NCBI GenBank assembly: GCA_021404785.1
Contig: QWHH01000003.1
Span: 62,001-126,000, forward strand
Source: Lysobacterales bacterium PRO7
GTDB lineage: Bacteria; Pseudomonadota; Gammaproteobacteria; Xanthomonadales; Rhodanobacteraceae
DNA: 64,000 bases
Reading direction: 5' to 3'
Positions 1 to 64,000 of this stretch are shown piece by piece. Position numbers and translations under genes: made by a program. The stretch's first letter is position 1, and every line of letters begins with the position of its first letter. Under the pieces are notes generated by a model. It was given only the letters and a program-made list of their open reading frames with translations, was not told the origin of the DNA and did not search any database.

Positions 1-2567
1 TTGCGGACGCATCCGGACCGACATTCCGCGACGCAATCTTCGAACAATACAAGGCGCATCGCCCGCCGATGCCGGACGACCTGCGTGCACAGGTCGATCC
101 GATGCTGGAACTGGTCGGCGCACTGGGTTTCCCGATCCTGCGCGTGGCGGGAGTCGAAGCCGATGACGTGATCGGCACGCTCGCCGTGCAGGCGGCGGCG
201 CAAGATATCGACGTGGTCGTGTCCACCGGCGACAAGGACCTGGCGCAACTGGTAAACGAACGCATCACGCTCGTCAACACGATGACGAATTCGACTCTGA
301 ATCCGGAAGGCGTGGTGGCGAAGTTCGGCGTGCGCCCGGACCAGATCGTGGATTACCTCGCCCTGGTCGGCGACAGTGCGGACAACATCCCCGGCGTGCC
401 CAAGTGCGGCCCGAAGACCGCGGCGAAATGGCTGGGCGAATACGGCTCGCTCGATGCCATCGTCGCGAACGCGGACAAGATCAGCGGCAAGATCGGCGAA
501 TCCCTGCGCGCCGCACTGCCGCAACTGCCGATGTCGCGCCAGTTGGCGACGATCAAGACCGATGTGGAATTGGACGTAAAGCCATCCGGGCTGGCATTCC
601 ACGATCCGGATACGCAAAAACTGCGTGCGTTGTACTCGCGCTATGAATTCAAGGCGGCGTTGCGGGAACTGGATGCGAAAGAAGGTCCCGCCGAAACCGG
701 ACCAGCGTCGCAAGCCGTCGCGCATGGGTCAGCAGAATCCGCACCGGCGCAACCGGCAAATCGGAGTTACGATCTCGTCCTCACGCAGGATCACTTCGAC
801 GCCTGGCTGGAAAAACTTCGTGCTGCGCCGTTGATCTGCATCGATACCGAAACAACAAGTCTTGATCCGATGCGCGCGGAAGTCGTCGGCGTGTCGTTTT
901 CGGTTGAGCCCGGTCATGCGGCGTACGTTCCCGTCGCGCACGACTATCCCGGCGCGCCGGCGCAGTTGTCGCGCGATGCGGTACTCACTGCGCTCAAACC
1001 GCTGCTGCAAGATGCGCAAAAACCCAAGCTGGGCCAGCACGCCAAGTACGACATGAACGTGTTGTCCAACTACGGCATCGCCGTCCGCGGCGTGCGTTTC
1101 GACTCCATGCTCGAATCCTACGTGCTCAATTCTTCCGGCAACCGCCACGACATGGATTCGCTGGCGAAAAAATATCTTGGCGTCGACACCATCCACTACG
1201 AAGACGTGGCCGGAAAAGGCGCGAAACAGATTTCGTTCGCGCAGGTGGACGTGCTGCGCGCAGCCGAGTACTCCGCCGAGGACGCCGACATCACCCTGCG
1301 CCTGCATCAGGCGTTGTGGCCGAAACTTGATGCCGAGCCGAAGCTGCAAAAGGTGTTCGACGAGATCGAGATGCCGCTGGTACCCGTGCTTGCGCGCATG
1401 GAGCAGACCGGCGTACTGATTGATGCAGCCAAGCTGAAACAGCAGAGCAGCGAACTTGGCAAGCGCATGCTGGAAATCCAGCAACAGGCATTCGCGATCA
1501 CCGGGCGCAACTTCAACATGGATTCGCCGAAACAGTTGCAGGCGCTGCTGTACGAAGAACTGAAACTGCCGGTGTCGATCAAGACGCCGACCGGCCAACC
1601 TTCCACGAATGAAGAAGCGCTTGAAGGCTTGGCCGATCAACACGAACTACCGCGCCTGATCCTCGACTACCGCACTCTGGCGAAGTTGCGCTCGACGTAC
1701 ACCGACAAGCTGCCGGAAGCGGTAAATCCGCGCACGGGGCGCGTGCACACGAGCTATCACCAAGCGGTCGCGGCGACAGGACGGCTATCGTCGAACGATC
1801 CGAACTTGCAGAACATTCCGATTCGCACCGAAGAAGGCCGGCGCATCCGCCAAGCCTTTGTCGCGCCGTCGGGATTCAAGATACTCGCCGCCGACTACTC
1901 GCAGATCGAGCTGCGCATCATGGCGCATCTATCCGGCGATGCCGGCCTGCTCGCGGCGTTCCACGGCGGGCAGGATGTGCACCGCGCTACCGCGTCAGAA
2001 GTATTCGGCGTGCCGCAAGAACAAGTGGACGCGAACCAGCGCCGCGCGGCCAAGGCGATCAATTTCGGGCTGATGTACGGCATGAGCGCCTGGGGTCTGG
2101 CGCGCCAGCTCGGCATCGACCGCGGCGAGGCGAGCGCCTACGTCAAAACCTATTTCGAGCGTTATCCGGGCGTGCAGGCATTCATGAATGCGACGCGCGA
2201 GCAGGCGCATCGCGACGGCTACGTCGAAACCTTGTTTGGCCGGCGCCTGTACTTGAACGAAATCAACTCGCGCAACCAGGGCCTGCGCGCCGGCGCCGAA
2301 CGCGCGGCGATCAACGCGCCGATGCAGGGCACCGCAGCCGACATCATCAAGCGCGCGATGATCGCGGTGGACACCTGGTTGCAATCATTGGATGGCGCGG
2401 CACGCATGATCATGCAGGTGCACGACGAACTCGTGTTCGAGGTGCGCGACGATGTGATTGCGCAGATAACCAATGGCGTGCGCGTACGCATGATGGATGC
2501 GGCGAAACTCTCGGTGCCGCTGATTGTCGATATTGGAACGGGATTCAACTGGGATGAGGCCCATTGA
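1..2567 (+). CDS. polA: DNA polymerase I (5' end outside window)
   Basis: Family A DNA polymerase I, which fills gaps and removes RNA primers during replication and repair. The reading frame is open from base 3, so the true start lies upstream. The visible part holds the end of the 5'-3' exonuclease domain (GDSADNIPGVP). A 3'-5' exonuclease domain follows with its DTET acidic motif near base 843, so proofreading looks intact. The polymerase domain has motif A (DYSQIELRIMAHLSGD), motif B (RRAAKAINFGLMYG) and motif C (QVHDELVFEV). The C-terminus is complete. The next feature downstream is a small RNA, as in Xanthomonas. Confidence 0.97.
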   Translation, partial: ADASGPTFRDAIFEQYKAHRPPMPDDLRAQVDPMLELVGALGFPILRVAGVEADDVIGTLAVQAAAQDIDVVVSTGDKDLAQLVNERITLVNTMTNSTLNPEGVVAKFGVRPDQIVDYLALVGDSADNIPGVPKCGPKTAAKWLGEYGSLDAIVANADKISGKIGESLRAALPQLPMSRQLATIKTDVELDVKPSGLAFHDPDTQKLRALYSRYEFKAALRELDAKEGPAETGPASQAVAHGSAESAPAQPANRSYDLVLTQDHFDAWLEKLRAAPLICIDTETTSLDPMRAEVVGVSFSVEPGHAAYVPVAHDYPGAPAQLSRDAVLTALKPLLQDAQKPKLGQHAKYDMNVLSNYGIAVRGVRFDSMLESYVLNSSGNRHDMDSLAKKYLGVDTIHYEDVAGKGAKQISFAQVDVLRAAEYSAEDADITLRLHQALWPKLDAEPKLQKVFDEIEMPLVPVLARMEQTGVLIDAAKLKQQSSELGKRMLEIQQQAFAITGRNFNMDSPKQLQALLYEELKLPVSIKTPTGQPSTNEEALEGLADQHELPRLILDYRTLAKLRSTYTDKLPEAVNPRTGRVHTSYHQAVAATGRLSSNDPNLQNIPIRTEEGRRIRQAFVAPSGFKILAADYSQIELRIMAHLSGDAGLLAAFHGGQDVHRATASEVFGVPQEQVDANQRRAAKAINFGLMYGMSAWGLARQLGIDRGEASAYVKTYFERYPGVQAFMNATREQAHRDGYVETLFGRRLYLNEINSRNQGLRAGAERAAINAPMQGTAADIIKRAMIAVDTWLQSLDGAARMIMQVHDELVFEVRDDVIAQITNGVRVRMMDAAKLSVPLIVDIGTGFNWDEAH

Positions 2568-2675
2568 GAAGCGCGCAAGTAATTGAATTTCAAGTGGATG
2601 AATGATTTCTGAACCGGCGAGTGTAATCAAGCGTAAAACCTTGAACTTTATGTCCTCAGGCGTCATCTAACTCGT

Positions 2676-2798
2676 CAGGTGCACGCAACGGCACCTGGTT
2701 GGTTCACCTCCCTGAGCCAACCGCGAAGGCCGATCCCTCCCCTGATTGGCCTTCGACCCACGGCCCCGAGAGTTCCCCCTAACTCTCGGGGCTTTTTT
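2676..2798 (+). ncRNA. sX13: sX13-like small RNA with C-rich hairpin loops
   Basis: A chain of four hairpins fills the space after polA. Stem 1 is 2676-2682/2691-2697. Stem 2 is 2697-2706/2713-2722, with loop CCTCCC. Stem 3 is 2725-2735/2744-2754, with loop CCTCCCCT. Stem 4 is 2763-2774/2781-2792, with loop CCCCCT, and a T6 tract follows. Stems 2 and 3 each keep pairing through a single G-U wobble. Known: Xanthomonas sX13 is an Hfq-independent RNA of about 115 nt with C-rich loops, encoded next to polA; it pairs with G-rich leaders and affects virulence genes. Inferred: this is its homologue. The 5' end is not certain; a possible -35 (TTGAAC, 2641) and a weak -10 near 2665 would place it near 2676. 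Confidence 0.82.
2763..2798 (+). terminator. Intrinsic terminator of the sX13-like RNA
   Basis: A perfect 12-bp stem (2763-2774 with 2781-2792) and a six-base loop are followed by six T. The loop is CCCCCT, so the terminator hairpin is also one of the C-rich regulatory loops. Confidence 0.9.
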
Positions 2799-2864
2799 AT
2801 GGGTTGTTTTTGCAATCGTCCATGATTGCGAGGATCAACAAGCAGCCATCCCTGGCTGCACTTT

Positions 2865-3629
2865 TCAAGCAAGATAACCCCCATCCACGGCGAAGCTTGC
2901 GCCGGTGATGTAACTCGCCGCGGGCGAACACAGGAACGCGATCATCGGCGCGATTTCCTCCGGCTGCGCGGCACGGCCGAGCGGAATCGCGCGCAGCAGC
3001 GGTTTGAGGATTTCCGGATCGCCGGTCAGCGCACTGGCGAATTTCGTTTCGGTGAGTCCCGGCAGAACCGCGTTGACGCGGATGCCGGAAGGCGCCAGTT
3101 CGCGCGCGAAGGATTCCGTCATCGACAAAATCGCCGCCTTGGTCATCGAGTAGACGGCCTGCCCGGGTGCGGCGCGGCGGCCGTTGACGGAAGCCACGTT
3201 GACGATCGCGCCGCCGCGTTCGCGCATCGCGCGCGCCGCGAGCTGAGAAGTGTAGAAATATCCGCGAACGTTGACGGCGACGGTTTTGTCGAACGCCGCC
3301 ATCGGCATGTCCGGTACGGGGCCGAAATACGGATTGGCGGCGGCATTGTTGACGAGGATGTCGGGCGACAGACCGCGCTGCGCCATCTGCGCGAACAACG
3401 CTTCGATGGATTGAGCCTCGCCGATATGCGCGGCGATCGCGACGGCCTTGCCCCCATCTCCGACAATCTGTGCCACGATGGCCTCGCAGGCATCCTGCCG
3501 TCGGCTGGATACGATCACTTGTGCTCCGCAGCTCGCCAGCAGTCGCGCTGCCGCGAGGCCGATGCCGCGGCTGGCGCCCGTGACCAACGCCGTCTGGCCA
3601 CGCAAATCGAAGAGTGTGTCTATCGTCAT
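2865..3629 (-). CDS. Short-chain dehydrogenase/reductase (SDR)
   Basis: Classical SDR oxidoreductase of about 254 aa; the substrate cannot be told from sequence. The N-terminal Rossmann motif is TGASRGIGLA, the NNAAAN segment follows, and the catalytic Tyr/Lys pair lies in VYSMTKAAI. The C-terminus has the usual SDR ending with YITGASFAVDGGYLA. The start at MTIDTLFD was chosen over a longer frame because a GAGG-type ribosome site precedes it and the extra residues are not SDR-like. It is divergent from the second SDR gene, so the 59-bp gap probably holds both promoters. Confidence 0.85.
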   Translation of the reverse strand: MTIDTLFDLRGQTALVTGASRGIGLAAARLLASCGAQVIVSSRRQDACEAIVAQIVGDGGKAVAIAAHIGEAQSIEALFAQMAQRGLSPDILVNNAAANPYFGPVPDMPMAAFDKTVAVNVRGYFYTSQLAARAMRERGGAIVNVASVNGRRAAPGQAVYSMTKAAILSMTESFARELAPSGIRVNAVLPGLTETKFASALTGDPEILKPLLRAIPLGRAAQPEEIAPMIAFLCSPAASYITGASFAVDGGYLA

Positions 3630-3688
3630 CGTGGGTAGCCTCGAATCTGGCATAGAATTCGAGCATAGCAAACTCGGAGGCTGACGCC

Positions 3689-4492
3689 GTGGCGGAGAAA
3701 CGCGTAGTCATCACCGGCGCCGGCAGCGGGCTCGGCCGTGCACTGGCGTTCCGTTTTGCCGAACACGGCTGGCGCGTGGCCTGCGCGGATATTCGTCTGG
3801 ATCGCGCACAGGACACCGTGCGCCTGATGCGCGAGTTTGGCGTCGGCGCGATGGCGCTGAAGGTCGATGTCGGCAGCGATGCCTCGGTGGACGCGATGCA
3901 CGACGAGATCCTGGCCGCCTGGGATGGCGTCGACGTGGTCGTCAACAACGCCGGCGTGGCCAGCGCCGGAAGCGTTGCGCAAACTCCGCTTGACGATTGG
4001 CGCTGGACGCTCAACATCGACCTGATGGGCGTGGTGCGCGGCTGCCACGCCTTCCTGCCGGTGCTGCTCGAACAAGGCAGCGGCCACATCGTCAACATCG
4101 CCTCGTTCGCCGGCTTTGCCAACGCACCACGCATGGGCGCCTATTCGGCGGCCAAGGCCGGCGTGATTTCGCTTTCGGAAACGCTGCGCGCCGAACTCGC
4201 CGGCAGTGCGGTCAAGGTGTCGGTCGTTTGTCCCGCCTTCTTTCCGACCAATCTGATGGACACGGCGCGTGCGCCGGCAGCCGACAAGGCAACCGCGAAA
4301 AAATTCATGGCCAATGCCACACAGAGTGCAGACGATGTCGCGGCCATCGTCTTTCGCGAGATCCTGCGCGGCACGTTCCTGATCCTGCCGACGAAAGGCG
4401 AGCGCGGCCGCTGGCGCATCAAGCGTTACGCACCAGAACTGTTTTTCCGCAAACTCGTGACGATGGCTGCCAAGACGGCAGGCAAGCCATGA
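3689..4492 (+). CDS. Short-chain dehydrogenase/reductase (SDR)
   Basis: SDR family enzyme of 267 aa with cofactor motif TGAGSGLGRALA, NNAG, and the catalytic YSAAK motif near residue 151. The long C-terminal tail (RFRRL-like basic helix, ending FRKLVTMAAKTAGKP) may associate with membrane lipid; this is inference. It starts with GTG preceded by a clear GGAGG at 3677. The stop codon overlaps the next start as ATGA, so it is cotranscribed with the saccharopine-dehydrogenase-like gene. The natural substrate is unknown. Confidence 0.85.
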   Translation: MAEKRVVITGAGSGLGRALAFRFAEHGWRVACADIRLDRAQDTVRLMREFGVGAMALKVDVGSDASVDAMHDEILAAWDGVDVVVNNAGVASAGSVAQTPLDDWRWTLNIDLMGVVRGCHAFLPVLLEQGSGHIVNIASFAGFANAPRMGAYSAAKAGVISLSETLRAELAGSAVKVSVVCPAFFPTNLMDTARAPAADKATAKKFMANATQSADDVAAIVFREILRGTFLILPTKGERGRWRIKRYAPELFFRKLVTMAAKTAGKP

Positions 4493-5565
4493 GCCGCCTG
4501 CTGATCTACGGCGCGAACGGCTACACCGGCCGCCTGATTGCGCGCGAAGCCGCGCGGCGAGGCCTCAAACCCCTGCTGGCCGGACGCAACCGCGATGAAC
4601 TCGATGCGCTGGCCAGGGAACTGGGCCTGCTGCGGCGCGTGTTCGAGCTGATTCATCCCGCCGAAATCGTGCGCAACCTCGATGGCGTGAGCGTGGTGCT
4701 GCATTGCGCTGGGCCGTTTTCACGCACCGCGGCGCCAATGCTCAACGCGTGCCTGGACGCGAATGTGCATTACCTGGACATCACCGGCGAGATCGACGTC
4801 TTCGAGGCCTGTCATCGCAGTCACGTCCGCGCACAGCACCAAGGCGTCGTGGTGTTGCCCGGTTCCGGTTTCGACGTGGTGCCGACCGATTGCGTCGCCG
4901 CGATGCTCAAGCGCAGGCTACCCGACGCGAATGCCCTGGTGCTCGCCTTCGAAGCCGGCGGCGGCCCGAGTCCGGGAACTGCGATCACCAGTATCGAAGG
5001 GCTGGCGCGTGGCGGCCGCGCGCGCATCGGCGGCGAAGTGAAGCCGGTTCCGTTGGCGTGGAAAACCCGCGAATTCCTGCGCGACGGCCAGCCGCGCAGT
5101 GCAATGACCATTCCCTGGGGCGACGTCTACACCGCCTTCGTCTCGACCGGAATCCCGAACATCGAAACCTACATGACGGTGCCGCCGAAGACGATCCAGC
5201 GCCTGCGCTGGCTGCGGCACATCCAACCGCTGCTCGCGCTGCGCCCTGTGCAGAACTTCATGAAGCGGCGCGTGTTGGCCGCAACGCCGGGGCCGAGCGA
5301 GCAACGCCGCCGCGACACCGGCTGCCATGTCTGGGGCGAGGCAAGCAACGTCGCCGGCAAGCGAGTCCGGTTGGAACTGCAAACACCGAACGGCTACGAC
5401 CTGACCGTGACCGCATCGCTGGGCATCGCCGAATCCTTGCTGTCGCGCACCAGCCCGCCGGCCGGAGGTTATTTCACGCCGTCGCAAATGATGGGTGCCG
5501 ATTACGTGCTCAAACTACCGGGCGTGAGCCTCATCGAGACCCCATCTGTTGCGGTAAGCACCTGA
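4489..5565 (+). CDS. Saccharopine dehydrogenase-like NADP-binding protein
   Basis: Protein of 358 aa beginning with a Rossmann fold (LLIYGANGYTGRLIAREA), as in the saccharopine dehydrogenase-like/trans-acting enoyl reductase group (COG3268). The mid-region GSGFDVVPTDC is typical of that group. True lysine-pathway activity is unlikely; relatives act on lipids or are uncharacterised. The start overlaps the SDR stop by ATGA, so the two probably form one operon and pathway. The rpmB promoter lies over its last codons. Confidence 0.78.
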   Translation: MSRLLIYGANGYTGRLIAREAARRGLKPLLAGRNRDELDALARELGLLRRVFELIHPAEIVRNLDGVSVVLHCAGPFSRTAAPMLNACLDANVHYLDITGEIDVFEACHRSHVRAQHQGVVVLPGSGFDVVPTDCVAAMLKRRLPDANALVLAFEAGGGPSPGTAITSIEGLARGGRARIGGEVKPVPLAWKTREFLRDGQPRSAMTIPWGDVYTAFVSTGIPNIETYMTVPPKTIQRLRWLRHIQPLLALRPVQNFMKRRVLAATPGPSEQRRRDTGCHVWGEASNVAGKRVRLELQTPNGYDLTVTASLGIAESLLSRTSPPAGGYFTPSQMMGADYVLKLPGVSLIETPSVAVST

Positions 5566-5577
5566 TTCTGCTCTAAT
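5549..5577 (+). promoter_or_regulatory. Sigma70 promoter for rpmB-rpmG
   Basis: TTGCGG at 5549-5554, a 17-bp spacer, then TCTAAT at 5572-5577. The -35 lies inside the end of the upstream coding region. It leaves a leader of about 95 nt before rpmB, containing a short palindrome near 5608-5622 (CCCGGAA/TTCCGGG). That leader could serve feedback control of ribosomal protein synthesis, but this is untested. Confidence 0.6.
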
Positions 5578-5676
5578 ACGCGGCTCGCTGCGGCATTCGC
5601 GGCGATTCCCGGAATTTCCGGGGCCGATTCCACCCTGGCTAAGGGTGCTCCCGTTCTCATCATCGAGGTAGGTACG

Positions 5677-5913
5677 ATGGCCAAAGTCTGCCAAGTCACC
5701 GGCAAGCGCGCGCAGTCCGGCAACAACGTGTCGCATGCCAACAACAAAACCCGGCGCCGCTGGCTGCCGAACCTGCACGAGCGCCGCTTCTGGGTGCCGA
5801 GCGAAAAGCGCTGGGTGAAACTGCGCGTTTCGTCCCAGGCCCTGCGCACGATCGACAAGAACGGCATCGAAACCGTTCTGGCCGAATTGCGCGGCCGCGG
5901 CGAAAAGATTTAA
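5677..5913 (+). CDS. rpmB: 50S ribosomal protein L28
   Basis: 78-aa large-subunit protein starting [11 protein letters not shown] and containing [11 protein letters not shown] and [15 protein letters not shown], the L28 signature. It has only one cysteine near the N-terminus, so it is the zinc-independent form. It is followed 12 bp later by rpmG, the usual bacterial pair. Ribosome site GAGGTAGG lies just upstream. Confidence 0.97.
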
Positions 5914-5925
5914 GGAGCGATAATC

Positions 5926-6090
5926 ATGGCATCCAAGCGCGACAAGATCCGCCTAGTATCCTCGGCCGATACCGGCCATTTCTACACGACCGACAAGAAC
6001 AAGAAGACCACGACCGACAAGATCGAAATGAAGAAATACGATCCGGTCGTGCGCAAGCACGTGATCTACAAGGAAGCGAAGATCAAGTAA
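5926..6090 (+). CDS. rpmG: 50S ribosomal protein L33
   Basis: 54-aa protein starting [13 protein letters not shown] and containing [11 protein letters not shown] and [15 protein letters not shown], matching L33. It has no cysteines, so it is the zinc-free paralogue type. AAGGAG ribosome site is at 5912-5917. It is cotranscribed with rpmB and followed by a strong terminator. Confidence 0.97.
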
Positions 6091-6110
6091 TTCCCGCTTG
6101 CCGCTGAAAC

Positions 6111-6140
6111 AAAAAAGCCCGCCATTGGCGGGCTTTTTTT
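6111..6140. terminator. Bidirectional intrinsic terminator
   Basis: A6 tract, 7-bp stem GCCCGCC/GGCGGGC with an ATT loop, then T7. It serves rpmG on the plus strand and the desaturase on the minus strand. Confidence 0.92.
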
Positions 6141-6154
6141 CGGATCGAGTCGAT

Positions 6155-7360
6155 CTAATCGCGAACCGGCACCAGCGCGTAACCGCGCAGGCGGATGGAA
6201 AATTCCTGCAGGGTGCGGATGCCGCTCGCCTCGGCCTCGCGGCACCATTCCTGCAGGTTCGCCAGCATCGCCTCGCCGCTGCCGTTGCCGCGTTCGAGCA
6301 CGGCGGCGAGCCGCGCACGGAAATCGCAGACCTTGGCCAGCAGCGGACGCTGCCCGACCGCCTCGAGCATGCGCGTCTGCGCGGCGCCATCGAGCCAACG
6401 CCCGCCGTTCGCCAGGGCCCGGCGCAGCGCGCGCGGCAGTGCCTTCATCTTGGCACCGGCGTGCGCGGCTTCTTCGCGCAGGGTCGGTGCGATCACACCC
6501 TTGAAATAATCCGTCATCACCTGGAAACGATGGCTGAGCAGGGCCTTGATGGTTTCCGTGTCCGGCAACGGCACGTTCGCGCGCACGTCCAGCGACGGCG
6601 CCACGCGCAGCACCTTGGCCAAACCAACCGTCTCGAAGCCGCGGATCACGGCCCAGCCGATATCGAACTCCCACTTGCGCAAGGCGAACTTGGACGAACT
6701 CGGGAACGCATGGTGGTTGTTGTGCAGTTCCTCGCCGCCAATCCAGAAACCCCACGGCGTGAGATTGGTCGCCATGTCGGCGGTCTCGAAATTGCGGTAG
6801 CCCCACCAATGGCCCAGGCCATTGACCACGCCAGCAGCCCAGAACGGAATCCAGACCATCTGCAATGCGGAAATCGCCACACCCCACACACCGAAAAAGA
6901 GGATGTTGACGATGAACATCAAGGTCGGGCCCAGATAGGGATGCCCGCCGTAGACGTGGCGTTCGAGCCAGTCCTCCGGCGTGCCACGGCCGTATTTTTC
7001 CATGTCGTCCGGCTTGCCGGCGGCGACGCGGTACAGATCCACACCCTGCCACAGCACGGTGTTGATGCCGAAAATCTTCGGGCTGTGAGGGTCTTCCTCG
7101 GTCTCGCACTTGGCGTGGTGCTTGCGGTGCACGGCGACCCATTCTTTTGTCACCATGCCGGTGGAAATCCACGACCAGAAGCGGAAGAAATGCGCTAGAA
7201 CCGGATGGAAATCCACGCCGCGGTGCGCTTGGCTGCGGTGCAGGTACAAGGTCACCGAGAAGATCGTCAACTGGGTGACGATCATGAAATACACGAGTTT
7301 GGCCACCCACGAGGCATGGGTGATGCCGTGGATCAGGAAATTGAGGACGAAGTCGAGCAT
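6155..7360 (-). CDS. Membrane fatty acid (acyl-CoA) desaturase
   Basis: 401-aa integral-membrane diiron desaturase that introduces a double bond into acyl chains. All three histidine boxes are present: HRSQAH near residue 41, HRKHH near 80 and HNNHH near 215. Hydrophobic segments lie near residues 5-45 and 150-195. The C-terminal 110 residues are a helical, charged extension beyond the minimal core. A minus-strand TATAGT at about 7388 is a likely -10. It sits near plsB, so this part of the window carries two membrane-lipid enzymes. Confidence 0.88.
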   Translation of the reverse strand: MLDFVLNFLIHGITHASWVAKLVYFMIVTQLTIFSVTLYLHRSQAHRGVDFHPVLAHFFRFWSWISTGMVTKEWVAVHRKHHAKCETEEDPHSPKIFGINTVLWQGVDLYRVAAGKPDDMEKYGRGTPEDWLERHVYGGHPYLGPTLMFIVNILFFGVWGVAISALQMVWIPFWAAGVVNGLGHWWGYRNFETADMATNLTPWGFWIGGEELHNNHHAFPSSSKFALRKWEFDIGWAVIRGFETVGLAKVLRVAPSLDVRANVPLPDTETIKALLSHRFQVMTDYFKGVIAPTLREEAAHAGAKMKALPRALRRALANGGRWLDGAAQTRMLEAVGQRPLLAKVCDFRARLAAVLERGNGSGEAMLANLQEWCREAEASGIRTLQEFSIRLRGYALVPVRD

Positions 7361-7474
7361 GGATGTATTCCGCAGCAGGACTAATCACTATACGTGAGCG
7401 CTTCCGCGCGGGCCAGTGCCGTCACGGCGCGTTGAGTTTTCGTCAGCGCGCTCGCGGGAGCACGTGCCAGCCTC

Positions 7475-7480
7475 TAAACT
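7475..7480 (+). promoter_or_regulatory. -10 box abutting the DUF465 start codon
   Basis: TAAACT lies 6 nt before the ATG at 7487, which would place transcription start at or within a base of the ATG. No Shine-Dalgarno sequence fits between them. No good -35 is seen. Confidence 0.45.
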
Positions 7481-7486
7481 GCGCGA

Positions 7487-7690
7487 ATGAGCGAAGCACC
7501 CGCCGACATCGCCCGTCAACTGGTCGAGCTGCGCATCGAGCACCGCGACCTGGACACGGCCATTGCCCGCCTCGCGGACGATGCGCATTGCGATGAATTG
7601 CAGCTCAAGCGCCTGAAGAAACGCAAGCTGTTGCTCAAGGATGCGATTGCGCGGCTGGAGTCGAAGCTGATTCCCGACCTGGACGCTTAA
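7487..7690 (+). CDS. DUF465 (YdcH-like) small coiled-coil protein
   Basis: 67-aa charged, almost wholly helical protein with the family pattern HRDLDTAI...LKKRKLLLKDAI. DUF465/YdcH proteins are small dimeric coiled coils of unknown function. There is no recognisable ribosome site, and a -10-like box sits 6 nt before the ATG, so it may be translated from a leaderless mRNA. Its TAA stop overlaps the plsB stop on the other strand (TTAA at 7687-7690). Confidence 0.85.
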   Translation: MSEAPADIARQLVELRIEHRDLDTAIARLADDAHCDELQLKRLKKRKLLLKDAIARLESKLIPDLDA

Positions 7691-10227
7691 TCCGTCGCGG
7701 GTTTGTCCTGGACCGCCAGCGCATCGCGCCGTTCCGGCGTGAGCTTGAGGATGCCGTGGCGGATTTCACGCGACAGGATCACCTTTGCGTCGCGCACGAT
7801 GTCTTCCAGCGCGGCGTCGAATTCGAGCTTGCCGTTTTGATCGGGCCAGATCACGCGTCGTTCGCGAAGTTTCTGGATGAAACCACGGAACAGGGATTTG
7901 TCGAAGAACTCCGGCGCGTTGAGTTCATGCAGCAACGACAGGCGCTGCGCGGTCAGCGTGCACAGGTTTTCCAGTTCCGGCCCGGACAAGGTGTTCGGAC
8001 CATTGCGCACCAGCGCGGCGATCGCGATGTAGTAGCGCTCGAACGCCTGCAGCATGCTGTGCGCGATCGTGCGTAACTGGAACGCGCTGTCGCTTTGGCC
8101 GGGTTCGCGCGCGAGGATGCGGCCTTCGTCCACGTGCGCGAGCAGGCCGCGCTCGACGAAGAATTCGATGATCGCATCCATGCGCTCGGTGAAGCCATCC
8201 TCGTCCCAGGGCAGAAACAACTCGGCCTGGATGAACGGATAGATCATGCGGCCCAATCGCAGGATGGTTTCGCGCGCGACGCGCCGGTTGTTGAGGAAAC
8301 AGCACGCCACCCACGCCGCCGCCGCGATCAGGTGCAACACATTGTTGCGGAAATAGGAAAGCAGCACCGCGTTCTGGCCATCGCAGGTCAGAACGTCGCC
8401 GAGCGGATGCTTGATGCGGCCGATCCAGCCCATGCGCTCGCCATAGGCGATGATGTCCGCAGGCGCGAGCGGCGTCACGGTGACACGATCCGAATACGGC
8501 ATCGCCGTGAGCAACGCCTTGACCAGGTCGAGCTGGGCGAGCAGATCGGCTTCCGCCATCGCGTGCTTGGGCGTGGACAGGATCGCAAGCGCCAGCAAAT
8601 TCACCGGATTGACGTCGGTGGCGCGGTTGATGTTGACGAGGATCTTCTCGCCAAGCTGGTCGAGCAAGCCATTCAACCACTCGGGCTTGGCATCGGGATC
8701 GCTGCTCGCCTGGCGCCAGTCGGGACTGGCCGCGTCGAGCAGGGGCGTCAGTTCAATCGGCTCGCCAAAATTCAGCGCGACGTGACCGTAGTGCTGGCGC
8801 AGCACGCCGCGCACGCCGCGGATCAAGGCGAACCAGGATTCCTTCTCCTTCGGCTGGCCGGACAGTTCACCGATGTAGGACTTGCCCTCCATCAGTTTCT
8901 CGTAGCCGATGTAGACCGGCTGGAACAGTACCGGCCGGCGCGGCGCGCGCAGGAACGCGCGCAAGGTCATCGACAACAGGCCGAAGCGCGGGGCCAGAGT
9001 GCGGCCGGTGCGCGAACGCGTGCCCTCGATGAAGTATTCCATCGGCGCGCCCCGGTCGATGAGCTGGGCCATGTATTCCTTGAACACCACCGCGTACAGG
9101 GCATTGCCCTTGAAACTGCGGCGCATGAAGAATGCACCGCCGCGGCGCAGCAGCGGCCCGAGCACGGGCAGGTTCAGGTTCACGCCGGCCGCGATGTGCG
9201 GCACCACCAGGCCCGATTGATAGAGCTGGTAGGAAAGCAGCAGATAGTCGGCATGACTGCGATGGCAAGGCACGTACACCACTTCGTGTCCGGTCGCCGC
9301 CGCGCGCGCCTTGTCGAAGTGATGCACGGCGATGCCGTCGTAGAGCTTGTTCCAGAAGCTCGTGAGCAGGAATGACACCGACCGCACCACCGGATGCGAG
9401 TAGTCGGCGGCAATTTCCCAGGCGAAATCGCGCGCACGCTTGCGCGCCTGGTCGAAGCTCGTGCCGTCCTTGCTCGCCGTGGCTTCGATCGCCGCGCGCA
9501 CCGGCTCGGAGTTGAGCAGGGCATCGACGACCGTACGCCGGTGCGAGAGGTCCGGGCCGATGACCTGGGCGCGGACACGGCGAAAATGCGCGCGTAGCAC
9601 GCGCGAAATCTTGCGCAGCGTGCGCTCGAGCGGGACGTCGCGTTCGGCATCCAGGGTCTCGCGCACATGCACGGGTGGAGCGAACTGGACGATGGTCGTG
9701 CGACCGTTGAGCAGCAACGCGAGCAGACGCCGAAAGCGGCCGACCACGACCCAGTTTTCCGAGAACAGCACGCGAAACCAGCCGCTCTGGCGATCCGGCG
9801 CGCGGCCGACGAAGATCGACACCGGCACCAGTTGCGCATCCAGTTGCGGATCGGCGCGCAATGCATCAAGCAATTGCGCCAGGGTCTGCGAATGGGTGCG
9901 TGGCCTGGCGCGCCGATACAGCCAGCCCGCGCGCCGCGCCAGCGCGAACATCGAGCGCGGGCGGCGCAGCGCGCCGAGCTGCAATGGCTGCAGGGGTTCC
10001 GGCAAGCCGGCCTCGCGGCAGGCCTGCTCCAGAATCAAGGTGTCCGACAATCCGTAACGCTCGGTGACGTAGATCACCGGTTTTGCAGCGTCGATGACGG
10101 CGCGCACGTCCTGCGGTTCGCGACGAATCGTCAGCCACGGTTCCAGCACGCGGCCGCAGGCGCGCAACCACCACGCGGCGCGCGGCGCGGACGAGGTTTG
10201 ATCCGTCATGGGTGCGGGCGAATCCAT
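7687..10227 (-). CDS. plsB: Glycerol-3-phosphate 1-O-acyltransferase
   Basis: 846-aa membrane acyltransferase that makes lysophosphatidic acid, the first step of phospholipid synthesis. The acyltransferase block has HRSHAD (HX4D motif, near residue 322), then GGAFFMRRSFKGN, YFIEGTRSRTGR and PVYIGYEKLMEG. The length matches the PlsB family (about 800-870). A second Met is at residue 7. A TACAAT box stands 6 nt before the first ATG and no ribosome site is visible, so a leaderless start at residue 1 is plausible. Confidence 0.96.
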   Translation of the reverse strand: MDSPAPMTDQTSSAPRAAWWLRACGRVLEPWLTIRREPQDVRAVIDAAKPVIYVTERYGLSDTLILEQACREAGLPEPLQPLQLGALRRPRSMFALARRAGWLYRRARPRTHSQTLAQLLDALRADPQLDAQLVPVSIFVGRAPDRQSGWFRVLFSENWVVVGRFRRLLALLLNGRTTIVQFAPPVHVRETLDAERDVPLERTLRKISRVLRAHFRRVRAQVIGPDLSHRRTVVDALLNSEPVRAAIEATASKDGTSFDQARKRARDFAWEIAADYSHPVVRSVSFLLTSFWNKLYDGIAVHHFDKARAAATGHEVVYVPCHRSHADYLLLSYQLYQSGLVVPHIAAGVNLNLPVLGPLLRRGGAFFMRRSFKGNALYAVVFKEYMAQLIDRGAPMEYFIEGTRSRTGRTLAPRFGLLSMTLRAFLRAPRRPVLFQPVYIGYEKLMEGKSYIGELSGQPKEKESWFALIRGVRGVLRQHYGHVALNFGEPIELTPLLDAASPDWRQASSDPDAKPEWLNGLLDQLGEKILVNINRATDVNPVNLLALAILSTPKHAMAEADLLAQLDLVKALLTAMPYSDRVTVTPLAPADIIAYGERMGWIGRIKHPLGDVLTCDGQNAVLLSYFRNNVLHLIAAAAWVACCFLNNRRVARETILRLGRMIYPFIQAELFLPWDEDGFTERMDAIIEFFVERGLLAHVDEGRILAREPGQSDSAFQLRTIAHSMLQAFERYYIAIAALVRNGPNTLSGPELENLCTLTAQRLSLLHELNAPEFFDKSLFRGFIQKLRERRVIWPDQNGKLEFDAALEDIVRDAKVILSREIRHGILKLTPERRDALAVQDKPATD

Positions 10228-10233
10228 GCCGTC

Positions 10234-10239
10234 ATTGTA
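10234..10239 (-). promoter_or_regulatory. -10 box abutting the plsB start codon
   Basis: TACAAT on the minus strand, followed by six bases and then ATG. At a normal -10 to +1 distance the mRNA would begin at the start codon. The possible -35, GGTTTC at 17 bp, is weak. Confidence 0.5.
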
Positions 10240-10263
10240 CGGGACTGCCGGATTCAGAAACCG

Positions 10264-10288
10264 TTCGGCCCGCGCCGGGCGGGCCGAA
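10264..10288 (-). terminator. GC-rich hairpin after the lipoprotein gene
   Basis: Perfect 10-bp stem (10264-10273 with 10279-10288) and a five-base loop between the lipoprotein gene and plsB. There is no U-tract on either strand, so it may be a pause site or an mRNA-stabilising end rather than a full intrinsic terminator. Confidence 0.45.
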
Positions 10289-10311
10289 TCGGGTTGCGCG
10301 ACAAGAGTATA

Positions 10312-11250
10312 TTACTTGCCGGAATCCACCGGCGGTTCGGCAGATTGCGCCGGCTTGGCCGCGGCGACGGCAGCCTCGGCCTGGCGCTTCTTCCACTGTT
10401 CGATCGCATTCTTGCCGTACCAGCGGCCATCGACCTTGACCATTTCGGCCTCGGTCGTGAACGGCTTGTCGAACGCGGTGTAGCTAATCGTGACCTTGGC
10501 GGTATCACCCACCGCGGGCGCAGCCTGCACCTTGATCGAATCCAGGGTCTTGTCCACGTTCAACCCGTACACGCCGAGCACGGATTTCACGCCGGCCAGC
10601 ACGACGCCGGCCTTTTGCATGCTCTGGTCGTAACTTAGCGCGCGCGCCTCGTCGACGGACTTGAGGTTGAGTGCGCGCGCGGTCTTGCAGATCTGCGCAA
10701 TCGCCGCCTTGACCAGCGCCGGATCGGTGAACTTCGTCGTCTGCGCCCACTGCGCGGTGGCGTCGAGCAAGGCCTCGGCCTGCTGTTTCTGTGCGTCGCT
10801 CATGTCCTTGCTTTGCGCGATCGTGCTCTTGGCAAAGCCCTGGCCCATGGCGATCAACATCGGCATCTGCTGTGCGGACTGCTTGTCGAATTCGGCAAGC
10901 TTGGGCTCGATCTGCGCGTACATCTTCGCCTCGGCGTCCGGCGCGGTGAGTTTGGCCATCTGCTCGGCGAACTGCTTGCGGTCTTCGTCGGTCACCGGCT
11001 CGGCGTTCATGTCCTTGGCCCAGTCCGCCTTCATCTTGGCCACTTCCGCGGTGGGAAGGGAATTGTCGATCAGCGCGGCGACGTTGTTGTCGCGCAGGGC
11101 CTTGATCGAAGCAGCGACGGCAGCGTCGGGCGAAGCCGGCGCGGCTGCCGCGACCGGAGCGGCCGGACTGGATGCGTTCTGCTGCTGGTTGCAGCCGAAA
11201 CCGGCGGCCGCGAGCGCCGCGACGAGCGCGAATCGAACGAACTTGGTCAT
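10312..11250 (-). CDS. Putative lipoprotein of unknown function
   Basis: 312-aa protein with a lipoprotein signal: MTKFVRFALVAALAAAGFGC, then NQQQ after the lipid-attached cysteine. Asn at +2 favours outer-membrane sorting by the usual rule. The next region is Ala/Pro-rich, followed by a helical body with many Lys/Asp/Ala (KADWAKDMNAEPVTDEDRKQFAEQM). A C-terminal beta-like part (AKVTISYTAFDKPF...VDGRWYGKNAIEQW) resembles the DUF4878/NTF2-like style of secreted domains, though I cannot assign a family. Start chosen at the signal-peptide Met with GGGAT upstream. Confidence 0.7.
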   Translation of the reverse strand: MTKFVRFALVAALAAAGFGCNQQQNASSPAAPVAAAAPASPDAAVAASIKALRDNNVAALIDNSLPTAEVAKMKADWAKDMNAEPVTDEDRKQFAEQMAKLTAPDAEAKMYAQIEPKLAEFDKQSAQQMPMLIAMGQGFAKSTIAQSKDMSDAQKQQAEALLDATAQWAQTTKFTDPALVKAAIAQICKTARALNLKSVDEARALSYDQSMQKAGVVLAGVKSVLGVYGLNVDKTLDSIKVQAAPAVGDTAKVTISYTAFDKPFTTEAEMVKVDGRWYGKNAIEQWKKRQAEAAVAAAKPAQSAEPPVDSGK

Positions 11251-11340
11251 GACAAATCCCCAGGCGGTAGTGTGGGATGGCGACTGTAGTGAGCGCGCCG
11301 GCACAAGGCAAGCGCGCAGATTGCGTCGGTCAGGGTATGT

Positions 11341-12249
11341 TTAGTTCTCGTGCAACGCGGCGTGGATGGCCGCGCGCGGATCGGCGCGCAATTTCTTGTC
11401 CGGATTGTGCCTGGTCAAAGCCGACACCCACGAACCGTAGACCGGATTCGGCAAGGCGAACCAGCGCTGGCCGAACCAGCCGCGATACGGCGCGATACGC
11501 TCGGCGCGCGCCGCGTTATCCGCATCCGCGCCGTCGATGAAATCAGCGAAATTGTCGCCGAACATCGCGAGCACGCGGTATTTCTGCGCGACCAGCCGGC
11601 GCCGGCAGCCCTTGTCGGCAGATGAACGTTCCACGCAACCGGGTGTGGCGACTCCACGATTGAGCATCGCGCCATCGGCCAGCGGAAAGCCGTCGGCGAC
11701 GAGATTGGCGCGGGTGGAATCGGCCATTTCCTCGTCGCGATTGCTGATGTAAAACACGGTCACACCATGCGCGGCGGCGAACTTGGCGTATTCCAGGGCG
11801 CCGGGCAGGGGCTTGGCGGAAGCCTGCCGCACCCAGGCGGCAAAGGCGGTCTTGCCGGAAGTCACGTTGTCGCGGACCAGGCGCGCCTCGAAAGGCGAGT
11901 TGTCGAACACGGTTTCGTCGATGTCGACGATCACCGCAGCCGGCAGGCCCTGCGCATCGTTCGAGCGTTCGCCCCTGGGCAGCGCATCCCAGTGCGGGTC
12001 GGCCAATGCGGCGAGCAATTGCGACTCGGCCATCTTGTAGATTCCGGCATAAACCAGATCATGCTCGATGCTGGTCTGCATCCAGGCCACCGCGTACAGC
12101 AAATCGTTGCCGGCAAACTTCGAATCAGCGGATGCACTGGCATGCGTGGCCGGTCTTTGCGGCGCGCTGGCGCATGCGCCGAGCAAGCACGCGATACACA
12201 ACACGATGTCAAGCGAACGGCGCACACGTATCCAGATTGATGCGATCAA
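11341..12249 (-). CDS. HAD acid phosphatase, lipoprotein e(P4) family (copy 1)
   Basis: Class C acid phosphatase/5'-nucleotidase-like lipoprotein of up to 302 aa, acting on nucleotide monophosphates outside the cytoplasm. The lipobox is LLGAC. The HAD catalytic motif is VDIDETVFDNSP, and the later motifs include FYISNRDEE and FGDNFADF. The first possible codon is TTG; a GTG at 12225 would give a more usual signal peptide, so the start is uncertain. It lies directly after a paralogue in the same direction, so the pair is a tandem duplication. The second copy keeps the same order of motifs but is strongly diverged. Confidence 0.85.
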   Translation of the reverse strand: MIASIWIRVRRSLDIVLCIACLLGACASAPQRPATHASASADSKFAGNDLLYAVAWMQTSIEHDLVYAGIYKMAESQLLAALADPHWDALPRGERSNDAQGLPAAVIVDIDETVFDNSPFEARLVRDNVTSGKTAFAAWVRQASAKPLPGALEYAKFAAAHGVTVFYISNRDEEMADSTRANLVADGFPLADGAMLNRGVATPGCVERSSADKGCRRRLVAQKYRVLAMFGDNFADFIDGADADNAARAERIAPYRGWFGQRWFALPNPVYGSWVSALTRHNPDKKLRADPRAAIHAALHEN

Positions 12250-12264
12250 ACGATTATTGCACGT

Positions 12265-13134
12265 TCAATTGGTTCGCAACGCCGCGCGCTTGGCAGCCTC
12301 GCGCTTGTCCTGCGGCAACGACCAGTCGTTGTTGAAAAGTGCCGGTTCCCACGAGCCATACGTCGGATTCGGCAGCACGAACCAGCGGTCACCGAACCAG
12401 TCCAGATACGGCGCGACGACCGCCGTGCGGCCGGCAGGCGTATTGGCCAGCACGTCCACGAAATCACCGATCTGATCGCCGAATTGCATCAGCACGCGAT
12501 AGTGCTCGCCGATCAGCCTGCGGCGGCAGCCCTTTTCCGTACCGACCTGCTCGCAGCCGGGCACGACCGTGCCGAGTCCGAGAAAGCGGTCCGCGCTGTC
12601 CACCGGCAGGCCCACGCTGCGTAAATTGGCAACGGTGACTTCGTCCAGATCCTTGGCCCGGTTGGACAGGTAGAACACGGCCACGCCCTGCGCATGGGCA
12701 TAGACGGTGAAGTCGACTGCTCCAGGCAACGCCTTGGCGCGGGCTTCCCGGCACCATTGCGCCCAGGTGACTTCGTTGTACATCCCGCCGTCGCGGACAA
12801 GGCGCGCCTGGTAGGGCGAGTTGTCGAGCACGGTCTCGTCGATGTCGAGGATCACCGCCGGCGGAAGGTTTTTCGGCGGCGTATCGCGCTCGTCATGCGG
12901 CAGTGCATCCCACGACGGATCGGCAAGCGCGGCGGCGAGTTTCTCGCGCGCAACCTTGTAGGTTTCGCGCAAGATCAGGTCGTGCTCGACGGCGGTCTGC
13001 GTCCAGGCGACGGCATTGAGATTGTCGTCGGCACCAGATTTCGCGGCAGGGCCCGGACCCGGCTTTTGTGGTGCGCTCGCGCAGGCAGCGAGCAGCGCGA
13101 CGCCGATCAACAGAAAGGTCTTGCGCAATGCCAT
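12265..13134 (-). CDS. HAD acid phosphatase, lipoprotein e(P4) family (copy 2)
   Basis: 289-aa paralogue of the following gene. Lipobox LLAAC after MALRKTFLLIGVA; catalytic LDIDETVLDNSPYQARLVRD; later FYLSNRAKDL, KGCRRRLI and FGDQIGDFVD. Known: H. influenzae e(P4) frees nucleosides from NMN and other nucleotides for uptake. Inferred: these two enzymes scavenge phosphate or nucleotides at the cell surface. It is transcribed with the second copy, 15 bp apart. Confidence 0.88.
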   Translation of the reverse strand: MALRKTFLLIGVALLAACASAPQKPGPGPAAKSGADDNLNAVAWTQTAVEHDLILRETYKVAREKLAAALADPSWDALPHDERDTPPKNLPPAVILDIDETVLDNSPYQARLVRDGGMYNEVTWAQWCREARAKALPGAVDFTVYAHAQGVAVFYLSNRAKDLDEVTVANLRSVGLPVDSADRFLGLGTVVPGCEQVGTEKGCRRRLIGEHYRVLMQFGDQIGDFVDVLANTPAGRTAVVAPYLDWFGDRWFVLPNPTYGSWEPALFNNDWSLPQDKREAAKRAALRTN

Positions 13135-13158
13135 CGCGGATTCTCCAGATTCGTTTCG

Positions 13159-14172
13159 TCAATGATAGCCCGCATCCGCCGCCACCTTTCCGCGGAAAAT
13201 GCGATAGGAATAGGCGGTGTAGGTCAGGACCACGGGGATCATGATGCAGGCACCGACCAGCACGAAACCCTGCGACGACGGTGGTGACGCGGCGGCCCAG
13301 ATCGTCAGCGTCGGCGGCACGATGTTCGGCCAGATGCCGGCGACGAGACCGATGAAACCAAGACCGAAGAAGCACAGCGACAGCACGAACGGCGCGACCT
13401 CACGATTGCGGATTACGGCAAACCACAGCGCCACCGCATTGACGACGGCGAGGATCGGCACCGGTGAGAGGTACGCAAAATTCGGCCACGCGAACCAGCG
13501 CGCCATCAGACGCGGATCGAGAAACGGCAACCACGAACTGACTAGCAGCATGAACGCGATCACGCCGAGCATCAGCGGCCGGGTCAGATCGAAGGCGATG
13601 CGCTGCACGCGGCCTTGCGTTTTCAGGATCAGCCAGGTCGCCCCGAGCAGGGCATAGCCGAACACCACAGCGACGCCGGTGAGCATTGAGAACGGGCTGA
13701 ACCAGGCGAACGCGGCAGCATGCACGTATTTGCCGCCGGTCAGCGGCATGCCTTCGATCAGCGCGCCCAGAATCAGACCCTGCATGAACGCTGCGATCAA
13801 CGACCCGGCCGCGAACGCGATGCCCCACACCCAGCGCGAGCGTTGCGCCTTGAAGCGAAACTCGAACGCGACGCCGCGGAAAATCAGCGCGATCAGCATG
13901 GCCAGGATCGGCAGATACAGCGCGGACAGCACGATGGAATACGCTGGCGGGAACGCGGCCATCAGTCCGGCGCCGCCCATCACCAGCCAGGTTTCATTGC
14001 CGTCCCAGATCGGCGCGGCGGTATTCATCATGTGATCGCGCTGCGCATCGTCGTCGGCGAACGGGGTGAGGATGCCGATGCCGAGCACGAAGCCGTCGAG
14101 CAGCACGTACATCAGCACGGCGAAACCGATGATGAAGAACCAGATTACGGGCAGCGCGCCGGCGAGCGTCAT
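13159..14172 (-). CDS. cioB: Cytochrome bd-type quinol oxidase subunit II
   Basis: 337-aa polytopic membrane protein beginning with a CydB/CioB N-terminus (YVLLDGFVLGIGILTPF, then WDGNETWLVMGGAGLMAAFP). It pairs with subunit I to form a terminal oxidase that reduces oxygen to water with quinol. Its start overlaps the subunit I stop by ATGA. No CydX-like small subunit is found in the 24 bp behind it. Confidence 0.92.
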   Translation of the reverse strand: MTLAGALPVIWFFIIGFAVLMYVLLDGFVLGIGILTPFADDDAQRDHMMNTAAPIWDGNETWLVMGGAGLMAAFPPAYSIVLSALYLPILAMLIALIFRGVAFEFRFKAQRSRWVWGIAFAAGSLIAAFMQGLILGALIEGMPLTGGKYVHAAAFAWFSPFSMLTGVAVVFGYALLGATWLILKTQGRVQRIAFDLTRPLMLGVIAFMLLVSSWLPFLDPRLMARWFAWPNFAYLSPVPILAVVNAVALWFAVIRNREVAPFVLSLCFFGLGFIGLVAGIWPNIVPPTLTIWAAASPPSSQGFVLVGACIMIPVVLTYTAYSYRIFRGKVAADAGYH

Positions 14173-15554
14173 GGGTGGTCTCCCAGTTCCTCATCGCCCA
14201 GCGACAACGGCCGCGCTGCAGTCTGCACGCCGCGGCGCGGCGGCGCGGTCACCGGGCCGGCGCGCAGCATCTTGATCAGATACCACGTCGCGAATCCGAA
14301 CAGCAACAAGTACGTGGCGATGTAGGTGGTCAGCGATGCGAACACGCTGCCCGAGGTGATGTTCGGACTCACCGCATCGGCGGTGCGCAGCACGTCGTAC
14401 ACCACCCACGGCTGGCGTCCGACCTCGGCCACCCACCAGCCGAGCACCAGCGCGACGAAGCCGCTCGGCGTCATCACCATCCACGCGCGCAGATACCAGC
14501 GCGAGGTGAACGCCGTGCCGCGCCTGAGCATCCACAGCCCGATCCAGGCGACCGCGAGCATCGCGAATCCGAGTCCCACCATGATGCGGAAAGCGTAGAA
14601 CGGTATCAATACGGGCGGACGATCGGCGGGCGCGAAATCCTTCAGTCCCTTCACTTCGCCGCTCCACGAGTGGGTCAGGATCAGGCTGCCCAAATGCGGC
14701 ACGTCAAGTGCATAGTCATTGCGTTCGGCTTGCGCGTTAGGGATCGCAAGCAACGTCAACGGCACGTTTGTTTCGGTATCCCAGCGCGCCTCGATCGCGG
14801 CCAGCTTGGCCGGCTGGTGCTCACGAACCTCTTGACCGGAAAGATCGCCGACGAAGATCTGCAACGGCGCGACGATGGCGACGAATATCAACGCGCATTT
14901 CAGGCACAGGCGCGCTTTATCCGCGAACTGCCCGCGCGCCAGATAGAACGCCGAGACGCCGCCGATCACGAACGCGCTGGTCAAAAACGCCGCCAGCACC
15001 ATGTGCGGCAGACGGTAGAAGAATGAGGGATTGAAGATCACGGCCCACCAATCGGTCGGATAAAACACGCCGTCCTTGAGTGCGTAACCCGCCGGTGTCT
15101 GCATCCAGCTGTTCGCGCTGATGATCCAGAAGGTGGAGATCAGGGTGCCCAGCGCGACCATGCAAGTGGCGAAAAAATGCGTGCGATGGCTCACCCGCTG
15201 CCAGCCGAACAACATCACACCGAGGAAGGTGGCTTCCATGAAAAATGCAGTCAGTACCTCGTAGTTGAGGAGCGGCCCGACCACGTTGCCGGCGGCGCTG
15301 GAGAATCCCGCCCAGTTGGTGCCGAACTGGAAACTCATCACGATGCCGGTGACCACGCCGACACCGAACGACACCGAGAAAATCTTCATCCAGAAAAAAA
15401 ACAGGTCGCGTACCGCGTCATCGCGCGTGCGCAGCCACCACGCTTCGAGAAACGCGAGCCAACTCGCCAGGCCGATCGTGAACGCAGGGAACAGGATGTG
15501 GAACGAAATCACGAACCCGAATTGCAGGCGCGACAGCAGCACGGTTGTATCCAT
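14169..15554 (-). CDS. cioA: Cytochrome bd-type quinol oxidase subunit I
   Basis: 461-aa haem-bearing subunit. It has the N-terminal haem-ligand region FHILFPAFTIG, the core motif NSWMQTP, and GRQPW, which is conserved in the family. The loop between the quinol-site helices is short, and the protein is much shorter than E. coli CydA (522 aa), so it resembles the cyanide-insensitive CioA branch; resistance itself is inference. The start at MDTTVLLSRLQFG was chosen by family alignment. An AATAAT box lies 6 nt before the ATG. Confidence 0.92.
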   Translation of the reverse strand: MDTTVLLSRLQFGFVISFHILFPAFTIGLASWLAFLEAWWLRTRDDAVRDLFFFWMKIFSVSFGVGVVTGIVMSFQFGTNWAGFSSAAGNVVGPLLNYEVLTAFFMEATFLGVMLFGWQRVSHRTHFFATCMVALGTLISTFWIISANSWMQTPAGYALKDGVFYPTDWWAVIFNPSFFYRLPHMVLAAFLTSAFVIGGVSAFYLARGQFADKARLCLKCALIFVAIVAPLQIFVGDLSGQEVREHQPAKLAAIEARWDTETNVPLTLLAIPNAQAERNDYALDVPHLGSLILTHSWSGEVKGLKDFAPADRPPVLIPFYAFRIMVGLGFAMLAVAWIGLWMLRRGTAFTSRWYLRAWMVMTPSGFVALVLGWWVAEVGRQPWVVYDVLRTADAVSPNITSGSVFASLTTYIATYLLLFGFATWYLIKMLRAGPVTAPPRRGVQTAARPLSLGDEELGDHP

Positions 15555-15560
15555 GCTGCG

Positions 15561-15566
15561 ATTATT
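15561..15566 (-). promoter_or_regulatory. -10 box abutting the cioA start codon
   Basis: AATAAT on the minus strand, then six bases, then ATG. The surrounding GCAATAATCG also occurs upstream of the 11341-12249 phosphatase gene. Confidence 0.45.
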
Positions 15567-15588
15567 GCACCGTTGGATGGCGTGCGCG

Positions 15589-17571
15589 TTACTGCGCGAA
15601 CAATTGCGCCAACCGCGCGATGTGCGCCGCGGCGGTTTCGTGCTTGACCTGAGCATCCTGCCCGGCGTCGCGGCCATCCCAGTGCAGATCGTCCTGCGGC
15701 AACTCGGCAAGGAAGTGGCTCGGTTCGTTGGCGATGATCTCGCCATAACGCCGCGAACGCTCGGCGTACGCCAGGCACAAGCGTTCCTTTGCGCGCGTGA
15801 TGCCGACGTAGAACAGGCGGCGTTCTTCGTCCAGGCGACCTTCGTCGATGCTCGCCGCATGCGGCAACGTGCCTTGCTCGACGCCGATCAGGTACACGAA
15901 TCCGAATTCCAGGCCCTTGGCCGAATGCAGCGTCATCAGGCGCACCGCATTGCCGGATTCGTCGCGATCGGCGTTCGTGAGCAGGGCAAGCTGCGCGGCC
16001 AGGTCGCCGGCGCGACCGCCGTTCCTGCCCATCGCGCGGAACCACGCGCCGAGTTCGGCGATGTTTTCCATGCGTCGTGCGCGCAGGGCTTCGTCCTTCG
16101 TCTCGGCGCGGATATGCGCCTCGTAACCCGTGCGCCGCAATATCTCGTCGACGAGGTCGGCTGCCGAAAGCGTGCGCATCGCCGATACCAATTCGCCGAT
16201 CAGATGCGCGAATCCGGCGAGTGCGGCGGCGGGTCGCGGAGCGAGCTGTTTCAACACTGCGTCGCTGTGCGTTGCGTGAAACATGGACAGGTGCCGCGAC
16301 TGCGCCAGCTCACCGAGTTTTTCCAGCGTGGTCGCGCCAATCTCGCGGCGCGGCACATTGGCCACGCGCAGAAACGCCGCATCGTCGTCGGGATTGACCA
16401 GCAGGCGCAGGTAGGCGAGCACATCCTTGACTTCGACGCGCTCGAAAAACGAGGTTCCCCCGGTCAGTTGGTAGGGTACGCGCAACGCGCGCAGCGCCTT
16501 TTCGAGCGGCCGCGACTGGTGGTTGCCGCGATACAGCACGGCGAATTCGCTCCACGGCGCCTTGCTCAACTGCTGCTGGTGCGAAATGTCGGCGGCGATG
16601 CGCTCGGCTTCGTGCTCGTCGTCGCGACAGGCCAGCACGCGAATCGGCGCGCCCTCGCGATGCTCGCTCCACAGGCGTTTTGCGTGGACATGCGGATTGT
16701 GCGCGATCACGGCATTCGCCGCGCGCAGGATACGGCCGCTGCAACGGTAATTCTGTTCGAGCTTGATCACTTTCAGCGCCGGGTAGTCGCGTGCCAACTC
16801 ATCGAGATTGCCGGGATTCGCGCCGCGCCAGGCGTAAATCGACTGATCGTCGTCGCCGACGCAAGTGAATGCGCCGCGTTCGCCCGCGAGCAATTTGAGC
16901 AGGCGATATTGGGCAAGATTCGTATCCTGGCATTCGTCCACCAGCAGATAGCGCAGGCGCTCGCGCCACGCCGCGCACGCATCGACGTCGGATTCGAGCA
17001 AGCCCAGCGGCAGACGGATCAGATCATCGAAATCCACCGCGTTGAACGCGGCCAAGCGCTTCTGGTAGCGCGCATAAATATCCGCCGCTTCGCGCTCGCG
17101 CGTGCTGCGCGCGGAATCCGCCGCCTGTTCCGGCGTCAGGCCGCTGCCCTTGGCGTTCGAGATCAGGCTGCGCAGCGCGAACAAGGCGTCCGCTTTCGCC
17201 GCAGCCGTGGCGAGATCCTTGATGATCGCGGCGCTGTCGTCGGCATCGAATACTGAAAATCCACGCTTGAGTCCCAGCTTGGCGTGCTCGACCTGCGCGA
17301 TCTTCAAGCCCAGCGCATGGAACGTCGCCACCGTGAGTTCTTCTGCTGCCGCGCCTTTGACAAGCCTGCCCACGCGCTCGCGCATCTCGCGCGCGGCCTT
17401 GTTCGTGAACGTGATCGCAGCGATCTTGCCGGGCTGCATTCCGCTGCGCGCGATGAGATGCGCGATCTTCTCGGCGATCACGCGCGTCTTGCCAGAACCC
17501 GCACCGGCCAGCACGAGCAGGGGACCGCCGGTGTATTCGACGGCGGCGCGTTGTTGCGGATTCAGGCTCAT
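15589..17571 (-). CDS. rep: ATP-dependent DNA helicase Rep
   Basis: 660-aa superfamily 1 helicase that helps the replisome pass obstacles. It starts MSLNPQQRAAVEYTGGP, very like E. coli Rep. Walker A is AGAGSGKTR (residues 22-30), then TFTNKAAREM, the Walker B-type VDECQDTN, GDDDQSIYAWRGA, and the late motif [14 protein letters not shown]. The length fits Rep (673 aa in E. coli). Start chosen by homology; a longer in-frame form starting at 17619 has no family support. It lies just before cioA on the same strand. A second, UvrD-type, paralogue is at 49965. Confidence 0.93.
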   Translation of the reverse strand: MSLNPQQRAAVEYTGGPLLVLAGAGSGKTRVIAEKIAHLIARSGMQPGKIAAITFTNKAAREMRERVGRLVKGAAAEELTVATFHALGLKIAQVEHAKLGLKRGFSVFDADDSAAIIKDLATAAAKADALFALRSLISNAKGSGLTPEQAADSARSTREREAADIYARYQKRLAAFNAVDFDDLIRLPLGLLESDVDACAAWRERLRYLLVDECQDTNLAQYRLLKLLAGERGAFTCVGDDDQSIYAWRGANPGNLDELARDYPALKVIKLEQNYRCSGRILRAANAVIAHNPHVHAKRLWSEHREGAPIRVLACRDDEHEAERIAADISHQQQLSKAPWSEFAVLYRGNHQSRPLEKALRALRVPYQLTGGTSFFERVEVKDVLAYLRLLVNPDDDAAFLRVANVPRREIGATTLEKLGELAQSRHLSMFHATHSDAVLKQLAPRPAAALAGFAHLIGELVSAMRTLSAADLVDEILRRTGYEAHIRAETKDEALRARRMENIAELGAWFRAMGRNGGRAGDLAAQLALLTNADRDESGNAVRLMTLHSAKGLEFGFVYLIGVEQGTLPHAASIDEGRLDEERRLFYVGITRAKERLCLAYAERSRRYGEIIANEPSHFLAELPQDDLHWDGRDAGQDAQVKHETAAAHIARLAQLFAQ

Positions 17572-17667
17572 CGGCGCAAACGAGAAACGGGCGCGCATTG
17601 TAACCGCGCGCCCGTGCATTCGTGCCTGTCGCCACGCTTGCCGTGGCGACAGGTTTGCAGCATCGAC

Positions 17668-18477
17668 TCAATTCGCAGGGCACATGGTTCCTGCAATCTG
17701 GGTCAGTCGCTGGATCGGCAACGACGTGTCGTTCGCGTTGTTGTAACCCGGCACATCCGAATGCCAGCTCACCGTGCCCGTGTTGCAATCCGTAAACGTG
17801 AACGTGATCGTGCCCCACGCGTTCGGCGGATTCGGGCCCGTACCCACGCGCCGCACATCAGCGGAATTGAAATTCGGTGGGAAGCGCGCACCAGTTTCCA
17901 GCACGGCCGGCAAGGTCACCGTATTCTTGGTGGTGTCGTAACTGCCCTGCGCGTAGATCCAGTTCTGGCCACTGCCGTCGTTCGCCGTGCTGCCAACTGG
18001 CGTGTACACGAACCAGATCGCGAGCATGTTGTAGGTCGTGCCGCCTGTGGACAGGTTGGTGAACTCAAGCTGGAATCCGTGGCCGCCCTGGCTTGGGTCG
18101 TACCAGTTGCCGGACAAATAACCACCCAACGCGATTGCGGGCGTCGTGCTAACCGAGTTGACCTGTACGATTCCCGCCATGCCGACTCCTCCAGGGCCGC
18201 CGTGCTCCGCGCAGAAGAAGCGGGACGTTCCGGCCGCAGTGAAGGTATGCGAGAACGACCACTTGTCCGTCGACGGAGCACCGCTGACATACGAGTTGTC
18301 GTCGGCCACGACATTGTGGTTACCGCCGCCGTTCACCCAGGTAACCGTATCGCCGACATTGATCGACACGGATGGGGGATCGAATTCGAAATTTCTCGCC
18401 GTAATCGTGTACGTAGCGGCCTGCGCTGCAATCGGCGACAGAGCCAGTAGCAGAATTTTCCATATCAATTTCAACAT
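17668..18477 (-). CDS. Secreted cupredoxin with C-terminal GHG-type domain
   Basis: 269 aa. A signal peptide ends at AQA before ATYTITARNFEF. Residues 21-110 form a plastocyanin-like cupredoxin with a type 1 copper set: GGNHNVV (His), then FFCAEHGGPGGVGMAG (Cys, His, Met). Residues about 125-269 form a second domain (GNWYDPSQGGHGFQLEF, WFVYTP, NWIYAQG) seen as a repeated unit in secreted Xanthomonadales proteins, of unknown role; two cysteines near the end could pair. Likely a periplasmic electron carrier or copper binder. Start chosen for GAGGAG 7 nt upstream. Confidence 0.75.
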   Translation of the reverse strand: MLKLIWKILLLALSPIAAQAATYTITARNFEFDPPSVSINVGDTVTWVNGGGNHNVVADDNSYVSGAPSTDKWSFSHTFTAAGTSRFFCAEHGGPGGVGMAGIVQVNSVSTTPAIALGGYLSGNWYDPSQGGHGFQLEFTNLSTGGTTYNMLAIWFVYTPVGSTANDGSGQNWIYAQGSYDTTKNTVTLPAVLETGARFPPNFNSADVRRVGTGPNPPNAWGTITFTFTDCNTGTVSWHSDVPGYNNANDTSLPIQRLTQIAGTMCPAN

Positions 18478-18743
18478 GATGGCACTCCTCACTCAAACCC
18501 GAAGAAACGAAACGGCTTGGCGCAAGCCGAAAACCGTCATCCACCGACGGTGCCTGTAGTGCCTGATTCGTAACTTGCGGGTGGGAATTACATGCCGCGG
18601 GCCGAAACCGACGAGACTGCGCTGGTCATCGTGGCGGCGTAATCCTCGCTCACGTACCAGTCCGGGTCTTTGGCAAGACCTTATCGATTGCTTTGGAATA
18701 CCCTTGACAGGCGCTGTACTTCCCAAACCGTCGCAGCCTGACC
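18478..18743. other. Intergenic region between the cupredoxin gene and tdk
   Basis: About 320 bp without a gene separates divergent genes. Seen: a 6-bp hairpin (18513-18518/18524-18529) with a pyrimidine run on the minus strand just upstream of the cupredoxin ribosome site, and a small hairpin GGTCTT/AAGACC at 18665-18680. I see no open frame or RNA gene with support. The tdk promoter occupies the right-hand end. Confidence 0.5.
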
Positions 18744-18772
18744 TTCAGTTGCCGGGCGCGCGCCGCTACACT
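18744..18772 (+). promoter_or_regulatory. tdk promoter
   Basis: TTCAGT at 18744-18749, a 17-bp spacer and TACACT at 18767-18772. It gives a leader of about 20 nt before tdk. Confidence 0.6.
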
Positions 18773-18798
18773 GCGCCTTCGTCACGTCCGGACCGACC

Positions 18799-19434
18799 AT
18801 GGCCAAGCTGTACTTCTATTACTCGGCGATGAATGCCGGCAAGACCACGACGCTGTTGCAGAGCGCGCACAATTACCGCGAACGCGGCATGCGCACACTG
18901 ATCCTGACCCCGCAACTGGACGATCGCCACGGCCGCGGCGTGGTCGCCTCGCGCATCGGCCTGAAGGCGCGCGGTCGCGTGTTCGCACGCAACGAAGACC
19001 TGTTCGACCTGGTGCGCGAGGACATTGCCGCAAACGGCGCCCTGCACTGCGTTTTGGTGGACGAGGCGCAGTTCCTCAGCCGCGCGCAGGCGTGGCAGTT
19101 GTCAGACGTGGTCGACAAGTTGCGCATCCCCGTCCTCGCCTACGGCCTGCGTACGGATTTTCGCGGCGAACCGTTCGAGGGCAGCCAGTACCTGCTCGCC
19201 TGGGCCGACGAGCTGGCCGAGATCAAGACCATCTGCCATAGCGGCAAGAAGGCGACGATGGTGGTGCGCGTGGACGACCACGGTCGCGCCGTCACCGAAG
19301 GCCCACAGGTCGAGATCGGCGGCAACGAGCGCTACGTGTCGGTCAGCCGCGCCGAGTTCAAGAAGATCGTGCGCGGCGAGGGTCGCATCGAGCTGCACCA
19401 GCCGGCGTTGCCGCTGGGCGAAAAGAAATCGTGA
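18799..19434 (+). CDS. tdk: Thymidine kinase
   Basis: 211-aa type II thymidine kinase, which makes dTMP from thymidine. The N-terminus [15 protein letters not shown] is the P-loop region, LVDEAQFL is the Walker B-like segment, [12 protein letters not shown] follows, and the thymidine lasso ends in [11 protein letters not shown]. Most of the zinc site is lost: where E. coli has Cys-x-Cys and later Cys-x-x-His, this protein has CHS and SRAE. The structural zinc is therefore probably absent. It is convergent with mutM, 3 bp apart. Confidence 0.95.
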
Positions 19435-19437
19435 AAC

Positions 19438-20250
19438 TCAGCGCTGGCAGCGCGGACAGAAGAACGTGCTGCGCTGGCCGAGCACGATAGCACGGATCGG
19501 CGTCGCGCAGACCTTGCACGCTTCGGTGGCACGGCCATAGACGAACAATTCCTGCTCGAAATAGCCCGGCGTGCCGTCGGGGCTGATGAAGTCACGCAGG
19601 GTCGTGCCGCCGCGCGTGATCGCATACGCCAGGATGCGCCGGACTTCGTCCGCCAGCTTCGCGTAACGCGCGCGTGACACCGAACCCGCTGCGCGATGGG
19701 GGTGGATTCCCGCCGCGAACAGCGCTTCGGCGGCGTAGATATTGCCGACGCCGACGACGACGTGCTGATCCATCAGGAAAGTCTTCACCGGCGCGCTGCG
19801 ACCGCGCGAAGCGCGCCACAGGTAGTCGCCGTCGAAATCCTCGCCCAAAGGTTCCGGGCCGAGATCGGCCAGCAGCGGATGCGTGGCACCGGGTTTCTGC
19901 CAGAGCATGCAGCCGAAGCGGCGCGGATCGGTGTAGCGCAGGATGCGCCCGGACGACAGCCGCCAGTCGACGTGATCGTGCGCAGCGGGCGGCGTGTCAC
20001 TGTGCAGGATGCGCAACGAGCCCGACATGCCCAAATGCAAAATTGCACTGCCGACGTCGGTATGCGCCAAAATATACTTTGCGCGTCTTTCCACATTTTC
20101 GATTTTCTGTCCGGGCAGGGCGCGGCGCAGCGCCAGTGGAATCGGCCAGCGCAGGCGCGGCTGGCGCACGATCAATTCCACCACGCGGCGGCCGATCAGA
20201 TGCGGGGCGATGCCGCGAACGGTGGTTTCGACTTCGGGAAGTTCGGGCAT
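19438..20250 (-). CDS. mutM: Formamidopyrimidine-DNA glycosylase (Fpg)
   Basis: 270-aa base-excision repair enzyme that removes 8-oxoguanine. The start [10 protein letters not shown] gives the catalytic N-terminal proline after Met removal and the conserved Glu. The C-terminal zinc finger is CKVCATPI...FFCPRCQR. A longer frame upstream is rejected because the enzyme needs Pro at position 2. A 115-bp gap containing a palindromic repeat separates it from the DUF4340 gene. Confidence 0.97.
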
Positions 20251-20275
20251 GGCGAGAACCCTTCGCAATGCAACC

Positions 20276-20360
20276 GTCATGCCGGCAGGGATTGCCGGCA
20301 TCCAGACTGCATGGATGCCATCCGTGGCTACTGGATTCCGGCAGTCCCTGCCGGAATGAC
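20276..20360. repeat. Palindromic repeat element, copy A
   Basis: 85 bp made of two 30-bp arms in inverted orientation (GTCAT...CCAG and CTGG...ATGAC). Each arm is itself a hairpin: ATGCCGGCA/TGCCGGCAT on the left and ATTCCGGCA/TGCCGGAAT on the right. A second copy is at 42035-42142. It is intergenic, between two co-oriented genes, and resembles REP/MITE-like elements common in Xanthomonadales. Confidence 0.85.
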
Positions 20361-20365
20361 AATAT

Positions 20366-20875
20366 TCAGTGTACCGTTCCGGGATGCAACAACTCGCTTT
20401 CGGGTGCCTCCAGCAAGCGCGCACTGAAGCGATCCGGCACGCGCAGCAATTCGTCACCGATGCGCACGTAGCGGTCGTGGTCGATGGGGTCTTCGCCGCC
20501 GATATCGATGTGCGTATCGTTGGCGACGACCGTGAACTGCGGCGGATCGAGCCCGAGTTTGGCGGCATCGTAACTGGCCAGCTTCGCGCGCGTGCGCACG
20601 CTCGCGCGCACGACCGTGAGCAAGCGCGCGACCGCCTCGGGATTGGCCTTCGCAGCATGCGGCTGCTGCATCCACCACACGCCATCGACTCGATCGAACA
20701 CGCGCGTCGCGCAGGATCGGCAACGGATTTCCAGGTGCGTCACGCTGGCAGGATCGAGCGCGGTCAGCGGTTGCGGTGCGAGTCCGCGTTCACGCACAAG
20801 TTCCGCGTACACCGTCGCGCCAAGTGCGATCGCGACGACGGCGAGGATCAGCAGGCTGCGCGTGGATTTGCGCAT
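20366..20875 (-). CDS. DUF4340-type membrane-anchored protein of a Gld-like ABC cluster
   Basis: 169 aa with one N-terminal membrane segment ([19 protein letters not shown]) and a soluble extracytoplasmic part. It contains a CRSC motif near residue 52 ([12 protein letters not shown]), a possible metal or disulfide pair. DUF4340 proteins travel with GldG-like proteins and ABC-2 transporters. It starts 1 bp after the GldG-like stop, so it belongs to the same operon. Function unknown. Confidence 0.72.
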
Positions 20876-20876
20876 G

Positions 20877-22223
20877 TCACGCCCGCCGCCGACGCCACCA
20901 GATCACGCCGCCAATGATGGCAAGCAACAGCGGCAACACGGCGAGAAATCCCAAACCGATCGCGCCGAGCGCGCGTTGCGAAAGCTGCAAACGGCTGTCC
21001 GGCGCGCCCTTGTCGGGAATGTCGATCAACGCGTCGTCCTGCAACAGCCAGTCGAACACGCGCTGGCCGAACTCGCGGTTGCCGCCGTTGCCGAGAAACG
21101 CGTTTGAGAGGAAATCGCCGTCGCCGATCACGACCACGCGCTGCTCGGATTTGTCCGGGCTCGGCGACAGCCGGCTCAGCGCAATCCCTATGTCGAGCGG
21201 GCCGGGCAACTCGCCCTTGGCGGCGTCGTAGGCAATCGTGGTGGTATCGCCCTGTTGCGGAATCGGACCGATGCGCGTCCACGATTTGGCACTGGTGCGC
21301 AGCAGCGATTGCACATTCCATTGCGTACCACTGACCACACCCAGCGCAACGGATTGCGGGAACAGCGTCGTCAGCGAAAAATTGCGCGTGACGGCGTTTT
21401 GTGGATACGTGGAAATGGCGACAAAACTCGGATCACCCAAGCCCAGTGCCGCGCCGGCGCCGTCGACCACGGTGCCGTCAAGCACGCGCAGCGACAGCGC
21501 CTTGGCCAGCGCATCCGTACCCATGACTTGTCCCGGCTCGGTCAGCCACAGGAGATTGCCGCCGCGAGTGAGGTAGTCGTCGATTTCGGCCACGGTCGCC
21601 GGCGCAAGCGGCACCTGTGGACTGGCCAGCACGAACACGTCGACGTTCTGCGGGATATGCATGCCGGCAGTGAGCGCAAGGTTCATCGTGCGCACGCCCT
21701 GCCCCGCGAGCAACGCGCCGAAATTGCCGACGTCGGCGTTGGCCTTGCCGTCGGGCTTGCGCTCGCCGTTGCCGGACAGGAACGCGACCAGCCGCACGCG
21801 CGTGCGCGCCAGCCGCACCAGGGCGTTGTCGAACTCGCGCTCGGTCAGCACCTTCAATTGTTCGGTGCGCCCGCGATAGCCGATGTTCAATTCGCCGTCG
21901 ATGGTGATGCCGGCCGCGCGCGTTACCGCGGGATCGGCGTCCGGATCGACGAAACGCAGCGAGATGTCGGACTTGACGTGTTGGTAGCGAGCGACAAAAT
22001 CCGCGATCGCGGCGCGTAGTTGCGCATCTTGCCCGGCATAGGAAACGATCGTCACGGGCGCATCAAGGCGATGCAGCAATTGGACCGTGCGTGCGTCCAG
22101 ACTCGAACGCTGCGCGTAACTGAAGTCGTGCTGCCAGCCGAAGCGCGTGGACAGAAACGCAACGCACAACGCCGCAGCGACGAGCAGCGCGGTAAAGACG
22201 AAACCGGCAAGACGACCGCGCAT
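20877..22223 (-). CDS. GldG-like ABC transporter auxiliary protein
   Basis: 448 aa with a membrane helix at each end (FVFTALLVAAALCVAFL and LGFLAVLPLLLAIIGGVIWW) and a large extracytoplasmic middle. The pattern (SLDARTVQLLHRLDAPVTIVSY, then AFLSGNGERKP and VFVLASPQ) fits the GldG/ABC_transp_aux family, related to intraflagellar-transport-like domains. Its start shares a base with the permease stop (TGATG). In Bacteroidetes GldG is needed for gliding, but proteobacterial homologues have no established role. Confidence 0.78.
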   Translation of the reverse strand: MRGRLAGFVFTALLVAAALCVAFLSTRFGWQHDFSYAQRSSLDARTVQLLHRLDAPVTIVSYAGQDAQLRAAIADFVARYQHVKSDISLRFVDPDADPAVTRAAGITIDGELNIGYRGRTEQLKVLTEREFDNALVRLARTRVRLVAFLSGNGERKPDGKANADVGNFGALLAGQGVRTMNLALTAGMHIPQNVDVFVLASPQVPLAPATVAEIDDYLTRGGNLLWLTEPGQVMGTDALAKALSLRVLDGTVVDGAGAALGLGDPSFVAISTYPQNAVTRNFSLTTLFPQSVALGVVSGTQWNVQSLLRTSAKSWTRIGPIPQQGDTTTIAYDAAKGELPGPLDIGIALSRLSPSPDKSEQRVVVIGDGDFLSNAFLGNGGNREFGQRVFDWLLQDDALIDIPDKGAPDSRLQLSQRALGAIGLGFLAVLPLLLAIIGGVIWWRRRRA

Positions 22224-22975
22224 CAGCCGCGCTCCCGCTCGGTATCGAGACGACGCGCCGCCACAGTCAACGCGACAACGACGATCAGCACGAAGTAGAC
22301 GACATCCACGCTCGCCACGATGCCGCCCAGGAACGGCTCCAGATGCGTGGGCAGAGCGAGATAGTTGATGAAGCTGCTGCTCACGCCCTCATGGCGCGCG
22401 CCGGCATCGAGCATCCACAACACGAGGTTGATCGACAGGGCAACGATGGCGGCGACGACGGCGTGTCGCGTGAAGCTCGACGCGGCGATCGCGATAGCAG
22501 ACAGCGCGGCAGCGAACAGGATCAATCCCAGCGCGCCAGTGGCGATTCGGCCCCAATCCAGATGCGTGCCGATGGCGAGACTCGCCGGCATCGCCAGCGC
22601 GAGCACGATCAGCACGACGAAGAATCCGCACAGCGCGACGAATTTGCCGAACACGATTCCCGCAGCGCTCGTGCCGGAGGTTTGCAACAACGTCAATGTG
22701 CCGGATTGGCGCTCGCCCGCGATGGCGCGCATGCCGAGCAGCGGCGCGACGATGAGCGCGATGCTGGCAATGGCGCGCGCGAGCGGCAGCGCGACGAGAT
22801 CGGTGACGCCGGGCGGGGACGGCATTCCCGCGAGCTTCGGCATCAGGCCGAGGAAGCCCTGCAGGGTGAGCAGAAAGAAATACGCAAGCACCGCGAGCGT
22901 GGCGGCGAGCAACGTCCACGCCAGCGGTTGCGCAAACAGGCGTTGCCATTCGTTGCGGGCGATCACGCGGCTCAT
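22223..22975 (-). CDS. ABC-2 type permease of a Gld-like transporter
   Basis: 250-aa membrane protein with about six hydrophobic segments. It begins MSRVIARNEWQRLFAQPLAW and contains ERQSGTLTLLQTSGTSAAGIVFGKF, the ABC-2/GldF permease signature. Its start overlaps the ATPase stop as ATGA. It works with the ATPase encoded just before; the substrate is unknown. Confidence 0.82.
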   Translation of the reverse strand: MSRVIARNEWQRLFAQPLAWTLLAATLAVLAYFFLLTLQGFLGLMPKLAGMPSPPGVTDLVALPLARAIASIALIVAPLLGMRAIAGERQSGTLTLLQTSGTSAAGIVFGKFVALCGFFVVLIVLALAMPASLAIGTHLDWGRIATGALGLILFAAALSAIAIAASSFTRHAVVAAIVALSINLVLWMLDAGARHEGVSSSFINYLALPTHLEPFLGGIVASVDVVYFVLIVVVALTVAARRLDTERERG

Positions 22976-23715
22976 GCGGCGGCCTGCGCGTCGTCGGCAC
23001 TGGCAATGCGAAAAAACAGAGTTTCCAGATCAGCACCTTGCGCGCCGGTCAATTCGGCAAGTGCGCCATCGTGGCGCAAGCGGCCAGCGTGCAGGATCGC
23101 CACGCGCGCGCAACAGGCGGTGACGTCGTGCAGCAGGTGCGTGGACAGAATCACTGCGCGATCGCGGCCAAGTTCGCTGACGAGTTTGCGGATCGACGCG
23201 GCTTGCACGGGATCAAGACCCGACGCCGGCTCGTCCAGCACGATCAAGTCCGGATCGTGGACGATGGCCTGCGCGATGCCGACTCTTTGCGCAAAACCTT
23301 TGGACAGATTGCCGCACAACCGCCGGCGCACCTCGGTAAGTCCGCAACGCTCGATCACGTGATCCACGGCACGGCGCGCGTCCGCGGCGCGCATCCCGCG
23401 CAGTCGCGCGCAGAACGCGAGGTATTCGTCCACACGCAATTCGGCATACAGCGGCGGGGTCTCCGGCAGATAACCCAGGCGCCGCGCGAGCGCTGGTTCT
23501 TCGGCAAGTTCGCGGCCGTCGAACAAAACCCTGCCCGCGCTCGGCGCGAGCAAGCCGGCGATCATGCGCAAGGTGGTGGACTTGCCCGCGCCGTTGACGC
23601 CGAGCAGGCCGAGCACGCAGCCGCGGTCGAGCGAAAACGTCACGCCGTCGACAATGGTGCGCCCGGCGAGGCGGCGCGTCGCGCCTTGCAATTGCAGGAT
23701 GGGCGCTGGCGACAT
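22972..23715 (-). CDS. ABC transporter ATP-binding protein (GldA-like)
   Basis: 247-aa ATPase with Walker A GVNGAGKST, the Q-loop region YLPETPPLYAEL, the signature LSKGFAQRVGIAQA, Walker B LIVLDEPASGLDP and switch His in STHLLHD. It powers the permease encoded next. It follows the glycosyltransferase gene by 3 bp and heads a five-gene run. Confidence 0.9.
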   Translation of the reverse strand: MSPAPILQLQGATRRLAGRTIVDGVTFSLDRGCVLGLLGVNGAGKSTTLRMIAGLLAPSAGRVLFDGRELAEEPALARRLGYLPETPPLYAELRVDEYLAFCARLRGMRAADARRAVDHVIERCGLTEVRRRLCGNLSKGFAQRVGIAQAIVHDPDLIVLDEPASGLDPVQAASIRKLVSELGRDRAVILSTHLLHDVTACCARVAILHAGRLRHDGALAELTGAQGADLETLFFRIASADDAQAAA

Positions 23716-23718
23716 CCT

Positions 23719-24435
23719 TCAGATTTCCTCGACGCTGCTGCGCTTGCTGCGCCGGATCAGCCAGGCGACGCCACGCAGATCGGCAATGCCGACAAGCGCG
23801 CGATTGAGGTTGTTGTACTTCGACGCGCCGCTGCCGCGCGGACGATGATTCACCGGCACGCTCACGGTCTTCCAGCCTGCGCGCTGCATCAATGCGGGCA
23901 GGTAACGGTGCATGTGGTCGAAATAGGGCAGGTCGAGAAACGCGGCGCGTTCGATCAGCTTGATCCCGCAGCCGGTGTCGGGCGTCGCGTCGCGCAGCAG
24001 GCGCGAACGGATCGCGTTGGCGATCTTCGATGCCCAGCGCTTGCTGCCAGTGTCCTTGCGATTGACGCGCCAACCGGCGTACAGCTTCACGTCCACGGGG
24101 CCGGCGTCGCGCGCAGCGATCAATTTCGGAATGTCGGCCGGATCATTCTGGCCATCGCCGTCGAGCGTGGCGATCCACGTGCCGCGCGCGGCCTTGATGC
24201 CGTTGCGGATCGCGGTGCTCTGCCCGCTTTGCGCCAGATGCTTGATCACACGCAGTTCCGGGAACTGCACCTTCGCCGCGCCAAGCACGGCCAGCGAATC
24301 GTCGCGGCTGGCATCATCAATGTAGACGACCTCGAAATCGACCTTGCCGCGCAGGGCAGTCGCGATCTCGGACAATAGCGGAACGATATTGCCGCGCTCG
24401 TTGAACACCGGCACGACGACGGAAAGTTGGGGCAT
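23719..24435 (-). CDS. GT2 family glycosyltransferase (dolichol-phosphate mannosyltransferase-like)
   Basis: 238 aa, GT-A fold: LSVVVPVFNERGNIVPLL, EVVYIDDASRD, and TLDGDGQNDPADI carrying the DXD-like motif. It probably transfers a sugar to a polyprenyl phosphate at the membrane. It lacks the C-terminal membrane helices found in some homologues. The start at MPQLSVVVP is chosen because it begins the fold; upstream residues are not conserved. It is first in the operon with the ABC genes, with a TAGAAT -10 about 45 nt upstream. Confidence 0.85.
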   Translation of the reverse strand: MPQLSVVVPVFNERGNIVPLLSEIATALRGKVDFEVVYIDDASRDDSLAVLGAAKVQFPELRVIKHLAQSGQSTAIRNGIKAARGTWIATLDGDGQNDPADIPKLIAARDAGPVDVKLYAGWRVNRKDTGSKRWASKIANAIRSRLLRDATPDTGCGIKLIERAAFLDLPYFDHMHRYLPALMQRAGWKTVSVPVNHRPRGSGASKYNNLNRALVGIADLRGVAWLIRRSKRSSVEEI

Positions 24436-24559
24436 CAGGAAATTCCACGACGCCAAGACCGGCGCGAAGCTGCGATTCTAGCGGCTTGCGCGCACCGCTA
24501 CAAAAGCCGCACACTCCGCATGTGGAAGCCGGCGAGCGTCGGCGGGAGCGCACCGCACC

Positions 24560-26341
24560 GTGTCGGGACCACGCAACTTCCTGGCGGAACTGCAACGCCG
24601 CAACGTGCCGCGCGCGGCCTTGCTGTACGCCGGCGCGGTGTGGGCTCTGGCACAGGGCATATCGCAATTGAGTCCGGCCGTCGGATTGCCGGACTATGCG
24701 ACGCGCTGGTTTCTGATTGCGGCGATCATCGGCTTTCCGTTCTGGATCGCATTCGCGTGGTTCTACGAATTCACGCCGCGAGGTCTCAAGCGCGAGAGCG
24801 AAATCGCGCAAGACGCATCGATCACGCGCTCGACCGGCCGCAAGCTGGATCGCGCGATCATCGCGGTGCTGGCGCTCGCCGTGGTGCTGCTTGTCACCGA
24901 CCGTTTCGTTTCACATGGCGATGCCGGCAAGATCGCAATTCCGGACAAATCCATCGCCGTGCTGCCGCTGGCCAACGAAAGCGGCGACAAGGATCAGCAG
25001 TACTTTTCCGATGGCTTGTCTGACGATCTGATCAACGCGCTGATGCAGTTCGGCAACCTCAGGGTGATTGGCCGCGCGTCGTCATTCCAGTTCCGCGACA
25101 GCCGGGATTCCAGCGCTGCCATCGGCCACAAGCTCGGCGTCGCGTACCTGTTGACCGGCAGCGTGCGCAAGCTCGGCGACACGGTGCGCATCAACGCGCA
25201 ACTGGTGAAGGCGGTGGATGGCAGCGGCGTGTGGTCGCACAGTTACGACCGGCCCTATACCGACCTGTTCAAGCTGCAGGACGAGATCACGCATTCGGTG
25301 GCCGATGCGCTGAAAGCGAAATTGCTGGACATCGGCAGCACGGCCACACAATCCGATCGCCCGCCGAGCGGCAATCTCGCCGCCTACAACGCTTACCAGC
25401 AGGGCCGATTTTACGCCGCGCGCAACAACGAGTCGGATCTGCGCACGGCGATCGAACACTATCGCGAAGCCATTCGACTGGATCCCGGCTACGCGGCGGC
25501 GTACGCGTGGCTTGGCAGCGCGCAATCGACGCTGGCGGGGAATTACCTGGGCGGCGCCGACGCCGACACCATGTACGCTCAGGCGCAGACGGCAATCGAC
25601 ACAGCGTTGCGGCTGAATCCCTTGTTGCCTCAGGCGTACATGACCCAGGCCCAGATCAAGACGAACCGCGATTTCGACTGGCGCGGTGCCCAGGCTCAGA
25701 GACAACGTGCGTTGGAACTCGCACCGAACGATCCGCTCATTCTCAACGCTTACGCCCGGGGTTTGGCCATTCTCGGGCAAGTGGGCGCCTCCACCAACAT
25801 GATGGAACACGCCTTGCAGCTTGACCCGTTGCAGACCGGCACCCTCCAGGCGCTGGCGCTCGGACTGGGCGCAGAAGGGCGCCTGGATGAAGCGAAAGCG
25901 GTCATCGACAAGGCCGTCGAACTGCAGCCCAGTTCGGACACGTATCGGGTGATGCAAGCCTGCGTCGCGACGTGGCGCAATGATTTCCCCGCCGCGCTGG
26001 CAATTGCACAGGAGATGTCACCGGGCATGTGGCGCGACGTCGGCATGGCGCTGGCACTGCAGTTGGGGCCCGACCGCGCCGCCGCCGATGCGGCGCTGCA
26101 GAATCTGATCGACAAGCACGCCGATTCGTCGGGGTACCAGATCGCCGAAGTCTACGCATTGCGCCACGATCCGGACAGCATGTTCAAGTGGCTCGACCGC
26201 GCCTGGGACACCCGCGACGGCGGCATCGGGTTCTTGCTCAACGATCCCCTCCCGCTACGCTACAAGGACGATCCACGCTTTGCGGCGTTCGCGCAGAAAG
26301 TCGGCCTGCCTACCACGACGGATGCGAAGGGCTTGCCATAG
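24560..26341 (+). CDS. Membrane-anchored TolB-like/TPR protein
   Basis: 593 aa starting with GTG. Two hydrophobic stretches near residues 20-65 and 96-112 anchor it. A TolB N-terminal/FlgO-like domain follows (KSIAVLPLANESGDKDQQYF, then YLLTGSVRKLGDTVRINAQLV). The C-terminal half is TPR-like helical repeats (residues 215-580), for example AIEHYREAIRLDPGYAAAYAWLGSA. Such proteins are common in Xanthomonadales, sometimes fused to transcription regulator or cyclase domains; this one has neither. Role unknown, possibly a scaffold. It is convergent with the anti-sigma gene. Confidence 0.72.
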   Translation: MSGPRNFLAELQRRNVPRAALLYAGAVWALAQGISQLSPAVGLPDYATRWFLIAAIIGFPFWIAFAWFYEFTPRGLKRESEIAQDASITRSTGRKLDRAIIAVLALAVVLLVTDRFVSHGDAGKIAIPDKSIAVLPLANESGDKDQQYFSDGLSDDLINALMQFGNLRVIGRASSFQFRDSRDSSAAIGHKLGVAYLLTGSVRKLGDTVRINAQLVKAVDGSGVWSHSYDRPYTDLFKLQDEITHSVADALKAKLLDIGSTATQSDRPPSGNLAAYNAYQQGRFYAARNNESDLRTAIEHYREAIRLDPGYAAAYAWLGSAQSTLAGNYLGGADADTMYAQAQTAIDTALRLNPLLPQAYMTQAQIKTNRDFDWRGAQAQRQRALELAPNDPLILNAYARGLAILGQVGASTNMMEHALQLDPLQTGTLQALALGLGAEGRLDEAKAVIDKAVELQPSSDTYRVMQACVATWRNDFPAALAIAQEMSPGMWRDVGMALALQLGPDRAAADAALQNLIDKHADSSGYQIAEVYALRHDPDSMFKWLDRAWDTRDGGIGFLLNDPLPLRYKDDPRFAAFAQKVGLPTTTDAKGLP

Positions 26342-26353
26342 CGGCAAGCCAAC

Positions 26354-27061
26354 TCAGATCCGCGTCGCAGTCTGCAGCGTCGATTGCCATTGCTGCTCGA
26401 TCTGCGCGAACTGACTGGCATCGTGACCGATCATGACCAAAGTGCCATGCGCCATCGGCACGCTGCGGCCGAGCCAGCCGTCGTGCGCAAAGTCGCTGCG
26501 CGAGGCGACGTGATCGTCGACAACGTACATCACCGTGACCGGACCATTCGCGCGCGGCATGACCATGTGCACGGATTTGTATTTCCCGACCGGGCAGCAT
26601 TGCACGTAGCTGATGTCGGCCGGCACCTGCGCGATCTCGATGCCACGCTTGGCGAAAGCCTTGCGTACGGCGTCGTCGGCGACCGGCGCTGTCATGGCCA
26701 GTGCCGGCGCTTCCTCGCCGAGCATGTGCGCGATCGCCACATCGCCGAGCGGTTGCGCGCGCGTGACGCGCCAGCCAACGCCGACGGCGATCACGGCGGC
26801 GGCGGCGAGCGTGAGCCAACCCGCGCCGCCGGCCCAGCGCCGACGTTCACGCCGCTGCTGCGTTGCCTGTGCGAGCAGGATGGATTCGGCCAGGTTGGAC
26901 GGCACCGGAATCGCCAGCGCGCGACCGAGCGTGACCTCGAACGCGACTGCGTCGGCCTGTGCCTGCGCGCAACGCGGACACTCGCGCGTGTGCGCGACGA
27001 AGTCCGCGTCAGTCGACTGCGGATGGATGTTCAGTTCGCGGCGGAATTCAAGACAGTTCAT
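26354..27061 (-). CDS. Anti-sigma factor, DUF3379 type
   Basis: 235 aa. The N-terminal cytoplasmic part has HTRECPRC, a HxxxCxxC zinc-type anti-sigma motif near residue 24. One membrane segment (WLTLAAAAVIAVGVGW) follows near residue 83, then a periplasmic domain with YVQCCPVGKYKSVHMV. It most likely holds the ECF sigma factor encoded just upstream, whose stop overlaps its start as ATGA. The paired CC in the periplasm could sense redox state; this is inference. Confidence 0.82.
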   Translation of the reverse strand: MNCLEFRRELNIHPQSTDADFVAHTRECPRCAQAQADAVAFEVTLGRALAIPVPSNLAESILLAQATQQRRERRRWAGGAGWLTLAAAAVIAVGVGWRVTRAQPLGDVAIAHMLGEEAPALAMTAPVADDAVRKAFAKRGIEIAQVPADISYVQCCPVGKYKSVHMVMPRANGPVTVMYVVDDHVASRSDFAHDGWLGRSVPMAHGTLVMIGHDASQFAQIEQQWQSTLQTATRI

Positions 27062-27597
27062 GACAATTGCGCTTCTTTGACGTCGCCCGAGAGCATGCTT
27101 TTCAGCTTTTGCCGCGCGCGGAAGACCTGGGTCATCACCGCGGCCGGCGTGATGTTCAATTCCCGCGCGATCTCGTCGCAGGAAAATCCGCCGAGCACCT
27201 GCATCAGCAGCGGCTCGCGGTACTTGGCATCCAGCCGGTGCATCGCCGCACGAATCAAGCCATCTTCGCCGACCGATTCGGGCGTGTATGCATCGCGCTC
27301 GTCGGCGATATCCACGTCATCCACGTCGGCGAATTGCGGCGTCTTGCGTTCGTACAGGCGCGCGTGTTCGCGGCGCAGGATCGTGATCAGCCAGGCCTTG
27401 GCCGACGCTGTGTCGCGCAGCGAATCCAGCGAACGCCACGCGCGCAGGAAGGTTTCCTGCACCAGGTCGTGCGCCAGTGCATCCTCGTTGCACAGCCAGT
27501 AGGCATAGCGGTACAGGTCGCCGGACAGGCTGCGCACGAGCGCGTCGAATTGCCGCTGCTTGCTGCTCACATCCGGTTTAGACCCGACGCTGGCCAT
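27058..27597 (-). CDS. ECF-type RNA polymerase sigma factor
   Basis: 179 aa. Region 2 is LYRYAYWLCNEDALAHDLVQETFLRAWRSL (shown in part: DLVQETFLRAW); region 4 has YREPLLMQVLGGFSCDEIA and a helix-turn-helix ending VMTQVFRARQKLK. The start at 27597 is the first sensible Met; the longer frame overlaps parB. It begins only 7 bp after parB, so it could be read through from the rsmG-parAB transcript. It is paired with the next gene as anti-sigma. Confidence 0.88.
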   Translation of the reverse strand: MASVGSKPDVSSKQRQFDALVRSLSGDLYRYAYWLCNEDALAHDLVQETFLRAWRSLDSLRDTASAKAWLITILRREHARLYERKTPQFADVDDVDIADERDAYTPESVGEDGLIRAAMHRLDAKYREPLLMQVLGGFSCDEIARELNITPAAVMTQVFRARQKLKSMLSGDVKEAQLS

Positions 27598-27604
27598 GAT
27601 TCTT

Positions 27605-28471
27605 TCAGCGAATCTTTTCGAGGATGCCCTCGAGCTCGTCCAGCGAGTGATAGGCGATGACGAGCTTGCCGCGCCCGCCGCGGCCGTGCTGGATGCTGAC
27701 CTTGGCGGCGAGTTTCTCGGCCAGTTCGCGCTCCAGCGCGACGATGTCGGCGTCGCGCGCCGGAGCCGGTTTCGCCCTGGCTTTTCCCTTCGGCTCGGTC
27801 TGCGCGCGACGCGCGGCCTCTTCCAATTCGCGCACGCTCCAGCCGTGTTCGTCGGCCTGTCGCGCGAGCTGGGTCGCCAATTTCGGATCGAGCGTGACCA
27901 GTGCGCGCGCGTGCCCCATGTCGATCTTGCGCGCGGCAAGAAGCGCTTTCACCGCTTCGGGCAGCGTGAGCAGGCGCAGCAGGTTCGCAACCGAGGCGCG
28001 CGAACGGCCGACCTTGTCCGCCGCCGCCTCCTGCGTGAGCTTGAACTCGGCCATCAGTTGCTTGAGCGACTGCGCCACTTCCAGCGGCGCCAGATCCTCG
28101 CGCTGGATGTTCTCGACCAGCGCGATCAGTGCGGCCTGCTGATCGGTCAGCTCGCGCACCAGCGCCGGTATTTCCGCAAGGCCCGCCTGTTTCGCCGCGC
28201 GCCAGCGCCGTTCGCCGCCGATGATCTCGAACTTCTGCGCGCCGACCGCGCGCACCAGGATGGGATCGAGCACGCCGTGTTCGCGGATCGAGGCGACGAG
28301 CTCGTCGAGCGTTTCTTCGTCGAACGCCTTGCGCGGCTGGTACTTGCCCGCTTGCAGGCTGCCGACTTTCAGCAGGCGGTATTCGCCTTCGCCCTCGTTG
28401 CCTTCCGCCTCGGGCATGCCGAGCAGCACATTCAGATCGCGTCCGAGCGCGCTGCGTTTTTTTGCCGCCAT
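27605..28471 (-). CDS. parB: Chromosome partitioning protein ParB
   Basis: 288-aa CTPase/DNA-clamp protein that binds parS and spreads. The N-terminal LLKVGSLQAGKYQPRKAFDEE carries the ParB/Srx fold start, then IIGGERRWRAAKQAG (GERRxRA box), a helix-turn-helix (QEAAADKVGRSRASVANLLRL) and a C-terminal dimer domain. It is 10 bp after parA. Known role: chromosome origin segregation with ParA. Confidence 0.95.
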   Translation of the reverse strand: MAAKKRSALGRDLNVLLGMPEAEGNEGEGEYRLLKVGSLQAGKYQPRKAFDEETLDELVASIREHGVLDPILVRAVGAQKFEIIGGERRWRAAKQAGLAEIPALVRELTDQQAALIALVENIQREDLAPLEVAQSLKQLMAEFKLTQEAAADKVGRSRASVANLLRLLTLPEAVKALLAARKIDMGHARALVTLDPKLATQLARQADEHGWSVRELEEAARRAQTEPKGKARAKPAPARDADIVALERELAEKLAAKVSIQHGRGGRGKLVIAYHSLDELEGILEKIR

Positions 28472-28481
28472 TGTTGCTTCC

Positions 28482-29282
28482 TCAATTTACGTGTGCGGGG
28501 CCGACGTGCGGCGCCGCGCCGCCGCGTTCGCGCCGGATCATCTCGCCGGCAAGACCCAGGTACGCGATCGCGCCGCGCGATTCGCGGTCGTACAGGTTGA
28601 TCGGCTGGCCGTGGCTCGGCGCCTCGGCCAGACGGATGTTGCGCGGAATGATCGAGCGCAGCAGCTTGTCGCCGAAGTGCTTGGTCAGCTGCGCCGAGAC
28701 ATCGTTGGCGAGGTTGTTGCGCACGTCGTACATGGTGCGCAGCAGGCCTTCGATTTCCAGATTCGGATTCAGGCGCAAGCGGACGGCCTTGATCGTTTCC
28801 AGCAGGCTGGTCAGCCCTTCCAGCGCGAAGTATTCGCACTGGATCGGGATCAGTACGCTGTGCGCGGCGGTGAACGCGTTGATCGTGAGCAGATGCAGCG
28901 ACGGCGGGCAATCGATCAGTATGGTGTGGTAACGATCTCCAAGCTTGGCGATCTGTTCCTTCAGGCGCGATTCGCGCGCCAGCGCATCCATCAGTTTCAA
29001 TTCCGCGGCGGTCAGGTCGCGATTGCCGGGCAGCAAGTCGAAGCCCGCCGGCGTCGGCACGATCGCGCTTTCGATCGTCGCTTCCTCGAGCAGCACTTCG
29101 CAGCCGCTCGGCTTGGCGACGCGCTTGTCGATACCGGCGGCCATGGTTGCGTTGCCCTGCGGATCCAGGTCGATCAGCAGGATCTTGCGTCGCGTTTCGG
29201 CCAGCGCCGCGGCGAGATTTACCGCGGTTGTGGTCTTGCCGACGCCGCCCTTCTGATTGGCGATGGCGATGATGCGCGTCAT
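28482..29282 (-). CDS. parA: Chromosome partitioning ATPase ParA
   Basis: 266-aa Walker-type ATPase with the deviant P-loop KGGVGKTT (residues 11-18) and LLIDLDPQGNAT. It moves ParB-bound origins apart. Its start overlaps the rsmG stop as ATGA, the usual rsmG-parA-parB order. That order is typically close to the replication origin. Confidence 0.96.
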   Translation of the reverse strand: MTRIIAIANQKGGVGKTTTAVNLAAALAETRRKILLIDLDPQGNATMAAGIDKRVAKPSGCEVLLEEATIESAIVPTPAGFDLLPGNRDLTAAELKLMDALARESRLKEQIAKLGDRYHTILIDCPPSLHLLTINAFTAAHSVLIPIQCEYFALEGLTSLLETIKAVRLRLNPNLEIEGLLRTMYDVRNNLANDVSAQLTKHFGDKLLRSIIPRNIRLAEAPSHGQPINLYDRESRGAIAYLGLAGEMIRRERGGAAPHVGPAHVN

Positions 29283-29935
29283 GCTGCCCGCTCCTGTGTA
29301 TTCGTGCGCTTGATTATCGCAACCTGCCGCGCCGCGCCGAGGCCCGGCACCTCCAGCGCTTTCACTTCGGCGACGACGAATCCTGGCGGCACGCCGAGGA
29401 TTTCATCCCGGGTCAACTGCCCTTTCAACGCCAGCCAGACACCGCCCGGCGCCAACAGGTGACCGCCGAGTTTCAACATCTCGCCCAGCGTGGCGAAGGC
29501 GCGGGCGGTGATGCAATCGAACTGGCCACGCGCGTCTTCCACGCGGGACTGTTCCACGTGCACATTGGTCAGGGCGAGCGTGCGCACGGCTTCGCGCAAA
29601 AAGCGCACCTTCTTGCCGTTGCTGTCGATCAGCACATGCCGGCGTTCGGGCGCAATAATCGCCAGCGGAATGCCGGGCAAGCCCGCGCCGGTGCCGAGGT
29701 CGGCGAGCGAATCGCCACGCACGAGTTTCGCCACGGCCAGCGAATCCAGCAAATGACGCGTCACCATCTCGTCAGGCTCGCGCACGGCGGTAAGGTTGTA
29801 CGTCGTGTTCCAGTGCGCCAGCAATTCCAGGTAATCGAGCAGGCGCTCGCAGGCATCCGCGCCGGGCACCAGGCCCAGTTCGGCGAGTCCCGCCTGCAGG
29901 CGGGCGTAAAGGCTGGCGCGGTCGGAAGTGCTCAT
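29279..29935 (-). CDS. rsmG: 16S rRNA (guanine527-N7)-methyltransferase
   Basis: 218-aa methyltransferase that modifies G527 of 16S rRNA using S-adenosylmethionine. It has HWNTTYNLTAV, HLLDSLAVAKL and the SAM motif ADLGTGAGLPGIPLAI. A longer frame adds 12 residues, which run through a terminator hairpin and are rejected. The ATG at 29935 directly follows the U-tract of that hairpin, so no ribosome site exists. Its transcription may depend on read-through or a leaderless start. Operon: rsmG-parA-parB. Confidence 0.92.
   Translation of the reverse strand: MSTSDRASLYARLQAGLAELGLVPGADACERLLDYLELLAHWNTTYNLTAVREPDEMVTRHLLDSLAVAKLVRGDSLADLGTGAGLPGIPLAIIAPERRHVLIDSNGKKVRFLREAVRTLALTNVHVEQSRVEDARGQFDCITARAFATLGEMLKLGGHLLAPGGVWLALKGQLTRDEILGVPPGFVVAEVKALEVPGLGAARQVAIIKRTNTQERAA
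29550..29565. promoter_or_regulatory. Partial parS-like site inside rsmG
   Basis: The bases TGTTCCACGTGCACAT share the first 11 positions with the Pseudomonas-type parS TGTTCCACGTGGAACC, but the second half is degenerate (12 of 16 overall). The position, inside rsmG next to parAB, is right for a ParB site. The codons involved (VHVEQ) could also explain the match by chance. Confidence 0.25.
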
Positions 29936-29966
29936 AAAAAAGGCCCTGCGCGCATTGCGCAGGGCC
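29936..29966 (-). terminator. Intrinsic terminator abutting the rsmG start codon
   Basis: Perfect 10-bp stem (29942-29951 with 29957-29966), five-base loop, then six U on the minus strand (29936-29941), immediately followed by the rsmG ATG. It ends the short SPFH transcript. It could also act as an attenuator in front of rsmG-parAB. Confidence 0.85.
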
Positions 29967-30004
29967 CGCAAGTATCCGTGGCTACGGGGTTTGGCGCAAC
30001 CGCA

Positions 30005-30454
30005 TCAACCGAACTGGACGCGCGTGACCAGCACGCCGCGCGGATTCAGTTCGCGATTGAGTTCCGATTTCAGGTGGGCGGCCCGCGCCACGGCATCGGC
30101 GCTGGACGCGTCTTGCGTGGCCAGCGCAGGCACGCGCGCGCGCAACAGGTCGGCGATGCCGTCGATCACGGCATCGGCACGTTTGGCGTCCAAGACCTGG
30201 AAATACACGCGTCCGCGCAGGTTGCCGTCCGCCAAAGGCGTTGCAATGTCGACGACGTTGCCAAACAGGCGGATTTTGTGGGTCACGCGCTCGAGCAGTG
30301 GCATTACCAGGTGCACGCCGGCGCCGACGGTACGCAAGCGTCCGTCGACGCGGCGCAGGGTGTAGGCCTGGCCTTCGGGTATGCGACGAAGGCATACCAT
30401 CAGGGCAAGGGTCAGGCCGCTCAGCAAGGCCAGCAACAGCATCGGGGTATTCAT
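30005..30454 (-). CDS. Short SPFH/band 7-like membrane protein
   Basis: 149 aa. One N-terminal membrane segment (MLLLALLSGLTLALMVCL) is followed by a band 7-like stretch (RRIPEGQAYTLRRVDGRLRTVGAGVHLVMPLLERVT in part) and ends in LNPRGVLVTRVQFG. Full SPFH proteins are about 250-400 aa, so this is either a mini member or a remnant; the frame is clean and it has its own promoter and terminator. A 5' hairpin may hide its ribosome site. Upstream DNA is unusually AT-rich. Function unknown. Confidence 0.6.
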   Translation of the reverse strand: MNTPMLLLALLSGLTLALMVCLRRIPEGQAYTLRRVDGRLRTVGAGVHLVMPLLERVTHKIRLFGNVVDIATPLADGNLRGRVYFQVLDAKRADAVIDGIADLLRARVPALATQDASSADAVARAAHLKSELNRELNPRGVLVTRVQFG

Positions 30455-30462
30455 TGTTATAT

Positions 30463-30478
30463 CCTCTTTATCAAGAGG
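30463..30478 (-). promoter_or_regulatory. 5' hairpin sequestering the SPFH-gene Shine-Dalgarno
   Basis: On the minus strand the sequence reads CCTCTT, GATA, AAGAGG, then the ATG 9 nt later. The Shine-Dalgarno AAGAGG is the 3' half of the stem. The hairpin would start at the predicted transcription start, so it could mask translation until melted. Confidence 0.45.
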
Positions 30479-30485
30479 TTATCGT

Positions 30486-30515
30486 ATATTACTCAAAAAA
30501 ATATGAAGATTGCAA
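30486..30515 (-). promoter_or_regulatory. Promoter of the SPFH-like gene
   Basis: Minus strand: TTGCAA (30510-30515), 18-bp spacer, TAATAT (30486-30491), in an AT-rich tract unlike the rest of the window. Confidence 0.55.
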
Positions 30516-30580
30516 GCCAATTATTTGATCACAACTGAATTACGCACAAGTATTTCGCATCGTCGGCCAACCGTCGCTGA

Positions 30581-32481
<1,901 letters not shown>

Positions 32482-32482
32482 C

Positions 32483-32740
32483 GTGGATTGCCGAGTCGGC
32501 TGCGGCGCCTGCTGCATCGCGCCGTCGATCTCGTCAACGATTCCCGGCATGCCAAACGGCAAACCCGCCGGCGTGCGCTGCATTCAATTGGACGAAGCCA
32601 ACCGCTGCAAGCTGTTCGGCAAGCCCGAACGTCCGGAAGTGTGTCAGCGCCTGCGTCCGCAACTGGAAATGTGCGGCGCGAATCGTGACGAGGCAATGGC
32701 GATATTGACGCGACTGGAAGACGCTAGCGCACCGCGTTGA
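32483..32740 (+). CDS. YkgJ family cysteine-cluster protein
   Basis: 85 aa with GTG start right after the aroE stop. The N-terminus [16 protein letters not shown] and a later [11 protein letters not shown] segment give the YkgJ cysteine pattern that is thought to bind a metal or Fe-S centre. Its role is unknown. The 3' end overlaps the convergent carbonic-anhydrase-like gene by 17 bp. The start is uncertain, since any upstream choice enters aroE. Confidence 0.75.
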
Positions 32741-33260
32741 GATACTCGTCTTTCAACTTCACGTAATGCTTCGCCGAGTAATACAACGCCTCGATCTGCG
32801 TGGCGTCGAGCTTGCGCACGCAGCGCGCGGGATTGCCCATCCACAATTCGCCTTCGCCGACGACCTTGCCGGGCGCGATCACCGCGCCGGCGGCAACGAA
32901 GCCGTGTTTGCGCACGATTGCGCCGTCGAGCACGGTGGCGTGCATGCCGATCAGACACGCATCCTCGATCGTGCAGGCATGCAGGATCGCGCTATGGCCG
33001 ACGGTGACGTCCGAGCCAATGACGAGCGGAAATCCGCCCGGCGAATACGGGCCGTCATGGGTGACATGCAGCACCGCGCCATCCTGAACATTGGTGCGCG
33101 CGCCGATGCGGATGTAATTGACGTCACCGCGCACCACGGTGCAGGGCCACAGCGAAACGTCATCGCCCAATTCCACGTCGCCGATCAATACGGCAGCCGG
33201 ATCGACATAGGCGCGTGCGCCGAGGCGCGGAAGCTGGTTGCGGTAGGGGCGGATGCTCAT
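32724..33260 (-). CDS. Gamma-carbonic anhydrase-like protein (YrdA)
   Basis: 178-aa left-handed beta-helix protein with hexapeptide repeats. The metal histidines are in [12 protein letters not shown] and [11 protein letters not shown]. YrdA-type proteins bind zinc but their activity is unsettled. The ATG is preceded by a -10-like TACCAT at 6 nt and has no ribosome site. It is divergent from the aldehyde dehydrogenase gene by 34 bp. Confidence 0.9.
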
Positions 33261-33266
33261 CGCGTC

Positions 33267-33272
33267 ATGGTA
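33267..33272 (-). promoter_or_regulatory. -10 box abutting the yrdA-like start codon
   Basis: TACCAT on the minus strand six bases before the ATG. The opposite-strand box for the neighbouring gene is only 10 bp away. Confidence 0.4.
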
Positions 33273-33282
33273 GCACTCGCGT

Positions 33283-33288
33283 TACACT
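33283..33288 (+). promoter_or_regulatory. -10 box abutting the aldehyde dehydrogenase start codon
   Basis: TACACT six bases before the ATG at 33295; no ribosome site between them. Confidence 0.5.
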
Positions 33289-33294
33289 CGCCGC

Positions 33295-34698
33295 ATGGAT
33301 ACGCCAACCGCAACAGCCGATCTCAACGCCACGCTCGCACAGCTCAAGCGCGCCCAGCAAACCAATGTGCCGACATATCGGCAGCGCATGGATGACTTGA
33401 AGCGCCTGCGCGTCGCGTTCAAGGCGCACAGTGAGGAATTCGCCAGCGCGATGAGCGCGGATTTCGGTCGCCGCTCGCGCCACGAATCGCTGTTGTCGGA
33501 CGTGTTCACCGTACTCGGCGAGATCGACCACACGCGTCGTCACCTGCGCGGCTGGATGCGCAGCAAGCGCGCGCTGGCCGACTGGCTGTTCTGGCCCGCG
33601 ACCACGCAAGTGCGCTTTCAGCCGCTCGGCGTGGTCGGCATCATTTCGCCGTGGAATTACCCGGTGAACCTCGCGCTGATGCCGCTGGTCGCCGCAATTG
33701 CCGCGGGCAACCACGTCATGTTGAAGCCCTCGGAACATACCCCGCGCACATCCGAACTGCTCAAAAAATTGCTCGACGAGGTATTTCCCGCCGATCGCGT
33801 GGCCACGATTCTCGGCGGGCCGGATGTCGCGAGCGCGTTCGCCGCCTTGCCGTTCGATCACCTGTTCTTCACCGGCTCCACCGCGGTCGGGCGCAAGGTT
33901 ATGGCCGCCGCGGCGCAGAACCTGACGCCGGTCACGCTGGAACTCGGCGGCAAATCGCCGGCGATCGTCGCGCCGGATTACCCGATCGCCACAGCGGTGG
34001 ATCGCATCGCCGCCGGCAAGTTTCTCAACGCCGGGCAGACCTGTATCGCACCGGATTACGTGTTGCTGCCGAAGGCGTCGATTCCGGCATTCGTGGAGGA
34101 AATGCAAAAGTATATTTCCCGGCATTACGGCGACATCGCCGCGAACCCGGATTATTCGAGCATCGTCAACGCCGGCCAGTATGCGCGCCTGAAAGGCTAT
34201 CTGGACCAGGCGCAGGCGGCCGGCGCGAAGATCGTGGAACTCGCTTCCGGCGACGCCGGCCAGCGCGTGCTGCCGCCGACCCTGGTGCTGGATGCGCGCG
34301 CCGACCTGGCGCTGATGCAGGACGAGATCTTCGGGCCTATCCTGCCGCTGGTCGCCGCGGATTCGGTGGACGCCGCGATCGACTACGTCAACGCGCGGCC
34401 GCGTCCGCTGGCGCTTTACCACTTCGACCACGATCGCGCGCGCACGCGCCGCGTGCTCGATCGCACCGTCGCCGGCGGCGTCAGCGTCAACGACACGGTG
34501 ATGCACATCGCGCAAAGCCGCCTGCCGTTTGGCGGCGTCGGCCCATCCGGCATGGGCCATTACCATGGTCGCGAAGGATTCCTCGCCTTCAGCAAACAGA
34601 AACCGGTGCTGTATCAGGCGCGCTTGTCCGGCATGTCGCTGATGCGCCCGCCGTATGGCAAGGTCGCGAACTTCATTCTCAAGTTCCTGACCCGCTGA
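33295..34698 (+). CDS. Aldehyde dehydrogenase, coniferyl aldehyde dehydrogenase type
   Basis: 467-aa NAD(P)+-dependent aldehyde dehydrogenase. Motifs: PWNYPVNLALMPLVAAIAAG, the cofactor loop FTGSTAVGRKV, the general base Glu in LELGGKSP, and the catalytic Cys in NAGQTCIAPDYV. The C-terminal GGVSVNDTVMHIAQSRLPFGGVG block resembles CalB/coniferyl enzymes; the true substrate could be another aromatic or fatty aldehyde. The 3' end overlaps the M1 peptidase gene by 20 bp. Confidence 0.9.
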   Translation: MDTPTATADLNATLAQLKRAQQTNVPTYRQRMDDLKRLRVAFKAHSEEFASAMSADFGRRSRHESLLSDVFTVLGEIDHTRRHLRGWMRSKRALADWLFWPATTQVRFQPLGVVGIISPWNYPVNLALMPLVAAIAAGNHVMLKPSEHTPRTSELLKKLLDEVFPADRVATILGGPDVASAFAALPFDHLFFTGSTAVGRKVMAAAAQNLTPVTLELGGKSPAIVAPDYPIATAVDRIAAGKFLNAGQTCIAPDYVLLPKASIPAFVEEMQKYISRHYGDIAANPDYSSIVNAGQYARLKGYLDQAQAAGAKIVELASGDAGQRVLPPTLVLDARADLALMQDEIFGPILPLVAADSVDAAIDYVNARPRPLALYHFDHDRARTRRVLDRTVAGGVSVNDTVMHIAQSRLPFGGVGPSGMGHYHGREGFLAFSKQKPVLYQARLSGMSLMRPPYGKVANFILKFLTR

Positions 34699-36562
34699 GC
34701 GGTTTTTTGCTGGCCAGCACCTTCTCCACCGCGCGCCGCGTCATCGGATGGTAGCCGGGTTTGGCTTCGGCATAGATCGTGTCGGCCAACGCACGGCCAT
34801 CCGGCGTTTTTGCCAGCGCTTCGTATAGCGGCACGACGAGGATCATGCGGCCGATGCGCAGCATGTGTTCGCGCATGGCCGGATACGCCGCGCTGTTGCC
34901 GCTGCCGATCGCGAGCTTGTACCAGCGCACGCCGATCACGGCGTTGTGCGTGCCGGTCAGGTGGTACGCGGCGTCCAGCGCCTGCATCTGCGCAAGCGGC
35001 AATTGGTCCGGCAACTGGTCGAGAAAATATTGCCATTCCTGGGTCGTCCACTTTTGCGCGTGCAGGCCGGCGGCATCGAGCTTGCCGGCAACGAATCGCG
35101 CGCGCTCGGCGTCCTCGCTGGCGAAACGCGCGGACGTCGGCATTGGCGCGTCCGCCGGAATGCCGGGCTGGTGAATCCACGCGTTCACCTGATCCATCGT
35201 CACCGTGCCCGGATGCTTGTCGAGCAGGTTCGCTTTCAGATACGCGACGAACTGATCCGTGGTGATACTCTGGAACGCGAAATGATCGAAGTAGCCGCGC
35301 AGGAACGGATCGAATGCAGCGCGGCCGAACTTGGCTTCCAGCCATTGCAGGAACCACGAACCCTTGGTGTAGATGATGTCGGATTGCACGTCGTCGGCGC
35401 CTCGGCCCGTGAGGTCAGGCACCAGGGGCTGATCGGCGGGCGGGATTTCGCCGTCTTTGATGCCGGCGCGCAGTTCGTTCGCGTCGATGATGAACTCTTC
35501 GTCGGCCTGCTGCTTGCCGTACACCGCTTCGACGATGCGGCCTTGCACATAGGTCGTGAAGCCTTCGTTTAGCCACATGTGCCGCCACGCGGCCATGGTG
35601 ACGAGGTTGCCAGACCACGAATGCGCCAGTTCATGTGAAATGACGCTGACCAGCGATTTGTCGCCAACGATGATCGTCGGCGTGGCAAACGTCAGGCGCG
35701 GATTTTCCATACCGCCGAACGGAAACGACGGCGGCAGCACGAGGATGTCGTAGCGGCCCCAACGATACGGGCCGTACAGTTTCTCGGCGGTCTCGATCAT
35801 TTTTTCGGTATCGGAGAATTCGCTCGCGGCCAGCGCGACGGTCGCGGGTTCCGCATACACCGCACTGCGCGGCCCGGTTTGCTTCACCGCCAGATCGCCA
35901 ACGGCCAGCGCGAGCAGATACGAGGGGATCTTCTGCGGCATGACGAAGCGGAAATCGCCGTCCAGCGCATGTTTCGGGTCGTTGTCGGCGCTCATCACCG
36001 CGCGCAGCGCTTTCGGTACGCGGATGTGCGCGGTGTAGGTGAAGCGCACCGCGGGCGTGTCTTGCAACGGCACCCACGAACGCGCAGCGATGGATTCGGA
36101 CTGCGAGAACATGAACGGATGCTTCTTGCCAGCGGTCTGGGCCGGATCGAGCCATTGCAATCCGAATGCATCCGGATTGGTGTGGTAAGTGATGCGCACC
36201 TGCGGATTGCTTGCGCTCGCGACGATGCGCAGCGCCGAGCCGAGCGCAGGATCTGGCTTGTCGAGGACGAATTTCGCCGGCGTCCAGTGTCCCGCTTTGT
36301 CCGCGACTTCGACGTTTTCGATCGCCAGATTATTCGTGTCGAGCACCAGTTCCCTGGCCGCCTTGTCGTGCCAATCCAGATTCAATGTGGCGCTGCCGGC
36401 CAGCTCGCGCTTGTCGAACGACACGGAAAGATCCAGCGCCAGCGCGGTCACGCGCACGACGTCGGGCTGCGCCCGGGAATGCGGATCGGCTTCGGCAAAC
36501 GCGGATTGCGCGACAGCAAGATTCACTGCGGCGAGCGCCGCACAACGCAACAAGAACGACAT
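34679..36562 (-). CDS. Secreted M1 family metallopeptidase
   Basis: 627-aa zinc aminopeptidase, leukotriene A4 hydrolase-like in order of motifs. A signal peptide (MSFLLRCAALAAVNLAVAQSAFA) leads to the periplasm or beyond. The exopeptidase motif is GGMENPRL and the zinc site is HELAHSW with WLNEGF 18 residues on, near residue 310. The C-terminal helical domain is present. The start was chosen for the signal peptide; the longer in-frame Met lacks support. It shares a 13-bp upstream sequence with the S10 gene. Confidence 0.9.
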   Translation of the reverse strand: MSFLLRCAALAAVNLAVAQSAFAEADPHSRAQPDVVRVTALALDLSVSFDKRELAGSATLNLDWHDKAARELVLDTNNLAIENVEVADKAGHWTPAKFVLDKPDPALGSALRIVASASNPQVRITYHTNPDAFGLQWLDPAQTAGKKHPFMFSQSESIAARSWVPLQDTPAVRFTYTAHIRVPKALRAVMSADNDPKHALDGDFRFVMPQKIPSYLLALAVGDLAVKQTGPRSAVYAEPATVALAASEFSDTEKMIETAEKLYGPYRWGRYDILVLPPSFPFGGMENPRLTFATPTIIVGDKSLVSVISHELAHSWSGNLVTMAAWRHMWLNEGFTTYVQGRIVEAVYGKQQADEEFIIDANELRAGIKDGEIPPADQPLVPDLTGRGADDVQSDIIYTKGSWFLQWLEAKFGRAAFDPFLRGYFDHFAFQSITTDQFVAYLKANLLDKHPGTVTMDQVNAWIHQPGIPADAPMPTSARFASEDAERARFVAGKLDAAGLHAQKWTTQEWQYFLDQLPDQLPLAQMQALDAAYHLTGTHNAVIGVRWYKLAIGSGNSAAYPAMREHMLRIGRMILVVPLYEALAKTPDGRALADTIYAEAKPGYHPMTRRAVEKVLASKKPLSGSGT

Positions 36563-36587
36563 GGCGGATAGTTCCGATGAGACACGA

Positions 36588-36600
36588 CGCACGATTATGC
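36588..36600 (-). promoter_or_regulatory. Shared promoter motif upstream of the M1 peptidase gene
   Basis: Minus strand GCATAATCGTGCG. CATAAT is a plausible -10 and would start the mRNA near 36587, 25 nt before the ATG. The same 13 bases occur at 38231-38243 before the S10 peptidase gene. Confidence 0.5.
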
Positions 36601-36628
36601 CATCGTGCGCCGCCAAATCCGCCAATGA

Positions 36629-38191
36629 TCAGCGCGGCGCGGCGCTGTCGTAGAAGTTCGCCAGATCCGACTTGAATTGCTTGAGCGCATCCACGTTCAG
36701 ATACACCATGTGTCCGGATGGGTAATACGTGAATGTCACATTGTTGCGCAGTTTTGCGTCGAGCCCCAGGTGCGCCAAGTCGTATTCGGTGGCGAAAAAC
36801 GGCGTGGCGAGATCGAAATAGCCATTGGCCGACAGTACTTTCAAGTGCGGATTCTCGCGCATGGTGATGCCCAGATCACCCACCATGATCGGCAACGGCA
36901 CCGGCCAGTTCGAACCCGGCACCTTGTGTTTCCAGTCCCACACGCGGATCGCACCGGCCATCACCTTGTAGGGCACGTCACTGGGATATTTGAGTTCGCG
37001 CACGAGGTAATCGTTGAATGCCGCGGTGAACGCGCCGCTGATGGCGGTATCCGACGGATCGGTTTCCGGATCTTCACCGGCCGCATCCGAATCCACGCCC
37101 TCGAAACGCGCGTCGTAACGGCCCATGGTCAGGCGTTCGTCGCGCAACAATTCCTTGCGGAAGCGGCCCGGATTGACGCGCAGGTTCGCTTCCTTCAGGT
37201 ATTGCACGCTCAGGCCGGTATACATGTGCAATTTTTCCGCGATCGCGTCGCGCTCGGCATCGGACAGCGCCGCGCCCTTGCTCAAGGCGACCTGATAGTC
37301 GCCGCGCGCGAAATCGCGCACTTGCGTGAGGAACGGTTCCAGCGTCGCCGGCTTGTTCGGCAGCTTGTTGTGGTACCAGGCGATTGCCGCATAGCTCGGC
37401 AGGTAGTTGACGTAGTTGATGTCCAGCCCGGGCAGATGCTCGGCGTAATTGAGGATCGACGACAGCAGCACCACGCCGTTGCAGGCGATGCCATTGTCCT
37501 GCAACCACTTCACCAAACCCGCTGAACGCGGCGTGCCGTAGGATTCGCCGAACAGGAATTTCGGTGAATTCCAGCGATCGTACTTGGTGATGTAGCGCTG
37601 CACGAAACGACCGAAGGCGTCGATGTCCTGGTCCGTGCCCCAGAAGCGCTTGTCGGGATTCGCATCCTTGTCCTTCTTGTCTTTTTCGTCGGCGATGCCG
37701 TGCGAATAACCCGTGCCGATCGCATCGACGAAGACGAGGTCGGTCTTGTCGAGCAGACTGTCGGCGTTCGGCACGAGATGGTACGGCGCCGGCGGCGTGG
37801 CGTCAGGGCTTGAGGTTTCGATGCGCACCGGCGCGAACGATCCCATGTGCAGCCAGATGCTCGACGAGCCCGGCCCGCCGTTGTACAGGAACGTGACCGG
37901 GCGCTTTGCCGCGTCTTTGCCGTCGCCGACGGTGTAGGCAACGTAGAACACGCTCGCGTCCGGTTCGCCTTTTTCGTTGCGGATGATCAGCGTGCCGGCG
38001 GTCGCCTTGTACGCGTAGCTGCGGCCGTTGATCGTCACGCTGTGCGCCGTGACGACGGATTTTTCCTGCGGCGCGGGCGCGGATTTCGCCTCGGATGACT
38101 TCGCTTCGGACTTGTCGTGATCGGCAGCGAACGCTGGCGTGAATCCGAACAAGGCCAGCAACGAACAGGCGAGTACAACGCGAATCGACAT
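36629..38191 (-). CDS. Secreted S10 family serine carboxypeptidase-like protein
   Basis: 520 aa with a signal peptide (MSIRVVLACSLLALFGFTPAFA). Family motifs: the oxyanion segment NGGPGSSS, the nucleophile Ser in LFGESYGTPRSAG near residue 215, a later Asp region (GYFDLATPF) and the catalytic His near the end (YPSGHMVYLN). It probably trims peptides outside the cytoplasm. It is followed by the M1 gene on the same strand, and both carry the same putative -10 region, so they may be co-regulated for peptide use. Confidence 0.9.
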   Translation of the reverse strand: MSIRVVLACSLLALFGFTPAFAADHDKSEAKSSEAKSAPAPQEKSVVTAHSVTINGRSYAYKATAGTLIIRNEKGEPDASVFYVAYTVGDGKDAAKRPVTFLYNGGPGSSSIWLHMGSFAPVRIETSSPDATPPAPYHLVPNADSLLDKTDLVFVDAIGTGYSHGIADEKDKKDKDANPDKRFWGTDQDIDAFGRFVQRYITKYDRWNSPKFLFGESYGTPRSAGLVKWLQDNGIACNGVVLLSSILNYAEHLPGLDINYVNYLPSYAAIAWYHNKLPNKPATLEPFLTQVRDFARGDYQVALSKGAALSDAERDAIAEKLHMYTGLSVQYLKEANLRVNPGRFRKELLRDERLTMGRYDARFEGVDSDAAGEDPETDPSDTAISGAFTAAFNDYLVRELKYPSDVPYKVMAGAIRVWDWKHKVPGSNWPVPLPIMVGDLGITMRENPHLKVLSANGYFDLATPFFATEYDLAHLGLDAKLRNNVTFTYYPSGHMVYLNVDALKQFKSDLANFYDSAAPR

Positions 38192-38230
38192 GGCGGTTCC
38201 CTGATGGCATCGGCGCCCCTGCGCCGGAAG

Positions 38231-38243
38231 CGCACGATTATGC
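38231..38243 (-). promoter_or_regulatory. Shared promoter motif upstream of the S10 peptidase gene
   Basis: Minus strand GCATAATCGTGCG, identical over 13 bases with the M1 copy. It leaves a leader of about 38 nt with CAGGGAA as ribosome site. Confidence 0.5.
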
Positions 38244-38309
38244 GCCGCCACCATTCTTGCGCCCATGCCGAAAGTGCGATTTGCCGGCCGCAGGGTGTTA
38301 AATATTGTA

Positions 38310-38870
38310 ATGAGCGACGATGCACTGACGATCTGGACCATCGGCCACTCGACGCGGACGGCCGCCGAGTTCCTCGACCTGCTTGCCGCCAACAAGGTCG
38401 AGGCACTCGCGGACGTGCGCCGTTATGCAGGATCACGCAAGTATCCGCAGTTCAATCCCGATCTGCTGCGCGCGGCGCTTGCGGACGTCGGCATCGAATA
38501 TGTTGCGTTTCCGGAACTCGGCGGCCGTCGCCATCCGCGTCCGGATTCGCGCAACACGGTCTGGCGCAACGAGGCATTTCGCGGTTACGCGGACTACATG
38601 GAAACGCCGGAGTTTCACGCCGGAATCGAGCGGCTGCTGGAACTGGCACGGCGCAAACGCTCCGCTATCATGTGCGCAGAATCCGTGTGGTGGCGCTGCC
38701 ATCGCTCACTGATCGCTGATTGGCTGAAATCGAACGGCATCGAGGTGCGGCATATCCTTGCTGCGAACAAAACCGAAATTCATCCCTACACGTCCGCAGC
38801 CAGGATCGATAATGGCGTATTGTCGTATGCAGCGGACGATTTGTTACACAATGGGAGCCGTCGGTCATGA
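38310..38870 (+). CDS. DUF488 family protein
   Basis: 186 aa. The N-terminus TIWTIGHSTRTAAEFLDLL and the segment ALADVRRYAGSRKYPQFN are the DUF488 signature; AIMCAESVWWRCHRSLIADWL carries the conserved Cys/His group. The family has no proven activity. First of a four-gene run with overlapping or nearly overlapping ends. It has no clear Shine-Dalgarno; TTAAAT stands 6 nt before the ATG. Confidence 0.88.
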   Translation: MSDDALTIWTIGHSTRTAAEFLDLLAANKVEALADVRRYAGSRKYPQFNPDLLRAALADVGIEYVAFPELGGRRHPRPDSRNTVWRNEAFRGYADYMETPEFHAGIERLLELARRKRSAIMCAESVWWRCHRSLIADWLKSNGIEVRHILAANKTEIHPYTSAARIDNGVLSYAADDLLHNGSRRS

Positions 38871-39079
38871 CCCAACGATTCAAGATCGGCGATCACGTCA
38901 CCTGGAATTCGGAAGCCGGGTTCGTCAGCGGCACCATCATCCGCATCCACACGCAAGATTTCGACTACAAGGGCTACACGCACCGCGCGAGCGCGGATGA
39001 TCCGCAGTACGAGATCAAGAGCGACAAGAGCGACCACATCGCCGCGCACAAGGGCAAGGCGCTGAGGAAATCCCCGTGA
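38867..39079 (+). CDS. DUF2945 (Tudor-like) small protein
   Basis: 70 aa matching DUF2945, a small SH3/Tudor-like barrel: FKIGDHVTWNSEAGFVSGTI, then YEIKSDKSDHIAAHKGKAL. It starts at an ATGA overlap with DUF488, and the heme-barrel gene starts over its own stop (GTGA). Function unknown; the lysine-rich C-terminus may bind nucleic acid (inference). Confidence 0.85.
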   Translation: MTQRFKIGDHVTWNSEAGFVSGTIIRIHTQDFDYKGYTHRASADDPQYEIKSDKSDHIAAHKGKALRKSP

Positions 39080-39708
39080 CCGACTTTCCCAAAGACATCT
39101 ACACCGAACCCGAACCCGATTCCGACACGCTCGCCAACCTGGGACCGCTGGCACCCATGGCCGGCATCTGGACCAGCGCGCAGGGGATGGACATCAATCC
39201 CAAAGCGGATGGCCCGGAACGGCAGCCGTACATCGAACGCATCGAATTGCAGCCGATCGATGCGCAGACCAACGGGCCGCAGTTGTTCTACGGGCTGCGC
39301 TACCACACCTACATCGTCAAGCCGGATGCGGTCGAAACCCTTCACGACCAGGTCGGCTACTGGCTGTGGGAACCGGCCACCGAGACGTTGATCCAGACCT
39401 TGTCGATCCCGCGCGGACAGACCGCGATGGCCGTGGGCCACGCTGACGCCAACGCGAAGTCATTTCGTCTGGAAGCGGTGCGCGGCTCGACCGTGAACGG
39501 CATCAGTTCCAATCCGTTTCTGGAATACGCGTTTCGCACCGATCGCTACACGATCACGGTTACTATCCACGACGACGGAACCTGGTCCTACGAACAGGAA
39601 ACGGTGCTGATCATCCCCGGCCAGACGGAACCTTTCGCGCATACTGATCGCAACACATTGGTGAAGATCGGCGAACCCACGCCGAACCCGACCGCGCGCG
39701 GGACCTGA
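39076..39708 (+). CDS. Heme-binding beta-barrel (FABP/nitrobindin-like) protein
   Basis: 210 aa, GTG start inside the previous stop. The order LGPLAPMAGIWTSAQGMD, LFYGLRYHTYIV, VGYWLWEPATETLIQTLSIPRG matches bacterial FABP-like heme-binding proteins of the THAP4/nitrobindin fold. Heme or fatty-acid binding is not shown here. It lies 4 bp before the mini-MscS gene. Confidence 0.78.
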   Translation: MTDFPKDIYTEPEPDSDTLANLGPLAPMAGIWTSAQGMDINPKADGPERQPYIERIELQPIDAQTNGPQLFYGLRYHTYIVKPDAVETLHDQVGYWLWEPATETLIQTLSIPRGQTAMAVGHADANAKSFRLEAVRGSTVNGISSNPFLEYAFRTDRYTITVTIHDDGTWSYEQETVLIIPGQTEPFAHTDRNTLVKIGEPTPNPTARGT

Positions 39709-39712
39709 GACG

Positions 39713-40252
39713 ATGGCTCATTTCTTCGATTCTTCCGGACTGCTGGCCCAGAACTCGCTGCCCGGCGCGGTATTTCTCGCCGTGCTGCTTTTCGCGCTGG
39801 CATCCGTGGTGGCCGTGCTGATCCGCAGGGGCGCGCGCCGTATCGAGCAACACCTGACCGACGTCACGGCTCTTGGCTTCGTCAGCGCCTTCGCGCAGTT
39901 GCTGACCTACCTGTTCGCATTCGTACTCTACGCGCACCTGATCCCTGCGCTGCGCGCCTTCGGCACGGCCTTGCTCGCCGGCGTGAGCGTCATCTCGGTG
40001 GTCGTCGGTGTCGCGGCGCAGAGCACACTGGGCAATCTGGTCGCCGGTTTTTGGCTGGTCCTGTCCGGGACGATTCGCGTCGGCGACAGCATCCACATGG
40101 CCTCGTCCGTGGGAACCTTCGACGCCACGGTGCGGCTGATCTCGCTCGGCTCCACCGTGCTCGTCGACGACCAGAACCGCGAGGTGATCGTTCCGAACGC
40201 CGTGATCATGGGCAGCGCGATCACCCGTGTTGGACGCGCACCGGAATCCTGA
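39713..40252 (+). CDS. Mini-MscS mechanosensitive channel-like protein
   Basis: 179 aa. Three hydrophobic segments (residues 16-36, 60-85 and 82-108) lead to the pore and beta region of MscS (VGVAAQSTLGNLVAGFWLVL, then RVGDSIHM). It lacks the large C-terminal cytoplasmic cage of MscS, ending after the beta domain. It may form a small ion channel or assemble differently. Confidence 0.82.
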   Translation: MAHFFDSSGLLAQNSLPGAVFLAVLLFALASVVAVLIRRGARRIEQHLTDVTALGFVSAFAQLLTYLFAFVLYAHLIPALRAFGTALLAGVSVISVVVGVAAQSTLGNLVAGFWLVLSGTIRVGDSIHMASSVGTFDATVRLISLGSTVLVDDQNREVIVPNAVIMGSAITRVGRAPES

Positions 40253-40270
40253 GCGGCGGCATGCCTGCCG

Positions 40271-41020
40271 TCACACTTTGTAACCGCGATGGATCGCGAC
40301 GATGCCGGCAGACAGGTTGCGCACGTCCACGCGCGCGAAGCCGGCGGCTTCCATCATGTTTTTGAGCGTGGCCTGATCCGGATGCCTGCGGATGGATTCG
40401 GCGAGGTATTGGTAACTCTCGGCATCGCCCGCGATCATCGCGCCCAGGCGCGGCAACACCTTGAACGAATGGAAATCGTAGAGCGGCTTCAGGATTTGCG
40501 ACTGCACCGACGAGAATTCCAGGATCAGCACGCGTCCGCCGGGTCTGAGCACGCGCTGCATCTCGCGCAGTGCAACGTCCTTATCGGTGACATTACGCAG
40601 GCCGAACGCGATCGTCACCGCGTCGAAACTTGAATCCGGGAACGGCAAGGACTCGGCATTCAATTGCGCGTAGGACAGATTGCGCACGAAGCCGCGATCC
40701 AACAACCGATCACGCCCGACGCGCAGCATGGCGGCATTGATGTCGCCGATCACCACCACACCACGCTCGCCGACCAATGGCACCAACGACGCCGCGATAT
40801 CACCGGTACCGCCAGCGAGATCAAGCACGGCGTCGCCTTCACGCACACCCGAAGTCGCTGTGAACCAGCGCTTCCACAATCGATGCACGCCAAACGACAT
40901 CAGGTCGTTCATCAGGTCGTATCTCGACGCGACCGACGTGAACACGCGGCCGACGAGTTTTTGCTTCTCCGCGACCGGCACGTCGCGGTAACCGAAATGG
41001 GTGGTGGTGGGATCGCTCAT
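40271..41020 (-). CDS. ubiE: Ubiquinone/menaquinone methyltransferase UbiE
   Basis: 249-aa SAM-dependent C-methyltransferase in ubiquinone synthesis. The SAM motif is [16 protein letters not shown], then [32 protein letters not shown] and the C-terminal [12 protein letters not shown]. It ends a three-gene minus-strand run (41378, 41031, 40271). A TAGACT box overlapping the DUF971 stop lies 7 nt before its ATG and could be an internal start. Confidence 0.95.
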
Positions 41021-41030
41021 GCGGGCCAGT

Positions 41031-41381
41031 CTAGCGGCTCAGCCCCGCCGCTTCGAGCGCGTCGAGATACGCCTGCCAGTTCGCGTCGTGCTTGACGCCC
41101 AGACCGTGCAGGACGTCCCAGGAAAAAATGCCGGTATCGTGGCCGTCGTCGAAGCGCAGCAGCACGCCGTAATGCCCGATCGGTTCGATCGCAACGATAT
41201 TGACGTCGCGTTTTCCGGGCACGAGTACGCGCTGGCTCGGGCCATGGCCCTGCACCTCGGCGCTGGGCGAATGCACGCGCAGATATTCGCAAGGCAGTTT
41301 GAACGTCTCCCCCGTGTCGAAGCCGACTTCGAGCACGTGCGACGCACGATGCAGGGTGATCGCGGTGACGCGCGGACTCAC
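41031..41381 (-). CDS. DUF971 family protein
   Basis: 116 aa with [56 protein letters not shown], the DUF971 pattern found at the N-terminus of gamma-butyrobetaine hydroxylases and in Fe-S-related scaffold proteins. Its start overlaps the upstream gene's stop by ATGA. Function unknown. Confidence 0.85.
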
Positions 41382-42007
41382 GAGGCTGGCATCGCCTCGG
41401 GCGGCAACGGCACTGGCGGCATGCCGGCGATTTTCGCCAGCAGCAGCATGTACTGCGTGCCGAAACCGATCGAGCCGATGCCGGGGAATTCGTAGGCGCC
41501 GGTATCCGGATACCAGGTCGCGTTCGGGTCGACTTCCTGCAGGACCAGCGCGTCCGACTCGGCGCCGGCAAGGCGGCCGATGTAGCTGACTTCGCCGTTT
41601 TCGTCGTCAAGCATGTTGAGCGAGATCATCGGGGTGATGCGTGCCGCGGATTCGGCAATGGCCTGCCAGTCGTCGAGCCTGAAATCGGCGAGCTGCGGAA
41701 TCTGCTCGCCGTTCAGTTGCAGCGCCTTCTCGACGAATTGCTTGCCCGGGTCCTGCTCAACCACGTCGATGTCGCCGACTGCGAGTGCGAGAAAGCCGTC
41801 GAAATGCATGGCGTCGCTGACTTCGGCGATCAGGCAGAACTCGGCAGCCAGGCCGATGACGAATCCGTGCACCCAGCCCGGCGAGATCTGCGAACGCGCG
41901 ATCTGCACCGGCACATGGCTTTCCAGTGCCTCGCGCAGTTGCGCGCGCGTGCCGCGGCCGCGGAACTGGACGACATTGCCTTCGCGGTGGTGTTTGATCG
42001 GGGGCAT
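41378..42007 (-). CDS. Conserved hypothetical protein
   Basis: 209 aa, acidic, no signal peptide or membrane segment. I do not recognise a family. It has an N-terminal basic start (MPPIKHHREGNVVQFRGRG) and an alpha/beta body with a long Asp/Glu-rich mid-region (NMLDDENGEVSYIGRLAG). A longer frame extends back through the neighbouring palindromic repeat and is rejected. Operon with DUF971 and ubiE by ATGA overlap. Confidence 0.7.
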   Translation of the reverse strand: MPPIKHHREGNVVQFRGRGTRAQLREALESHVPVQIARSQISPGWVHGFVIGLAAEFCLIAEVSDAMHFDGFLALAVGDIDVVEQDPGKQFVEKALQLNGEQIPQLADFRLDDWQAIAESAARITPMISLNMLDDENGEVSYIGRLAGAESDALVLQEVDPNATWYPDTGAYEFPGIGSIGFGTQYMLLLAKIAGMPPVPLPPEAMPAS

Positions 42008-42034
42008 GGCGCGAATTGTACCAATTCCAACAAC

Positions 42035-42142
42035 GTCATTCCGGCAAGGATTGCCGGAATCCAGTTGCCATGGACGGCGAACACGATCGGCTCGCATTCA
42101 CGTCCCTGTGTTCTGGATCCCGGCACTCCCTGCCGGGATGAC
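42035..42142. repeat. Palindromic repeat element, copy B
   Basis: 108 bp with the same two 30-bp inverted arms as copy A (42035-42064 and 42113-42142), 48 bp apart. Arm hairpins are ATTCCGGCA/TGCCGGAAT and ATCCCGGCA/TGCCGGGAT, so the third base pair differs but stays paired. It lies between the hslU end and the start of the hypothetical gene at 42007. Confidence 0.87.
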
Positions 42143-42148
42143 GGGCAA

Positions 42149-43489
42149 TCACAAAATGTATCGACTCAAGTCTTGATCTTTCACCAGCGCCGCCAGATGG
42201 CCGTCGACGTAAGCCGCGTCGATCGTATACTTTTTGCCATTCTCGCCCGGCGCCTCGAAGGAAATCGTATCGAGCAGGCGTTCAAGCACCGTGTGCAGGC
42301 GGCGCGCGCCGATGTTTTCGGTGCGTTCGTTCACGCTGAACGCGATCTCGGCCATGCGCTGCACGCCGTTGGCGGCGAATTCCAGGCTCACGCCTTCGGT
42401 GGCGAGCAAGGCGACGTATTGTTTGGTCAGCGCGTGATCGGGTTCGGTGAGAATGCGCTCGAAGTCCGCCGCAGTGAGCGCCGTCAATTCCACGCGGATC
42501 GGGAAACGTCCCTGCAATTCAGGGATCAGGTCCGACGGTTTCGCGAGCGAAAACGCGCCCGAAGCGATGAACAGGATGTGGTCGGTCCTGACCATGCCGT
42601 GTTTGGTCGAGACAGTGGAGCCTTCGACCAGCGGCAACAGGTCTCGCTGCACGCCTTCGCGCGAGACGCCCGCGCCGCTGAATTCGCCGCGCTGTGCGAC
42701 CTTGTCGATCTCATCGATGAAGACGATGCCGTTTTGTTCGCAGTTGTCCAGCGCCTGCGCCTTGAGTTCCTCGTCGTTGACCAGACGCGACGCCTCCTCG
42801 TCGATCAGCAGCGGGCGCGCGGCCTTGATCGGCAGTTTGCGCTGCTGCGTCTTGTTGCCGGCAATCGAGGAAAACATTCCGCGCAATTGTTGCGTCATTT
42901 CCTCCATGCCCGGCGGCGCCATGATTTCCACGCCCACGTTCACCGCGGTTTCGATTTCGATTTCACGCTCGTCCAGCGCACCTTCGCGCAATTGCTTGCG
43001 CAGTTTCTGGCGCGTGTCCGAATCGCCGGTGTCGGGCTGCGACGGTTCGCCCATGAATCCGTGCAACTGGCGCTTGGGCAACAGCGCGTCGAGGATGCGT
43101 TCCTCGGCGCGATCCTGCGCCTGTTCACGCACCTGCGTCTTGGCCTGCTCGCGCGCCATCTTCACCGCGGCATCGGCGAGATCACGCACGATCTGCTCGA
43201 CATCCTTGCCGACGTAGCCGACTTCGGTGAACTTGGTCGCCTCGACCTTGATGAACGGCGCGTTTGCGAGTGCAGCGAGGCGCCGCGCGATCTCGGTCTT
43301 GCCGACGCCGGTCGGGCCGATCATGAGGATATTTTTCGGCGTCACCTCGTTGCGCAGCGCCGGATCGAGTTGCATGCGCCGCCAGCGGTTGCGCAGGGCG
43401 ATCGCGACCGCGCGCTTGGCCGCGTTCTGGCCGATGATGTAACGGTCGAGTTCGGTGACGATTTCGCGGGGAGTCAATTCGGACATCAA
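42149..43489 (-). CDS. hslU: ATP-dependent protease ATPase subunit HslU
   Basis: 446-aa AAA+ unfoldase that feeds HslV. Walker A is GPTGVGKTE near residue 58, Walker B region [12 protein letters not shown], and the sensor/C-terminal domain with SRYIL at the end, which docks into HslV. Full length for the family (443 aa in E. coli). Start overlaps the hslV stop by ATGA. Confidence 0.97.
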
Positions 43490-44025
43490 AGTTCTTCAAT
43501 CGTGATGTTGTGGTTCGTGTAGATGCAGATATCGCCGGCGATCTTCAGCGCGCGTTCGACAACTTCGCGCGCGGACAGGTTCGAATTTTCCAGCAGCGCT
43601 TTCGCCGCTGCCTGCGCGTAAGGCCCCCCGGAACCGATCGCGATCAATCCGTTTTCGGGTTCGAGTACGTCGCCGTTGCCGGAAATCAGCAGGCTCGCCT
43701 CCTTGTCGGCCACCGCCAGCATCGCCTCCAATCGCCCGAGGCGCCGGTCGGTGCGCCATTCCTTGGCGAGCTCCACCGCCGCGCGCGTCAGGTTGTTGCC
43801 ATGCTTGTCGAGCTTGGCCTCGAACAACTCGAACAGGGTGAACGCATCCGCCGTGGCGCCGGCAAAGCCGGCGATCACCGCGCCGTCCTTGCCGAGCCGG
43901 CGCAGCTTGCGCGCATTCGCCTTGGCAACGATGTTGCCGAGCGTGACCTGGCCGTCGCCGCCGATGACGACGCGGCCGCCACGGCGTACGCAGACGATGG
44001 TGGTGGCGTGGAAGGAGTCGGACAT
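43486..44025 (-). CDS. hslV: ATP-dependent protease peptidase subunit HslV
   Basis: 179-aa proteasome-like threonine peptidase. The N-terminus [17 protein letters not shown] shows the active Thr after a short leader (ATT; Thr after the HA). [20 protein letters not shown] and [11 protein letters not shown] complete the fold. It forms the HslVU protease with the next gene. A GAGG site precedes the ATG. Confidence 0.96.
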
Positions 44026-44085
44026 GGCAGCCTCGTGGTTGCGAACGTTTCCAGTTGCGGGCGGCGCGCCGCGATTGCAAGGGTC

Positions 44086-44982
44086 TCAGCTTTTGCGCCT
44101 GGCCCTTGGATGCGCCGCGTCGTAGACCTTGGCCAGATGTTGGAAATCCAGGTGCGTGTAAATCTGTGTGGTGCCGATGTCGGCGTGGCCGAGCAGTTCC
44201 TGCACGGCGCGCAGGTCGCCGGAGGATTCGAGCACGTGGCTGGCGCAGGAATGGCGCAACAAATGCGGATACACGCGCTTCCACACGCCCTGGTCCTTGG
44301 CGCGGCGTTTCAGGCGCGCGCGCACGGCTGCGGGTGTGAGCGGCTTGCCGAGGCGCCCGCACACCAGCGGATCTTCGGCGCCGGCATGATCCTGTTCGCG
44401 TAGGGCTTGCAGCGCGGCGATGGCCTTGCCGCCGACCGGCACGATGCGCGTCTTGCTGCCTTTGCCGATGACTCGGATCAACCCTTCGGCCATGTCCAGA
44501 TCGCGCCAGCGCACCGAAGTCAGTTCCGACACACGCAGGCCGGATGAGTACAGCAGTTCGAACAGCGCGCGATCGCGCAGGCTTTCCGGGTCGTCGGTGG
44601 GAAAGTCGAGCAATGCGCCGACTTCGTCGACATCCAATACTTGCGGCAGCTTGCGTGGTGCCTTGGGCGAGCGCACGCCGATGGCCGGGTTGGTCGCGAC
44701 TTCGCCTTCACGCGCGAGCCAGCGGTAAAAACTGCGATATGCCGACAACATGTCGCGCAGCGACCCGGGCGAGAGTCCACCACGATGCGACTTGGCGATG
44801 AACGCCTGGATCTGCTCGCCGCGCACGTCGCGCCAGCGCATCACATTTTGCGTTTCGAGAAATTCGCGCAATTGGCGTAACGAGCGCGTGTAGTTGGCAA
44901 GCGTCGCCGGCGAGTAGCGTCGTTCGTTGCGCAGGTAGGCGGCGAATCCTTCGACGCGCGTTTCTAGCCGCTCGCCGGCCAT
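44086..44982 (-). CDS. xerC: Site-specific tyrosine recombinase XerC
   Basis: 298-aa recombinase that resolves chromosome dimers at dif. Catalytic residues are visible: Arg in SSGLRVSELTSV, Lys in GKGSKTR, HxxR in HLLRHSCASHVLE, and His/Tyr in LGHADIGTTQIYTHLDF. It follows DUF484, as in E. coli (yigA-xerC). The start MAGERLETRVEGF was chosen by homology. Confidence 0.95.
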   Translation of the reverse strand: MAGERLETRVEGFAAYLRNERRYSPATLANYTRSLRQLREFLETQNVMRWRDVRGEQIQAFIAKSHRGGLSPGSLRDMLSAYRSFYRWLAREGEVATNPAIGVRSPKAPRKLPQVLDVDEVGALLDFPTDDPESLRDRALFELLYSSGLRVSELTSVRWRDLDMAEGLIRVIGKGSKTRIVPVGGKAIAALQALREQDHAGAEDPLVCGRLGKPLTPAAVRARLKRRAKDQGVWKRVYPHLLRHSCASHVLESSGDLRAVQELLGHADIGTTQIYTHLDFQHLAKVYDAAHPRARRKS

Positions 44983-44987
44983 CGTCG

Positions 44988-45668
44988 TTACGAATACCTG
45001 GCAATCGCTGCGGCGATCGTTTCGGCGATCAGTTTCAGGAACACCGTGCCCATGCCGGGATGGAAGCGATGCGCGTCGCCACTGCCGATTGCGAGCATAC
45101 CGACGTCGCCAACGGGCATCAGCACCGAAGAAAGCACTTCGTCTTTTTGTGCGCCGAAAAGGTAATCGAGTTTCTCCGGTTGCAGGCGTCCGCACAACGG
45201 TTCGCCACGCTTGAAGAACTCCGCAAACGCGGGCAGCACGGCCGCGCCGCCCGGCGCGAGCAGCAGCCAGTCCGCGGCGGGCAGATCCTCGCTCGTTGCA
45301 CGAAACAGGACGAGGCGCACTTTTTCGGTGTTGAAATCTTCGGTCAAGACGGCGGCGACACGGCGCACGCTGTCGCCGAGCGTGCGTTCGCGCAGCAGCG
45401 CCATCGCCAGCGTATGCGTGCGGATCATGAGCTGCTCGTTGTCCTGCGCGATGCCAATCAGCTCGTGCAAGCGCCGATTCAATTCGCGCTTCTGTTCGCG
45501 CAGCACGTCGAGCTGGTAATGCGCGAGCGACGTGGAAGCACCCTGGTCGCGCGGCATGGCCAAAGTCAGCGCAATGTCGGGATATTCGCTCAGGAATTCC
45601 GGGTGCCGGCGCAGGAAACTCGCCACATCGGTGGGATTGAGTCCGTCCCTGGCCGTGGTATCGCTCAT
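44988..45668 (-). CDS. DUF484 family protein (YigA-like)
   Basis: 226 aa matching DUF484: VASFLRRHPEFLSEYPDIAL, DVLREQKRELNRRLHELIGIAQ (coiled coil) and a GAF-like second half (YLFGAQKDEVLSSVLMPVG). Its role is unknown; it always sits between dapF and xerC. Overlaps the dapF stop as ATGA. Confidence 0.9.
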   Translation of the reverse strand: MSDTTARDGLNPTDVASFLRRHPEFLSEYPDIALTLAMPRDQGASTSLAHYQLDVLREQKRELNRRLHELIGIAQDNEQLMIRTHTLAMALLRERTLGDSVRRVAAVLTEDFNTEKVRLVLFRATSEDLPAADWLLLAPGGAAVLPAFAEFFKRGEPLCGRLQPEKLDYLFGAQKDEVLSSVLMPVGDVGMLAIGSGDAHRFHPGMGTVFLKLIAETIAAAIARYS

Positions 45669-46492
45669 ATGTCCATCTCTCCTTCGAATACGAATTGCGC
45701 CGGGCCGCGCATCCACACCGGCTTGCCCTCGCCCTCCCACTGGATTTGCAAGGTGCCGCCCGGCAATTGCACGGCAACATCGGCGTCGAGTTTGCCACGC
45801 CGGCGCAGGACTGCAACCGCCGCACAGGCGCCGCTGCCGCAGGCCAGCGTCGCGCCCGCGCCGCGTTCCCACACGCGCAGGCAAACGTGCGCGCGATCCA
45901 GCACTTGCGCAAAACCGACGTTGCAACCTTGTGGAAAATGCGGATTTGTGGATAACGCCACACCGAGCGTATCCAGCGGCGCAGTTGTCACATCGGCGAG
46001 TTCGATCAGCGCGTGCGGATTGCCCATCGACACGGCACCGAATTCGACGTCCGCATCGCCAACACGCAAGCGATACGGATCCGCGGCGGGCAGGCTCAGC
46101 GGAATATCCGCCGGCGCAAAACGCGGCACGCCCATATCCACGCGCACGTCGCCGTTATCGAGCAGTTCCACCGCGACCGGCCCGGACGGACTTTGCAGCC
46201 GTGTCATGCCTGTCTCGATCGCGCCGGCGCGATGCAGCCACGCCGCGACACAGCGCACGCCATTGCCACACTGCATGGCGCGCGAGCCGTCGGTGTTCCA
46301 GATGCCGTAGGCGAACGCGCAATCCGGACTGCGCGAAGGTTCGATCGTCAGCAACTGATCGAAGCCGACACCTGTGTGACGATCGCCGATATGCGCGATC
46401 TGCGTCGACGACAAATTGAGGGGATGCGCGCGGCAATCGATCACGACAAAATCGTTGCCGATGCCGTGCATCTTGATGAAACGCAACTTCAC
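45665..46492 (-). CDS. dapF: Diaminopimelate epimerase
   Basis: 275-aa pyridoxal-independent epimerase producing meso-diaminopimelate for lysine and peptidoglycan. Both catalytic cysteines are present: MQCGNGVRC and LACGSGACA. The start KLRFIKMHGIGNDFVV is the family N-terminus. Overlaps lptM by four bases at the start. Confidence 0.97.
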   Translation of the reverse strand: MKLRFIKMHGIGNDFVVIDCRAHPLNLSSTQIAHIGDRHTGVGFDQLLTIEPSRSPDCAFAYGIWNTDGSRAMQCGNGVRCVAAWLHRAGAIETGMTRLQSPSGPVAVELLDNGDVRVDMGVPRFAPADIPLSLPAADPYRLRVGDADVEFGAVSMGNPHALIELADVTTAPLDTLGVALSTNPHFPQGCNVGFAQVLDRAHVCLRVWERGAGATLACGSGACAAVAVLRRRGKLDADVAVQLPGGTLQIQWEGEGKPVWMRGPAQFVFEGEMDI

Positions 46493-46647
46493 TGCGGGCC
46501 GGAATCCTGCGGCGACGCGGGCGTTGCCGCGGGTTGCTGCGGTTGAGCCTGCGGTTTCTGGTCGGGCATTACCAGTGGACCTTTATTGCCGCAGGCGGCG
46601 AGGAAGGCGCACAGCACGAGTAGCATCACGATCTGACGCAATCGCAT
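46489..46647 (-). CDS. lptM: LPS assembly lipoprotein LptM (YifL)
   Basis: 52-aa lipoprotein: MRLRQIVMLLVLCAFLAACGNKGPLVMP has the lipobox LAAC and the GNKGPL motif of LptM, which helps mature the LptDE outer-membrane complex in E. coli. The rest is a Pro/Gln/Ala-rich tail. It precedes dapF as in E. coli. A longer frame adds 17 residues with no support. Confidence 0.88.
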   Translation of the reverse strand: MRLRQIVMLLVLCAFLAACGNKGPLVMPDQKPQAQPQQPAATPASPQDSGPQ

Positions 46648-46694
46648 GAGGAGTTCCGGGTCGGTTGAGACAGTGCAAGTATACCGGTTGCGCC

Positions 46695-47543
46695 TCAAGC
46701 GGAAGCGCCGGGCAATCGCTGCGGATGGCTGTACACCACATGCCGGCCGGGACGCAGGAAGCCGACCAGGGTCAGGTTGCTGGCGCGGGCCAGTTCCACG
46801 CCGAGCGCGGTCGGCGCGGAAATCGCCGCAAGCAGACCGATGCCGAGGCGCGCGCTCTTTACCACCAGCTCGTAACTGGCGCGGCTGGTGATGAGTACGA
46901 ATCCGGCACGCAGGTCGGCGCCTTCACGGCTCAACGCGCCGAGCAGTTTGTCCAGCGCGTTGTGGCGGCCCACATCCTCGCGCACACGCACGATGTCGCC
47001 CGCGGGCGTTGCCCAGGCCGCAGCATGCGCGGCGCCAGTGCCGGCGTTGAGCGGCTGGCGTTGTGTCAGCGTCGTCAACGCGCGTTCGAGTGCGCCGCCT
47101 TCGAGCATCGGTCCATCTGCTACCTCCAACGGCGGTCGCAGCACATCTTCGAGCTGGCGGCTGCCACACAACCCGCAACCACTGCGCCCGGGCAGCGCGC
47201 GCGCGGATTCCGGCTGCGCGAGCATGGTCGCATCGATATCCACCACAAAACCTTCCAATCGTTCGCTGACCGACACGCCACGGATTTCCTCGGCGCTTGC
47301 AACGTGGCCTTCGCTCAAGGCGAAACCGCAGGCGAAATCTTCCAGATCGGACGGCGTTGCCATCATCACCGCACAGGCTGCGCCGTTGTAGCGAATCTCG
47401 ACCGGCGCTTCTTCGACGAGCCAGTCCTCGCCATGCTGCGCCGTACCGTTCTGGCGAATGGATACGTTGCGGCGCGCCAAGCCGCCTGTCGTTGCTGCAA
47501 CAGTGTCCTGCGCAGGTGCGCACGAAAGTTCGACCGGCATCAT
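46695..47543 (-). CDS. fdhD: Formate dehydrogenase accessory sulfurtransferase FdhD
   Basis: About 282 aa. FdhD passes sulfur to the molybdenum cofactor of formate dehydrogenases; the CxxC here is GCGLCGS near residue 122. The segment DLEDFACGFALSEG is also typical. Two adjacent ATGs (47543 and 47540) follow a TATGAT box at 7 nt, so a leaderless start there is favoured over a longer form. It is divergent from the FdhF/YdeP-type gene whose enzyme it probably serves. Confidence 0.9.
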   Translation of the reverse strand: MMPVELSCAPAQDTVAATTGGLARRNVSIRQNGTAQHGEDWLVEEAPVEIRYNGAACAVMMATPSDLEDFACGFALSEGHVASAEEIRGVSVSERLEGFVVDIDATMLAQPESARALPGRSGCGLCGSRQLEDVLRPPLEVADGPMLEGGALERALTTLTQRQPLNAGTGAAHAAAWATPAGDIVRVREDVGRHNALDKLLGALSREGADLRAGFVLITSRASYELVVKSARLGIGLLAAISAPTALGVELARASNLTLVGFLRPGRHVVYSHPQRLPGASA

Positions 47544-47550
47544 GTAACCG

Positions 47551-47556
47551 ATCATA
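47551..47556 (-). promoter_or_regulatory. -10 box abutting the fdhD start codon
   Basis: TATGAT on the minus strand, seven bases before the ATG at 47543. A weak -35 (TGGTCC) lies 17 bp upstream. Confidence 0.45.
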
Positions 47557-47637
47557 GACCGGCGACGCCGGGCGGACCACTCCACCGTCTCACGGTTGCG
47601 CCATAATCCGGCCAGGACGCGTAATCAGGCGGCTGTC

Positions 47638-49935
47638 ATGAACGAGGATCGCAAGCCCAAGGTCGAGCCCTACACCGCGCCAGCCGGTGGCTGGGGTTCG
47701 GTGAAATCGGTGACGGAAATCCTGCGCCGCGAAAAGGTGCCGATTCCGTCAACGGTGAAAGAGCTGTGGCGGCAGAACAAGCCGCGTGGCTTCACCTGCG
47801 TGTCGTGCGCGTGGCCGCAGCCGGAAAAGCCACTGACCTTCGAATTCTGCGAGAACGGCGCCAAGGCCAGTGCCTGGGAATTGACCAGCCTGCGCACCAC
47901 GCCGGAATTTTTCGCGCAGCACACCGTGACCGAGCTGCGCGGCTGGAGCGATTACGAACTCGAACAAAACGGGCGCCTCACGCATCCGCTGCGCTACGAC
48001 TGCGCCAGCGACAAGTATGTCCCCTGCGCATGGAACGAAGCGTTCGCGGAAATCGGCGCCGAACTGAAAAAACTCGATCCAAAATCGGCGGTGTTCTACG
48101 CCTCCGGACGCGCGTCGCTGGAAACCAGCTACCTGTACGCGTTGTTCGCACGCCTGTACGGCCACAACAACCTGCCGGACAGCTCCAACATGTGCCACGA
48201 AGCCACCGGCGTCGCGTTGCGCCAGTGCATCGGCACTGCGGTCGGCACCGTGGTGCTGGACGATTTCACCAAGACCGATTGCATCTTCTTCTTCGGCCAG
48301 AACGCCGGCGTGAACAGCCCGCGCATGCTGCACGACCTGCAGAACGCGGCGAAGCGCGGCGTGCCGATCATCGTGTTCAATCCGGTGCGCGAACGCGGAC
48401 TGGAGCGTTTTGCCAATCCGCAAAGTCCGTTGGAAATGCTCACGGGAAGCGAGACGAAACTCGCCACGCAATACCATCAGGTCAAGACCGGCGGCGACAT
48501 CGCCGCGATCACCGGATTATGCAAAACCTTGCTGGCGCTGGACGACGCAGCGATGAAGAACGGCACACCGCGCGTGCTCGACACCGATTTCATCGCGCAG
48601 CACTGCCACGGCTTCGATGCGTTCGCCGATTTCGTACGCGCGCAGTCGTGGGCGACAATCGAAACCGATTCCGGCCTGACCCGCGCGGCGCTGGAAAGCG
48701 CCGCCGCGGTGTACGCCCAAGCGAATGCCGTGATCGGCGTCTACGGCATGGGACTCACCCAACATGTGCTCGGCGAATACAACATCTACATGGTTGCCAG
48801 CCTGCTGCTGATGCGCGGCAATCTCGGCAAGCCGGGTGCGGGCATCTGTCCCGTGCGTGGACATTCCAATGTGCAGGGCCAGCGCACGGTCGGCATCGCC
48901 GACGATCCCGCGTTGGTGCCACTGGATCGTCTCGCCGAGCAATACGGATTTTCACCGCCGCGCGAGCGTGGCCTGCACACCGTCGATACCTGCAAGGGCG
49001 TGCTCGACGGCAGCGTGCATGGCTTCATCGGACTTGGCGGCAATTTCCTGCGCGCGATTCCGGATCAGGAACGCGTGCAGGCGGCGTGGACGAAACTGCG
49101 TTTGACCGTGCAAATCGCGACCAAGCTCAATCGCACGCACCTGTTCAACGGCGAAGTCGCGTATCTGCTGCCGTGTCTTGGCCGCATCGAGCGAGTGCTG
49201 GAAAACGGCAAGGCGCAGGTGCTGTCGACAGAAGACTCCACCAGTTGCATCCACGCCTCGGTCGGCAAGGCGGAGCCCGCGAGCGCCGACCTGTTGTCGG
49301 AAACGCGCATCGTGGTTGAAATGGCCAAGGCCACGCTGGCGCCGAATCCGAACGTGCCGTGGGACACGTGGAGCAATGATTACGCGACGATCCGCGACGC
49401 GATCGAAGCGACGTATCCCGAGCACTTCCGCGATTTCAACCAGCGCATGTGGCAACCGGGCGGCTTCCATCGTCCCAACACGGCGCGCGAACGCATCTGG
49501 AAAACCAAAAGCGGCAAGGCCGAGTTCATCGCACCGCCGGCACTGGTCGCCACCGGTTTCGCCGATGCGCCAGGCCGCTTCCGCCTGATGACGATGCGTT
49601 CCAACGACCAGTTCAACACCACGGTTTACGGCTACGACGACCGCTTCCGCGGCATCCGCGGCACACGCGACGTGGTTCTGATGAACGCAGCCGACATCGC
49701 CAAGGCAGGCCTGCGCGATGGCCAGACGGTGAAGTTGGTGTCGGATGCCGGCGACGGCATCGCGCGCGAAGTTGCCGGCTTGAGTGTGGTCGCATTCGAC
49801 ATCCCGCGCGGCTGTATCGGCGGCTACTACCCGGAATGCAATCCGCTGATTCCGCTGACGCACCACACGCTGTTCAGCATGTTGCCAGCGGCGAAATCGG
49901 TGCCGGTGAGGGTTGTGGCGGAAGCGGTGGCTTGA
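47638..49935 (+). CDS. FdhF/YdeP-type molybdopterin oxidoreductase
   Basis: 765-aa molybdenum-cofactor enzyme of the FdhF-YdeP family. It begins KVEPYTAPAGGWGSVKSVTE and has only two N-terminal cysteines (FTCVSCAWP), fewer than the [4Fe-4S] set of classic formate dehydrogenases. A cysteine in SSNMCHEATG sits where E. coli FdhH has selenocysteine. GIGGNFLRAI-like and CPVRGHSNVQGQRT segments bind the cofactor. E. coli YdeP is linked to acid resistance, but substrate and role here are unknown. RBS AGGCGG. Confidence 0.85.
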   Translation: MNEDRKPKVEPYTAPAGGWGSVKSVTEILRREKVPIPSTVKELWRQNKPRGFTCVSCAWPQPEKPLTFEFCENGAKASAWELTSLRTTPEFFAQHTVTELRGWSDYELEQNGRLTHPLRYDCASDKYVPCAWNEAFAEIGAELKKLDPKSAVFYASGRASLETSYLYALFARLYGHNNLPDSSNMCHEATGVALRQCIGTAVGTVVLDDFTKTDCIFFFGQNAGVNSPRMLHDLQNAAKRGVPIIVFNPVRERGLERFANPQSPLEMLTGSETKLATQYHQVKTGGDIAAITGLCKTLLALDDAAMKNGTPRVLDTDFIAQHCHGFDAFADFVRAQSWATIETDSGLTRAALESAAAVYAQANAVIGVYGMGLTQHVLGEYNIYMVASLLLMRGNLGKPGAGICPVRGHSNVQGQRTVGIADDPALVPLDRLAEQYGFSPPRERGLHTVDTCKGVLDGSVHGFIGLGGNFLRAIPDQERVQAAWTKLRLTVQIATKLNRTHLFNGEVAYLLPCLGRIERVLENGKAQVLSTEDSTSCIHASVGKAEPASADLLSETRIVVEMAKATLAPNPNVPWDTWSNDYATIRDAIEATYPEHFRDFNQRMWQPGGFHRPNTARERIWKTKSGKAEFIAPPALVATGFADAPGRFRLMTMRSNDQFNTTVYGYDDRFRGIRGTRDVVLMNAADIAKAGLRDGQTVKLVSDAGDGIAREVAGLSVVAFDIPRGCIGGYYPECNPLIPLTHHTLFSMLPAAKSVPVRVVAEAVA

Positions 49936-49964
49936 GACTGCGGCGGCGTCGCAGCAAACGGAAA

Positions 49965-52145
49965 TTACACCGCCGTCAGATTCGCATACGCCACCACCAG
50001 CCACTTCGCCCCGGCATTCTCGAAATTCACCTGCACACGCGCATGCGCGCCCGAGCCTTCGGCATCGATCACGACGCCGTCGCCGAAGCTGGCATGGCGC
50101 ACGTGCTGGCCGAGTTTGAGCGGCATCGTGTCGCCGCCATCGTCGACGAAACGTCCGGCATACATGGGGCGCGACACCTGCACGCGTGGCCGCACTTCAT
50201 GCAACAGTTCGCGTGGCAGTTCGTGAAGGAAGCGCGATGGCCGGTTGTAGGTTTCCGATCCGTGCAGTCGGCGCGATTCAGCGTAGGACAAAATCAACGT
50301 TTGGCGCGCGCGGGTGATGCCGACGTAGGCGAGTCGACGTTCTTCTTCGAGGCGCCCGGGTTCGTCGAGCGATTTCTGGCTCGGGAACAAGCCATCTTCG
50401 AGCCCCACCAGAAACACGATCGGAAACTCCAACCCCTTCGCCGAGTGCAAGGTCATGAGCTGCACGCAGTCCTCCCACGCTTCACCCTGACTCTCGCCCG
50501 CTTCGAGCGCGGCGTGGGCCAGGAACGCGGTGAGTTCCGAGAAACCCGCTTCGATGTCCTCGGCGTTGCGTTCGAACCGGCTGGCGACGTTGACGAGTTC
50601 GTCGAGGTTTTCCACGCGCGATTCGGCATTGCCGCGCGAATCGGCTTCGTAGAAATCGCGCAGGCCGGATTGTCGAATCGCGTGGTCGATTTGTTCGGAC
50701 AGTGCCATCGGCGCATCGCTGTCGCTGGCACAGACTTTCGAAAGTTCATCGATAAGCGCGACGAAGGCATTCAGCGCATTTTTTGCGCGCCCCGCCAATC
50801 CCGCGCCGGCGGCTTCCGCTTGCGTCGCTTCCCACATTGAAATTGATTGCGCACGCGCGCGCTGACGCAAGGTATCGAGCGTGCGCTCGCCTATCCCGCG
50901 CGGCGGCGTGTTCACGGCACGCTCGAACGCCGCGTCGTCGTTGCGATTGGCAGTCAGGCGCAAGTACGCCAGCGCATCCTTGATCTCGGCGCGGTCGAAA
51001 AAACGCTGGCCGCCATAGACGCGATAGCGGATGTCGTGTTGGATCAGTTGTTCTTCGAAGTTGCGCGACTGCGCATTCGAGCGGTACAGGATCGCGCAAT
51101 CGCTGGACTGGCCGCCTTGTTGCACATGTTCGCGGATGCGTTCGATGACAAAGCGCGCCTCGTCCTGCTCGTTGTAGGCGGCGTACAGCGCAATCGCCGT
51201 TCCAGCCTCGCCGGCTGTCCACAATTTCTTGCCGAGGCGTTGCGGATTGTTCGCGATGATCGCGTTCGCGGCTTTCAGGATGGTGCCGGTGGAACGGTAA
51301 TTCTGTTCGAGGCGAATGGTTTTTGCGGATGGAAAATCGCGCAGGAAGTGCTGCACGTTTTCCACGCGCGCGCCGCGCCAGCCGTAGATCGCCTGATCGT
51401 CGTCGCCGACCACGAAGACTTGTCCCGTCTCACCCGCCAGCATGCGGATCCACGCGTACTGGATCGTGTTCGTATCCTGAAATTCGTCGATCAGCAAATG
51501 TCGCCAACGCTCTCGATAATGCGCGAGCAGGACCGGATCGTTGAGCCACAACTCGTGCGAGCGCAGCAGCAACTCCGCGAAATCCACCAGCCCCGAGCGC
51601 TGACAGGTTTGCTCATAGGCGCGGTAGATGTCGATAAGGGTCTTCGTAAGCGGATTGTGCTCGCTGTGGAAGGCGTCGGGTCGCTTGCCTTCGTCCTTGG
51701 CGGTGTTGATGAACCATGCGGCCTGGCGTGGCGGAAAGCGCGATTCGTCCAGACCCAAGCCCTGGATCGTGCGCTTGAGCAGGCGCTGTTGGTCGTCGGA
51801 ATCCAGAATCTGAAACGTCTCCGGCAACCTCGCCTCGCGCCGGTGCTGGCGCAGCAGCCGATGCGCGATGCCGTGAAAAGTGCCGATGGAAAGTCCGCGC
51901 GTGCCTTGCGTGATAAGCGATTCGGCGCGCGCGCGCATCTCCCCCGCGGCCTTGTTCGTGAAGGTGACGGCGAGAATCGACCACGGCGAGGCATGTTCGA
52001 CTTCGAGTAACCAACCGATGCGATGCGTGAGCACGCGCGTCTTGCCGGAGCCCGCGCCGGCGAGCACGAGGTAATGTCCCGGCGGGGCGCTGACGGCTTC
52101 GCGCTGGGCGGGATTCAATCCATCGAGAAGGTGGGATACATCCAT
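49965..52145 (-). CDS. uvrD: DNA helicase II (UvrD)
   Basis: 726-aa SF1A helicase for mismatch and excision repair. [18 protein letters not shown] is the UvrD N-terminus, Walker [41 protein letters not shown] and the late [16 protein letters not shown]. The C-terminus carries the Tudor-like [12 protein letters not shown] block. Start chosen by homology; TACAAT lies six bases before the ATG, and no ribosome site is seen. The frame continues upstream but conflicts with ttcA on the other strand. Confidence 0.95.
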
Positions 52146-52151
52146 CCGCAC

Positions 52152-52157
52152 ATTGTA
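52152..52157 (-). promoter_or_regulatory. -10 box abutting the uvrD start codon
   Basis: TACAAT on the minus strand, six bases before the ATG at 52145, the same geometry as plsB. A plus-strand TAGAAT at 52167-52172 probably serves ttcA, so the two promoters overlap. Confidence 0.5.
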
Positions 52158-52199
52158 CGGGCTGGCGTAGAATACGCGGCCCTTCGCATACGCTGCGCC

Positions 52200-53054
52200 A
52201 TGTCCGTTTCCGCCGTCCGCAAGCACGAAATTGACGCCAACAAACTGGCCAAGCGCCTGCGCCGTCAGTGCGGGCAGGCGATCGCCGATTTCAACATGAT
52301 CGAGGATGGCGACCGCGTGATGGTGTGTCTGTCCGGCGGCAAGGATTCCTATACGCTGCTTGCGCTGCTGCGCCAGTTGCAGGCCAAGGCGCCGGTGCGT
52401 TTTGAACTCATCGCCGCGCATCTGGATCAGAAGCAGCCCGGCTACGACGCAAACGTGCTGCCGAATTATTTGCGCAGCATCGACATGCCATTCCAGATCA
52501 TTGAGCAGGACACTTACAGCGTCGTGAAGCGCGTCGTGCCGGAAGGCAAAACCATGTGCGGCCTGTGCTCGCGCCTGCGCCGCGGCGCGCTGTACAACTT
52601 CGCCGAACGCGAAGGCTTCACCAAGATCGCGCTCGGCCACCATCGCGACGACATCGTCGAAACCCTGTTCCTGAACCTGTTCCATCACGCCACATTGAAG
52701 GCGATGCCGCCGAAGCTGCTATCCGACGACGGCAAGCATGTGGTGATTCGCCCGCTTGCGTATTGCAAGGAAGACGACATCGTCGAATATGCGCACCAGC
52801 AGCAATTTCCGATCATGCCGTGCAACCTGTGCGGCTCGCAGGAGACGCTGCAACGCAAGGCGATCAAGCAGATGCTGGCCGAATGGGAACGCAAAACGCC
52901 CGGGCGCGTGGAAAACGTTTTCCGCGGAATCGGCGCGATCGCGCCTTCGCAGCTGGCCGACCGCAAGCTGTTCGATTTCGCATCACTTGGCAGCCGGGGC
53001 GGCGATCGCCATGACGATGCCGCATGGCTGCTCGGCGACAACGCCGCCGAATAA
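52200..53054 (+). CDS. ttcA: tRNA 2-thiocytidine(32) synthetase TtcA
   Basis: 284-aa Fe-S dependent enzyme that thiolates C32 of tRNA. The PP-loop is [10 protein letters not shown] (near residue 43), the iron-sulfur cysteines are in [13 protein letters not shown] and MPCNLCGS, and [16 protein letters not shown] is the family signature. Divergent from uvrD; the start follows homology. Confidence 0.95.
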
Positions 53055-53080
53055 TCTTTCTCACATCCCGGATCTCTCGC

Positions 53081-53998
53081 ATGACGTGGTTTCGCAACCT
53101 CACGCTGTTTCGTTTCTCTGAAAAAACCGCCAAATCGCTCAAAGGCATCGAGGACAAACTCGACAAGCACCGCCTGCGCACGCCCGGACCAATCGAGCTG
53201 GCGACCCACGGGTTCATCTCGCCGTTTGGGCGAGGCGAGGAAGTTTTGACCCATAAGGTCGGCGATTTCATTCTCTTGAACGTCGCCCATGAGATCCGCT
53301 TGCTGCCAAATTCGGTAGTTAACGATGAATTGTCGGCACGTTTGAAGAAGATCACCGAGAAAGAAGGAAGAAAGATCGGTTCCAAGGAGCGCAAGCGCCT
53401 GAAGGACGAAGTTCTGACCGAGCTGCTTCCCCGTGCATTCACGAAAATGTCGCGAACTGCCTGCTATCTGTCGTTAAAATCCGGCTTCGCCGTTCTGGAT
53501 ACTTCCAGCCGAAAATCCGCCGAAGAAGCAATAAGTCAATTGCGTCAAGCACTTGGCAGCTTTCCGGCGGTTCCGATGGCGCCGGGGGAATCGCCGCGCC
53601 GCGTAATGACGGACTGGCTGATCCATGGCAAGCTACCTGCGGGTCTGGTGCTTGGCGACGAATGCGAACTGCGCGACCCGGCCGAATCCGGCGCCGTGGT
53701 GCGCTGCCGCCGCCAAGACCTTGAAACCGATGAAGTCCGCGAGCATCTAAAGTCTGGAAAGCAGGTGTTCGCACTCGGTTTGACCTACGAGGACCGCGTG
53801 AGCTTCACCCTTGGCGAAGACCTCGCCGTGCGCAAGTTGCGCTTCCTCGATGTAGTGCAGGACGAACTGGAAACTTCCGGACGCGACGCGGAAGCCGGTG
53901 AGTTAAACGCGACGTTCGCCCTGATGACATTGGAAATCGAGCGCCTGCTGCAGAAGTTGGATGAGTGGTTCGGTTTGCCCCGGCCGGACGACAAATAA
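53081..53998 (+). CDS. rdgC: Recombination-associated protein RdgC
   Basis: 305-aa ring-forming DNA-binding protein that modulates RecA. It has the MTWFRNLTLFRF start, PIELATHGFISPFGRGEEVL, then the RMADWL-like segment (RVMTDWLIHGKLP) and the C-terminal LAVRKLRFLDVVQDE. Length and order match RdgC. Codon use is slightly less GC-rich than its neighbours. It lies 26 bp after ttcA. Confidence 0.95.
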   Translation: MTWFRNLTLFRFSEKTAKSLKGIEDKLDKHRLRTPGPIELATHGFISPFGRGEEVLTHKVGDFILLNVAHEIRLLPNSVVNDELSARLKKITEKEGRKIGSKERKRLKDEVLTELLPRAFTKMSRTACYLSLKSGFAVLDTSSRKSAEEAISQLRQALGSFPAVPMAPGESPRRVMTDWLIHGKLPAGLVLGDECELRDPAESGAVVRCRRQDLETDEVREHLKSGKQVFALGLTYEDRVSFTLGEDLAVRKLRFLDVVQDELETSGRDAEAGELNATFALMTLEIERLLQKLDEWFGLPRPDDK

Positions 53999-54026
53999 CG
54001 CAGGCGCACCGGGGCGGGATGAAGAC

Positions 54027-54791
54027 ATGACCGTCGCGGAAAATCAAAACTATCTGGAACTGGCCACGCCGGATGGCGAAACCATCAAGGTACTGCGCCG
54101 CGCGCATCCGCGCGCACGCCGCCTGCGCCTGACCGTCACCTCGGGCGGCGCGCAGGTGTCGTATCCGCAGGGCACGCATCCGGCGCAGGTGTTCGCGTTC
54201 CTGCGCAAGCATGCGAACTGGCTCGAGCGCAAACTCGACGAATTGGCGGACGCCGCTGCGCTGCCACCGCCGCTAAAACCTGGCGCGCCGACCGTGCTGC
54301 CGCTGCGTGGCGAAACCACGCGCCTGCAATGGCGCGATGGCGCGTATCCGCATATCGAACTCGCGGACGAGCGCCTGATCCTGTCACTGCCCAAACCGCA
54401 CAACAAGCAGACCCTGCCCGCCGCGCGCGGATTGCTGCATTCGTTCTTGCACGCGCAGATTCGCCGCGACGTGTCGCGACACCTGGCGCGCTACACCGGT
54501 GAACTCGGCCGCGCGCCGAGCGGTATCCGCATCAAGCCGTTGAAAAGTTTGTGGGGCAGCCTCGACACGCGCGATCGCGTCACGCTCGATCTCGCGCTTG
54601 CGCTCGCGCCGCCCGAGGCGCTGCGTTACGTGGTCGTCCACGAGCTGTGTCACCTGCGCGTGCGCAATCATTCGCCGCGATTCTGGGATCTGGTCGGCTC
54701 GCTCGATCCGGATTGGCGAACGCAGCGTGATTGGCTCAAGGCCAGCGGGCAGGCGTTGAAGGCGGAACTTGCCAGGTTGATCGCGTCTTAA
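54027..54791 (+). CDS. YgjP-like metal-dependent hydrolase (DUF45)
   Basis: 254 aa. The zinc motif is VVHELCHLRVRNHSPRFW near residue 215, giving HExxH plus a third His, as in YgjP/WLM-related metallopeptidases. KSLWGSLDTRDRVTLDLALALAP also fits. Substrate unknown. Its stop overlaps the stop of the convergent hydrolase gene (TTAA). Confidence 0.85.
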   Translation: MTVAENQNYLELATPDGETIKVLRRAHPRARRLRLTVTSGGAQVSYPQGTHPAQVFAFLRKHANWLERKLDELADAAALPPPLKPGAPTVLPLRGETTRLQWRDGAYPHIELADERLILSLPKPHNKQTLPAARGLLHSFLHAQIRRDVSRHLARYTGELGRAPSGIRIKPLKSLWGSLDTRDRVTLDLALALAPPEALRYVVVHELCHLRVRNHSPRFWDLVGSLDPDWRTQRDWLKASGQALKAELARLIAS

Positions 54792-55645
54792 GCCGCCGCG
54801 GCGCGGAATTTCAGCAGCGCGTCGGCCACCGGCTGCGGATTTTCCATGTGCAGATGATGCGTGCCGGCAAGGCGCGCGACTTCGATGCCAGCCACCTGGG
54901 CGATGCGGGCATCCATGGCCGCCCGCGGCATGTAGGGTTGCTCGGGTTGCGCCACGATCAAGCCGGTCGGTGCACGGATATCGCGCAGCACGGCAAGAAT
55001 CTGTTCCTCGACATAACGCACCGGCGACGCAAGCAGCAGGCGCGGATCGGTGGACCAGGTGAGGCCGCCGTCGGCCGGTTTGACGCCGCGTTCAACCAGC
55101 GCCCGCGCGGCCGCATCCGACAAATCGCCCGCACGCATTCGCGCAGCAACCGCCTGATCGAGATCGGCGAACACGCGCGGCGCCTTGGTGTTCGCGTTGG
55201 CGCGTTCGGTCAACGCGCGGCCGAGTTGCTTGCCTGCGTCGTCTACCGCGCCGGTGATCGGGCCGAGACCTTCGATCAACAGCAGGCGTTCGACGCGCTG
55301 CGGCAACGCGCCGGCAATCATGCTCGCGGCGGCCGCGCCCAGCGAATGGCCGAGCATGCCGAAGCGCGTCCAGCCCAACGCGTCCGCGGCAGCCAGCACG
55401 TCGCTCAGATAATCGACATAGTGGTACCACGCGCCCGCAGGCCGCCACTGCGAGCGGCCGTGGCCGGGAAAGTCCAGTGCCACAATGTGGAAATGTCCAC
55501 AAAGCAACGTCGCGAGCGCGTCGAACGAGGCCGCGTTGTCCAGCCACCCATGCAATGCAAGTAGGTTCGGCAATGCCGGATCGCCCCATGCGCGCGCAGC
55601 AATGCGTAGTCCGGGCAAAGCCAGCTCGATCTCACGCACCTGCAT
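54788..55645 (-). CDS. Alpha/beta hydrolase
   Basis: 285 aa. LALHGWLDNAASFDALA holds the oxyanion region, MLGHSLGAAAASMIAG the nucleophile Ser near residue 100, and a late His in LAGTHHLHME. Substrate unknown. It is cotranscribed with hemH, overlapping it by 14 bp. Confidence 0.88.
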   Translation of the reverse strand: MQVREIELALPGLRIAARAWGDPALPNLLALHGWLDNAASFDALATLLCGHFHIVALDFPGHGRSQWRPAGAWYHYVDYLSDVLAAADALGWTRFGMLGHSLGAAAASMIAGALPQRVERLLLIEGLGPITGAVDDAGKQLGRALTERANANTKAPRVFADLDQAVAARMRAGDLSDAAARALVERGVKPADGGLTWSTDPRLLLASPVRYVEEQILAVLRDIRAPTGLIVAQPEQPYMPRAAMDARIAQVAGIEVARLAGTHHLHMENPQPVADALLKFRAAAA

Positions 55646-56642
55646 CGATCCATCCTTGCGTATGGCGACGGATCAGGCTTGTCATCAGGCGCACCTGCGC
55701 GGCGGAATCGTTCAGTGCCGGGATGTAATCAAGACGTTGTCCGCCCGCTGCAAGAAATTGTTCACGGCCGAGTATCGCGATTTCCTCCAGCGTTTCCAGG
55801 CAATCGACCGCAAATCCCGGGCACAACACCTGCACATGACGCACGCCGGATTGGGCGAGTTGCGCCAGCGTCGCGTCGGTGTACGGCGCAAGCCACGGCT
55901 CGCGTCCGACGCGCGACTGGAACGTGATGGCAAGATCGGATTCAGCCATGCCGAGGCGTTCGCGCAACAGATTCGCGGAGGCCAGGCATTGATCACGGTA
56001 CGGATCGCCCATGCTGACGTAACGCTCTGGAATTCCGTGAAATGAAAGCAACAGGCGCTCGCCACGACCGTGCGTGAACCAGTACTTTTCCACGCTAGCC
56101 GCCAGTGCCCCGATGTAATCCGGAGCGTCGTGGTAATCGGCAACGGTGCAGATTTCGGGTACGCGCCGCTCCGCGCGCAGCGCAGCGAAGACCACGTCCA
56201 GCGCCGCTGCCGTGGATGTGGCCGAGTACTGCGGGAACAAGGGCAACACCAGAATCCGCTGCGCCCCATCATTGACCAAGGCACGAATCGCTTCGGGAAT
56301 TGCGGGTTCGCCATACGTCATTGCCGCAACGACGCGCAATCCGGCCATCGCCGGATCCACGCCCAGCTTTTTCGCCAACGCCATCGTGTTGACCAGCAGT
56401 GGGGAACCTTGCGGCGTCCAGATTTTCGCGTAGGCGCGCGCTGATCGTCGCGGACGAAGGCGCAGGATGACGCCATGCAGGATCGGCCACCACAGCCAGC
56501 GCGGGTAGTCGATTACGCGGCGGTCGCTCAGGAATTGCGCAAGGTATATGCGCACGGCGGGCACCGTGGGCGCCGAAGGCGTGCCCAGATTGAGCAGCAG
56601 CACGGCGATCGCCGGAGAAGGTTTCCGACCCGAATCAGACAT
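55632..56642 (-). CDS. hemH: Ferrochelatase
   Basis: 336-aa enzyme that inserts iron into protoporphyrin IX. VLLLNLGTPSAP starts the fold, VLPLFPQYSATST follows, and the active site is SFHGIPERYVSMGDPY. The start MSDSGRKPSPAIAVLL was chosen over an 18-residue longer form. It is the second haem-pathway gene in the window after hemB. Confidence 0.95.
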   Translation of the reverse strand: MSDSGRKPSPAIAVLLLNLGTPSAPTVPAVRIYLAQFLSDRRVIDYPRWLWWPILHGVILRLRPRRSARAYAKIWTPQGSPLLVNTMALAKKLGVDPAMAGLRVVAAMTYGEPAIPEAIRALVNDGAQRILVLPLFPQYSATSTAAALDVVFAALRAERRVPEICTVADYHDAPDYIGALAASVEKYWFTHGRGERLLLSFHGIPERYVSMGDPYRDQCLASANLLRERLGMAESDLAITFQSRVGREPWLAPYTDATLAQLAQSGVRHVQVLCPGFAVDCLETLEEIAILGREQFLAAGGQRLDYIPALNDSAAQVRLMTSLIRRHTQGWIDAGA

Positions 56643-56710
56643 GATGGGTAACCACGACTCCCCGGCGACACACTGAAAACCCAATATCTTGGGCAATCGG
56701 ACGGCGAAAA

Positions 56711-56739
56711 ACCATAGCGATTGGGGCCATCCGGGCCAA
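56711..56739 (-). promoter_or_regulatory. Promoter of hemH
   Basis: Minus strand TTGGCC (56734-56739), 17-bp spacer, TATGGT (56711-56716), about 60 nt before the ATG. Confidence 0.5.
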
Positions 56740-56773
56740 TTTCCCGACAGTGTAGCATCGTCGCGCCAAAGCT

Positions 56774-56802
56774 TTGTTTTTCCTTGGGTTCACTGCTAGA
56801 CT
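56774..56802 (+). promoter_or_regulatory. Promoter of the CTERM beta-propeller-like gene
   Basis: TTGTTT (56774-56779), 17-bp spacer and TAGACT (56797-56802). The leader is about 58 nt with AAGAGAA as ribosome site. Confidence 0.6.
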
Positions 56803-56866
56803 CGCGAGGCCATGTCCTCGACGATGTGGCAGACGATTACTACAAGAACTTATAAGAGAACATCGC

Positions 56867-57808
56867 ATGCCCCTGCGCGCACTTCTTGCAGCGCTCGTGC
56901 TTGGCGTCTTCGCCAGTCAGGCACGCACCGCCGATCTCGTCGGTTACGGCGAGGCATTCAATGTGCTCTACAGCATCGACCTGACGACGAACACCGCCGT
57001 GCAGATCGGCAGCGCGGGTACGATCGGCGGCCAGCAAATCGCCAATATCGAAGGCCTGACGTTCAGTCCCGGCGGCGTGCTCTATGGCGTGTCGGATGCA
57101 GGTGCAACAAAAACCCTGCTCACGATCGACAAGACAACGGGCATCGCGACCGCAATCGGCGCCCTGAACACGGGTTCCAACAACCAGCTTGATCTCGGCC
57201 TTGCGTTCACTTGCGATGGCAAGTTGTGGATGTCGGCGAGTACCGGTCAGTTCTGGAGCGTGGATCCGGCAACCGCAAACGCCACCTTGCTCGGCAATCT
57301 CGGCGTCAAGCTCACCGGCCTGGCCGCGCGCGGTTCGTTGCTGTTCGGCACCGGCAGTCAGGGCAACAACAATTTGTATTCGATCGATCCGGTCAAGCCT
57401 TCGGCAACCCAGATTGGGAGCTATCAATCCACGGACTACGTCACGACGGTCAGCCCGGGCTTCGATGCAACTGGACAGTTGTGGGCCGTTCTCGACTACG
57501 TTCCGCCGCAACCAGGCAACACTGCGGTAGCCGCCTGGAGCGACCTGGCCAAGCTGTCGGTGACTACCGGCGCGCTTTCGAACCTGGGCAGCATCACGCC
57601 GCCACGCCCGATCGACACCAAATCGCTGGCCTACAACAACCTGTACCAGATCGGCCTCAAGGGTCTGGCGATTCCGTCCGGAATCTGCGCTGCGACCGCC
57701 ACGAACTCGCCGACACCCGCGCTTTCCTGGCGTGGAATCCTCGCCTTGATCGTATTGCTCGCGCTTGTCGCCGGAACTCGACTGCGTCGCTGGCGTCCAA
57801 GCCTTTGA
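56867..57808 (+). CDS. Secreted beta-propeller-like protein with C-terminal membrane/sorting tail
   Basis: 313 aa: an N-terminal signal peptide (MPLRALLAALVLGVFASQARTA), a repeat-rich body (LYSIDLTTNTAVQIGSAG, LTFSPGGVLYGVSD, LYSIDPVKPSATQIGS) suggesting blades of a propeller, and a C-terminus of PTPALSWRGILALIVLL followed by LRRWRPSL. That ending, a short Pro/Ser-Trp motif, one hydrophobic helix and a basic tail, resembles IPTL/PEP-CTERM sorting signals. No exosortase gene is in the window. Function unknown. Confidence 0.68.
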   Translation: MPLRALLAALVLGVFASQARTADLVGYGEAFNVLYSIDLTTNTAVQIGSAGTIGGQQIANIEGLTFSPGGVLYGVSDAGATKTLLTIDKTTGIATAIGALNTGSNNQLDLGLAFTCDGKLWMSASTGQFWSVDPATANATLLGNLGVKLTGLAARGSLLFGTGSQGNNNLYSIDPVKPSATQIGSYQSTDYVTTVSPGFDATGQLWAVLDYVPPQPGNTAVAAWSDLAKLSVTTGALSNLGSITPPRPIDTKSLAYNNLYQIGLKGLAIPSGICAATATNSPTPALSWRGILALIVLLALVAGTRLRRWRPSL

Positions 57809-57854
57809 TGCGTGGCCGTGCCGGCCGCGCCCGGCTCTTCGAAGGAATCCATTG

Positions 57855-58544
57855 ATGTCACGCTGGATCACCCGGCTTGCCGCCTGTGCGGCAATGCTCA
57901 TCGCCATGACCTTTTCTCCCGCCCACGCGGGTGAACAGGAAACAGCGCGCGCCAACAATGCGGTGCGCGTACTCAAGCAAATCATGCAGGCGCCGGACAG
58001 CCGAATCCCCGGGCATCTGCTGCGTGACGCCTACGCGGTCGCCGTGATTCCCGACGTGATCAAGGCCGGACTGATCATCGGCGGACGCCACGGTTTGGGC
58101 CTGTTGTCGGTGAAGACGCCGAACGACGTCTGGAGCAACCCCACGTTCATCGGCATGACCGGCGGCAGCATCGGCTTCCAGGTCGGCGTGCAGTCGACCG
58201 ACGTAATCCTGATTTTCCGCACCCAACGCGGCGTGGATTCGATCGTGCACGGCAAGTTCACGCTCGGCGCCGACGCCTCGGTCGCGGCCGGGCCGGTCGG
58301 GCGCTCGGCCAACGCGGCCACGGACGCGCAATTGCGCGCGGAAATCTATTCGTATTCGCGTGCGCGCGGCCTGTTTGCCGGCGTCGCCCTCGACGGCTCG
58401 GTGCTGTCCATCGACAATACTGCCAATCAGGCGGTGTACGGCGAAGGCATCACCCCGCGGCGCATCTTCGAAGGCGGGCTGGGCAATGTGCCGGATGCGG
58501 TCGTGGATTTCCGCGATCGGCTGGAGGAGTACACTGCCCGCTAG
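57855..58544 (+). CDS. SYLF (YSC84-like) lipid-binding domain protein
   Basis: 229 aa with a signal peptide ending AHA. The body fits the SYLF/YSC84 domain: IPDVIKAGLIIGGRHGLGLLS, SIGFQVGVQSTDVILIF, LGADASVAAGPVG, YSYSRARGLFAGVALDGSVL. In eukaryotes it binds phosphoinositides; in bacteria it is a periplasmic protein of unknown role. RBS GAAGGA. Confidence 0.88.
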   Translation: MSRWITRLAACAAMLIAMTFSPAHAGEQETARANNAVRVLKQIMQAPDSRIPGHLLRDAYAVAVIPDVIKAGLIIGGRHGLGLLSVKTPNDVWSNPTFIGMTGGSIGFQVGVQSTDVILIFRTQRGVDSIVHGKFTLGADASVAAGPVGRSANAATDAQLRAEIYSYSRARGLFAGVALDGSVLSIDNTANQAVYGEGITPRRIFEGGLGNVPDAVVDFRDRLEEYTAR

Positions 58545-58638
58545 GGAGCCTTTGGATATTCCGCTGCGCACGCCGCTGTCGGCGGTGCGGCATCCCGTAC
58601 GTTGAATGACGCACACTTGACAGTTTCGGAGCACGAAC

Positions 58639-58869
58639 ATGGGCGGTTTGAGCATTTGGCATTGGATCATCATCGTCGTCGTGGTCGTGCTGATCTTCGG
58701 CACCAAGAAACTGCCGAACATCGGCGGCGACCTGGCTTCGGCGATCAAGAATTTCAAGAAAGGCATGCAGGACGACGACAAATCCACGACCGAGCAGTTG
58801 AAGGCGGACCCGCCGACGGCGCAAAACAGCCAGAACGCCGGCGACAAAACCGACACCAAGTCGCCGTAA
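58639..58869 (+). CDS. tatA: Sec-independent protein translocase TatA
   Basis: 76 aa. Membrane helix [16 protein letters not shown], then the [13 protein letters not shown] hinge and amphipathic helix. Forms the pore of the Tat export system for folded proteins. GGAG site upstream. A GC hairpin at 58567-58589 lies between the SYLF gene and tatA. Operon tatABC. Confidence 0.95.
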
Positions 58870-58876
58870 GCACGCC

Positions 58877-59182
58877 ATGTTTGATATCGGCACCGGCGAA
58901 CTGGCGCTGATCGCGGTCGTCGCCCTGCTTGTACTCGGGCCCGAGCGCCTGCCCAAGGCCGCGCGCACTGCGGGCGCACTCGCGCGACGCGCGCGTGCAA
59001 GCTGGCAGAACGTGCGCGCCGAGATCGAACGCGAACTCGCTGCCGAAGAACTCAAGCAATCGATCAAGCGCGGACTCGACGAGGCGAACCCGAGCGCCGA
59101 CATCAGCGCGGCGCTGCGCGACGCCGTACACGGCCCCGCCAAGCCGCCCGAGCCACCGGCAACAACCGATGGACAGCACTGA
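58877..59182 (+). CDS. tatB: Sec-independent protein translocase TatB
   Basis: 101 aa. MFDIGTGELALIAVVALLVLGPERLPKAAR (in part) is the TatB N-terminus; the rest is a charged helix and a Pro/Glu tail. Binds the twin-arginine signal with TatC. Starts 7 bp after tatA and overlaps tatC by 14 bp. Residues near position 20 carry the G-P-E-R motif. Confidence 0.94.
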   Translation: MFDIGTGELALIAVVALLVLGPERLPKAARTAGALARRARASWQNVRAEIERELAAEELKQSIKRGLDEANPSADISAALRDAVHGPAKPPEPPATTDGQH

Positions 59183-59951
59183 ATCCCGACCGCCAGAACC
59201 GGATCAGGCGCAGGAACAATCCTTCATTTCGCACCTGATGGAACTGCGCGCACGCCTGCTCAAGGCGATCGCAGCAGTGCTTGTCGTGCTGCTGGCACTG
59301 CTGCCATTTTCCGACCGACTCTACCATTTCATCGCCGAGCCGCTGTTGCAGCGCTTGCCGCCCGGCGCACACATGGTCGCGATCGAGGTGGCTTCGCCCT
59401 TCGTCACACCGCTCAAGCTGGCCGCAGTCGCCGCGCTCGTGCTGGCCATGCCGATCGTCCTGTACCAGCTGTGGCGTTTTGTCGCACCCGGCCTGTACCG
59501 CCACGAAAAGAAGCTGGCCCTGCCGTTGCTGGTGGCCAGCATCGTGATGTTTTACCTCGGCTGCGCGTTCGCCTACTTCCTGGTCCTGCCGAAAGTGTTC
59601 GTGTTCCTGCTCGGCATCACGCCCGAGGGCGTGTCGATCATGACCGATATCGGCAAATACCTGGATTTCGTGCTCACGATGTTCCTGGCCTTTGGCGTTT
59701 GCTTCGAGGTTCCGGTCGCGGTTTTCCTGCTCGCCTTGCTCGGTTGGGTCAGCGCCGATCAACTGTCCCGGCAGCGCCCGTATGTCGTGCTTGGCGTGTT
59801 CGTGCTGGCCGCCATCCTGACCCCGCCGGATGCCCTGTCCATGCTCATGCTTGCGATCCCGATGTGCCTTTTGTACGAAATCGGCGTGCTTGCCGTGCGC
59901 CTGTTCGTGCGCCGCGCAACGCCGCGTCCTGATAAGGCGCCGCGTGGCTGA
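59169..59951 (+). CDS. tatC: Sec-independent protein translocase TatC
   Basis: 260 aa, six membrane helices. The N-terminal SFISHLMELRARLLK is the signal-peptide receptor site and the conserved ASPFVTPLKLA loop follows. Two residual helices end in LYEIGVLAVRLF. Completes the tatABC operon. Confidence 0.95.
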   Translation: MDSTESRPPEPDQAQEQSFISHLMELRARLLKAIAAVLVVLLALLPFSDRLYHFIAEPLLQRLPPGAHMVAIEVASPFVTPLKLAAVAALVLAMPIVLYQLWRFVAPGLYRHEKKLALPLLVASIVMFYLGCAFAYFLVLPKVFVFLLGITPEGVSIMTDIGKYLDFVLTMFLAFGVCFEVPVAVFLLALLGWVSADQLSRQRPYVVLGVFVLAAILTPPDALSMLMLAIPMCLLYEIGVLAVRLFVRRATPRPDKAPRG

Positions 59952-59989
59952 AGCGGACATCAATCGATCCCGTTCGTGCTGGTGTCGCG

Positions 59990-60018
59990 TTGTCTTTTGC
60001 GGCTTTCTGGAATAAACT
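59990..60018 (+). promoter_or_regulatory. Promoter of the ribbon-helix-helix gene
   Basis: TTGTCT (59990-59995), 17-bp spacer and TAAACT (60013-60018), so the small gene is transcribed separately from tatABC. Confidence 0.6.
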
Positions 60019-60079
60019 CATTTGCCGCATTTGACACATTTTCCACTTCCCCGAACACCCCGAACAGGAGTCCATCCAC

Positions 60080-60256
60080 ATGGCAAAAAATGAAGATACA
60101 CGCGACGCCAGTCTGCGCGTGTCGAAGAAGACACGCGACAGTCTGAAGGCCGCGGCGGCCGTCGCCGGCCGTCCCTTGTACGACGTCACCAACGAAGCCA
60201 TCAACAACTATCTCGCCTCGGTCAAGGCGGGCGGTGCGCGCAAAGGCAAGAAGTAA
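60080..60256 (+). CDS. Ribbon-helix-helix-like small protein
   Basis: 58 aa: MAKNEDTRDASLRVSKKT then RDSLKAAAAVAGRPLYDVTNEAINNYL and a Lys/Gly-rich tail. The pattern of a short strand followed by two helices suggests a ribbon-helix-helix DNA-binding fold, but no DNA target is known. AGGAG lies 9 nt before the ATG. It has its own promoter (59990) and terminator (60311), so it is probably a real monocistronic gene. Confidence 0.7.
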   Translation: MAKNEDTRDASLRVSKKTRDSLKAAAAVAGRPLYDVTNEAINNYLASVKAGGARKGKK

Positions 60257-60310
60257 ACTTTTCCACTTCGTCCGCGTTCCGGTTTCCGTCGAACGTGGCT
60301 GCAACAGCAG

Positions 60311-60338
60311 AACGGCCCGCATGGGCCGTTTTCGTTTT
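60311..60338 (+). terminator. Intrinsic terminator after the small gene
   Basis: Eight-base stem AACGGCCC/GGGCCGTT with a GCAT loop (60311-60330), then TTCGTTTT. It may also serve the convergent amidotransferase gene from the other side. Confidence 0.75.
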
Positions 60339-60362
60339 CTGCCGTTTACACTTGCCGCCGGA

Positions 60363-61073
60363 TCAATTTCGAACCAAGCGCGCAAATCGCCGCAGAATCG
60401 ACTTGGCCTGCGGCGTGGATCGCACCTCACGCAGCAGCGCCGGCACGTCGAAATCCTCGTCGACCAATGCGCCGTCGCGCGCGCGGATGTAGGCGCGCAT
60501 TTCACGTGCGCCAAACTCGGGGTGGAACTGCAAACCCCAGGCGCGCGGCGCGAAACGCACGGCCTGACAGGAATCCAGCGACGAGCGCGCCAGCACCACG
60601 GCATCGCGCGGCGGTTCGAGTACGGATTGCAGGTGCGTCGCCTGTGCGTCGAAAGCCAAAGGTGACGAACCCAATAGCGCATCCTGCGCGGATACCGGCA
60701 AGCGCCGGATGCTCACGCTGCCCATTTCACGCCCGTGCGGGTTGTAGCCAACGCGACCACCGAGCGCATGCGCCAGCAACTGGTGGCCATAGCAGACGCC
60801 AAGCACGGGGATATCCGCTTCGATCGCGCGACGCAACCAGCGCGCCGTGGTTTCGCTCCATTCAAGGCGGTCAGTCACCATCGCGCCGGAACCGGTAATG
60901 ACGACACCAGAAACGGAGCGTGGCGGCGGCAGTTGCACGCCGCGATCCACGCGCGCGACACGGGTTTGGCGGGCGGATAATCCCAGACCGCGCCGAAACC
61001 ATTGCGCGAAATCACCAAGTTGCCGGCGCACCGCCGGAATCGCTGAACCAGTCTGCACGATCAGCAGTTTCAT
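60363..61073 (-). CDS. Class I glutamine amidotransferase-like protein
   Basis: 236 aa, GATase1 fold. Nucleophile Cys in LGVCYGHQLLAHALGG, and a catalytic His/Glu pair in LQFHPEFGARE. It resembles GMP-synthase-type amidotransferase proteins that work alone, such as YfeJ-like or gamma-glutamyl hydrolases. Its start overlaps the GspE-like stop as ATGA. Substrate unknown. Confidence 0.85.
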   Translation of the reverse strand: MKLLIVQTGSAIPAVRRQLGDFAQWFRRGLGLSARQTRVARVDRGVQLPPPRSVSGVVITGSGAMVTDRLEWSETTARWLRRAIEADIPVLGVCYGHQLLAHALGGRVGYNPHGREMGSVSIRRLPVSAQDALLGSSPLAFDAQATHLQSVLEPPRDAVVLARSSLDSCQAVRFAPRAWGLQFHPEFGAREMRAYIRARDGALVDEDFDVPALLREVRSTPQAKSILRRFARLVRN

Positions 61074-62893
61074 GTTTCTATCGGCGGCAGCACGCCGACG
61101 ACTTCGGCGATCGTCGTAACACCCCGCGCAACCTGTTGCGCGGCGCTCACGCGCAGGGGCCGCATGCCTTCGGCGAGCGCGGTTTCGCCGAGCCTGGCGA
61201 GATCGAGGGAGGACTGGATCATCTGCCGCAGATTCGGCGAGATACGCATCATCTCGTAGATGCCGGTACGGCCGAGAAAACCGGTGTTGCGGCATTCCAG
61301 ACAGCCGACCGGCGCGAACACGCGCGGCGGCGGCGGCAGCCGCCAACGATGCACCAGCGCGTCCCAGCCGTGTGCGTCCAGCGGCGCTTCGACCTTGCAG
61401 TGCGGGCACAAGGTGCGCACCAGGCGCTGGGCGACCACGCCGGCAAGCGTGGACTGGATCAGGTAGTGCGGCGCGCCCAGATCGAGCAGGCGCGACAACG
61501 CGCTCGGCGCGTCGTTGGTGTGCAGCGTCGACAGCACCAGGTGTCCGGTCAGCGAGGCCTGGATCGCCATCTGCGCGGTTTCCAGATCGCGTATTTCGCC
61601 GATCATGATGATGTCCGGATCCTGGCGCATCAGCGTGCGCACGCCGGCGGCAAAATCCAGATCAATCGCCGGCTGCACCTGCATCTGGTTGAACTCCGGC
61701 GACACCATTTCGATCGGATCTTCGATCGTGCACAAATTGATGTCGGGTGTGGCCAGATGCTTGAGCGTGGAATACAGCGTCGTGGTCTTGCCCGAACCGG
61801 TCGGGCCGGTCACCAGAACGACCCCGTGCGGACGCTCGACCATTTGCCGCCAGATCGCTTCTTCCTCGGTCGAAAAACCAAGCTGACGGAATTCCTTGAC
61901 CACGATGTCCGGGTCGAAAATGCGCATCACGACTTTTTCGCCGAACGCGGTCGGCATGGTCGACAAGCGCATTTCCACCTCGCGGCCTTCGGCCGAACGC
62001 GCCTTGATGCGACCGTCCTGCGGCCGGCGCTTTTCGGCCAGATCCATGCGCCCTAGAATCTTCACGCGCGAAGTCACCGCGACCATCACCGGCGTCGGCA
62101 ACTCGAACACCTTGTGCATCACGCCGTCGATGCGGAAGCGGATCGGGCTCATGTCGCGGCGCGGTTCGAGATGAATGTCGGATGCGCGCTGGTCGAACGC
62201 GTATTGCAACAGCCAATCGACGATGTGCACGACGTGGCGATCGTCCGCGCCGATGTCGCCAGCCTTGCCCAGTTCCAGCAGCTGTTCGAAATTCAAGATC
62301 GCGCGGCCATCCGGACCGCCATCCAGCTTGGCGTCGCGGGCTTTCTGGATCGATTTCTGCACGCCGTAGAACTCGGCAAGGTACCGATTAAGATCAATCG
62401 GACTGACCACCACGCGCTGGATGTCGCGGCGCAGGATGTGGCCGAGGTCCGCCACCCAGCGTGTGTCGAACGGTTCGCTGGTCGCGATGACGACTTGCAA
62501 GGGACCTGCCGCCACCGGCAGGATGCGGTAGCGCCGCGCATAGTCGTGCGAGACGACCTGGGTCACCGCCGCCGCATCGATTTTCATCGGATCGATTTTC
62601 AGGTACGGCAGGTCCGCCTTCTCCGCCAGCCATTGCGTGAGCACTTCCAGACTCAGCGGTTTTTTGTCCTGCGGATTGGTCAGCTTCTGGTTCGCGATCA
62701 GCGCAATCGGATGCAATTCCAGCTTGCCGCGCACGCTGCGACCGTCGGCGCGCGTCTTGAGCAAGTCCGCTTCGTTGATCAGGCCGTCCTGCTTGAGCGC
62801 AGCCAGCACACTGTCCAGATCCAGCCGCCGGTGCAGCCCCAGCGGTGGCGCTTCCGATACTTCGAATTTCGGGCGTTGCGGTACGGTGGCCAT
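61070..62893 (-). CDS. GspE/PilB family secretion or pilus ATPase
   Basis: 607 aa. It has an N-terminal MshEN-like region, a GspE-type domain (RASDIHLEPRRDMSPIRFRIDG), Walker A TGPTGSGKTTTLYST, Walker B DIIMIGEIRDLETAQ, a late HTNDAPSALSRLLDLG and a zinc-type CPHC...CLECRNTGF. It powers pilus extension or type II secretion. No other pilus or secretion gene is nearby, so it is orphan here. RBS GAGAAGG. Confidence 0.88.
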   Translation of the reverse strand: MATVPQRPKFEVSEAPPLGLHRRLDLDSVLAALKQDGLINEADLLKTRADGRSVRGKLELHPIALIANQKLTNPQDKKPLSLEVLTQWLAEKADLPYLKIDPMKIDAAAVTQVVSHDYARRYRILPVAAGPLQVVIATSEPFDTRWVADLGHILRRDIQRVVVSPIDLNRYLAEFYGVQKSIQKARDAKLDGGPDGRAILNFEQLLELGKAGDIGADDRHVVHIVDWLLQYAFDQRASDIHLEPRRDMSPIRFRIDGVMHKVFELPTPVMVAVTSRVKILGRMDLAEKRRPQDGRIKARSAEGREVEMRLSTMPTAFGEKVVMRIFDPDIVVKEFRQLGFSTEEEAIWRQMVERPHGVVLVTGPTGSGKTTTLYSTLKHLATPDINLCTIEDPIEMVSPEFNQMQVQPAIDLDFAAGVRTLMRQDPDIIMIGEIRDLETAQMAIQASLTGHLVLSTLHTNDAPSALSRLLDLGAPHYLIQSTLAGVVAQRLVRTLCPHCKVEAPLDAHGWDALVHRWRLPPPPRVFAPVGCLECRNTGFLGRTGIYEMMRISPNLRQMIQSSLDLARLGETALAEGMRPLRVSAAQQVARGVTTIAEVVGVLPPIET

Positions 62894-62927
62894 GCACTAC
62901 CTTCTCTAAAATCAGGCCCTGCGCCGC

Positions 62928-62933
62928 TATACT
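62928..62933 (+). promoter_or_regulatory. -10 box of glyQS
   Basis: TATACT, a near-consensus -10, 29 nt before the glyQ ATG. The -35 is unclear. Confidence 0.55.
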
Positions 62934-62962
62934 AACGCGCTTTGCGCAACGAGCCGTATTCC

Positions 62963-63853
62963 ATGCCGGGCCCGACTTTCCAGGACGTGATCCAGACCCT
63001 GAACCGCTACTGGGCGGAACAAGGCTGCGCGCTGATCCAGCCGCTCGACACCGAAGTCGGTGCCGGCACGTTTCATCCCGCCACGTTCCTGCGCGCGCTC
63101 GGACCGGAACCGTGGGCCGCGGCCTATGTGCAACCTTCGCGCCGGCCTACCGACGGTCGCTACGGCGAAAATCCGAACCGCCTGCAGCATTACTACCAGT
63201 ATCAGGTCGTGATGAAGCCCAATCCCGACAACATACTGGATTTGTACTTCGGCTCGCTCAAGGCGCTGGGCATCGATCCACTCGTCCACGACCTGCGCCT
63301 GGTCGAAGACAACTGGGAATCGCCGACGCTCGGGGCCTGGGGCCTGGGCTGGGAAGTGTGGCTCAACGGCATGGAAGTCACCCAGTTCACCTACTTCCAG
63401 CAGGCGGGTGGGCTGGAATGCAGACCGGTGACGGGCGAAATTACGTATGGCCTCGAACGTCTGGCAATGTACCTGCAAAATGTCGACAACGTCTACGATC
63501 TTGTCTGGACGGTAGCGCCGCATGGAACGGTTAGATATGGGGACGTGTTCCATCAGAACGAGGTCGAACAGAGCACCTACAACTTCGAGTACGCGAACGT
63601 GCCGGAGCTGCTGCACTGGTTCGATGTGTGTGAAGGCGAGGCCAAAAAACTGGTCGAACTCGGCCTGCCACTGCCGGCCTACGACCAAGTCTGCAAGGCT
63701 TCGCACAGCTTCAACCTGCTCGACGCGCGCCGCGCGATCAGCGTGACCGAACGCCAGCGTTACATCCTGCGCGTGCGCACGATCGCGCGCGCGGTGGCCG
63801 AGGCCTACGTCGCCAAGCGCGAAGAACTGCGCGCGGGCAAGGAGGCAGCGTGA
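62963..63853 (+). CDS. glyQ: Glycine--tRNA ligase alpha subunit
   Basis: 296 aa of the bacterial alpha2beta2 enzyme. The start [22 protein letters not shown], followed by the [17 protein letters not shown] and [19 protein letters not shown] segments, matches GlyQ. Start chosen at ATG; a TTG seven codons earlier is unlikely. Its stop shares a base with the glyS start (TGATG). Confidence 0.97.
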
Positions 63854-64000
63854 TGTCCGATCCGAAACCGCTGCTGATCGAAATCGGCACCGAGGAATTG
63901 CCGCCGAAGGCGCTGGACGAACTCGCCGCCGCATTCGCCAAGGGCATTTGCGAAGGACTGGCCAAGCGCGGCATCGACGCCGAAGTCGCCAACGCGAAAA
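63853..64000 (+). CDS. glyS: Glycine--tRNA ligase beta subunit (3' end outside window)
   Basis: The first 49 codons only: [21 protein letters not shown] matches the GlyS N-terminus, and the frame is open to the window end. It works with GlyQ. Confidence 0.93.
   Translation, partial: MSDPKPLLIEIGTEELPPKALDELAAAFAKGICEGLAKRGIDAEVANAK

Follow-up and report, generated by a model that had tools for sequence, protein, structure and literature searches.

A conserved small RNA gene downstream of polA in Lysobacterales bacterium PRO7, most likely a relative of Xanthomonas sX13

The small RNA sX13 (Rfam RF02232) is described as regulating virulence in a plant pathogen; it represses mRNAs with a G-motif, hfq included, without the need for Hfq (PMC3771888). 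Its loops 1 and 2 are reported to carry CCCC and its loop 3 CCCCC, and its 5′ region is given as unstructured; a variant shortened by 14 terminal nt could still complement the plant phenotype, and sX13 is upregulated in Xanthomonas with salt, at 37°C and in minimal medium (PMC3771888). For the validated target hfq, repression of an hfq::gfp fusion in Xanthomonas needs the 4C motif of loop 2 and the G-motif of the leader, and combined changes of loop and leader failed to restore the regulation (PMC3771888). The excerpts of this 2013 paper name Spot 42 and alpha-r7 at polA, contain no mention of RpoE or of a sigma factor for sX13, and leave open whether the polA loci of other bacteria encode related sRNAs.

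In two Pseudomonas loci, the place downstream of polA is taken by ErsA (Rfam RF01719; 133.7 bits in L227 and 134 bits in L241). ErsA is reported to be strictly sigma-22-dependent (PMC7565897). Hfq is described as not needed for its action on amrZ (PMC5819304) and, in another source, as needed (PMC8575079).

In the window, i.e., the whole stretch of 64,000 nt that was analyzed, an sRNA gene was predicted as the next gene downstream of polA, with 109 nt between the polA stop (2567) and the predicted start of the RNA. In all likelihood, this locus codes for a conserved regulatory sRNA that is related to Xanthomonas sX13. The following features were annotated:

69..2567, + strand: polA (DNA polymerase I), from the ORF list; 832 aa of polA lie inside the window
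2598..2614, + strand: 11-bp direct repeat ATGAAT-N5-CTGAAC, candidate site of putative OmpR/PhoB type
2642..2648, + strand: −35 box TGAACTT, sigma-E type (identical heptamer upstream of the genome's own rpoE; motif statistics)
2665..2670, + strand: −10 box ATCTAA, spacer 16 (motif statistics in homologues)
2677..2798, + strand: predicted sRNA, about 122 nt (fold; Rfam sX13, 48.4 bits over 2687-2798)
2677..2696, + strand: HP1, 5′ hairpin AGGUGC-A-CG-CAA-CG-GCACCU, outside the Rfam sX13 model; conserved apex, covarying stem
2697..2722, + strand: HP2, loop CCUCCC (CCTCCC at 2707-2712) within CACCUCCCUG; corresponds to sX13 stem-loop 1
2724..2755, + strand: HP3, loop CCUCCCCU (DNA CCTCCCCT, 2736-2743); corresponds to sX13 stem-loop 2
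2762..2798, + strand: HP4 (2762-2793) and T6, intrinsic terminator with loop CCCCCU (CCCCCT at 2775-2780); corresponds to sX13 stem-loop 3

The first-pass annotation had placed an sX13-like RNA at 2641..2798, with four hairpins, a T6 terminator and the C-rich loops CCTCCC, CCTCCCCT and CCCCCT. The architecture was recovered as claimed. The stretch 2677-2798 folds into four hairpins followed by T6 at 2793-2798 with an MFE of −70.7 kcal/mol, compared to −37.0 ± 3.2 for 200 dinucleotide shuffles, none of which was as stable (z −10.43), and HP4 with its T-run was picked up by a terminator scan. The interval had to be divided: 2677-2798 is the predicted RNA, 2641-2676 is promoter region, and folding of the full 2641..2798 gives z −8.39. 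From the position of the −10 box, the transcript probably starts near 2677. Downstream of the sRNA, two divergent frames, 2865-3671 (−) and 3689-4492 (+), resemble short-chain dehydrogenases by eye; the former is convergent with polA, and the sRNA sits between polA and this frame. Among the best 80 of at least 590 loci found with the polA query, the closest named PolA belongs to a Rudaea MAG (80% identity), followed among named genera by Rhodanobacter, Dyella, Luteibacter and Frateuria (69-70%).

At the family cut-offs of Rfam, no match was found in the window. A permissive search of 2500-2900 gave sX13 as the best match, over the whole model length and with 48.4 bits, which is below the gathering cut-off of 50 bits. 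The proposal of an sX13-type RNA behind polA, for which a covariance search had been suggested, stands on the full-length best match and on orthologues that exceed the cut-off, the window sequence itself remaining under it. Of seven copies from the same genus, four pass (L004, L007, L008, L010), whereas L001 (48.4 bits), L003 (47.8 bits) and L002 (38.6 bits) stay below the cut-off. In one set, 16 of 20 loci tested passed, including 14/16 from Xanthomonadaceae and 2/4 from Rhodanobacteraceae (best L111, 141.2 bits); in a set of 16 Rhodanobacteraceae loci, 14 match sX13 at E 0.01, with seven above the cut-off. Examples of passing scores within Rhodanobacteraceae are 61.0 bits in L012, 56.3 in L007, 55.9 in L008, 55.4 in L010 and L048, 54.9 in L030, and 54.0 in L004. 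Our own models, R1 (29 pairs only, because variable-length stems misalign in MAFFT) and R2 (based on an explicitly specified structure), score the sRNA of the window at 121.9 and 120.9 bits, but its sequence is itself among their building rows. The genome holds a single copy of the sRNA, with one blastn place and one R1 match and no second R1 match, and a REP-like repeat was ruled out on these grounds.

With sX13 (RF02232; PMC3771888) the RNA shares the position behind polA, the size, the full-length Rfam alignment and three stable stems, each with a C-rich loop at its tip and the third being an intrinsic terminator. Loops 2 and 3 agree in carrying CCCC and CCCCC, and a G-box in the hfq leader recurs within Rhodanobacteraceae. 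In contrast, the HP2 loop reads CCUCCC, without the 4C motif that loop 1 of sX13 carries, and the window RNA has a 5′ hairpin, a sigma-E-type promoter and the 11-bp repeat, in a genome without a match to HrcV. Two other families share CCUCC-type loops and a terminator and give sub-threshold matches in both the window and its relatives, namely alpha-r14 (RF02344; 43.8 bits, cut-off 58.8) and anti-hemB (RF02837; 28.3 bits, cut-off 49.5); they differ in having been described from Alphaproteobacteria and Burkholderia.

The 5′ hairpin lies at the edge of the described family. The Rfam sX13 model begins within the HP1 loop, and its start AACGCC is the 3′ part of CAGG(C/U)GCAACGCCUG in Xanthomonadaceae, a hairpin whose loop is CAA. 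For the window RNA a covarying 5′ hairpin is predicted, and a like one is encoded by Xanthomonadaceae, whereas the 5′ region is called unstructured in the sX13 paper (PMC3771888). We infer from these sequences that the annotated sX13 may be a 5′-shortened species.

A blastn match was obtained in 80 of 98 Rhodanobacteraceae genomes. The C-rich loops, whose absence from related polA-downstream regions had been named as evidence against the first-pass proposal, recur: the HP1 apex CAACG followed by the CTCCC loop is present in 69/70 Rhodanobacteraceae loci (30/30 and 39/40), the exception being L051. Across 62 aligned sequences, neither TCCCC in HP3 nor CCC in HP4 varies, and CACCUCCCUG of the HP2 region is almost invariant in the family. 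From the 70 loci, L003, L051 and L068 were left out of alignment A1; eight were left out of alignment A2, mostly via a sequence-end rule (L013, L026, L037, L039, L042, L051, L055, L063).

In the HP1 outer stem, six positions pair in 66 to 69 of 69 sequences, which had been chosen for the apex, with U-A/C-G and A-U/G-C exchanges. Alignment A5, 16 rows selected for alignable geometry, was evaluated with the explicit structure, and 25 of 43 pairs are changed on both sides, with compensatory changes in all four stems. Cells with changes on both sides number 97, compared to 35.6 in shuffles (0/500 as high), and pairing cells amount to 91.2% vs. 81.4% in shuffles and at most 49.6% with the partner slid, a control biased toward structure because the pairs were taken from the fold of the window sequence itself. 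One of five measures was flat (further pair types, 47 vs. 49.0 in shuffles). The G-U pairs cited earlier as a sign of selection do exist, one each in HP2 and HP3; wobbles in a single sequence are weak evidence, and it is the comparison of relatives that indicates selection on the structure.

The promoter was analyzed in the same comparative way. No sigma-70-type site was found in 2500-2900. The genome contains rpoE (321.7 bits) with TGAACTT-N15-GTCTAT upstream. Sigma-E scores were taken from 75 aligned homologues, with same-genome copies and model rows included and with shared ancestry, so that the following counts are not independent. With GGAACTT as the −35 and GTCTAA as the −10, 51/75 homologues reach at least 10 of 13 positions, compared to 1.5% of shuffles. 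Of the 57 homologues scoring at least 9, 52 have the −10 box at a distance of 5-7 nt from the model start. With boxes from the rpoE leaders of the genus, 40/75 homologues reach at least 10 of 12 (0.8% of shuffles); these leaders carry (T/G)GAAC(T/C) and a TCT box at about the same spacing in nine of nine readable cases (ten tried), a count without a shuffle control, the weakest being L255 with TGAACCA...GTCTTT. The sigma-E sRNAs MicA and RybB act by Hfq-dependent seed pairing with omp mRNAs, and they are not known to have a three-loop C-rich arrangement. Their likeness to the locus lies in sigma-E boxes before an intergenic sRNA gene (PMC1804206). Published sigma-E boxes are GGAACTTTT and GTCAAA (PMC1804206) or about GGAACTT and TCAAA (PMC12153292). 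When scored with the published pair GGAACTT/GTCAAA, 40/75 homologues reach the threshold vs. 2.1% of shuffles.

Under a different reading, the sX13-type sRNA would be transcribed from a housekeeping or heat-shock (sigma-32-like) promoter, without a link to envelope stress. CTTGAA in L001, L004 and L007 and CCCCATCTAA in L012, L016 and L017, which we take to be parts of the sigma-32 consensus, fit this reading, as do TATA-like −10 regions in most Xanthomonadaceae copies. However, 2500-2900 holds no sigma-70-like site, sigma-70 hexamers are unenriched in the homologues (3/75 with a score of at least 9 out of 12, compared to 3.4% of shuffles), GNAAC(T/C)T and TCT recur in most clades, and the distant loci L126, L131, L133 and L138 show GGAACTT-N16-GTCTNA. 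The boxes of these distant families have the textbook form (GGAACTT-16-GTCTCA in L126, GGAACTT-16-GTCTGA in L131, GGAACTT-16-GTCTAT in L133 and L138). We consider the reading unlikely.

A conserved −35/−10 motif at the right spacing, as expected for a member of the sigma-E regulon, is present in homologues and weak in Xanthomonadaceae, where 14/17 rows score 9 or less, so that the model organism itself fits poorly. Most Xanthomonadaceae copies (L107-L120) have CACGAACC-like and ATATAG-like upstream sequence and no clear sigma-E boxes, and the upstream sequence of the named Xanthomonas loci L184 and L188 is like that of the low-scoring rows. Promoter control has probably shifted in most Xanthomonadaceae, the direction of the shift being our inference. 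Within a single genome the motif proves nothing, since GGAACTT-N16-GTCTAA with at most two mismatches gives eight sites, not including that of rpoE, vs. 48 for the reversed control; the case therefore rests on conservation, and no regulon was drawn. A strict pattern, GAACTT-N16/17-TCTAA, was rejected as a regulon finder, as it occurs once in the genome, at the sRNA, and its reversed control also once.

Upstream of the promoter, a TGAA-N7-T(G/A)AA repeat precedes 58/121 homologues, compared to 0.4% of mononucleotide shuffles; other repeat spacings (16 tried) reach at most 11/121. It is located 65-68 nt or 76-79 nt before the model start, positions about one helical turn apart, and the exact ATGAAYNNNNNCTGAAY of the window repeat occurs only once in the genome. 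The 11-bp period fits a tandem-binding response regulator, for which the repeat is a candidate site.

The RNA might also be no more than the 3′ region of polA, with hairpins ahead of a terminator, or an sRNA released from the polA mRNA by processing. Its start about 110 nt after the polA stop and its good terminator are compatible with that. Against it stand the promoter motif and the upstream repeat, both conserved and both located between polA and the RNA, the near invariance of the loops and the HP1 apex, which a terminator does not need, and homologues that face polA (L132, L141, L300), and this origin appears very improbable. Such an orientation was observed in G513 (L300, L311), L132 and L141.

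Of 200 genomes examined from the order, 124 contain a related gene according to R1. In the 60 R1 loci read, polA lies upstream on the same strand in 33 and on the opposite strand in two; 25 have no polA within about 2 kb on each side, and 11 of these 25 are the second-copy loci L143-L153. Of the 80 named polA loci, the top-scoring ones of at least 590, 48 contain an R1 match with E ≤ 0.01, most of them titled Xanthomonadales. Matches with other family titles are L216 (Ectothiorhodospiraceae), L221 (Chromatiaceae) and L222 (Woeseiaceae), and six are titled only Gammaproteobacteria or gamma symbiont (L187, L202, L211, L219, L229, L242). In L169 the match lies 2.9 kb behind polA. Eight R1 matches have E values of 0.01 to 5, of which six lie at most 600 nt behind polA on its strand, a placement rarely expected by chance, and two (L190, L199) are located elsewhere than directly behind polA. 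R2 matched 17 of 274 genomes of the class, 14 of them outside the order; the best loci of these 14 have polA upstream on the same strand in ten cases, on the opposite strand in one (L300) and not within about 1.5 kb in three. Eight f9 genomes (G105, G115, G123, G130, G136, G142, G148, G154) gave no R1 match and are among the non-matching genomes listed, to which 56 others have to be added; f9, a family of the order, may be without this gene.

For the RNA's targets, the leaders of hfq were inspected, the gene being present in the window's genome. GGGG within 25 nt of the start was seen in 25 of 30 Rhodanobacteraceae hfq leaders read (41 genomes matched) vs. 10/103 in the background, and AGGGGAG, the complement of the HP3 loop, in 10/30 vs. 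0/103; the background includes leaders picked for GGGAGG, and the hfq leaders are mutually related. The hfq leader of the genome itself has GAGGGAG and no GGGG; its perfect complementarity to HP2 or HP3 extends over 6 nt, and complements of at least 6 nt to the HP2 and HP3 loops occur in 3/27 and 4/27 other window leaders.

GGGAGG-N4-10-ATG was discarded as a target list, its 51 sites (10 in the control) being mainly ordinary ribosome-binding sites. Loci were available for 30/51 sites, and 27 were scored after L270, L276 and L277 were dropped (frames of 6 to 41 aa). Thirteen of these 27 genes look exported, compared to 58/241 in a 464-kb sample (p 0.011, uncorrected), with a home-made predictor and with at least L271 and L283 resembling nucleotide-binding folds by eye. 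Within the 464-kb sample, genes with GGGAG/GGGG leaders are exported-like in 12/26 vs. 46/215 cases (p 0.013), the only one of five motif choices below 0.05 (the other four, p 0.09 to 0.56). A Pfam search of ten of the 27 genes identified, among others, a cytochrome c554, a DUF1800 protein, an M48 peptidase and a phosphatase of the PhoD-like type. A lean of these genes toward exported proteins is suggestive only.

The RNA could instead be a decoy that binds the ribosome or a protein as a general partner, not particular mRNAs. The HP2 region UCACCUCCCUGA resembles the anti-Shine-Dalgarno tail of 16S rRNA (presumably UCACCUCCUUA) and might therefore compete for such a partner, and the near invariance of CACCUCCCUG in the family would agree. 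Xanthomonadaceae copies, however, carry UCCCAUCCCCUGG or similar in the HP2 loop. Furthermore, sX13 acts on reporters via particular loops and leader G-motifs, though the compensatory changes failed to restore regulation (PMC3771888). A decoy is improbable.

Our main reading, with a probability of about 0.62, is a free-standing, trans-acting sX13 orthologue under sigma-E control that represses mRNAs with G-rich ribosome-binding sites. The comparisons show the gene, its structure, the promoter motif, the relation to sX13 and the hfq G-box of the family, and transcription by RpoE, the start site, pairing and repression are proposed. Under envelope, heat or salt stress, RpoE (sigma-E) would transcribe the sRNA from about 2677, perhaps assisted by a regulator at the 11-bp repeat. 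Transcription would end at HP4, and the compact RNA would expose three C-rich loops. Through these it could base-pair with ribosome-binding sites that are rich in G (AGGGGAG, GGGAGG, AGGGGG) and thereby prevent translation. The best-supported target would be hfq, via HP3, followed by other mRNAs, perhaps many for exported proteins.

If this holds, sX13 relatives belong to the envelope-stress response, the RNA is tied to general stress control rather than virulence, the annotated 5′ end of sX13 is probably that of a shortened form, and the question of 2013 about sRNAs at polA loci gets a concrete answer. A role beyond type III secretion, raised in the first-pass annotation, is supported, since HrcV, a type III export protein and the single marker used, has no match in the genome. 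This idea is not new, because the 2013 paper already gives sX13 homologues for Stenotrophomonas and Pseudoxanthomonas (PMC3771888). Compared to the first-pass annotation, the present analysis adds the promoter of stress type, the hairpin at the 5′ end, the 11-bp repeat, the G-box of hfq and the distribution of the gene. Novelty with respect to the literature is provisional: in a search with poor coverage of subscription papers, only the sX13 paper combined "downstream of polA" with an sRNA and a sigma factor, no paper treating ErsA and sX13 together was found, and none among the matches listed dealt with sigma-E control of sX13.

What is shown for ErsA and the window sRNA is a common location and a like type of promoter, not homology of sequence. 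By eye, ErsA is alike in TGAACTTTC...GAGTCA before it and in a C-rich terminator loop; it differs in an unstructured U-rich domain (PMC8575079). ErsA (Pseudomon-1) is absent from the 11 matches of 2500-2900 at E values up to 10. Our own models gave no significant match to ErsA: R1 gave 13.5 bits (E 1.2) on L227 and nothing on L241, R2 nothing on either, and the third Pseudomonadaceae-titled locus, L236, matched neither model. L226 (Pseudomonadales) matches weakly both ErsA (29.9 bits, E 0.074) and R1 (19.4 bits, E 0.057), and not R2. It is conceivable, if doubtful, that sX13 and ErsA are surviving branches of one ancient lineage of sigma-E-controlled sRNAs with C-rich loops behind the gammaproteobacterial polA. 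Its original job would have been to couple envelope stress to the translation of G-rich leaders and to the Hfq level, with the promoter rewired in most Xanthomonadaceae and the RNA there drawn into virulence control.

Weak second R1 matches revealed another C-rich, terminator-ending sRNA-like gene away from polA in 11 Rhodanobacteraceae genomes (L143-L153), with a like match in G232. Its promoter-like boxes read GAACT...CTAA and its 5′ hairpin TCGCC...GGCGA, and its neighbors differ among three loci inspected. L154 and L155, also weak second matches, were discounted, having no promoter boxes by eye and no polA. Finally, two or three sRNA copies lie close together in L187, L220, G443:C33 and G513:C15.
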